The translations under genes were made by a program, and so were the position numbers. Shown piece by piece: positions 1-36,523 of a stretch of 36,523 bases of DNA. Numbering within the stretch: the stretch's first letter is position 1; every line of letters starts with the position of its first letter. Source of the DNA: an uncultured Bacilli bacterium (GTDB lineage Bacteria; Bacillota_I; Bacilli_A; RF39; UBA660); NCBI GenBank assembly GCA_947628915.1, contig CANRBR010000005.1, positions 1 through 36,523 on the forward strand, written 5' to 3'. The notes beneath the pieces are model-generated. The model made no database searches, had not been told where the DNA came from, and worked only from the letters and a program-made list of their open reading frames with translations.

Positions 1-1
1 T

Positions 2-367
2 GTTAAAGATAATAAAATAATTGGTTATGGGAATAATAAGGTTTTAAAAGAAAAAGATCCAACAGCGCATGCAGAAATAATTGCTATTCGTGATGCGTGT
101 AAAAGATTAAATACTTATGATTTAACTGATTGCGTGGTTTATTCCACTAGTGAACCTTGTCCTATGTGTTTATCAGCAATTATTTGGTCTAATATTAAAA
201 AAGTTTATTTTGTAAGTAATAGAAAAGAAGTTTCCAAAATTGGATTTAGAGATGATATGATATATAATTATTTAGAAAATAAAGAGAAAGATATTTTAGA
301 AATTCATCAAATTGAAAATAAAAAATGTCAAGAACTACTTGAAAGTTATAATAATGAACTTTATTAA
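2..367 (+). CDS. Guanine deaminase-like / CMP-dCMP deaminase family protein, 5' truncated by window edge
   Basis: Frame 2 is open from base 2 (VKDNKIIGYGNNKV...); zinc-binding motifs HAE and PCPMC; 'DPTAHAEIIAIRDAC' typical of GuaD-like deaminases. Confidence 0.85.
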   Translation, partial: VKDNKIIGYGNNKVLKEKDPTAHAEIIAIRDACKRLNTYDLTDCVVYSTSEPCPMCLSAIIWSNIKKVYFVSNRKEVSKIGFRDDMIYNYLENKEKDILEIHQIENKKCQELLESYNNELY

Positions 368-400
368 AAATAATTAAAACAAATTACAATTTATATAGGT

Positions 401-431
401 AAGATTATCAAGTAAATTTGATAATCTTTTT
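401..431 (+). terminator. Intrinsic terminator after deaminase gene
   Basis: 11-bp perfect stem aagattatcaa/ttgataatctt followed by a T run. Confidence 0.8.
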
Positions 432-438
432 GCGTGTA

Positions 439-480
439 TTGACAACTGTGTATAATCTGTATATAATATATATATACAGA
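439..480 (+). promoter_or_regulatory. Promoter (TTGACA-N17-TATAAT) overlapped by a perfect inverted repeat, likely operator of the GntR/YtrA regulator
   Basis: ttgaca 439-444, tataat 462-467; inverted repeat tctgtatata-N5-tatatacaga at 456-480. Confidence 0.75.
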
Positions 481-499
481 AGTACAGAAGAGGTGAGTT

Positions 500-877
500 A
501 TGGAAATTATAATAAGTAATTCAAATGGTATTCCTATATATGAACAAATTAAAGAGCAAATAAAAGTTAAGATAGTTTCTAATGAACTAAAAGAAGATGA
601 ACTCTTACCATCCATAAGAACTTTAGCTAAAGACCTTCGATGTAGTGTTATAACAACAAAAAACGCCTATGAAGAATTAGTAAAAGAGGGTTATTTAAAA
701 AATATTCCATCTAAGGGTTTTTATGTTGCTAAAATAAATAAAGATATTGCTTTAGAAGAACAATTAAATAAGATAGAAGAACTAATGGATAAGGCAGTTA
801 TTATTGCAAAAATGAATAGTATAAATAAAAAAACACTAAATGAAATGTTAAATATATTATATGAGGAGGACAAATAG
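500..877 (+). CDS. GntR family transcriptional regulator, YtrA subfamily
   Basis: N-terminal wHTH 'GIPIYEQIKEQIKVKIVSNELKEDELLPSIRTLAKDLRCSVITTKNAYEELVKEGYL', short C-terminus; upstream of ABC genes. Confidence 0.9.
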   Translation: MEIIISNSNGIPIYEQIKEQIKVKIVSNELKEDELLPSIRTLAKDLRCSVITTKNAYEELVKEGYLKNIPSKGFYVAKINKDIALEEQLNKIEELMDKAVIIAKMNSINKKTLNEMLNILYEEDK

Positions 878-878
878 T

Positions 879-1736
879 ATGGACAATCTTTTAGAAATTA
901 AAAATCTATGTAAAAAATATGATAACTTTGAACTTAAAAATATATCATTTACTTTACCTAAAGGTATGATTATGGGTTTTATAGGTGAAAATGGTGCGGG
1001 GAAAACTACAACGATAAAAGCAATATTAGACATACTCAAATCATATAGTGGAGAAATTAAAATTTTTGGACTTGACAATCGTAAAGATGAAAGAAAAATA
1101 AAAGAAGATATTGGAGTTGTATTAGATGATATGTTTTTTCCAGAGATTCTTACACCCAACGATATAAATAATACTATGAAAGGTATTTATAAAAATTGGG
1201 ATATAAAGATGTTTTATGATTATTTAAAAGAATTTTCATTGTTACCAAATAAACAGATTAAAACTTATTCTAAAGGTATGAGGAAAAAATTAGAAATAGC
1301 AACCGCACTATCACATCACCCTAAACTTTTAATATTAGATGAACCAACCTCAGGACTTGATCCTGTTGCCCGTGCGGAAGTTATCGAAATATTTCAAAGT
1401 ATAATAGAAAAAGATGAGTGTTTTATTTTACTTTCTAGCCATATTACTACCGATTTGGAACACATCGCAGATTATATAACTTTTATAAATAATGGAGAAA
1501 TTGTTTTATCTAAAACAACTGATGAATTATTAGATAAATATGGTATTGTAAAATGTACTTTAAAAGAGTTTAAAGAGATTAGTAAAAAAGATTATATCAA
1601 ATACAAAAAAACAAAATATGAATATGAAGTATTAGTTCCTAATAAAAAAGAATTTAAATCAAAATATAATATTGCTATAATTGATAAAATAACTTTAGAT
1701 GACCTTATGGTTTTAATGATTAAGGGGGAAGAATAA
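879..1736 (+). CDS. ABC transporter ATP-binding protein
   Basis: Walker A GENGAGKTT, Walker B LLILDEPTSGLDP; RBS gaggagg upstream of ATG at 879 (the ORF-track start at 861 is upstream of this). Confidence 0.9.
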   Translation: MDNLLEIKNLCKKYDNFELKNISFTLPKGMIMGFIGENGAGKTTTIKAILDILKSYSGEIKIFGLDNRKDERKIKEDIGVVLDDMFFPEILTPNDINNTMKGIYKNWDIKMFYDYLKEFSLLPNKQIKTYSKGMRKKLEIATALSHHPKLLILDEPTSGLDPVARAEVIEIFQSIIEKDECFILLSSHITTDLEHIADYITFINNGEIVLSKTTDELLDKYGIVKCTLKEFKEISKKDYIKYKKTKYEYEVLVPNKKEFKSKYNIAIIDKITLDDLMVLMIKGEE

Positions 1737-2368
1737 TGATAGGATTTATGAAAAAGGATTTAGCAATGATTAAAAGTAATTTTAAATTAATTGGAATATT
1801 AATTGTTGTTTATGCTGTAATGGGCCTAATGGGTAAAATGGATATATCATTTATTCTACCATTTATGAGTGTAATGATAATGATTTCATCTTTTAGTTAT
1901 GATAACTATAATAAATGGGATGCTTATTCTATTTCACTACCTAACGGAAGAAAAAATAGTGTAAAGTCAAAATATGTAACAACCATTTTAATGATTCTTA
2001 CTGTTGCTATTATAACAGTTTTATTATCCTTTATTATTTCTTATGTTAATACTAAAACCATCAACTATGAACAAATTTTAGTTTCAATGTTTGGTACAAT
2101 ATTTGGAACACTTTTAGTTTTAACTTTTATGTATCCAATTATTTATAAATTTGGTGTTGAAAAAGCAAGACTTGGAATATTTATAATTGTATTTGGACTA
2201 GTAATTATTGGTGGGTTTCTCTCACAATATATAGATATATCAAGTATTTCAAAATCATTATCGTTTTTAGAAGATTATTTAATAATAATTTTAATAATAG
2301 TAACTATTATTATGGTTTATATATCTTATAAAATATCTGAAAAAATATTTAGTAAAAAAGAATTTTAA
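1736..2368 (+). CDS. ABC-2 type transporter permease
   Basis: Multiple hydrophobic segments; translationally coupled to the ATPase gene. Confidence 0.8.
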   Translation: MIGFMKKDLAMIKSNFKLIGILIVVYAVMGLMGKMDISFILPFMSVMIMISSFSYDNYNKWDAYSISLPNGRKNSVKSKYVTTILMILTVAIITVLLSFIISYVNTKTINYEQILVSMFGTIFGTLLVLTFMYPIIYKFGVEKARLGIFIIVFGLVIIGGFLSQYIDISSISKSLSFLEDYLIIILIIVTIIMVYISYKISEKIFSKKEF

Positions 2369-2518
2369 AGTAGGAAAGATGCTAATATAAAAAAGTGTAA
2401 AAAATAGTGGAAAATAAGTTAAAAACTTTACATTTTACTAAAAAAGTGCTATATTATAGGCGATGACAGGGAAAAAACAAATTCTCAGTCACATACAATA
2501 ATTAAGGGAGGGTTAATT

Positions 2519-3556
2519 ATGAAAAAAATCGTATTTAAAACAACAATAGGTTTTCTATCACTTGGTATAATAGCAGGTGCTGGAATTTTAGCAACAAACT
2601 ATATTAAACATGATGGTCAATTGACTTATACTTCTGAAATTGCTCAAAAAAATTCTTCTTTAAAAGATATAGAGCAAGAAATTAAGAAAGCAGAAGAAGA
2701 CTTAGATAAGGCTGAAGTGGTTAAGGAAGAAGCCGAAAATGAAGTAAAAAAGGCTGAAGAAACTATTAGTGAAGCTTCTAAGGAGAAAGAAGTAGCAATC
2801 GCTGAACTAAAAAATGCAAAAACAGCAGAAGAAAAGGAAATAGCGCAAGCAAAAATAGCTGAAGCAACAGAGAAAATGGAACAAGCAGAAGAAACAAAGA
2901 AAGTTGCTGAAAAGAAAGTAGAAGAAGCAACTAAAACAGTAGAACAAAATAAACAAACTGTTGAAGAAAAAGTTGCAGAGAAAAAAGCAACAGAGAATGA
3001 AATAGTTTCTAATAAAACTACTGAATCTAATGCAACTGTAACAAATAATAAAACACAATCTACTGCAAAAAATAATACAACAACAAAACAAAAAGATGAA
3101 TCAGAAGAACAAGGGTCAAAATTTGACCTTAGCAAATATCCAGATTTATTAGATGAAATAAATAAGAAAACTGAAGAGCAAGTAAAAGATATAGAAGAAG
3201 AAGCAAAAAAGAAAACAGTAGAATTTCATTTCTATAGTGCAAATAAAGAATTAATGCTTCGTTGCAGAGGAGATCACTGTGGTGAAGATCAACAAGGATA
3301 TATTTGGTTTGTTGAATTAGAATGTGATTTAAACAAATGTGAAGGATTTACTGATTCTACAACAGGTAATAAAGTTTCTAAAGTATTGTTAGGAAGACGT
3401 GGTGATATAACAAGTTATACAGTTATAGCGCCAGCCGCAAAATATGGATATAAATTCGTTGGATGGGAATTAGTATCTACAAGAAAAATTGCCACAAATG
3501 AGCTTGGTACAGGTTACCTTTTAGGTAAATATATAGCAACATATGAAAAAATTTAA
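2519..3556 (+). CDS. Secreted/surface coiled-coil protein with C-terminal InlB-repeat-like module
   Basis: N-terminal signal/TM segment; long Glu/Ala/Lys heptad-rich region; C-terminal 'YGYKFVGWELV' motif; RBS gggagg. Confidence 0.65.
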   Translation: MKKIVFKTTIGFLSLGIIAGAGILATNYIKHDGQLTYTSEIAQKNSSLKDIEQEIKKAEEDLDKAEVVKEEAENEVKKAEETISEASKEKEVAIAELKNAKTAEEKEIAQAKIAEATEKMEQAEETKKVAEKKVEEATKTVEQNKQTVEEKVAEKKATENEIVSNKTTESNATVTNNKTQSTAKNNTTTKQKDESEEQGSKFDLSKYPDLLDEINKKTEEQVKDIEEEAKKKTVEFHFYSANKELMLRCRGDHCGEDQQGYIWFVELECDLNKCEGFTDSTTGNKVSKVLLGRRGDITSYTVIAPAAKYGYKFVGWELVSTRKIATNELGTGYLLGKYIATYEKI

Positions 3557-3618
3557 TGATTGAATAATCTTTAAATAAAATGTGTGAAAATATTGGTAAT
3601 TTCACATAAATCCATTAA

Positions 3619-3641
3619 GGAGCGCAATAGCGCTCCATTTT
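3619..3641 (+). terminator. Intrinsic terminator
   Basis: ggagcgc-aata-gcgctcc followed by atttta. Confidence 0.85.
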
Positions 3642-3719
3642 ATATATTGTTTTAATATTATAATTTTTGTAGTATAATAAAAGTTAGAAGTAAATGTAAT
3701 TCTAGAAATGGAGTAATTT

Positions 3720-4250
3720 ATGAAAAATAATATAAAAAAATGTATTTTTTCTTTTATTATGACAATTTTAGCCTTCTTTTTAGTTACAACTTTAATAACT
3801 ATGTGTGCTCTTGATGCAGTGGAAAATCCAATTACTGACGTTAAATACTACAAGCGGGAAATAAAGGGGGATCTTTTAAAAGTATTTCCACCAGACATTC
3901 CAGATAACGTTGAAAATGTTGAATTTTATTATGCACCTGGATTTTTACAAGGCGGGACAAATTATTCTTTATATTATATTGATAAAAATATGACAATGGA
4001 TAAATTTGATAAAAAATATAAGGATAAAGCCATATGGATTGGGCATAAAGATGAATATACTGAAAAAAGGGGATTACTTACTGGTGCATTTTCATATACT
4101 CCTGCAGAGTATGAAAATGAAGATGATTATATAATTTATTTAGTTGAAGGCAAATGCGATAATTCTGGTTATTGTAATCATGGGAATTATTTAATGACAG
4201 CATATAATGAAAAAACAAATGAAGTTATATTTAGATTAGAAGACTGGTAG
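3720..4250 (+). CDS. Hypothetical membrane-anchored/secreted protein
   Basis: ORF with N-terminal TM segment; no family recognised. Confidence 0.6.
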   Translation: MKNNIKKCIFSFIMTILAFFLVTTLITMCALDAVENPITDVKYYKREIKGDLLKVFPPDIPDNVENVEFYYAPGFLQGGTNYSLYYIDKNMTMDKFDKKYKDKAIWIGHKDEYTEKRGLLTGAFSYTPAEYENEDDYIIYLVEGKCDNSGYCNHGNYLMTAYNEKTNEVIFRLEDW

Positions 4251-4392
4251 TGATATAATTGTATCAAATCTGTTATCTATAATTTTAAGTTATTTGCTTA
4301 GATTATCAGTTAGTTTGTAGAAGCACTAAATCTATTTGACAACACTATATATAAGTGATAAAATGGCATTGTAGTGAAAAAGAGGTGAGACT

Positions 4393-4863
4393 ATGAAAAA
4401 AATAAGTATGATATTTTTAAGCCTATTAACAATTATTTTAATTGCAGGATGTGGAACAACTGAAGAAAAAGAGCAAAAATTGGTTTGTACATCTACCGAA
4501 AATGAAGATGGAATGAGTCTTGAGAGTGTAATTTCTATGACTTATAAAAACAACAAGTTAAATCATATGACAATGGAGGTTAATACAAAGGTTACTGATT
4601 CTGATATACAAGAAAATTGGAAAGTATTTGAGTCAGCAATGGATGAAGACAATAAAGAATTCAATAAAGATGGAATTAGTCTAAAAGTTGAAAGTGATTC
4701 AAAAAACTATGAATATAAAACGATTTTAGATATTGATGTTGAAAATACTACTGAAGAAGCACTAAAAGAACAAGGCTTTAGTGATTTAAAAGATGATAAT
4801 AGTACTATAAAAAGTAGTAAAGAAGCCGCTGAAGAAGATGGCTATGTTTGTGAAATAAAATAA
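4393..4863 (+). CDS. YehR-like (DUF1307) lipoprotein
   Basis: Lipobox LIAGCG; DUF1307-like body; RBS gaggtgag. Confidence 0.7.
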   Translation: MKKISMIFLSLLTIILIAGCGTTEEKEQKLVCTSTENEDGMSLESVISMTYKNNKLNHMTMEVNTKVTDSDIQENWKVFESAMDEDNKEFNKDGISLKVESDSKNYEYKTILDIDVENTTEEALKEQGFSDLKDDNSTIKSSKEAAEEDGYVCEIK

Positions 4864-4873
4864 ATTTATAAAA

Positions 4874-4900
4874 GTGAACAATTTTATGTTCTCTTTTTTA
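4874..4900 (+). terminator. Putative intrinsic terminator
   Basis: gaaca...tgttc stem followed by tctttttt. Confidence 0.5.
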
Positions 4901-4999
4901 AATATTATAACTTATTTTTATATTACTGTTTTTGTGGTATAATTTAATAAAATGAGTTCGCGAAATTTACAGATTCTATTAAGAAGATAAGAAAGGAAA

Positions 5000-5467
5000 T
5001 TGTTTATGGTAAATTATTCACTAGAGAGTGATGAAGTAATTTTATGTGAAGATGTTGTAGAGTATAAAAATAATTTTAATCTAACTCTAACATCAAAGAA
5101 AATAATAATAGAAAAGGATAAAGAAATAGTCGATAATATAAATTTAGAAGACATTAAAATTTATAATGACAAAGTTCAGGTTCACCAAAATGGGTGTGAA
5201 GTTGAACTTCAAACAGTTAATAAAAAAATAACTATAGTTTTTTCTAATATGATTAAGGCAAATAAATTTACTAGATTAATTATAGATACAGTTACTAATA
5301 CCACTATGACAAAAAGGGGAGTTAAAAAAATAAATGGTGCAATAGATACAGTAGATGATGTCTTAGGAATAGATACGAGAGGCGCTATAAAAAATGTTGT
5401 CGAAGGTGGTACTTCGGGTGGATTAGTAGGATCTATACTTGGGAAAGTAACAAAAAATAAAAAATAG
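5000..5467 (+). CDS. Hypothetical protein (possible PH-like domain)
   Basis: ORF with RBS (agaaaggaaattg); beta-rich 'LTLTSKKIIIEKDKEIVDNINLEDIKIYNDKVQV' pattern. Confidence 0.6.
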   Translation: MFMVNYSLESDEVILCEDVVEYKNNFNLTLTSKKIIIEKDKEIVDNINLEDIKIYNDKVQVHQNGCEVELQTVNKKITIVFSNMIKANKFTRLIIDTVTNTTMTKRGVKKINGAIDTVDDVLGIDTRGAIKNVVEGGTSGGLVGSILGKVTKNKK

Positions 5468-5472
5468 ATAAC

Positions 5473-5697
5473 ATGGAAAGATATATAATTACGAGTAACA
5501 AAAGTAAAAAAATTGCTTTTGTATTATGCCTTTTTGGAGGTCTTATTGGACTACACCATTTTTATGTAGGCAATATTTTAAAAGGCATTTTGTATTTATT
5601 CACATTAGGACTTTTCGGAGTAGGATTTATAATTGACTTAGTAAGTATTATAACTGGAAATTTTAGGGATAGTTCTGGTACTCGCTTAAAAATATAA
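5473..5697 (+). CDS. TM2 domain-containing protein
   Basis: 'KKIAFVLCLFGGLIGLHHFYVGNILKGILYLFTLGLFGVGFIIDLVSI' matches TM2 domain pattern. Confidence 0.9.
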   Translation: MERYIITSNKSKKIAFVLCLFGGLIGLHHFYVGNILKGILYLFTLGLFGVGFIIDLVSIITGNFRDSSGTRLKI

Positions 5698-5761
5698 ATG
5701 TTAATATAAGTATATAAATAGAATTATTATCTATTAAAATGAATTATGAAGTGGTGTTAAA

Positions 5762-6430
5762 ATGTATAATATATCTTCTTATTTTAAAAACAAAAAAATA
5801 GATTATAAAAAATTAATAGACTACGGTTTTTCTTGTAGTAATGATAAATACATATATGAAGTAAACATAATGGATGATAAATTTAAAGTTATTATAGAAA
5901 TATCAAAAGAAAAACAGATTTCAAAAGTAATAGATTTGTCTACAAAGTTAGAATATCTACTTATAAATGTAGAATCAAAAGGGGAGTTTAATACAAAATT
6001 AAAAGAAGAATATGAAAGCATTATAAACGATATTGTAGATAAGTGTACTATGTATAATCTATTTAATAGTAAACAAACAAAAGAAATAATTAAATATATA
6101 AAAGATAAATATAACGATGATTTAGAATATCTTTGGAAGAATTTTCCAACTGATGCAGTTTGGAGAAATAAAAGTAGTGGTAAGTGGTACGGACTATTAC
6201 TAGTAATAGAAGAAAGCAAACTTAGTATCAATTCTAAAAATACTGTAGAAATTATAGATTTAAGATATCAAAAAGATGATATAAATAAAATTATAGATAA
6301 CACAAAAATATTTGGTGGATATCACATGAATAAAAACAGTTGGATAACTATAAAACTAGATGGAAGTGTTGATATAAAGGAAATATATAAACTTATAGAT
6401 AATAGTTATACATTATCAAATAAAACCTAG
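5762..6430 (+). CDS. MmcQ/YjbR family protein
   Basis: C-terminal 'DAVWRNKSSGKWYGLLLVI...GGYHMNKNSWITIKLDGSVDIKEIYKLIDNSY' typical of MmcQ/YjbR. Confidence 0.85.
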   Translation: MYNISSYFKNKKIDYKKLIDYGFSCSNDKYIYEVNIMDDKFKVIIEISKEKQISKVIDLSTKLEYLLINVESKGEFNTKLKEEYESIINDIVDKCTMYNLFNSKQTKEIIKYIKDKYNDDLEYLWKNFPTDAVWRNKSSGKWYGLLLVIEESKLSINSKNTVEIIDLRYQKDDINKIIDNTKIFGGYHMNKNSWITIKLDGSVDIKEIYKLIDNSYTLSNKT

Positions 6431-6473
6431 TATTTTTAATAAAAATTATTTATAATATAGTTGGAGTGGTAGT

Positions 6474-8291
6474 ATGGGAAAAAAATTAAAAAGAATACTT
6501 GGATACAATATAAAAGCATTAATAGGTTTTGAATTCATTTATAAAGTTTTATCGACTATAATATTTGTTCCTTTATTTTTAATGCTTTTTAAGTTTATTA
6601 CTAAGGTTAGTGGTTATAGTTATTTAACATTTGAAAATGTAGTATCGTTTTTACTTAATCCATTGACTTTAATATTTTTGTTAATTTTACTAATACTAAT
6701 AACATTTTATACACTTATAGATATTAGTACAATAATAGTAATACTAGATAGTTCATATCAAGAAAAAAAGATATCTATTAAGGATGCTTTTACAACAGCT
6801 TTGTTAAAATCATTAAGGGTATTTCACATAAAAAATATATTCTTGCCATTCTTAGTTATCTTTTTAATACCATTTTTAAATTTTGGAATATCTTCTAGTT
6901 TTATATCTACAATAAAAATTCCAGAATTTATATTAGACTTTATAAAGAATAATTCATTATTATCCACACTGTATGTAGTATTAATACTTATTCTTTCAAT
7001 AGTACTATTTAGATGGCTATATTCGATGCACTATTTCATTCTTGAAAATTGTAGTTTTAAAGAGTCTAGGAAAAAGAGTATAAATCTAAGTAAGAAAAAT
7101 AAAATAAAAGATTTTTTAAGTATTCTATTAACTCAGGCTTTACTTTTTATAATATATATAATTTTCATATTATTTGGAATTGTACTAATAGTTTTACTTT
7201 ACAAATGGTTAGGTAGGGTAAATATATTTGGAACTGTTTCAATAACTGTTATATGGATTTTAATTGCTATATCATTTATTATAGTAATCCTTTTATCCAC
7301 ACCAGTTAGTTATTCAATAGTAAGTGTTTTATACTATAGACATAAAGAAAAGAACAATGAAGAGATTAAACATATCAAAGTAAATTCTAAAGAAAAGAAG
7401 AAACTTAGTAAAAGACTTAATATTTTAAAATATGTAGTAATCATTCTAGTTTTAATGAGTGGGACTATATTTACATATTCTGTTATGAACGATAAATACG
7501 ATTTAAAAATAGAATATGTAAGAACTATGGAAGTAACCGCACATAGAGGAGCATCAGTTAAATATCCAGAAAATACTATGAGTGCGTTTATAGGTGCGAA
7601 AGAACTTGGAGCTGATTGGATTGAACTCGATGTACAACAGACAAAAGATAAAAAACTAATAGTACTTCACGATACAAACCTTAAAAGAACTACTGGCGTA
7701 AACAAAAACACTTGGGAAGTAACTTTTGATGAAGTAAAAAAATTAGATGCAGGCAGTTTCTTTAGTGATGAATTTAAGGGTGAGAAAATACCTTTATTAG
7801 AAGAAGTAATAGAGTTTGCTAAAGAAAATGATATTAAACTTAATATAGAGTTGAAGCCAACTGGAAATGAAACAGATTTTGAGTCTTCTGTTGTAGATTT
7901 AATAAACGAATATGATTTTGCAAGTTCTTCAGTAATCACATCACAAGTATATAGCGTAATTGAAAATGTAAAAAATTATGATAAAAATATTAAAACTGTA
8001 TATGTTATGAGTCTTGCATATGGAGATATATTAAAGTTAGATAAAGCAGATGCATTTAGTATTGAGGCATCAAGTATAAATAAAACACTCGTAAAAAAAA
8101 TTCACAATAGTGGTAAAGAGGTTTATGCTTGGACAGTTAATACTAAGGAGAGCATAACTGATATGATAAACTTAAATGTAGATAACATTATAACTGATGA
8201 TATAGTTCTTGCAAAAGAATTGATATATACTAGTAAAACTAGTTCAGTTATAGAAGAATATGTAAGGCGTGTAAATGAGTTTTTTAAATAA
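6474..8291 (+). CDS. Glycerophosphodiester phosphodiesterase with N-terminal membrane domain
   Basis: C-terminal GDPD motifs 'VTAHRGASVKYPENTMSAFIGAKELGADWIELDVQQTKDKKLIVLHD'; N-terminal multi-TM domain. Confidence 0.92.
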   Translation: MGKKLKRILGYNIKALIGFEFIYKVLSTIIFVPLFLMLFKFITKVSGYSYLTFENVVSFLLNPLTLIFLLILLILITFYTLIDISTIIVILDSSYQEKKISIKDAFTTALLKSLRVFHIKNIFLPFLVIFLIPFLNFGISSSFISTIKIPEFILDFIKNNSLLSTLYVVLILILSIVLFRWLYSMHYFILENCSFKESRKKSINLSKKNKIKDFLSILLTQALLFIIYIIFILFGIVLIVLLYKWLGRVNIFGTVSITVIWILIAISFIIVILLSTPVSYSIVSVLYYRHKEKNNEEIKHIKVNSKEKKKLSKRLNILKYVVIILVLMSGTIFTYSVMNDKYDLKIEYVRTMEVTAHRGASVKYPENTMSAFIGAKELGADWIELDVQQTKDKKLIVLHDTNLKRTTGVNKNTWEVTFDEVKKLDAGSFFSDEFKGEKIPLLEEVIEFAKENDIKLNIELKPTGNETDFESSVVDLINEYDFASSSVITSQVYSVIENVKNYDKNIKTVYVMSLAYGDILKLDKADAFSIEASSINKTLVKKIHNSGKEVYAWTVNTKESITDMINLNVDNIITDDIVLAKELIYTSKTSSVIEEYVRRVNEFFK

Positions 8292-8333
8292 ATATATTAA
8301 TTTAAAATTATATAAGTGTAAGAAGATATAATT

Positions 8334-8462
8334 ATGTATGATCATTCATCATATAGATGGGTAAGCATAAAAGAATTAACTACTTTTGATTTCGCACCGG
8401 CAGATATATTATTTTTAAAATATTTAAAGGAGATTGAAGATGAAGAATTATTGGTTTGTTAA
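8334..8462 (+). pseudogene. C-terminal remnant of a NUDIX (MutT-like) hydrolase gene
   Basis: 42-codon frame MYDHSSYRWVSIKELTTFDFAPADILFLKYLKEIEDEELLVC resembles the NUDIX C-terminus 'YRWV..EEL..FDFAPAD'; no Nudix box upstream. Confidence 0.6.
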
Positions 8463-9429
8463 TTTAGGACAGTATAAAGAACAAAAAGATGGAAGATATT
8501 TGTGGGCTCCATTAAAGAATAAAAATGGGAAAAGCAATTCATATTGGGAATCATTATTGGATGTAAAAATAGGTGATATTATTTTCTGTAATAATGGTGG
8601 AATTATAAAAGCAATAGGTGTTGCAACAAGTGAAGCATATCCTGCTAAAATTCCAGATGGTTTAAAGAAAAGTTGGACAGATGATGGTAGAAAAATAAAT
8701 GTTGAATTTTATGAGTTAAAAGAAAACAGTATAAAATACACGGATTATAAAGAATATATCTTAAAAAATATGAAGAGTAATGAAGGACCATTTGACATCA
8801 CAGGTAAAGCAAAGAGTGGATATCTTTTCCCACTCGAAGAAGTAATAGGGAAATTTTTTATAAGTAAAATAAAGAGTATAAAATTACAGGATAAAATTGA
8901 ATTAGGAAGCAGTGAAATTAAAGATAATATAGAGCTAGAACTTGAAGAATCTGAACAGAATAAACTCATAAATAGTGGCTCTGTTGATAAATATACAGAA
9001 AAAGAATTACAAGCGATTGAAGACGCTTCTTATAACTATGAAGAAAAAATAGAAAAAACTCCAAGAACAAAAAGAGAAAAAACAGATCCTAAATTAAAAA
9101 TGACAAGGCTTAGTAAAGCAGAATTTTTATGTGAAATAGATAATAATCATAAGACATTTCTTAATTCAACTAATGAACATCAATATTTAGAATGTCATCA
9201 TATTATCCCTATGAATGCTCAAAAAAATTATGTCAACAAAAGACTTGACAGTTTATTTAACTTAATAGCGTTATGTCCAGTTTGTCATGCTAAGGTACAC
9301 TATGCATCTATTTCGCAGAGAAAAGAAATATTTGAAGCAATGTGTAATATTAGAAAAGAAGAAATGGAAAAAAATGGTTTTGGGTCAGATGAATTGGAAG
9401 CTATTTTTGATAAATATTATAGTAAATAA
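8440..9429 (+). CDS. EVE-like domain + HNH endonuclease (putative modification-dependent restriction enzyme)
   Basis: N-terminal 'NYWFVNLGQYKEQKDGRYLWAPLK...SYWESLLDVKIGDIIFCNNGGIIKAIGVATSEAY' (EVE-like); C-terminal 'LECHHIIPMNAQKN...NLIALCPVCHAKVHY' (HNH). RBS aaaggag precedes ATG 8440. Confidence 0.82.
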   Translation: MKNYWFVNLGQYKEQKDGRYLWAPLKNKNGKSNSYWESLLDVKIGDIIFCNNGGIIKAIGVATSEAYPAKIPDGLKKSWTDDGRKINVEFYELKENSIKYTDYKEYILKNMKSNEGPFDITGKAKSGYLFPLEEVIGKFFISKIKSIKLQDKIELGSSEIKDNIELELEESEQNKLINSGSVDKYTEKELQAIEDASYNYEEKIEKTPRTKREKTDPKLKMTRLSKAEFLCEIDNNHKTFLNSTNEHQYLECHHIIPMNAQKNYVNKRLDSLFNLIALCPVCHAKVHYASISQRKEIFEAMCNIRKEEMEKNGFGSDELEAIFDKYYSK

Positions 9430-9529
9430 GCTTGAAGTTGTAATATAAATGTTATTAAAAAGTGTCTACATTTTTATTATTTAAAAGACTTTAATATTAT
9501 GATATACTTATTGTAGTTGTGGAGGTATT

Positions 9530-9931
9530 ATGACAAAAGAAATAAAATTAAAATATAGAAAAATAAATTTAAAAATAGAAGATTTTGATGGTTATATAAC
9601 TAAAATTGAAAGTATAATAGGGCCTATTAAAAATATTATAGTAGAAGTAGAAGTAAAAAAAATTAAAGTATATGAATATAAAGATAGTATATCTTTACTT
9701 TGTAATATAGAAGATAATACAGGAAGTATGACTGCATTTCTAATTGGCAGTAGAGATGATATGAAAGAAATAGTTAATTTATTAAAAGAAAATAATAGAT
9801 ACTTAATATGTGGTGGTGTATCCATTCCAGATTTTGAAGATTTAGATGAAGTATCTGAATTATATGGTAATTTAGATAAAGAATTTAATTTAGAAAAGAT
9901 ATTATTTGTTAAAGCAATAGAAAAAATATAG
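9530..9931 (+). CDS. Small protein with probable OB-fold
   Basis: 'SLLCNIEDNTGSMTAFLIGSRDD' resembles OB-fold nucleic-acid-binding segments; RBS ggaggt. Confidence 0.55.
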   Translation: MTKEIKLKYRKINLKIEDFDGYITKIESIIGPIKNIIVEVEVKKIKVYEYKDSISLLCNIEDNTGSMTAFLIGSRDDMKEIVNLLKENNRYLICGGVSIPDFEDLDEVSELYGNLDKEFNLEKILFVKAIEKI

Positions 9932-9940
9932 GAGTATTTT

Positions 9941-10579
9941 ATGAAAAAAAGACTTAAAGATTATATAGAAAATGACCATACTTTTGATAAGAAGACAATG
10001 TTTGGAATAATATGTTTAATGATTGTAATAAGTGGTATTTTCGGATTTATATTTGAATATATATTCTATTATTTTAATGGTGGTATGAAAATGTTTTATT
10101 GGAGAGGTGGAAACTTCCTTCCTTGGATAAATATATATGCAATAGGAGCAGTGGGAATATATTTTCTAACTTATAAATATAGAAAAAAGCCATTAAAAGT
10201 ATTTTTATTAAGTATGATAATATGTGGGGTTTTAGAGTATATAGGTGGTCTTGGATTATATGTTATAGGTGATGGATTTAGATGTTGGGACTATAATACT
10301 GAGATATTAAGTTTTGGAAGTATTGGAGGATTTGTATGCGTTAGAAGTGTATTATCGTTTGGATTTGCAAGTTTACTTTTAATGTATTTTGTAGTACCAA
10401 TTATATTTTACTTAGCAAGTCATATGAATAAAAAGTTATTTTTAACTATTAGTATAACACTCTGTTCTATAATACTTATAGATGAAATATATAATTTAGC
10501 AATAGCAAGAATTTTTAAACTTCCAAGAGCATCCGATATATACAAAAAACTTGGAATGCACTATGTAAAATTCAATTAA
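9941..10579 (+). CDS. Putative ABC-transporter type IV / CmpB-like membrane protein
   Basis: Multi-TM; 'FYWRGGNFLPWINIYAIGAVGIYFL', 'EYIGG', 'CWDYNTEILSFGSIGGFVCVRSVLSFG' motifs. Confidence 0.75.
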   Translation: MKKRLKDYIENDHTFDKKTMFGIICLMIVISGIFGFIFEYIFYYFNGGMKMFYWRGGNFLPWINIYAIGAVGIYFLTYKYRKKPLKVFLLSMIICGVLEYIGGLGLYVIGDGFRCWDYNTEILSFGSIGGFVCVRSVLSFGFASLLLMYFVVPIIFYLASHMNKKLFLTISITLCSIILIDEIYNLAIARIFKLPRASDIYKKLGMHYVKFN

Positions 10580-10615
10580 CTGTATCAGTGTATTTGGAAA
10601 GTTAGGAAGATAAAT

Positions 10616-11095
10616 ATGAATAAAACAGTAATTATCCCTTTAGTAATATTAATAATTATAGTATTTATAATATTTGTTTTAAATATTAATAGTAATGATA
10701 ATAAGAGTAACAATAACAAAGGAGAAAATATGGTAGTTGATGAAATAAAAATAAGTGTAAATAACGAAGAACTGATAGTAAAACTAGAAGATAATTCATC
10801 TAGTAGGGCATTAGTAGAAAAGTTAAAAGAAAAAGATTTAGTTATAAATGCGGAAGATTATGGTAATTTTGAAAAAGTTGGGAGTTTAGGTTTTAATCTT
10901 CCAACAAACGATACAAATATTACAACAACACCTGGTGATTTAATTCTTTATCATGGCAATCAAATAACTCTATACTATGATACTAATACTTGGACATTTA
11001 CACGTCTTGGAAAAGTAAAAAATAAAACTAAAGAAGAATTAAAAGAAATATTAGGTAGTGGGGATGTAGTACTTACACTTTCACTTAATAAATAA
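10616..11095 (+). CDS. Membrane-anchored cyclophilin-like fold protein
   Basis: N-terminal TM; 'DEIKISVNNEELIVKLEDNSSSRALVEKL...TTTPGDLILYHGNQITLYYDTNTWTFTRLGKV' matches cyclophilin-like family pattern. Confidence 0.75.
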   Translation: MNKTVIIPLVILIIIVFIIFVLNINSNDNKSNNNKGENMVVDEIKISVNNEELIVKLEDNSSSRALVEKLKEKDLVINAEDYGNFEKVGSLGFNLPTNDTNITTTPGDLILYHGNQITLYYDTNTWTFTRLGKVKNKTKEELKEILGSGDVVLTLSLNK

Positions 11096-11120
11096 TATTA
11101 AGTTATGTTAAAAGAGGATA

Positions 11121-11147
11121 AAAAAACGATTTATTTCGTTTTTTTTG
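11121..11147 (+). terminator. Intrinsic terminator
   Basis: aaaaaacga-ttatt-tcgtttttt hairpin. Confidence 0.75.
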
Positions 11148-11238
11148 TTTCATTTGTATAAATTTGTAGTATAATATTCTCTTGCAAATATAGTAATTTA
11201 TATTTTGTTATTAAATATTATAGTATGAAGGTGGTTTT

Positions 11239-14200
11239 ATGAAAAAGATAACTGATTTTATAGTTAATAAAAGATATTTTATACTTATATTATTTTTAAT
11301 ATTTACAGTATCATCTCTGTTAATATCTAGTAAAGTTAATGTAAATTATGATATATCTAAGTATTTGCCAAGTTCTTCTGAAACTAGAATTGGTATGGAT
11401 ATAATGGATAGTGAGTTTGATACAAATCTGAGTACTTTAAACGTTATGGTTAAAGATATTAAGAGTGTGGATGATTCAATAAAGTATTTAGAAAATATAA
11501 AAAATGTAAGTAAAGTAGAGTCTAAAACTAAAGGTGATTATACACTTTTTATACTCACATTAGATGCCAAAGATGATTCAAAAGAGGCAAGTGTAGTATA
11601 CGATAGTGTATCTGAGTATTTTTCATCAAACTTAGTTGATACATCAGGAGATGTATCTGATTACAATAAGACAGTTTTACCTTTTTATATAATAGTTCTT
11701 GCTGTTGCAAGTGCTTTAGTAATACTAGTTATAATGTGTGAGTCATATATAGAACCATTTCTATTTTTAATAGCAATCCTAATTGCAGTTGCTCTAAATA
11801 GTGGGACTAATATAATATTTTCAAGTGTATCTAATATTACTAACTCAATTTCAGCGATACTTCAGATGGCACTATCTATGGACTATTCTATAATGCTTAT
11901 GAATAGATATAGACAAGAAAGAGCTACACAAGATAAAATACCTGCTATGAAAAATGCTTTGTATCACTCATTTAAAGCGATATCAAGTAGTTCAATTACT
12001 ACAGTAGTAGGTCTAATTGCCTTAGTATTTATGAGTTTTACAATAGGTAGAGATTTAGGATTTGTACTTGCTAAAGGAGTATTCTTAAGTTTAGTTAGTA
12101 TATTTACAGTACTACCTTGTCTAATTCTTATGTGTGACAAATTAATATTTAAATTTAAAAAGAAAAGTCCTATAATAACACTTAACAAAGTAGGAAAAAT
12201 ATCTTATAAACTTAGATATTTTGCTTTAATACTATTTATAGTTATATTTATAACAAGTTACTTTTTAAAAGGTAATTTACAAATAGTATATACATCATCT
12301 GGTACAGATGAGATAGAAGATGTATTTACTCTAAATAATCAAATGGGTATTATATATGAAAACAAGGATGAAGAGACTATTTCAAATTACTGTAAAAAAT
12401 TAGAAGAAAATGGTAATGTAGATGAAGTCCTTTGTTACGGTAATACCATTAATATGCCTCTTACTTATGATAAGTTAAATGATAAACTTAACGATTTAGG
12501 GTATGATACAAATGTAGAAGATTACTTATTAAAAATAGTTTATTATCACTACCACAACAAATCAGAAAATAATAAGATAAATCTAAATGACCTTTTAAAG
12601 TTTATTAAAAGTGATATTTACAAAAACGATAAAATGAGTAAAGATATAGATAGTAATATGAAAAGTGATATAGAACTTTTAAGTAATTTTACTGATACTA
12701 ATAAAGTAAATAAGAAAAGAACTATAAAAGAGTTATCCGATATACTAAGCATTAAAGAAGATGTTGTAAAAGATTTAATGGTATATTATAACTCTAAAAA
12801 TATAGATAAGAAAATGACTATAAAAGAGTTTGTTACTTTTATGAATAGTTATGTTTTAAATAGTAAATATAAGAGTAGTGTTACTGATGAAATGAAAAGC
12901 AATTTAAATAAAATATCTAAATTTATAGATAGTGACACTATAAATAAAAAGATGGATTCAAAAGAAATCTCTAATCTATTTGGAATAGATGAAAATCTTG
13001 TAAAGAGTTTATTTACATATTACTTAAGTAAAGGTAATATAGAAGATACTCTTACACTAGGTGAGTTTGCTTTAATAGCCAATAACACATTAAATACTGG
13101 ATATGAGGTAAGTGATGAGGTCAAAAGTGATTTAGAGTTACTTCTTAAATTAAGTGATAAAGATACTATAAATAAAGAAATGACAATAAGTGAGATAGCA
13201 GAATTCTTTGAAATACAAGAATACGAACCATATTTATCTTTAATCACACAAAAACCTATAACTCCAATTAAATTTGTTGAAACTATATTAAATAGTCCGC
13301 TATATTTAAGTTTTATAACATCAAACTCACCAGAGTTAGAACCAAAACTAAAGAAAGCATACTTTATAATGAATAGTACAAATAGTGATACTAAATATAC
13401 ATATGAAGAAATTAGTACAAATCTAGGTATAGATATAGATATGTCTAAAAATGTTTATAGTGTATATTTATCAAGTAGTCTTAAATTAACTCCAGTAGAG
13501 TTTGTAGACTTTATACTATCTAGTAAAGATGATGAAATTTTAAAAGGTAACTTAGATAGTAATACTCTTAACGAATTAACTTTACTTAAAACGATTATGG
13601 AAAGTGTATTAAATAGTAGTACATATACATATAAAGAGTTATCAAAGGTGTTAAATATAGATAGTAATTCTTTATCACTTGTATATTCACTTTATGATTT
13701 ACAAAATAAATCACTTGATATATCTTATAAAGATTTTATAGGTTTCTTAGTAAATGATGTATCAAAAAATACACAATATAAAAATAACTTTGATGAAGAA
13801 TCACTAAATAGATTAGAGACTGTAAATACAATTATAAATGATTCTATTAATAATAAAAAATATACTAAAGATGAAGTATATAATATACTTTCAAAACTAT
13901 CTAATAATTTAGATAAAAACTTAATAGATTTAGTATACATATATTATGGTAGTAAAAACGAATATAATAAAGAGTGGACACTTACAATAGAAGAGTTTTC
14001 AAGATATTTAAATGAAGAAATTTTAAATGATAAAAGGTTTGAAAGTTATATAGATGATAGCATGAAAGAGGATATACTTAATTCTAAAGACAGTATTAAA
14101 GATGCTAAAGAACTTTTAATAGGGGATAAATACTCACGTGTAGTTATTAATACTAATTTACTACCTGAATCTAAAGAGACATTTGAATTTATAAAAAATA

Positions 14201-14781
14201 TTAAAGATGATTTGAGTAGTGAGACTAGTAAGTTTTATGTAGTTGGAGATTCTTTAGTTGCTTATGAGATGAGCAATACCTTTAACTCAGAACTTAACTT
14301 TATTACAATACTTACTATGATATTTATATTTGTTGTAGTAGTTGTAACATTTAAATCTATTTTAATACCAATAATACTTGTATTATTAATAGAGTGTGCG
14401 GTATTCTTAACTATGGGTATATTATCATTTATGGGTTCAGTATACTTTATATCAATATTAATAGTTCAAAGTATTTTAATGGGTGCGACTATTGATTATG
14501 CAATACTTTATACTTCTTATTATATTGAAGCAAGAGAAAAAAATGATATTAAAACATCTATTATAAGTGCCTATAACAATTCAATTCATACTATACTTAC
14601 AAGCGCACTTGTACTTATAATTGTTACATTCATAGTAGGTAAATTCTCTAGTGCGGTTGCATCAAAGATATGTATGACATTATCAGAAGGAACACTTTGT
14701 TCTGCCTTGTTAATACTTATATTACTTCCTGCAGTTATTGCAGCATGTGATAAATTCTTAATTAAAAAGCATAAAAAATAA
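11239..14781 (+). CDS. MMPL/RND-family transporter with a large extracytoplasmic insert of degenerate helical repeats
   Basis: N- and C-terminal TM bundles ('ALSMDYSIMLMNRYRQE', 'GATIDYAILYTSYYIEARE'); central ~490 aa repetitive region. Confidence 0.85.
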   Translation: MKKITDFIVNKRYFILILFLIFTVSSLLISSKVNVNYDISKYLPSSSETRIGMDIMDSEFDTNLSTLNVMVKDIKSVDDSIKYLENIKNVSKVESKTKGDYTLFILTLDAKDDSKEASVVYDSVSEYFSSNLVDTSGDVSDYNKTVLPFYIIVLAVASALVILVIMCESYIEPFLFLIAILIAVALNSGTNIIFSSVSNITNSISAILQMALSMDYSIMLMNRYRQERATQDKIPAMKNALYHSFKAISSSSITTVVGLIALVFMSFTIGRDLGFVLAKGVFLSLVSIFTVLPCLILMCDKLIFKFKKKSPIITLNKVGKISYKLRYFALILFIVIFITSYFLKGNLQIVYTSSGTDEIEDVFTLNNQMGIIYENKDEETISNYCKKLEENGNVDEVLCYGNTINMPLTYDKLNDKLNDLGYDTNVEDYLLKIVYYHYHNKSENNKINLNDLLKFIKSDIYKNDKMSKDIDSNMKSDIELLSNFTDTNKVNKKRTIKELSDILSIKEDVVKDLMVYYNSKNIDKKMTIKEFVTFMNSYVLNSKYKSSVTDEMKSNLNKISKFIDSDTINKKMDSKEISNLFGIDENLVKSLFTYYLSKGNIEDTLTLGEFALIANNTLNTGYEVSDEVKSDLELLLKLSDKDTINKEMTISEIAEFFEIQEYEPYLSLITQKPITPIKFVETILNSPLYLSFITSNSPELEPKLKKAYFIMNSTNSDTKYTYEEISTNLGIDIDMSKNVYSVYLSSSLKLTPVEFVDFILSSKDDEILKGNLDSNTLNELTLLKTIMESVLNSSTYTYKELSKVLNIDSNSLSLVYSLYDLQNKSLDISYKDFIGFLVNDVSKNTQYKNNFDEESLNRLETVNTIINDSINNKKYTKDEVYNILSKLSNNLDKNLIDLVYIYYGSKNEYNKEWTLTIEEFSRYLNEEILNDKRFESYIDDSMKEDILNSKDSIKDAKELLIGDKYSRVVINTNLLPESKETFEFIKNIKDDLSSETSKFYVVGDSLVAYEMSNTFNSELNFITILTMIFIFVVVVVTFKSILIPIILVLLIECAVFLTMGILSFMGSVYFISILIVQSILMGATIDYAILYTSYYIEAREKNDIKTSIISAYNNSIHTILTSALVLIIVTFIVGKFSSAVASKICMTLSEGTLCSALLILILLPAVIAACDKFLIKKHKK

Positions 14782-14804
14782 AACTGGCATCTGTCAGTTT
14801 TTAT
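14780..14804 (+). terminator. Intrinsic terminator of the MMPL gene
   Basis: aaactg...cagtttttatt hairpin directly after stop. Confidence 0.65.
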
Positions 14805-14884
14805 TGTATAAAGAAACAAAAAATGTAGTAATAACTATTATTAACAAAAGTATATTAAATTTGTTATTTTTTTAATTTGTTCGC

Positions 14885-14913
14885 TTGTTTTAGCTTTAAA
14901 ATTATTGTATAAT
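14885..14913 (+). promoter_or_regulatory. Promoter of small toxin-like peptide mRNA
   Basis: ttgttt 14885-14890, N17, tataat 14908-14913. Confidence 0.7.
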
Positions 14914-14979
14914 TTTCACTAGGAAATACGATAACTGTTGAGTACTTGCCAACTTCTTACAGGAAGGAGGCTTGATATT

Positions 14980-15069
14980 ATGAAGAAAAAAGATTTATTA
15001 ATCTCGTTTCTAATATTAATTATCATTTTATTAATAGTCTCTTTAATGATTCTATGCATAAAAAAATAG
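14980..15069 (+). CDS. 29-aa hydrophobic peptide, putative type I toxin
   Basis: MKKKDLLISFLILIIILLIVSLMILCIKK; RBS ggaggc; SD within a hairpin; convergent antisense transcript predicted. Confidence 0.7.
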   Translation: MKKKDLLISFLILIIILLIVSLMILCIKK

Positions 15070-15190
15070 TACTCAATCTGCAATTAGATTAAGTACTTCA
15101 ATTAGATTAAGTATAACTTAATAATAGGGTAAGTACTCAACACAGCAAAGTTAAGTATTTCCCTTTTTATTTTATGCAAATTTCCTTGCT
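15055..15190 (-). ncRNA. Putative antisense antitoxin RNA overlapping the 3' end of the 29-aa peptide mRNA
   Basis: Minus-strand promoter TTGCAT (15220-15225) N17 TAATAT (15197-15202); minus-strand terminator agtacttaatct-aattgc-agattgagtact-attttttt. Confidence 0.65.
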
Positions 15191-15345
15191 AAATACATAT
15201 TATCACAAAATTAATGTTTATGCAAGTTTCAAATAAAATTAAATTTATTAAATCTTTAATTATAACAGGTATATAACTTATAATATGTTAATCTTATAAA
15301 ATAAAAAGTATTATTTGTATAACTGTAAAACTTAATTTATAAATT

Positions 15346-15579
15346 CTATTCGACATCATCAAAAAAATCTTTAGGATTAATGTTTAGTGCCTTTGCAATT
15401 TTTTGCAAAGTATCTAATGAAAATTGTTTTGTACACCCACTTTTTGTTTCAATTTTCTTTAGATAATCAACACTTATATTACTTTCCATCGCAAGTTTAA
15501 CCTGTGTCCACCCCTTTAATTTCCTTTGTTTTTTAATATTCCTAGACACTAAATAATAGATATTGTAATCATCTTTCAT
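15346..15579 (-). CDS. XRE-family HTH transcriptional regulator
   Basis: 'NIKKQRKLKGWTQVKLAMESNISVDYLKKIETKSG...LDTLQKIAKALNINPKDFF'; start assigned at MKDDYN. Confidence 0.85.
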   Translation of the reverse strand: MKDDYNIYYLVSRNIKKQRKLKGWTQVKLAMESNISVDYLKKIETKSGCTKQFSLDTLQKIAKALNINPKDFFDDVE

Positions 15580-15656
15580 AAATTCACACTTTCTTCTATT
15601 AGTATTCATCATAATAATTTTCTCATTAAAAAATAATATAAAATTTACGTTATAGT

Positions 15657-15676
15657 ACACTTTTGTAAAAAAGTGT
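15657..15676. promoter_or_regulatory. 20-bp palindrome between divergent XRE gene and lipoprotein array, candidate XRE operator
   Basis: acactttt-gtaa-aaaagtgt, directly upstream of tataat at 15679-15684. Confidence 0.6.
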
Positions 15677-15710
15677 GTTATAATGTAATTGTAGAGTAGG
15701 AGTTAGATTT

Positions 15711-16781
15711 ATGAAAAAGACATTTTTATTTAGTTTATTATTTGTAAGTTTAATATTAGTACTTAGTGGTTGTTTTGAAACAAAAGAAGAAAAAGTAAAG
15801 AGAAAAGAATATTCAAAACAGGCAAGTACAAATGCAGTTAACTATGTAAAAAATAAATATGGATTTACCCCAAAGGTTGTAAGTACAAACTGTACTTTTG
15901 ATAGTTCAGACATGTTTTTAAGTAATTGTAATGATACAACGAATGTTATTCTTGAATATAATGGTAAAAAATTTCACGTGTTTATTGATGGCAGTAAAGA
16001 AAGTACTGAAGGAAAAGATAACTATCAATATGATGAAATAGTTAATGATTTATTAGAAGCAATAAAAAAAGACATTAATGTAGAACCGTATAAATATAAT
16101 ATTTTTTATGGATATGGTGATGTTGAAGGGTTAATAGATACATATTATGATGGAAATAATTTGGGTGAAATATTTAAAGAAGTAATGGTATATATTTCAT
16201 TAGATTATGTAAATAATATAAATCTAGAAATGCTTCAAAATATTAATTTAACACAGACTTTAAATGCTTATAGTATATATTTGATAAATTATAAATCAGA
16301 AGATTTAGCAAAAGTATATAGTAGGGAATCATATTCTGATATTAATATTTATGAAATTGCGCCTAGTATAAATGATGCATTAATAATAAATAAAAGTGAA
16401 AGAAAATATTACAAATTTAATTTAAAACAGTTTGATGGTATTTATTATGGGGATGTTAAAAACAATGAAGAAGTAAGTTTGAGTTATGGACAAATGAGTA
16501 ATCCTGAAAATTGGGAAGGACGTGGCGCTCATAATCCAACTCAGATAACCAGGACATATAGTATAGACGCAACACTTGATTCTATTTATATATATATTCC
16601 ATTAAGTATGTTAGGAAATACTGAAAATTTAGATGTTGCATATGAGTGTGAAAGAAATGGAGAAACATATTATAATACCTCTCGATTAAAGGCTTATAAA
16701 AATTCTACTTATGCAGTTAGTAGTATACAATTAAATTCTTGCACTAATCCTAAATTTGCAGTATTTAAAAGTAAATATTAA
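15711..16781 (+). CDS. Lipoprotein
   Basis: Signal peptide with lipobox LVLSGCF; RBS agtaggag. Confidence 0.75.
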   Translation: MKKTFLFSLLFVSLILVLSGCFETKEEKVKRKEYSKQASTNAVNYVKNKYGFTPKVVSTNCTFDSSDMFLSNCNDTTNVILEYNGKKFHVFIDGSKESTEGKDNYQYDEIVNDLLEAIKKDINVEPYKYNIFYGYGDVEGLIDTYYDGNNLGEIFKEVMVYISLDYVNNINLEMLQNINLTQTLNAYSIYLINYKSEDLAKVYSRESYSDINIYEIAPSINDALIINKSERKYYKFNLKQFDGIYYGDVKNNEEVSLSYGQMSNPENWEGRGAHNPTQITRTYSIDATLDSIYIYIPLSMLGNTENLDVAYECERNGETYYNTSRLKAYKNSTYAVSSIQLNSCTNPKFAVFKSKY

Positions 16782-16792
16782 GAGGTGAGATT

Positions 16793-17353
16793 ATGATATG
16801 TAAAAAGTGTGGAAGTAATATAATAGATGGAAGTAAGTTTTGTACAAACTGTGGAGCAAGTGTTGAAGAAGTTAGTAATCAACAACAAAATTATCAAGTA
16901 AATGATACTTTAACAAAAAAAGAAATAAAAAGAATAGAAAAGGAAGAAAAGAAAAAAATACTGAAAGCAAGAGAAATAATAGGAACTGATTATCTAGTAA
17001 CTTTAATACTAATCAATGTTCCATTTGTTTTACTCTGTAATTTTTATTTAAACGATTATGTTATTATCAAAATTATATTAGGTTATGTTTGGTATTTATT
17101 ATTACCTTTATTAGGAGCGTATTTAATAAAATTAATACATTTCAAAAAACTTCAAAAATATATAACTTTAGATAATTATAAAAAAATAAAAAGATATTCA
17201 ATTATGGATTTAGTTATATTAGGATTCTTCCATGTAGGAATAAATTTAAATATATTTGCTATTCCTGTAATAATATCTTATGTATTATCTGTTATATACA
17301 TAATGTATGAAATGGATAAAATTTATAAAACTAAATTAGGAGTGAGATTATGA
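16793..17353 (+). CDS. Zinc-ribbon membrane protein
   Basis: MICKKCGSNIIDGSKFCTNCGAS zinc ribbon followed by TM segments. Confidence 0.8.
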   Translation: MICKKCGSNIIDGSKFCTNCGASVEEVSNQQQNYQVNDTLTKKEIKRIEKEEKKKILKAREIIGTDYLVTLILINVPFVLLCNFYLNDYVIIKIILGYVWYLLLPLLGAYLIKLIHFKKLQKYITLDNYKKIKRYSIMDLVILGFFHVGINLNIFAIPVIISYVLSVIYIMYEMDKIYKTKLGVRL

Positions 17354-18138
17354 TTTGTAAAAAGTGTGGAAGTAATGTAATAGTTGGAAGTAAATTTTGT
17401 ATGAATTGTGGAGCAAGTATTGAAGAAGTTAGTAACAATCAAATTGTTCAAGAACAAACAAATCAAAATACCGTTTTGAATAATAATATTGATGCTAATA
17501 ATTTAAACCAAAGTCATATGCAAGGAGATACAAATAACTCAAATTTAAATAATAATTTTAAAAAAGATAATAAAAAATTAATTATACTATTTTCTATAAT
17601 AGGAGGATTAGTATTATTAGGTGTCGTTATAACACTAATTATGTTTTCATTAATTCCAAATAAAGATACTATTAATGATTCTAATAGCAACTATGAAGAA
17701 AATACCAATGATGTTGAAGTTGAAGAAAGTGGTAAAAGGATTGGTACTGAAGAGTTTGGATATGTAACTGTTCCAGATAATTGGGTCAGATTTTATGATG
17801 TGGATGGCTCTAGTACATATCAATATAGTTATGCTGGTATATGGATTGTAACTTTATATGCAGTTCCAAAAACACAAATAGATGCAAAATCTTATGCATC
17901 AAATGTTAGATATGCTATGGAATATGAAGAAGGTGCAACAAATGTTACAGGTGCAACAGTAACTTTAGGAAAATATAATGCATATCAAGTGTATGGATAT
18001 TATCCTGATGATAATGTTTGGTTAGTTTCTTGGTATTTTGAAGCAGAAGATGGTAAAACACATTATCTTTCAATAGAGGGGCCAGATAGATATAGTGATA
18101 ACTTTAATATTGCAAATACATTTTCGTTAGAGAAATAA
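17350..18138 (+). CDS. Zinc-ribbon protein with single TM and extracytoplasmic domain
   Basis: MICKKCGSNVIVGSKFCMNCGAS, TM 'KLIILFSIIGGLVLLGVVITLIMFSLI'; 4-bp overlap with previous CDS. Confidence 0.8.
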   Translation: MICKKCGSNVIVGSKFCMNCGASIEEVSNNQIVQEQTNQNTVLNNNIDANNLNQSHMQGDTNNSNLNNNFKKDNKKLIILFSIIGGLVLLGVVITLIMFSLIPNKDTINDSNSNYEENTNDVEVEESGKRIGTEEFGYVTVPDNWVRFYDVDGSSTYQYSYAGIWIVTLYAVPKTQIDAKSYASNVRYAMEYEEGATNVTGATVTLGKYNAYQVYGYYPDDNVWLVSWYFEAEDGKTHYLSIEGPDRYSDNFNIANTFSLEK

Positions 18139-18198
18139 AAAATATCTATCATAAAAGGGTTTTGTATAAAAATTTAAAGAAGTTATTAAAGGAGAATT

Positions 18199-18831
18199 AT
18201 GAAAAAAATAGTTTTGAATTTAACTTGCTTTATTATTTTAGTAGGATTTATAACTAGTTGCTCTAACAATATTCCTCAAAAAGCAAAAAAATATTTGGAA
18301 AACAAGTATGGTGAATCATTTATATTGAATTCATCCATAGGCAGCAGCACAGATCAATCAAACTATGAGATATTCTTTTATTCGGAATCACATCCAAATA
18401 ATATTGTAAAGGTATATTATGAAAATAAAGAATTCAAAGATAATTACTATGGGATCTTAATTAATGATGAATATAAATTAATGCTAGATAGTATCTTAAA
18501 TAAGCATTTTAATCAAATAAAATATTATTTCAATTTTACAGCAAATTATTTTGATAGTAGTTTAGTTAATAAAAATCAATTTCAAGATGCTATAAGTCAT
18601 TTTAAAGAATCTTTTTATTCCAATACTTTAATTTTCATAAACGATGATAACAATTTAACAGAATATGAATTTAATAATATTTTAAATGAATTACAAAACA
18701 AGGGATTGACAGGATACATAGCAATATACAGGTTATCAACAAGTGAATATGATTCTATTACTGATAGCAATTACAATAAATTTTTAAGTGAAAGTTATGA
18801 GATAAAGCCAATATTTAAGGCTACATATTAA
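18199..18831 (+). CDS. Lipoprotein (paralogous array member)
   Basis: Signal peptide with FITSCSN lipobox; 'KKYLENKYGESF' shared motif; RBS aaaggag. Confidence 0.7.
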   Translation: MKKIVLNLTCFIILVGFITSCSNNIPQKAKKYLENKYGESFILNSSIGSSTDQSNYEIFFYSESHPNNIVKVYYENKEFKDNYYGILINDEYKLMLDSILNKHFNQIKYYFNFTANYFDSSLVNKNQFQDAISHFKESFYSNTLIFINDDNNLTEYEFNNILNELQNKGLTGYIAIYRLSTSEYDSITDSNYNKFLSESYEIKPIFKATY

Positions 18832-18883
18832 ATTTTAAAATGTATAGTTAATTAAATATTTAAAGACTAATTAAAGGAGAATT

Positions 18884-19489
18884 ATGAAAAAAATAGTTTT
18901 AAGTACGATATGTATGATTGTTTTATTAGGATTAGTTGGGTGTGGTAAACCTTCAAAATCAGAAGGTGTTATGGAATATTTAAACGAAGAATATCCAGAT
19001 GAGAAATTTACAATAATTGATAAAGAATATTTAGAACAAGTGGAAGGAAATTGTAATGAAGATGGATATAGTTATACAGTTAAATCAAATGATACAAATA
19101 TTGAATTTACAGTAAAAGATATTTATGAAGAAACAAGTTATGGCACTTGTAATTATGGTTTAACTGATAATTATAGATTAAATTCAATGAAAAAATATGA
19201 ATCTGAATTTAATGATAGTAGGTTATTTATTGGTGAAGGTGAACAATGGATGATAACAATTAAAGTAAATTATGAAGACTTTAATTCTTCAACTGAACTT
19301 GCAAATGTGTTATATAATTTTAAGACATTTTACGAAAATAAAAAGCCATTTACAAAAGATAGTGATGTTGAAGTACACATATATAAACTAGGAGTGCAAC
19401 TTCATGGGAATGTGAAATTAACGTATAGTAATCGAAATATAACATTATCAGATATAAAAAACGATATAGAAGAAATAATTAATAATTAG
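18884..19489 (+). CDS. Lipoprotein (paralogous array member)
   Basis: LGLVGCG lipobox; nearly identical signal region to next gene. Confidence 0.8.
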   Translation: MKKIVLSTICMIVLLGLVGCGKPSKSEGVMEYLNEEYPDEKFTIIDKEYLEQVEGNCNEDGYSYTVKSNDTNIEFTVKDIYEETSYGTCNYGLTDNYRLNSMKKYESEFNDSRLFIGEGEQWMITIKVNYEDFNSSTELANVLYNFKTFYENKKPFTKDSDVEVHIYKLGVQLHGNVKLTYSNRNITLSDIKNDIEEIINN

Positions 19490-19497
19490 GTGGTTTT

Positions 19498-20106
19498 ATG
19501 AAAAAAATAGTTTTAAGTACGATATGTATGATTGTTTTATTAGGATTAGTTGGATGTGGTAAACCTTCCAAATCTAAAGATGTTATGGAATATTTAAACG
19601 AAGAATATCCAGGTGAGACATTTGAAATTATTAGTAAAAATAGTATAGAACTTGAAAATTCTACCTGTGGAGATGATACGGTTTTAGGAAATAAATGGGA
19701 AATTAGGTCGAAAACAACTAATATAGAGTTTATAGTTAGTGATGATTATGATTTTAATTCTTTTGTATGTGAATTTGTTTTAAGAGATAATTATAAATTG
19801 CAGACAGTAAAAAAATATGTTTATGATTATAATGATACTAGAATTATTGTGAACGATAAAGGATATGGGGATTATGTTAATATTAAAGTAAATTATGAAG
19901 ATTTTAGTTCTTCAATCGAACTTGCAAATGTGTTATATAATTTTAAAGTTTTTTATGAAAATAAACCGTCAAGAAAAAACGTTAATGTATCTGTAGATAT
20001 ATTAAAAGCAGGAGAATATGTTGGATATTTTCGTATAATGTATGCTGATAAAAATATAACATTATCAGATATACAAAATAATATAGAAGAAATAATTAAT
20101 AAGTAG
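19498..20106 (+). CDS. Lipoprotein (tandem paralog of previous gene)
   Basis: MKKIVLSTICMIVLLGLVGCGKPSKS identical to preceding paralog; conserved C-terminal 'NITLSDIxNxIEEIIN'. Confidence 0.8.
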   Translation: MKKIVLSTICMIVLLGLVGCGKPSKSKDVMEYLNEEYPGETFEIISKNSIELENSTCGDDTVLGNKWEIRSKTTNIEFIVSDDYDFNSFVCEFVLRDNYKLQTVKKYVYDYNDTRIIVNDKGYGDYVNIKVNYEDFSSSIELANVLYNFKVFYENKPSRKNVNVSVDILKAGEYVGYFRIMYADKNITLSDIQNNIEEIINK

Positions 20107-20115
20107 GTGTAATGT

Positions 20116-21153
20116 ATGAAGAAGTACAAAAATATTTTATTAAGTTTAGTTTTATTTCTTATAATAGGGGTATGTAATGTTAAAGCGGCTGAACTTACAG
20201 ATTTAAAAGCAACATTAAAAAAGTCAGCAGAATTAAAAAATTCGTATCAGGATTTATATGTTGAAGTAACTTCAGATAATTTTAGTGAAAACGATTATAG
20301 AGCACTTTTTTCTAAATCTACTGATAATATTCCAACTAATGTTTCTAATGGAGAAGAATTGAGTTTTGTTTCAATTTCTTTGGATAATCGTAAAATTGGT
20401 GAAATACAAGATTATTTAAAATATGCTTCTCAGTATGGGAATTTATATATTACTTTATATGAATATAATGGTTCCTCTTTTGATAAGGCATCAAGTCCTA
20501 TCTTAATTGAAAGGCCAAGCTATTTACCATATACATATAGAATTGTTTCACAGTTTTATTCTGATAAAAGTGCATCATTTAAAATAAATGAGATTTATAA
20601 TGAAAATTCAACAATAAAATTTAAAATTGGAGAAGTAAAAGATATTGAATTGTTAAAAAAATTTAGTAATACAAGTAATTTACCTTATGAAGAATTAATT
20701 GAATATGCAAAAAATGATTTAACACCCATTCAAATTAATCAAGTAAAAATAAATTCTAGAAATTCAGGAATTGCTGATGGAGAATTTACAGATGTTTATG
20801 ATACAACTAATATAGTTGATGGTAGATATTATTATGTATATACAGAAATTGATACTGAAAGTGGAATATATTATCCATTAGTGGATATAGGATTGTATAA
20901 ATCTCAATATAATAAAAATTTAATATCATCTAATTATAAAAATGACTCAGAATATGAAAGTAATTCAAAAGAAACAGATGAAGATATTGATATAAAAGAT
21001 GAAGCCATCCAAAATGTTAATGTACCTGATACAGCAAGTTCAAATAATATAATATATATAATTATAGGTATTGTTTTAGTCATAATAGGTATATCGTTAA
21101 TTCTTATACCATTAATAAAGTTCAAAATAAAAAATACAAAGGACAGTATATAA
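20116..21153 (+). CDS. Secreted protein with signal peptide and C-terminal sortase-like anchor (VPDTA + TM + basic tail)
   Basis: N-terminal signal; C-terminal 'NVPDTASSNNIIYIIIGIVLVIIGISLILIPLIKFKIKNTK'. Confidence 0.7.
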   Translation: MKKYKNILLSLVLFLIIGVCNVKAAELTDLKATLKKSAELKNSYQDLYVEVTSDNFSENDYRALFSKSTDNIPTNVSNGEELSFVSISLDNRKIGEIQDYLKYASQYGNLYITLYEYNGSSFDKASSPILIERPSYLPYTYRIVSQFYSDKSASFKINEIYNENSTIKFKIGEVKDIELLKKFSNTSNLPYEELIEYAKNDLTPIQINQVKINSRNSGIADGEFTDVYDTTNIVDGRYYYVYTEIDTESGIYYPLVDIGLYKSQYNKNLISSNYKNDSEYESNSKETDEDIDIKDEAIQNVNVPDTASSNNIIYIIIGIVLVIIGISLILIPLIKFKIKNTKDSI

Positions 21154-21170
21154 CTTATACTGCTTTTTTT
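21144..21170 (+). terminator. Intrinsic terminator of lipoprotein array
   Basis: cagtata...tatactg hairpin followed by ctttttttg. Confidence 0.75.
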
Positions 21171-21282
21171 GTAATCTTGTATAAAAAACAATTGAAAACA
21201 TAAATAGTATTTGATATACTGTTTATGCAATAAAATAATGTTATATAGTGCTTTTATATTATAAATGATAGGATGTGATTAT

Positions 21283-22137
21283 ATGTGGATGGATAAACCT
21301 ACAAAAATAAGACAGTTATCTCCTGAGATAGAATATATTATGTGTATAGATGAAAATGGAAATAGTAATAATATTACATATATATTAAAGAAAATATCTA
21401 ATAATAAAGAAGTTCAAGAGGATGAAAAGTATTTTACTATAACAGGGTGTATTTTTAATAAAAAAGATTACATGAGTGCTAAAAAGAAAATTAAGTTATT
21501 AAAAAACAAATATTGGGAAAATGGTATGTTTTACGATGATAAACAAAAAATAAAAAAAGCAGTTTGTTTTCACTCTAGGGAAATAAGAAAACATGATAAT
21601 TGTTTTAATGATAATGTAATAAACTATGATGAATTTATTTTAGATTTAACTGACTTAATGAAAAATATAGAATGTAAAATAATATCTATAAGTGTAAATT
21701 TATATGAGTATTTAAAAAGAGGATATACGCATAATGTTTATAATGTTGCTTTCGATTTTTTATTAGAACGATATATTTATAATACTGATAAAAGTAAAAA
21801 GGGACTTATAATGTTAGAGGCTAGGGGTAAAGAAGAAGATAATTATTTGTTAGAACATATAAGTAAAGTTATTTTAAAGACTGGCACCAAAAGTATAAAA
21901 GCATCTGAATTGAAATCGAAAATTAAAGGTGTTTATTTTAATCCTAAATGGAACGAAGAATATAGTTCAACTTATATAGGACTAGAAGTCGCAGATTTAT
22001 ATTCATATCCAATTCATAAATATATAAAATTGAATAAAAAAGATAAGGCATTTAAGTCTTATGAAGATAAAATAGTTGAATATCCTAATTATACTAATAA
22101 AGGTATAAAAGTATTTCCAAATGAAAATAAAAAATAA
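21283..22137 (+). CDS. DUF3800 domain protein
   Basis: 'MCIDENGNSN' (IDESG-like), 'CFHSREIRKHD', 'LEVADLYSYPIHKY' motifs; aggatgtg SD-like 5' of ATG 21283. Confidence 0.8.
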   Translation: MWMDKPTKIRQLSPEIEYIMCIDENGNSNNITYILKKISNNKEVQEDEKYFTITGCIFNKKDYMSAKKKIKLLKNKYWENGMFYDDKQKIKKAVCFHSREIRKHDNCFNDNVINYDEFILDLTDLMKNIECKIISISVNLYEYLKRGYTHNVYNVAFDFLLERYIYNTDKSKKGLIMLEARGKEEDNYLLEHISKVILKTGTKSIKASELKSKIKGVYFNPKWNEEYSSTYIGLEVADLYSYPIHKYIKLNKKDKAFKSYEDKIVEYPNYTNKGIKVFPNENKK

Positions 22138-22203
22138 GAACTGGATTACCAGTCCTTACCGTCCGCGATACCACGAACCCCAAGTGAATTAAATCACTTT
22201 TGT
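22128..22203 (-). ncRNA. Candidate structured small RNA convergent with the DUF3800 gene
   Basis: Minus promoter TTGACA (22233-22238) N17 TATACT (22210-22215); three hairpins: AAGUGA-UUUAAU-UCACUU, GUUCGUG-GUAU-CGCGGAC, terminator GGACUGG-UAAU-CCAGUUC-UUAUUUUUU; GC-rich core in AT-rich DNA. Confidence 0.65.
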
Positions 22204-22326
22204 ATAACTAGTATAACAAAATTAAAAACTATTGTCAACTAGTCATTATTATTATATTTATTAAATATTTAATTATAACATAGTATAGAGTTATTTATAT
22301 AAATCTTCTTAATTTACACCCTCTAT

Positions 22327-22348
22327 CATAAGTGATATAATACTTATG
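22327..22348. promoter_or_regulatory. Inverted repeat framing the -10 box of the PcfJ-like gene
   Basis: cataagt-gatataat-acttatg. Confidence 0.45.
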
Positions 22349-22364
22349 TATTAAAGGAGTATTT

Positions 22365-23852
22365 ATGTTACAAATTAAGTATGATGATGAATTTAAAAAT
22401 CTAATTAATGAACCTATATGTGACTTTTGGAAATTAAAAGAAGATATACCAGATAATGTTATAGAATTTATAACCGATATATCAAATTCAATAGTAATAA
22501 AGACCTATGATAATTTCTTATACTGTTCTAGGTGTGTGAATAAGTTAGATGAAAATAATATATGTAGTATATGTGGCAAAAATTATAGTGAAACTGTAAA
22601 CAATCCAAAATATATAAATATAATAGCTGATATTAATGATATAAGATATTTTCCATACACTATCCATTATTATGTATTTGATATAAAGGGTAATGATGTA
22701 ATATTATATATCATAAAAGAGTCAATATACTATAATAATCCTACTACTGTAAAGCCATATAAAACAAGTGAAATAATTATAAATAAAGCATATAAAATAA
22801 ATAAAAATGGAATGTATGAATTAATTTCAAATAAATATTATAGTTTTGATGAAATAGATAAATTTATATATGATGATGAGAGTAATAACTTTGCTTTAGA
22901 TAATGAATTAAACGATTATATAGACTTTAAATTTATATACACAGATAATATAGATATGCTTAAAAATACTGTTTATAAATATAGCCATATATGGGATGCG
23001 AAGGAGTATTTAAACGAATGTGAAATATGTGTTGGTAATATAGTATATAGTCCTATTCATTTAAAACAGTTCGAGTATTTAATAAAACATAAGTTATACA
23101 ATCTCGCACTAGATGATTCATACTTACTTAAATATGAAAACAAGTATAAAGAATTTTTTAATAACGATAAGTATTTAAACTTTATGATAGAAAATAATCT
23201 TGATAACAAAGAGTTTAACGCACTTACTATGTGTAAAAGAACTGATATGTCATTAATAAAATTCATATCAGAGAAATTATACTATATTGAAAAAATACTA
23301 GAAATACAAAAAATAAATTTAGTTGAATTAAAGAAATATTTTGACAGTCAAAATTTAAGTAACGAATACTTAGTAGAATATTTAGATTATCTTAGTATTG
23401 CAAAAAAACTAGGTCTTGATATAAAAGATAAAAAGATTTTATATCCAGATAATTTATTTGATGCACACGATAAATTATATACTGAGATAACTATACTTGA
23501 AGACCCATCTATAAATAAAGATATAAGTAAACTATCTAGTTTATTAGAGTTAAATGTTTACGAAGATGATAAATATATAATAATACCTGCTAGTTCAATA
23601 GAAAGTTTAGTAGATGAAAGTACTCAACAACAAAACTGTGTTAGAACATATTCTAAAAGATATAGTAATAACGATGTACAGATATATTTCATGAGAAAAA
23701 AAGAAGATATAACTAAATCTTTTGTAACAATAGAAGTTCAAAATGGTAAAATCATTCAGGCTAGAACTAAGCTTAATGAACTTCCAAGTTCTGATGTAAA
23801 TTTAGTATTAAAGAAATGGGAAAAACAAATTATCCCAGTTATTAATGAATAA
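22365..23852 (+). CDS. PcfJ-like domain protein with internal zinc-ribbon-like Cys motif
   Basis: C-terminal 'SLVDESTQQQNCVRTYSKRYSNNDVQIYFMRKKEDITKSFVTIEVQNGKIIQARTKLNE' resembles PcfJ; 'YCSRCVNKLDENNICSICGK'. Confidence 0.7.
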   Translation: MLQIKYDDEFKNLINEPICDFWKLKEDIPDNVIEFITDISNSIVIKTYDNFLYCSRCVNKLDENNICSICGKNYSETVNNPKYINIIADINDIRYFPYTIHYYVFDIKGNDVILYIIKESIYYNNPTTVKPYKTSEIIINKAYKINKNGMYELISNKYYSFDEIDKFIYDDESNNFALDNELNDYIDFKFIYTDNIDMLKNTVYKYSHIWDAKEYLNECEICVGNIVYSPIHLKQFEYLIKHKLYNLALDDSYLLKYENKYKEFFNNDKYLNFMIENNLDNKEFNALTMCKRTDMSLIKFISEKLYYIEKILEIQKINLVELKKYFDSQNLSNEYLVEYLDYLSIAKKLGLDIKDKKILYPDNLFDAHDKLYTEITILEDPSINKDISKLSSLLELNVYEDDKYIIIPASSIESLVDESTQQQNCVRTYSKRYSNNDVQIYFMRKKEDITKSFVTIEVQNGKIIQARTKLNELPSSDVNLVLKKWEKQIIPVINE

Positions 23853-23969
23853 AAAAATAATTTATATATTTACTAATTCATTAAATTAATATAAAAATAT
23901 TAAACTCTACGAATGGTATAGTAATAAATTTAATTTGTGTGCTATAATAGTTGGGAAAGGTAGGGAACT

Positions 23970-26474
23970 ATGATAGAATTAGTAAATTTAAGCAAAGTAT
24001 ATAAATCAAAAAAAGGTGCCTCTACAACAGCTTTAAACGATGTTAATTTAAAGATTGGTAATAAGGGCATGGTATTTATAGTAGGTAAAAGTGGAAGTGG
24101 TAAATCAACTCTTCTTAATTTACTTGGAGGACTTGATGGAGTTACTAGTGGTAAAATACTTATTAATGGTAAAGATATTAGTAACTTTGAAAGTAAAGAA
24201 TACGATGCATATAGAAATACATATATAGGATTTGTATTTCAAGAATTTAATATATTAGAAGAATATAACATATATGAAAATATTAGTCTTTCATTAGAAC
24301 TTCAAAATCTAAAGTCAACTAAAAGTGATATCGATAAACTTTTAGATAAACTTGGAATAAGTGGACTTGGAAATAGAAAAGTAAATGAATTATCGGGTGG
24401 ACAGAAGCAAAGAGTCGCACTTGCTAGAGCATTAATTAAAAATCCTGAGATAATTTTAGCAGATGAGCCAACTGGAAACCTAGATAAAACTTCAAGTGCC
24501 CAAATATTTGAAATATTAAAAGAAATAAGTAAAGAAAAATTAGTAATAGTAGTCTCACACGATATAGAATCTGCTAGAACTTATGCAGATAGAATAGTAG
24601 AAATAGAAGATGGTAAAATAAAGAGTGATACAGATGCTTTAACTGAAAGTGAAATAAAACCATTTAAATTAAAAAAATCAAAACTACCTAATCTATTTGC
24701 TTTAAAGATGGCATTTGCAAATTTTAAATATAAACCATTTAAACTAATTATGACAATTATTTTAACGACATTCTCTTTAATATTTATGGGTGTTACTATA
24801 AACTTTTATATGTTTGATAAGAATCTATTTATTACAAACACTATGAAGGATAACAATAATTATGTTTACGATGTTAAAAATACAAAATTCTTTTATAGTT
24901 ATGGAGCTATTGATTCCGTTGATGTAAAATTTACTTTAGAGGATTTAAAAAATATAGAACCAATAACTAAATCTAAAGTGAATGCTATATATTATTTATA
25001 CAATAATAACAAGTTATTAGAATTTGAATTTGGGCCTAATGAGATTGTAAACACAAACGACTTTTACAGGCCAATTGGTTCACCTAGTTTTGTCGATGTA
25101 AAAGATACAAGACTTTTAAACAATATAATAGGTAGTATTCCTGTTAATAATAACGAAGTAGTAGTGCATAAATATTTTGCAGATTATGCGATTAAATTTG
25201 GAATAAAACTAGTAGATGATACTTTATACTTTCCAAAAGATTATAATGATTTAGTAACTTCTAAAAAAGAGATTAAACTTGGGGATAATTCCATTATAAT
25301 AACTGGTATTATTGATGATGATGACACTTTATATAAAGATGCAAAAGAAACAGGTAAATTTAAAAGTAGCCGTTTGCAACAATACTATAGTGAAAATTAT
25401 AAAGGAAAAGATAGTTATGTATATGGTATTGGACTAATCGATAATATAAAATTAAACGAGGATAAATTATCAACTTTAGATTATACAATGCTTAAATTTA
25501 AAATTGGACTTAGTGAAGAGTTTGCTTCAGGTAATAGACCTTTTAAGGTATTAGATAGTGAGATTAATGTAATTAATGAAAATGGAAACAGTAGTATATC
25601 GAACCTAGAAAAAGAAGAGGTCTTAATTTCTTTAGATGCATTAAAGCAAATATATGGAGAAAGAAATGGAACATTCGATAATAATTTACTCGAATTTATA
25701 AAAAATAATGCTAATTTAACTTATGATGAAGCCTTAGTAAGATTTGTAAGTGATTATTTAAAAGACCATTCAGACCTTGCTCTTATATTACGCAATTATG
25801 CTGAAGAAACAGAGTATAGTGTTACTATAAAGGGTGTTACACTAGATGATACTAACTATGTAAGTTATGGTTATATTAATGATTCTGCACCTAAAACAAA
25901 AGAACTTATAGGTGCAAGAGTATATGATGATGATATTAATAATTTAAAAAGTACATTTAGTAAATTAATATTTAGAGATAATTTTGATAGGGATGAGGTA
26001 GGAACTTTTTATACTTTTATTTTGGACCACCACGATGATATCGGTTCTATAATTATGATATATAAATCTTTATCAAAGTATATTCTAGTAGTTAGTTTAG
26101 TATTTGTATTATTTAATATATTACTATTTTCAAACTTTATAGGAGTTACAATATCATACTCTAAAAAACAAATAGGTATTTTAAGAGCGCTTGGAGCAAA
26201 AGCAGAAGATGTTACAAAGATATTTAGTTTTGAAGCGTTGATAATTGGACTTATTGCTTGGGTATTATCTATTATAGGATTTATTCTAGTTTGTAATTTA
26301 CTTAATAATTCTATATTTGGAAGTATGTATTATACATTAAATGGAATAGTTAGAAATCCATTTATACCAATCATAATGCTTGTTTATACTATTGCAATAT
26401 CATTTTTAATAACATTTATATCTACTAGTAAAGTAACAAAGATTAAACCAATAGATGCTATATTAAATAAATAG
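23970..26474 (+). CDS. MacB/FtsX-type fused ABC transporter (ATPase + permease)
   Basis: Walker A GKSGSGKST, signature LSGGQKQRVALARAL, Walker B ILADEPTGNLD; C-terminal FtsX-like 'GILRALGAKAEDVTKIF'. Confidence 0.9.
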   Translation: MIELVNLSKVYKSKKGASTTALNDVNLKIGNKGMVFIVGKSGSGKSTLLNLLGGLDGVTSGKILINGKDISNFESKEYDAYRNTYIGFVFQEFNILEEYNIYENISLSLELQNLKSTKSDIDKLLDKLGISGLGNRKVNELSGGQKQRVALARALIKNPEIILADEPTGNLDKTSSAQIFEILKEISKEKLVIVVSHDIESARTYADRIVEIEDGKIKSDTDALTESEIKPFKLKKSKLPNLFALKMAFANFKYKPFKLIMTIILTTFSLIFMGVTINFYMFDKNLFITNTMKDNNNYVYDVKNTKFFYSYGAIDSVDVKFTLEDLKNIEPITKSKVNAIYYLYNNNKLLEFEFGPNEIVNTNDFYRPIGSPSFVDVKDTRLLNNIIGSIPVNNNEVVVHKYFADYAIKFGIKLVDDTLYFPKDYNDLVTSKKEIKLGDNSIIITGIIDDDDTLYKDAKETGKFKSSRLQQYYSENYKGKDSYVYGIGLIDNIKLNEDKLSTLDYTMLKFKIGLSEEFASGNRPFKVLDSEINVINENGNSSISNLEKEEVLISLDALKQIYGERNGTFDNNLLEFIKNNANLTYDEALVRFVSDYLKDHSDLALILRNYAEETEYSVTIKGVTLDDTNYVSYGYINDSAPKTKELIGARVYDDDINNLKSTFSKLIFRDNFDRDEVGTFYTFILDHHDDIGSIIMIYKSLSKYILVVSLVFVLFNILLFSNFIGVTISYSKKQIGILRALGAKAEDVTKIFSFEALIIGLIAWVLSIIGFILVCNLLNNSIFGSMYYTLNGIVRNPFIPIIMLVYTIAISFLITFISTSKVTKIKPIDAILNK

Positions 26475-26498
26475 AAAAAGTGCGCTTTTTCTATTTTT
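26470..26498 (+). terminator. Intrinsic terminator of first fused ABC transporter
   Basis: aatagaaaaag-tgcg-ctttttctatt followed by tttat. Confidence 0.8.
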
Positions 26499-26518
26499 AT
26501 ATAAAATCATATATACTA

Positions 26519-26547
26519 TTGATATATAAATATACGTTTGGTATAAT
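26519..26547 (+). promoter_or_regulatory. Promoter of copy A toxin mRNA
   Basis: ttgata N17 tataat. Confidence 0.75.
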
Positions 26548-26625
26548 ATTAGTGGATACATTTGAAATATGTCAGATGTTTTCCCTTTCAATTATCAAAA
26601 GATAAAAGAAAGGTGGTGGTTAATT

Positions 26626-26703
26626 ATGACAAAAAGAGAACTATCTCTATTTATTATAATTCTACTATTATTTTTTATAGTAATCACCTTACTATTTAAA
26701 TAA
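26626..26703 (+). CDS. 25-aa hydrophobic peptide, putative type I toxin (copy A)
   Basis: MTKRELSLFIIILLLFFIVITLLFK; SD aaggtgg paired in hairpin cctttc-aa-ttatc-aaaa-gataa-aa-gaaagg. Confidence 0.75.
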   Translation: MTKRELSLFIIILLLFFIVITLLFK

Positions 26704-26814
26704 TAAAAACATCTGATTTCAACAATAGTTGATTTCAGATGGTATCCCAAGGGACTACATCTGATTCCGCAAATCAAATGTATCCTTTTTTAATATATGC
26801 AAATTTTCTTTGCC
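26704..26814 (-). ncRNA. Putative antisense antitoxin RNA (copy A)
   Basis: Minus promoter TTGACA (26844-26849) N17 TATAAT (26821-26826); minus-strand terminator catctgaaatcaac-tatt-gttgaaatcagatg-tttttatt. Confidence 0.7.
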
Positions 26815-26939
26815 ATATTCATTATATTATATTTATTAGCTCTTGTCAAATCTATCGATTATATAATAAGTGCGCTTTTTCTATTCGTGAAATGAAAAAG
26901 TAAATTCCAGTTTCAAAAAATGTAAAAGGAATGTAAGAG

Positions 26940-26966
26940 AAACCTCTATTTTAAAGAGGTTTTTGT
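26940..26966. terminator. Intrinsic terminator inside left end of IS30 element
   Basis: aaacctct...agaggttt followed by tttg. Confidence 0.7.
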
Positions 26967-27145
26967 ATGAGGATAAATTGAAAAAATATAAAAAATATGA
27001 TAGAATACTAAATGTATTTAGAAATTTTGCCACGACGAAAAGACAAAAGGCTATAGAATTTTTAAAAATGTAAGACTAAATTCCTTTTGCTAAATAGTAG
27101 GATAAATTTGTAAAATATGGGTGTTTCTAAAATACACAATAAGAA

Positions 27146-28434
27146 CTAATTTTTCTTATTATGCTTTATGAGATAAGGTTTTAGGGTGACCTCATCTCTT
27201 TTAATTTCATTAATATTTAATAAGTTTAAGATTTCTTTACCTCTATCTTTATTTTCAGGAGTACTCATAATAAAGCAAAATACTTCATAAGGAGTTTTAT
27301 CTTTTAAAGATTTTCTAGGAGTAGAATTGATATGAGAAAACATTAAATCTAAGTCTTCTTGAGTAATATTTGATATATCATCTCATTAGGTATAATATCT
27401 CTAATGTAATTATGGGTATTTTCAACATGAGGTTTTTGAGAAGATTGATAAGCATCACAATAAAAAATATTTGTTCTAAATTCACCAGTTCGTTGATTAA
27501 ATTCAAATAAATCAACTTTTTCAAATTCAACACCTCTGTCAGTAAGAATTAAAGAGAAAAGTTCTCTATATAAATCATGGCCAAGTTTATCTTCAAGAGA
27601 ATCTAAAGATTTAGACATTGATTCTGAAGTTTTGTCTTTATGTAAGAAACCAATCATAAGACCAGAACCTTCAAAATAAAAGGTTTGTATAAAAGGACCT
27701 GATTGAGAGTTTAAGACAGTATCCATTTCAGTAGTAGGGATTTCAGGATTTTCATCTTTAAAATTAAGATAATCTTTGTATGTATGATTTAGATAATTAA
27801 CTGGTTCTTTTCTTTTTTTGTATTTATTTTTAAATTGCTTTCTATTAACTTGTTCTTTTAAAGAGAAATTATCAATACCATATTCTTTAAAGACTCCCAT
27901 TTCAATATAATTATAAAGAGTTTTAATACATTGCTTAATTTCAGAATGACTAGATTTAATTTGATATAAGGACTGACCTTGATCTAATAAAGGCTTTAAA
28001 ATATTAGCTAATTCCTTTACTTCTAAAGTAGTCATATTAATACCTTCACGGAAATCAACTAAATCAGTTTTATATTCTTCGTTAGCATAAGTAGCATAAT
28101 AAAAATATTTATCAAGATGACACTTAGAGATATTAGGACACTTATTACAAGCACCAGGAGATTTATCTCTTTTATTACATTTAATTTCTTCATAACGAGA
28201 ACATTGCTTTTTACAACCACCACATTCTTGTCTATGAATACAAATAGAAGGATAAATAAATTGATTTCTAGGTTTAAAAGTTCTATGTTTTTTAATTTCT
28301 TTAGCAACAGTAGTAGGATCTTTACCAATAGTTCTAGCAATATCAACTTTATTAGAACGATTTTCAATACCAGTTTGAATAATTTTCCTTTCATCAAGAG
28401 TTAAATGTTTATTATCATGGATTTGTTTTGACAT
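27146..28434 (-). pseudogene. IS30-family transposase, split by a frameshift (parts 27349-28434 and 27146-27343)
   Basis: N-terminal 'HLTLDERKIIQTGIENRSNKVDIARTIGKDPTTVAKEI', DDE region 'EMDTV', 'LTDRGVEF', 'HVENTHNYIR'; C-terminal 'MFSHINSTPRKSLKDKTPYE' lies in the -1 frame. Confidence 0.85.
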
Positions 28435-28619
28435 AATAAAATACCTCACTTTCAAAGTCGAAACACCCATACGAGATATTATACAAAAAGGAATTTAGTC
28501 TTACAAATCCCATACTGGAATTTGATGTAAGACTAAATTCTACATTAATATATTGAAACTGGAATTTACTTTTTCATTTCACGCGCTTTTTCTATTTTTA
28601 TATAAGATTATATATACTA

Positions 28620-28648
28620 TTGATATATATATGTATGTTTGGTATAAT
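28620..28648 (+). promoter_or_regulatory. Promoter of copy B toxin mRNA
   Basis: ttgata N17 tataat. Confidence 0.75.
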
Positions 28649-28726
28649 GTTAATGGATACATTTGAAATATGTCAGGTGTTTTCCCTTTCAATTATCAAA
28701 AGATAAAAGAAAGGCGGTGGTTAATT

Positions 28727-28804
28727 ATGACAAAAAGAGAACTATCTCAATTTATTATAATTCTACTATTATTCTTTATAGTAATCACCTTACTATTTAA
28801 ATAA
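28727..28804 (+). CDS. 25-aa hydrophobic peptide, putative type I toxin (copy B)
   Basis: MTKRELSQFIIILLLFFIVITLLFK; same hairpin and promoter layout as copy A. Confidence 0.75.
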   Translation: MTKRELSQFIIILLLFFIVITLLFK

Positions 28805-28916
28805 TAAAAACATCTGATTTCAACAATAGTTGATTTCAGATGACATCCAATAAGGGATTACATCTGATTCCTCGAGTCAAATGTATCCTTTTTAATATAT
28901 GCAAATTTTCTTTGCC
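28805..28916 (-). ncRNA. Putative antisense antitoxin RNA (copy B)
   Basis: Minus promoter TTGACA (28946-28951) N17 TATAAT (28923-28928); same terminator hairpin as copy A. Confidence 0.7.
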
Positions 28917-29019
28917 ATATTCATTATATTATATTTATTAGCTCTTGTCAAATCCATGGATTATGGAAAAAATGCGTTTTTTCTATTTTTGTGCTATACT
29001 ATTTATGGAGGATGATATT

Positions 29020-29994
29020 ATGTGCACAGCAGTAACATATAAAACAAAAGATAGTTATTTTGGTAGAAATTTGGACCTGGAGTATTCATATAAAGAAACA
29101 GTTACAATTACTCCACGAAACTATCCATTTAAATTTAGAAAAGTAGGCGATAATAATAAACATTTTGCTATTATAGGAATGGCTTATGTTAGTGACAATT
29201 ATCCACTTTACTATGATGCGATTAACGAAAAAGGACTTGGTATGGCAGGACTTAATTTTCCTTCGAATGCACATTATTTTGATGTAAAAGAAGGCTTAAA
29301 CAACATATCTCCATTTGAGTTAATACCGTATATATTATCTAACTATTCTAAGGTTAGTGAGGTAAAAGAAGCACTAAAAAATATTAATATAATTAACATT
29401 AATTTTAGTGATGAGCTTCCTTTATCGCCACTTCACTGGATTATAGCAGATAAAACATCATCAATAACAGTAGAATCAGTAAAAGATGGATTAAAAGTGT
29501 ACGATAATCCAGTTGGTGTTTTAACTAATAATCCTACATTCGATATGCAGATGTTTAATTTAAATAATTATATGAGTTTATCTATTGAGCCACCAGTTAA
29601 TAATTTTTCTAAAGATTTGGAATTTTCTACATATAGTAGGGGAATGGGGGCCTTAGGACTACCTGGTGATTTATCTAGTCAATCAAGATTTGTAAAAGCA
29701 ACATTTACAAAGATGAACTCATTATCAGATGAAACAGAAGTGTCAAGTGTAAATCAATTCTTTCATATTTTAACATCAGTCGAACAACAAAGAGGATGTG
29801 TTCATATGGGTGAGGATAAATATGAGATAACTATATATAGTTCTTGTGCGAATATGGATAAAGGTATTTATTACTACACTACTTATGATAATAGAAGAAT
29901 AATAGGTATAGATATGCATAAAGAATCCTTAGATGGTAGTGAACTTATAAGTTATGATTTAATTAAGAATGAAGAAATTTATATTCAAAATTAG
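29020..29994 (+). CDS. Choloylglycine hydrolase family enzyme, probable bile salt hydrolase
   Basis: MCTAVTYKTKDSYFGRNLDLEYSYKETVTITPRNYPF with Cys2 nucleophile; 'GLGMAGLNFP', 'GVLTNNPTFDMQMFNLNNY', 'GDLSSQSRFVKATF'; RBS ggagga. Confidence 0.9.
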   Translation: MCTAVTYKTKDSYFGRNLDLEYSYKETVTITPRNYPFKFRKVGDNNKHFAIIGMAYVSDNYPLYYDAINEKGLGMAGLNFPSNAHYFDVKEGLNNISPFELIPYILSNYSKVSEVKEALKNINIININFSDELPLSPLHWIIADKTSSITVESVKDGLKVYDNPVGVLTNNPTFDMQMFNLNNYMSLSIEPPVNNFSKDLEFSTYSRGMGALGLPGDLSSQSRFVKATFTKMNSLSDETEVSSVNQFFHILTSVEQQRGCVHMGEDKYEITIYSSCANMDKGIYYYTTYDNRRIIGIDMHKESLDGSELISYDLIKNEEIYIQN

Positions 29995-30001
29995 GAGAAA
30001 T

Positions 30002-30472
30002 ATGAAGAAAATATTAATATGTTTAATTGCTCTTGTAGCAGGTTTAACCCTAACTGGGTGTGAAGACAAATTAAAAACAACTATTAAAGATACTGCTGAG
30101 TTAAATGAGATAGATGGCGTTACTATGACAATAAAAAAGGGTACACTTACTAGAACGGGAGCTACAATTATAATTACTGATGTGAGTGGTAAAAGTAATA
30201 TTTATGGAGCAGACTATAGAATAGATAAGAAAGAAAATAGTAGTTGGACTCCATTAAAATCATTAGATGGAAGAGAATGGACACAGTTTAAGTGGAATGC
30301 AATCGGTTATACAGTAGATAAAAATAATAAATTAGAGATGGATATAAATTGGGAAAAATTGTATGGTAAGTTAGAAGATGGAGAATATAGAATAGTAAAA
30401 AGCACTGATGAATATTTAAAAGATATATTATACATAAAATACTTTTCAGTTGAGTTTATAATAGGAGGATAA
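30002..30472 (+). CDS. Lipoprotein with Ig-like domain
   Basis: LTLTGCE lipobox; 'GVTMTIKKGTLTRTGATIIITDVSG'; RBS aggag before ATG 30002. Confidence 0.75.
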   Translation: MKKILICLIALVAGLTLTGCEDKLKTTIKDTAELNEIDGVTMTIKKGTLTRTGATIIITDVSGKSNIYGADYRIDKKENSSWTPLKSLDGREWTQFKWNAIGYTVDKNNKLEMDINWEKLYGKLEDGEYRIVKSTDEYLKDILYIKYFSVEFIIGG

Positions 30473-30473
30473 A

Positions 30474-30956
30474 TTGAAAAAAATATTGATTTCATTATTG
30501 TTTATACTTTTTATAACTGGTTGTTCTAATAATAGTATCACAAAATACATAGAAAAAAATATGAATTTAGATGTATCATCTTGTAAGGTTATAGAAAATA
30601 GTGATACTCACGGTGGATTTTTAGGCGATGGAGAGACTATTTTTAAAGCAGATTGCTCTAGTGTGAAAGATGAGATATTAAGTGAGATTAAAACTTGGAA
30701 TGCTTTGCCACTTTCTCAAAACTTAGATGTAATTATGTATGGTGGGACTTTAGATGGAACTACTTATGGATATAATTTTGGTATAAAAAATGGTATTCCT
30801 AAAATAGATAACGGATATTATTACTTTATAGATAGAAGTGATTATGCAAAGGATATAAATAGTGATAAAGATATTTTTAGAATTTCATTTAATTTTGATT
30901 TAGCACTTTACGATATAGACACTAATATATTTTATTTTTACAAATTGGATACATAA
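30474..30956 (+). CDS. Lipoprotein, TTG start
   Basis: FITGCSN lipobox; RBS aggagg before TTG 30474. Confidence 0.7.
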   Translation: MKKILISLLFILFITGCSNNSITKYIEKNMNLDVSSCKVIENSDTHGGFLGDGETIFKADCSSVKDEILSEIKTWNALPLSQNLDVIMYGGTLDGTTYGYNFGIKNGIPKIDNGYYYFIDRSDYAKDINSDKDIFRISFNFDLALYDIDTNIFYFYKLDT

Positions 30957-30972
30957 ACTAGTGTCTTTTTTC
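30946..30972 (+). terminator. Putative intrinsic terminator
   Basis: gatac...gtgtc (with G-U) then tttttt. Confidence 0.45.
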
Positions 30973-31011
30973 TTTATATGATATAATAGACTTGTAAACA
31001 TAGGAGGCGTT

Positions 31012-31374
31012 ATGCAATCTAAAAAGTACATAATTATTGGATTTTATCTTAAATACTTAATCCTTTTATTACTATTTAAAGTAATATGGGTATTTCAATA
31101 CTTTGATAATTATTTTATAGTATTTATACCACTATCATATCTAGTAGTAAAATATACTTTTATATACCCTTTAGAAAAGAATAAATATCCAAAAAAAGAT
31201 TATTTATTGCCAGTAATTATAGGATATACAATATTGAATTTAATTTTTGGAATGCATTTATTATACGATATATGTATTATAGTATTTTTATTAATATTAA
31301 AAGATAAAAACACGACAGTTGAACAAGAGACGAGTAAATATATTAAAGAATATTATGAAAATAAAAATAAATAA
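31012..31374 (+). CDS. Small multi-TM membrane protein
   Basis: Hydrophobic segments; RBS aggaggc. Confidence 0.6.
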   Translation: MQSKKYIIIGFYLKYLILLLLFKVIWVFQYFDNYFIVFIPLSYLVVKYTFIYPLEKNKYPKKDYLLPVIIGYTILNLIFGMHLLYDICIIVFLLILKDKNTTVEQETSKYIKEYYENKNK

Positions 31375-31375
31375 A

Positions 31376-31416
31376 GTGAGTAAAAAAGTTTAATAATTAT
31401 ACTTTTTTCAGTCACA
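31376..31416 (+). terminator. Intrinsic terminator
   Basis: gtgagtaaaaaagt...acttttttcagtcac imperfect stem. Confidence 0.5.
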
Positions 31417-31580
31417 CTAATTTGAGTTCACATCTGTTTTAAAAGAGTATTTATTAAATGATATTAGATGTGTGCAACTAAAAAGATATCTAGGTCAACT
31501 AAAATTATTCTATTTGCAACCAAAACTATGTATATTTTAAATAAAAAATGTAGTAAACTTAAATCGTTAAGGAGGATTAT

Positions 31581-34172
31581 ATGATAGAACTTAAAAATGT
31601 ATGTAAGACATACAAATCAAAAAAGGGAAGTAAGACAAAGGCACTCAATAATATATCTTTAAAGTTTGATGAAAAAGGTATGACTTTTATACTTGGTAAA
31701 AGTGGAAGTGGTAAGTCCACACTTTTAAACATACTTGGAGGACTTGATAAATATGATAGTGGAGATATGCTAATACTAGGTAAGAGTAGCAAAGACTTTA
31801 ATGCTTCTTTATTTGATTCATATAGAAATACCTATGTTGGATTCGTATTTCAAGAGTTTAATATATTAGAAGACTATAATGTATACGAAAATATCGTTTT
31901 AGCCCTACAGTTACAACAAAAAGATATAGATAAAGAAAAAATAGATAACCTACTTGATAAATTAGAGTTAAGAGATTTAAAAAATAGAAAATTAAACGAA
32001 CTATCAGGTGGACAAAAACAAAGAGTCGCAATCGCACGCGCACTAATAAAAGACCCTAAAATAATACTTGCAGATGAACCAACTGGAAATCTCGATAGTA
32101 AAACAGGTAAGCAAGTTATGGACTTACTAAAAGAAATAAGTAAAGAAAAACTTGTAATTATTGTTTCACACGATACAGAATCTGCTGATAAATATGGTGA
32201 TAGAATAATTGAAATTAAAGATGGCAGCGTTATAAAAGATACAAAAGAATGTGTAACTAAAGATGATAAAGATACCTATAAACCTATTAAATCAAAACTA
32301 CCATTTAAAGATAGTTTTAAACTGGGAATAGGTAGTTTAAGACATAAAAAGATTAAATTAGTATTTACAATATTACTTACAATAGGTACTTTACTATTTT
32401 TAAGTATTATGGATACATTATCAAATTACAATGTTGAGGAAGCCCATTCCAAACTATTAGTAGATAAAAAAGAAGAATTTATAAAAATAGAAAAGTATTA
32501 TTTCTTTAATAACAAGTATGATAAATACGACTTTTATAATAAAGACCAAGTTAAATTAACTATAGAAGATGAGGACTACATAAATTCAAAACTTAAAAAT
32601 AAGTATTATCCTATATATAAATTACAGGAGTCACACACATTTATGCAAATTGGTGAGGCATTAAAGATAGGAGATATCGCCCACAATAGTTTTTATTTAG
32701 AAATGGGTGCGTACCGTCCTTTAAATATAGTAGTTGTAGACAATTTTAACAATTTTACAAAAGAAAAAATAATAGGAAGATATCCTAGTAATTATAATGA
32801 GATATTAATTCCAAATTATATGGCTGATTTAATTATTGAGGGTGGTATTACAACTTATGAGAAAAACGATGTAGATGAATTTAGCGATGATTATACATTT
32901 AAGCCTAAAGATTATGAAGATATAATAAATAGTAATAAAACATTCTATTTTGGAAGTAAAGGTAAAGTAAAAATAGTTGGAATAATAGATTATGATTTAT
33001 CTAAATATAATTCATTAAAAAATAGAGAATATGATTATGGTGCTATGACTGATGAGCAATTTGATTTATTGGATGAACTTATTTTAAAAGAAAAAAATTT
33101 ATATAATAATGTCTATGTAACTAGTGAATTTATAGAAAAACTAGATGTTGCTAATATAGAAGAATTAGATGAAAATACTGTTTTCTTTAATTTAGATAGT
33201 GATGATGTTGATTTACAAAGAGAGGGTTATTATATAGCCCCAGCAATACTTCAAAATGAATTAGAGTATTATGATGGAACTAAGTGGGTAAAGACTAAAA
33301 ATTTAAATAAAAACGATGTTATTATAAATATATATCAATTAATGAAAGGTTCTTTACAAGACTACGAAAAAGGATTAGAAAAGTATATTTCAAATAATCC
33401 AGATGTAGATGTAGAAACACTAGAGAAGAGATACTTTGTTAATTATATAAAAGATTTTGATATAATCGGTAAAAAAGTAAATCTAAAAGTTAAAAATAGA
33501 ATTGATGAAGTCGTTAACGATTATAAAGATTTAAACATTATTGGTATTACAGGATTTAGTGATACTCAAAGTAGAAATTATTATTTATCTAATGATTTAG
33601 TTGGCGAATATAAAATAGAAGTAATACAAAAGACAGGTTATCTTGTACCAATGTCAGATTATAAAGACTTTAAATATATGTTAACTATATTCCCTTATAA
33701 TAGTGAAATACAAGCAGTCACACCTTATAGTGAAGAAGTTACAATGCTTGTAAGGACTATAGAAATATTAAAAAATATAGCGTTCTATGTAAGTTTAGTA
33801 CTATTTATATTTACAGTATTTTTGATAGGTAACTTTATTATGACAAGTATTCACTACCGTAAAAAAGAGATTGGGGTTTTAAGGGCTCTTGGAGCGAGAA
33901 GTGTTGATATTGTTAAGATATTCTTATGGGAAGGTATTGTAATGTCATTTATATCAGCTACTATTGCATCGATATTACTTGTTTTAGTAACTAATTTACT
34001 AAATAATGTAATTATGGCAGGTACAAATTTGATACTAACACCTTTCATACTTAATATAAGACAGTTTGTATTAATATATTTAGTTGTATTTATAGTAACT
34101 ATTATATCAAGTATTATACCAATCATTAAGATATCTAAAATGAAACCAATAGATGCTATTTTAAACAAGTAG
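31581..34172 (+). CDS. MacB/FtsX-type fused ABC transporter (ATPase + permease)
   Basis: Walker A GKSGSGKST, LSGGQKQRVAIARAL, ADEPTGNLDS; C-terminal 'EIGVLRALGARSVDIVKIF...MKPIDAILNK'. Confidence 0.9.
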   Translation: MIELKNVCKTYKSKKGSKTKALNNISLKFDEKGMTFILGKSGSGKSTLLNILGGLDKYDSGDMLILGKSSKDFNASLFDSYRNTYVGFVFQEFNILEDYNVYENIVLALQLQQKDIDKEKIDNLLDKLELRDLKNRKLNELSGGQKQRVAIARALIKDPKIILADEPTGNLDSKTGKQVMDLLKEISKEKLVIIVSHDTESADKYGDRIIEIKDGSVIKDTKECVTKDDKDTYKPIKSKLPFKDSFKLGIGSLRHKKIKLVFTILLTIGTLLFLSIMDTLSNYNVEEAHSKLLVDKKEEFIKIEKYYFFNNKYDKYDFYNKDQVKLTIEDEDYINSKLKNKYYPIYKLQESHTFMQIGEALKIGDIAHNSFYLEMGAYRPLNIVVVDNFNNFTKEKIIGRYPSNYNEILIPNYMADLIIEGGITTYEKNDVDEFSDDYTFKPKDYEDIINSNKTFYFGSKGKVKIVGIIDYDLSKYNSLKNREYDYGAMTDEQFDLLDELILKEKNLYNNVYVTSEFIEKLDVANIEELDENTVFFNLDSDDVDLQREGYYIAPAILQNELEYYDGTKWVKTKNLNKNDVIINIYQLMKGSLQDYEKGLEKYISNNPDVDVETLEKRYFVNYIKDFDIIGKKVNLKVKNRIDEVVNDYKDLNIIGITGFSDTQSRNYYLSNDLVGEYKIEVIQKTGYLVPMSDYKDFKYMLTIFPYNSEIQAVTPYSEEVTMLVRTIEILKNIAFYVSLVLFIFTVFLIGNFIMTSIHYRKKEIGVLRALGARSVDIVKIFLWEGIVMSFISATIASILLVLVTNLLNNVIMAGTNLILTPFILNIRQFVLIYLVVFIVTIISSIIPIIKISKMKPIDAILNK

Positions 34173-34212
34173 TATATAAATATAATAAATTAAGTTTAGA
34201 AATGTGAAGATT

Positions 34213-34236
34213 ATGTGAAATTTTCACTTTTTTAAA
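34213..34236 (+). terminator. Intrinsic terminator of second fused ABC transporter
   Basis: gtgaa-att-ttcac followed by tttttt. Confidence 0.6.
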
Positions 34237-34277
34237 ACTTTTTTCAAGAAAAAAAAGGAAATCGAAAAGTTTTGTAG

Positions 34278-34312
34278 AATGATATATATGGGAGGTGATA
34301 TATATCATTTTT
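34278..34312. other. 12-bp perfect hairpin with SD-like loop
   Basis: aatgatatatat-gggaggtg-atatatatcatt followed by ttta. Confidence 0.6.
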
Positions 34313-34374
34313 AGTTTAGGCTGAGTAGTTTCTATAATAAAAGAATAAAAAGGGAACAGATTGGAGGAAATTAC

Positions 34375-34845
34375 ATGATAAATGAAAAAGAGTTTATCTC
34401 ACTTAAATTCGATTTACTTTTTAAAAAAGTATTTGGAAGTGAGGAAGATTTAATTCCAATAAAGAAGTTACTTAAAGAAGTGCTAGGAATAGTACCTAAA
34501 GATGTAAAGATATTAAATAGTGAACTAGTAGGTAGACCATATAAAGATAGAGATGTAAGAGTAGACTTAGTAGTAGAGTTAGAGGACTCTACAAAAATAA
34601 ATGTAGAAGTAAATACCGATGTAACACAAACTCTAATAGAGAGAAATGTATATTATATGTGTAGGAATATGAGTATGGACTTAGCTCCCAAAAGAATATT
34701 AGGAAAAATAAATAGACATATACAAATAAACTTAGATTATAGTGGAAAACATGTTAATGATAAAATAAGAATGTACAAAAAGTGGAAAATAAAAATGTAC
34801 AAAATTGTACATAAAATAAACCCACAAAAGTACATTCTTTTTTGA
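34375..34845 (+). pseudogene. Rpn/PD-(D/E)XK nuclease family protein, 5' fragment truncated by IS21
   Basis: 'EFISLKFDLLFKKVFGSEED...GRPYKDRDVRVDLVVELEDSTKINVEVN' typical of the family; C-terminus runs into IS end sequence. Confidence 0.8.
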
Positions 34846-34861
34846 TATAATTACTCCAGAA

Positions 34862-36091
34862 TTGGAGGTGAAAAGAATGGTAAATTGGAAAGGAGCTAGA
34901 ACATGTTTCGAAACTGTAAATACAAAGCCTAATTATTCTGCATTAGGAAGATTATATAATGTTGATAGAAGAACAGCTAAAAAAAGATATAATGGGATTG
35001 AAAACAAACAAACACGGGAAAGACATTCAATATTAGATAAATATCAAAATATAATAATAGAAAAATGTAATATACCAGGAACAAATATAAAATCTGTTTA
35101 TAAATATATTCAAATGAATATTGATAATAATATTGGAACATACTCAAATTTTAATAAATATATTCATAAGAATAAAGAAATTATATTTAACGATAATAAA
35201 GAAGCTCATGTATTATTGGAAACTGATTATGGAGTTCAATTACAATTCGATTGGAAAGGACCTATAAAACTTCATTTTAAGAATGGAGAGATAATTGAGT
35301 TTTATATATTCTCTACTACTTTATGTTCATCTAGGTTTCATACATTTATCTACAGTGAATTTATGACATTAGAATCAGTTGAGAGATGTTTGATTGAAAC
35401 CTTTGAAATAATTGGAGGAATTCCCAAAGAATGTTTAACTGATAATATGTCATCTATTATTAACTATTCTGAAAAAGCTTTTACGAATGAATTTAAAGTT
35501 TTTGCCAAAGATATGGGTTTTATTCCTAAACATTGTAAAATAAATAGCCCTGAGACAAAAGGTAAAGATGAATCCTGTAATAGATTTATGAATTGGCTGT
35601 TACCTTATGACTATGAGTTCAATACAAAAAATGAATTGTTAGAAATTGTAAAGAATTTAAATAAAGAAATAAATAAAGAAGTAAGTCAAACAACTAATAT
35701 GCCACCTGTCACTTTATTTACAAAAGAAAAAGAATACCTACAACCATTACCAAATAAAACAATAATTGAGCAGTATTTAGATTCTTTAATTGCCGTTAAA
35801 GTTCAAAATACTATGTTGTTTTACTATAAAGGTAGTAGATATTCAGTACCAAAGAAGTATATTAACAAAACTTTAAAAGTAAAAGAAATTGATAATAAAC
35901 TTCAAGTGTATTATAACAAAGAATTAATAAAAATACACGATATAAATGATAAAAAAATAAATTATGATTATCAAGACTATGTTGAAGGACTAAGTTCTAG
36001 TATATATAATAAATCACAAGAAGAAATAGATAAATTAGCTAAACATAATCTTGAACTATTAAATAAAATAACAAAAAAGAAAGAAGGATAA
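34862..36091 (+). CDS. istA: IS21-family transposase IstA
   Basis: 'LETDYGVQLQFDWKGPIKL', 'CLTDNMSSII', 'INSPETKGKDESCNRFMNWL' DDE-type integrase core; HTH N-terminus. Confidence 0.88.
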   Translation: MEVKRMVNWKGARTCFETVNTKPNYSALGRLYNVDRRTAKKRYNGIENKQTRERHSILDKYQNIIIEKCNIPGTNIKSVYKYIQMNIDNNIGTYSNFNKYIHKNKEIIFNDNKEAHVLLETDYGVQLQFDWKGPIKLHFKNGEIIEFYIFSTTLCSSRFHTFIYSEFMTLESVERCLIETFEIIGGIPKECLTDNMSSIINYSEKAFTNEFKVFAKDMGFIPKHCKINSPETKGKDESCNRFMNWLLPYDYEFNTKNELLEIVKNLNKEINKEVSQTTNMPPVTLFTKEKEYLQPLPNKTIIEQYLDSLIAVKVQNTMLFYYKGSRYSVPKKYINKTLKVKEIDNKLQVYYNKELIKIHDINDKKINYDYQDYVEGLSSSIYNKSQEEIDKLAKHNLELLNKITKKKEG

Positions 36092-36095
36092 TAAA

Positions 36096-36326
36096 ATGAA
36101 TGGAAATATAAGAAAAAAATTTAATATAGAAATAAAAATAAGTAATTATTTATTAGATTTAAAAAATTATGCCCAAGGAGCATATTATTATTTAACCAAT
36201 AATCCATTAGTTACTGATAAAGAAGAAATTATATCATGTTTAGAGTCAGTACCAGAAATTATTGAAATAATAGACAAATTAATAGGAGAACTGGAGGTCT
36301 TGTACGAAAATGAACAATTACAATAA
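36096..36326 (+). CDS. Small accessory ORF between istA and istB
   Basis: 76-aa ORF with upstream SD-like gaaggataata; overlaps istB start. Confidence 0.5.
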   Translation: MNGNIRKKFNIEIKISNYLLDLKNYAQGAYYYLTNNPLVTDKEEIISCLESVPEIIEIIDKLIGELEVLYENEQLQ

Positions 36327-36523
36327 ATTATTGAACAATTTAGAAACTTTAAAATTAAATAAGATAAGAGAAAATATAGATGAATACATAGATTTAATTA
36401 ATAATAAAAAGAAAAACTTTATAGATTCATTATATGAACTTACAAATTTTGAAATAAATGTAATGGAGGAAAAGAGAATATCACATTCAATACAATTTGC
36501 AGGATTTCCATTCATGAAAAGCT
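36310..36523 (+). CDS. istB: IS21 helper ATPase IstB, N-terminal part, truncated by window edge
   Basis: MNNYNKLLNNLETLKLNKIRENIDEYIDL...EKRISHSIQFAGFPFMKS resembles the IstB N-terminus. Confidence 0.75.
   Translation, partial: MNNYNKLLNNLETLKLNKIRENIDEYIDLINNKKKNFIDSLYELTNFEINVMEEKRISHSIQFAGFPFMKS

Follow-up and report, generated by a model that had tools for sequence, protein, structure and literature searches.

The locus, which comes from a gut bacterium, raises the question of whether a short hairpin-rich sequence read against the 3' end of a DUF3800 gene is a genuine structured RNA and, if it is, whether it is the dedicated partner of the protein encoded there. The window, meaning the whole stretch of DNA that was analyzed, spans 36,523 nt. 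In it the DUF3800 gene lies on the plus strand at 21283..22137 and encodes a predicted RNase-H2-like nuclease of 284 aa when read from the ATG at 21283. The first in-frame ATG of the ORF (21265-22137, plus strand) would give 290 aa, but 21283 is the likelier start. The protein matches PF12686 in Pfam with E = 3.3e-7, scoring 31.5 bits against a gathering cut-off of 21. A possible promoter for this gene (TTGAAA-N17-TATACT, 21192..21220, plus strand) was picked out by consensus scan only and lies outside the segment conserved among loci; the sequence upstream of DUF3800 varies from locus to locus, and no DUF3800 promoter is conserved with the gene.

Facing it on the minus strand is a small structured RNA gene of about 75 nt (22128..22206), to be read right to left. 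The original prediction had placed a TTGACA-N17-TATACT promoter on this strand at 22210..22238, and this proved well founded, because the consensus scan gave it 11/12 consensus bases, joint best among the 43 promoter-like sites of the 4-kb region; it also carries an extended -10 element (TG ahead) and is kept in homologues. The prediction of three successive hairpins fared equally well. Folding of the 79-nt minus-strand sequence gave three hairpins in a row with an energy of -30.7 kcal/mol, compared with a mean of -13.2 ± 2.6 kcal/mol for shuffled sequences (z = -6.7), with none of 200 shuffles folding as well. Hairpin 1 (AAGUGA/UCACUU, 22182..22199) is followed by a GGG linker and the core hairpin 2 (GUUCGUG-GUAU-CGCGGAC, 22161..22181), and then by the terminator hairpin with its U tract (22133..22160). 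This last hairpin, read from 22160 to 22133, is the sole terminator-like site between 20000 and 24000 (chance expectation 0.5) and contains the DUF3800 stop codon (22135-22137), as had been claimed; the mature RNA and the ORF overlap by a few bases only. No plus-strand terminator was found in the 4-kb region around the gene. The RNA occurs once in its own genome (an assembly of ∼1.06 Mb in 90 contigs), and an Rfam search of the window returned no match to it at E ≤ 1. A tRNA fragment or attachment site, suggested by GGTTCG and CTGGTAA in the sequence, was rejected, as a tRNA search found none.

Elsewhere in the window, a PcfJ-like gene (PF14284, 22365-23852) begins immediately past the RNA promoter, and three tandem lipoprotein-like genes of ∼200 aa, of which two or more are close paralogues (MKKIVLSTICMIVLLGLVGCGKPSKS), occupy 18199-20106. 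Two large genes lie at 23970-26474 and 31581-34172, the first being an ABC transporter/FtsX fusion; its relatives also match the second over some 650 bases at 70-72%, so that the two look paralogous.

The RNA is a real structured RNA family. BLAST recovered four close copies in 97 related genomes, and a covariance model (R1), built from five RNA sequences and run on 386 genomes of the taxonomic family to which the window belongs, located the RNA in 25 of them at E ≤ 1e-4, nearly always once per genome. An exact scan of GTDB genomes for the RNA core yielded 26 contigs, mainly from uncultured Bacilli/Tenericutes and including many "Lapin" bins. Promoter, core, and terminator are conserved in the homologues, with a near-consensus promoter in most copies and a core that is nearly invariant within the taxonomic family. 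All three stems covary, as they should if the original prediction was sound: among 34 distinct sequences, in an alignment fitted to the model structure, two-sided compensatory changes affect 18 of 22 base pairs (5/6 in hairpin 1 and 5/7 in hairpin 2), and 98.6% of cells are paired. None of 500 shuffles reached these values, and shifting the pairing partners abolished the signal. In divergent copies the replacement of a stem can be read directly, as in GGGG-UACGUU-GUAU-AGCGUA-CGG. The comparison with Rfam was made more broadly as well, and the RNA matches none of the catalogued DUF3800 motifs; five divergent copies gave no match to Rfam models at E ≤ 5, nor did the viral, phage, and plasmid loci that carry a convergent RNA. 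Nothing meaningful came from searching phage and plasmid DNA for similarity to the RNA itself. Viral 17-mer matches proved to be chance coding sequence, looser viral pattern matches (L094, L095) were likewise due to chance, and weak model matches at L060-L063 were dropped as AT-rich chance folds.

The link to DUF3800 was suspected at the outset of being accidental, since the gene was missing from three (G008, G014, G018) of the five copies found first. This reading was overturned, because DUF3800 adjoins the RNA at the majority of the remaining loci, and its absence from G008 and G014 is accounted for by remnants or deletions. Among the 386 family genomes, the window's DUF3800 subfamily is present in 21, and the RNA stands at the 3' end of the gene in all 19 loci where that end is on the contig; these 19 include proteins at 45 and 30% identity. 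Six viral contigs with DUF3800 homologues (27-54% identity) each carry a convergent RNA built on the plan hairpin, GGG, hairpin, (C)GG/GA/GC, terminator, with unrelated stem sequences. Further convergent RNAs accompany DUF3800 in a human-gut phage record, in prophages, and, lacking hairpin 1, on a Brevibacillus plasmid, and similar ones were judged by eye on alphaproteobacterial plasmids, although these fail a strict automatic motif. The strict motif, defined as GG or GGG, a stem of at least 5 pairs, GG/GA/GC, and then a terminator hairpin with a T-rich tail, was present at 22 of 33 DUF3800 genes, whereas none of the 299 other genes from these loci had it; 7 of those 22 DUF3800 genes are distant from the window's protein. 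In every copy of the window's RNA type the convergent overlap falls at or near the DUF3800 stop codon. The association of RNA and DUF3800 is therefore deep and real, and the predicted pairing of an RNA with a nuclease-like DUF3800 protein gains support from a conserved RNA in the same place by homologous genes and from its covarying stems.

The placement of the RNA depends on the DUF3800 branch, being convergent and 3' in the window type, mostly 5' for DUF3800-I RNAs of mycoplasma-type genes, and 3' on the sense strand in lactobacilli and at the second DUF3800 gene of the window's own genome. DUF3800-linked RNAs have been catalogued as separate motifs of unknown function. The window RNA resembles the Rfam motifs (DUF3800-I, RF02969, and its sister families) in being non-coding and structured, in ending with a terminator of its own, and in lying next to a DUF3800 gene, and in that linkage it is an RNA of the same kind. 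DUF3800-I, however, has ∼115 nt around a multibranch core, and its usual place is 5' of mycoplasma-type genes, whereas the window RNA has ∼75 nt in three simple hairpins, is convergent at the 3' end, and is scored by no Rfam model. Rfam DUF3800-I RNAs were seen at L146, L142, L143, L140, and L141, mostly 5' of mycoplasma-type DUF3800 genes and co-directional with them, two of the five scoring below the gathering score. A convergent RNA was not found at the DUF3800 genes of three lactobacillar loci. In L125, L127, and L128 (a Latilactobacillus phage and Ligilactobacillus and Lacticaseibacillus plasmids), DUF3800 is followed by a PemK/MazF-family gene and then, on the sense strand, by a structured RNA of a third type, which has its own promoter-like sequence (GTTTGCCACGTCGCAAAC ... 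GGTTAGGATTCGTCCAAACG ... terminator). The second DUF3800 of the window's own genome (L153, G000:C2:16376-16966) belongs to a different subfamily, found also in L156 and L160; right 3' of these genes lies a larger (∼150 nt), GC-rich structured RNA with no Rfam match, on the sense strand in L153 and L156 and convergent in L160.

DUF3800 and the RNA form a two-gene cassette that has spread horizontally. Loci resemble one another at the DNA level (75-94%) mostly over a single stretch of ∼1.05 kb, which starts at the DUF3800 ribosome-binding site and stops shortly past the RNA promoter, and in most locus pairs the flanks are unrelated. In the examined loci with both neighbors on the contig the order is gene A, DUF3800, and gene B all in one direction with the RNA opposed between the last two, the one exception having a short opposite ORF by the cassette. 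Across nine genera, DUF3800 identity (81-100%, mean 88%) exceeds that of ParC/GyrA (57-75%, mean 65%) in 36 of 36 genus pairs and is uncorrelated with it (r = -0.15), which indicates horizontal spread. A median dN/dS of 0.094 indicates strong purifying selection on DUF3800, and when 395 genomes of the class were searched by profile, the subfamily turned up solely within the same family. A plain listing of the genes beside the cassette contains two for type IIG restriction enzymes and one each for an Avs2-like NTPase, an EcoRI-type methylase, and the candidate defense protein PDC-M14B. In prophage settings, DUF3800 sits between a CI-type repressor and an integrase in L120-L122 and in the Latilactobacillus phage, and it adjoins an integrase in L119. 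TnpV-type genes lie close to the cassette in several loci, and no terminal inverted repeats or target duplications were noticed by eye at its ends.

The protein itself is predicted to be an RNase-HII/H2-like nuclease. Its AlphaFold model (pLDDT 85, pTM 0.87) is a globular mixed alpha/beta fold whose best PDB matches in Foldseek are RNase HII, H2, and HIII (prob 0.91-0.98), although the similarity is weak (E 0.005-0.01, TM ≤ 0.48) and the protein has extra elements and a dedicated RNA partner. A ToxN-type fold was absent among the 50 PDB matches listed, and a PDB sequence search with the DUF3800 profile gave no match. Residues D29, E30, H103, E185, D192, and D244, numbered from the ATG at 21265, are invariant, and D29-E30 (DENG/DECG) resembles DExG, the motif of RNase HII. 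DUF3800 has been described as an RNase H fold with catalytic rearrangement, and in some Cas12a2 (V-A2) and VI-F loci it is an accessory RNase H-fold nuclease (PMC10910872, PMC12669027).

Loss within the cassette runs one way: the RNA stays where DUF3800 is lost or broken, and the reverse was never seen in the window's subfamily, where no DUF3800 gene with its 3' end on the contig was without the RNA. In G008 and G014 the gene has been deleted with differing endpoints and the RNA is intact; the RNA is likewise kept where DUF3800 is truncated or broken (L048, L079, L081/G204, L084). At four loci (L066, L053, L054, L056), an ORF6N-domain gene with a C-terminal HDRYFIID motif replaces DUF3800 as the convergent partner, ending at the U tract of the RNA with a stop-codon overlap similar to that of DUF3800. 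The ORF6N gene of L066 is seemingly split in two. A divergent orphan RNA at L059 (G273:C56) lies by a LigA (DNA ligase) C-terminal-like gene, again without DUF3800. A solitary divergent copy is also found in a phage contig (L091:7927-7990, G258:C8:18926-18989), with E = 2.9e-7 for R1 in its genome and the core GGGG-AUUGUU-GUAU-AGCAGU-CGG; it stands 3' of an RNA ligase gene and 5' of terminase, portal, and head genes, with a nucleotidyltransferase nearby. This phage RNA is a candidate RNA decoy, and it would then resemble ToxI mimicry (PMC3475682).

What might such a pair do? We tentatively favor, with a little less than even confidence, a self-contained mobile cassette in which an RNase-H2-like nuclease is restrained by its dedicated RNA, a module resembling RNA-antitoxin abortive infection. 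Judged by its promoter sequence, the RNA would be transcribed on its own, independently of DUF3800 and probably strongly. It most likely binds the DUF3800 protein in trans, with the GGG-hairpin-CGG core as the putative recognition element, and would keep the nuclease inactive within the resulting complex. Were this complex disturbed, for example by phage takeover, the freed nuclease would cut nucleic acid and thereby arrest the cell or the phage. We infer each of these activities (RNA transcription, binding, nuclease action, toxicity, and anti-phage action). Action in trans on the protein is most likely, rather than antisense pairing, because the position and strand of the RNA differ among DUF3800 branches while the association persists, and the restrained-nuclease reading is favored by the one-way loss, by the strength of the promoter in front of the RNA, and by the mobile context in defense/immunity regions. 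Counting against it, the partnership is not exclusive, the RNA being paired with ORF6N genes in four loci, and the orphan RNAs could be leftovers instead of antitoxins. The weak PDB fold matches, the missing convergent RNA at Lactobacillus DUF3800 genes, and the failure of the alphaproteobacterial RNAs under the strict motif also weigh on that side. In its proposed logic of a nuclease with a structured RNA, its mobility, and its anti-phage context, the cassette is like the type III toxin-antitoxin systems (ToxIN, AbiQ, CptIN). It nevertheless falls outside type III, because its RNA is a single copy of three different hairpins with no tandem repeats, is convergent under its own promoter rather than co-transcribed upstream with a shared promoter and attenuator, and accompanies an RNase-H-like fold that is not of the ToxN/AbiQ type.

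The main rival holds that the RNA is instead a working part of an active ribonucleoprotein (a cofactor, sensor, or guide) that aims the RNase-H2-like nuclease at foreign nucleic acid. We regard this as doubtful but worth serious consideration, given the accessory role of DUF3800 in some Cas12a2 (V-A2) and VI-F loci (PMC10910872, PMC12669027), the almost invariant RNA core in the family, and the presence of the RNA wherever the protein is. RNA-guided nucleases of the CRISPR/OMEGA type, however, have a variable guide segment, whereas the window RNA is structured, conserved, and covarying throughout, with neither a variable spacer nor a repeat, and its outlasting of DUF3800 would be unexpected for a mere cofactor. 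Another comparison is with Gram-positive type I toxin-antitoxin pairs in convergent arrangement, such as txpA/RatA and bsrG/SR4, since there too the RNA is read toward the 3' end of the gene encoding the protein. By analogy, the RNA could be a cis-antisense regulator: with no terminator ahead of the RNA gene to stop it, the DUF3800 mRNA would read through and pair with the RNA by its 3' end. The convergent overlap that every copy of the type has near or at the stop codon, together with the missing conserved DUF3800 promoter, would fit. We consider this unlikely, because selection acts on RNA structure beyond complementarity, the mature overlap is a few bases, other DUF3800 branches have the RNA 5' or 3' on the sense strand, and the protein (284-290 aa) is globular and nuclease-like, even its 290-aa form being no small hydrophobic toxin or membrane peptide.

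Could the two genes simply promote their own transfer? The bare two-gene unit with unrelated flanks, its recent movement between genera, and the TnpV-type genes nearby in several loci are what a selfish element would leave, yet its ends lack noticeable inverted repeats or target duplications, there is nearly always one copy per genome, and in prophages and plasmids it occupies a cargo position with integrases separate, which makes this quite improbable. That the region is just a strong bidirectional terminator, without a functional RNA, is barely credible; the terminator hairpin exists, but this reading is already contradicted by the covariation of all three stems, and the near-consensus promoter of most copies, the invariant core, and the association with one protein family also argue against it.

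RNAs associated with DUF3800 are known as a kind; no Rfam model tested matches this RNA class, with its convergent placement, its spread over distant hosts, its change of partner, and its loci that hold the RNA alone. The larger proposal is that DUF3800 and convergent GGG-hairpin-CGG RNAs together constitute anti-phage systems of a widespread and undescribed RNA-partnered class, where the nuclease is under the control of a trans-acting RNA, and that the solitary RNA of at least one gut phage (G258:C8) is a counter-defense decoy. It is speculative, and we put it forward with low confidence. Across Bacillota and prophages, one RNA plan (GGG, hairpin, CGG, and terminator, convergent on the stop codon) follows this DUF3800 branch, and it probably extends into Alphaproteobacteria. 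The role of DUF3800 RNAs is thereby made directly testable, because the bare cassette of ∼1 kb has two easily cloned parts and predicted catalytic residues, and natural RNA-only loci and a candidate phage-encoded RNA are there to work with.
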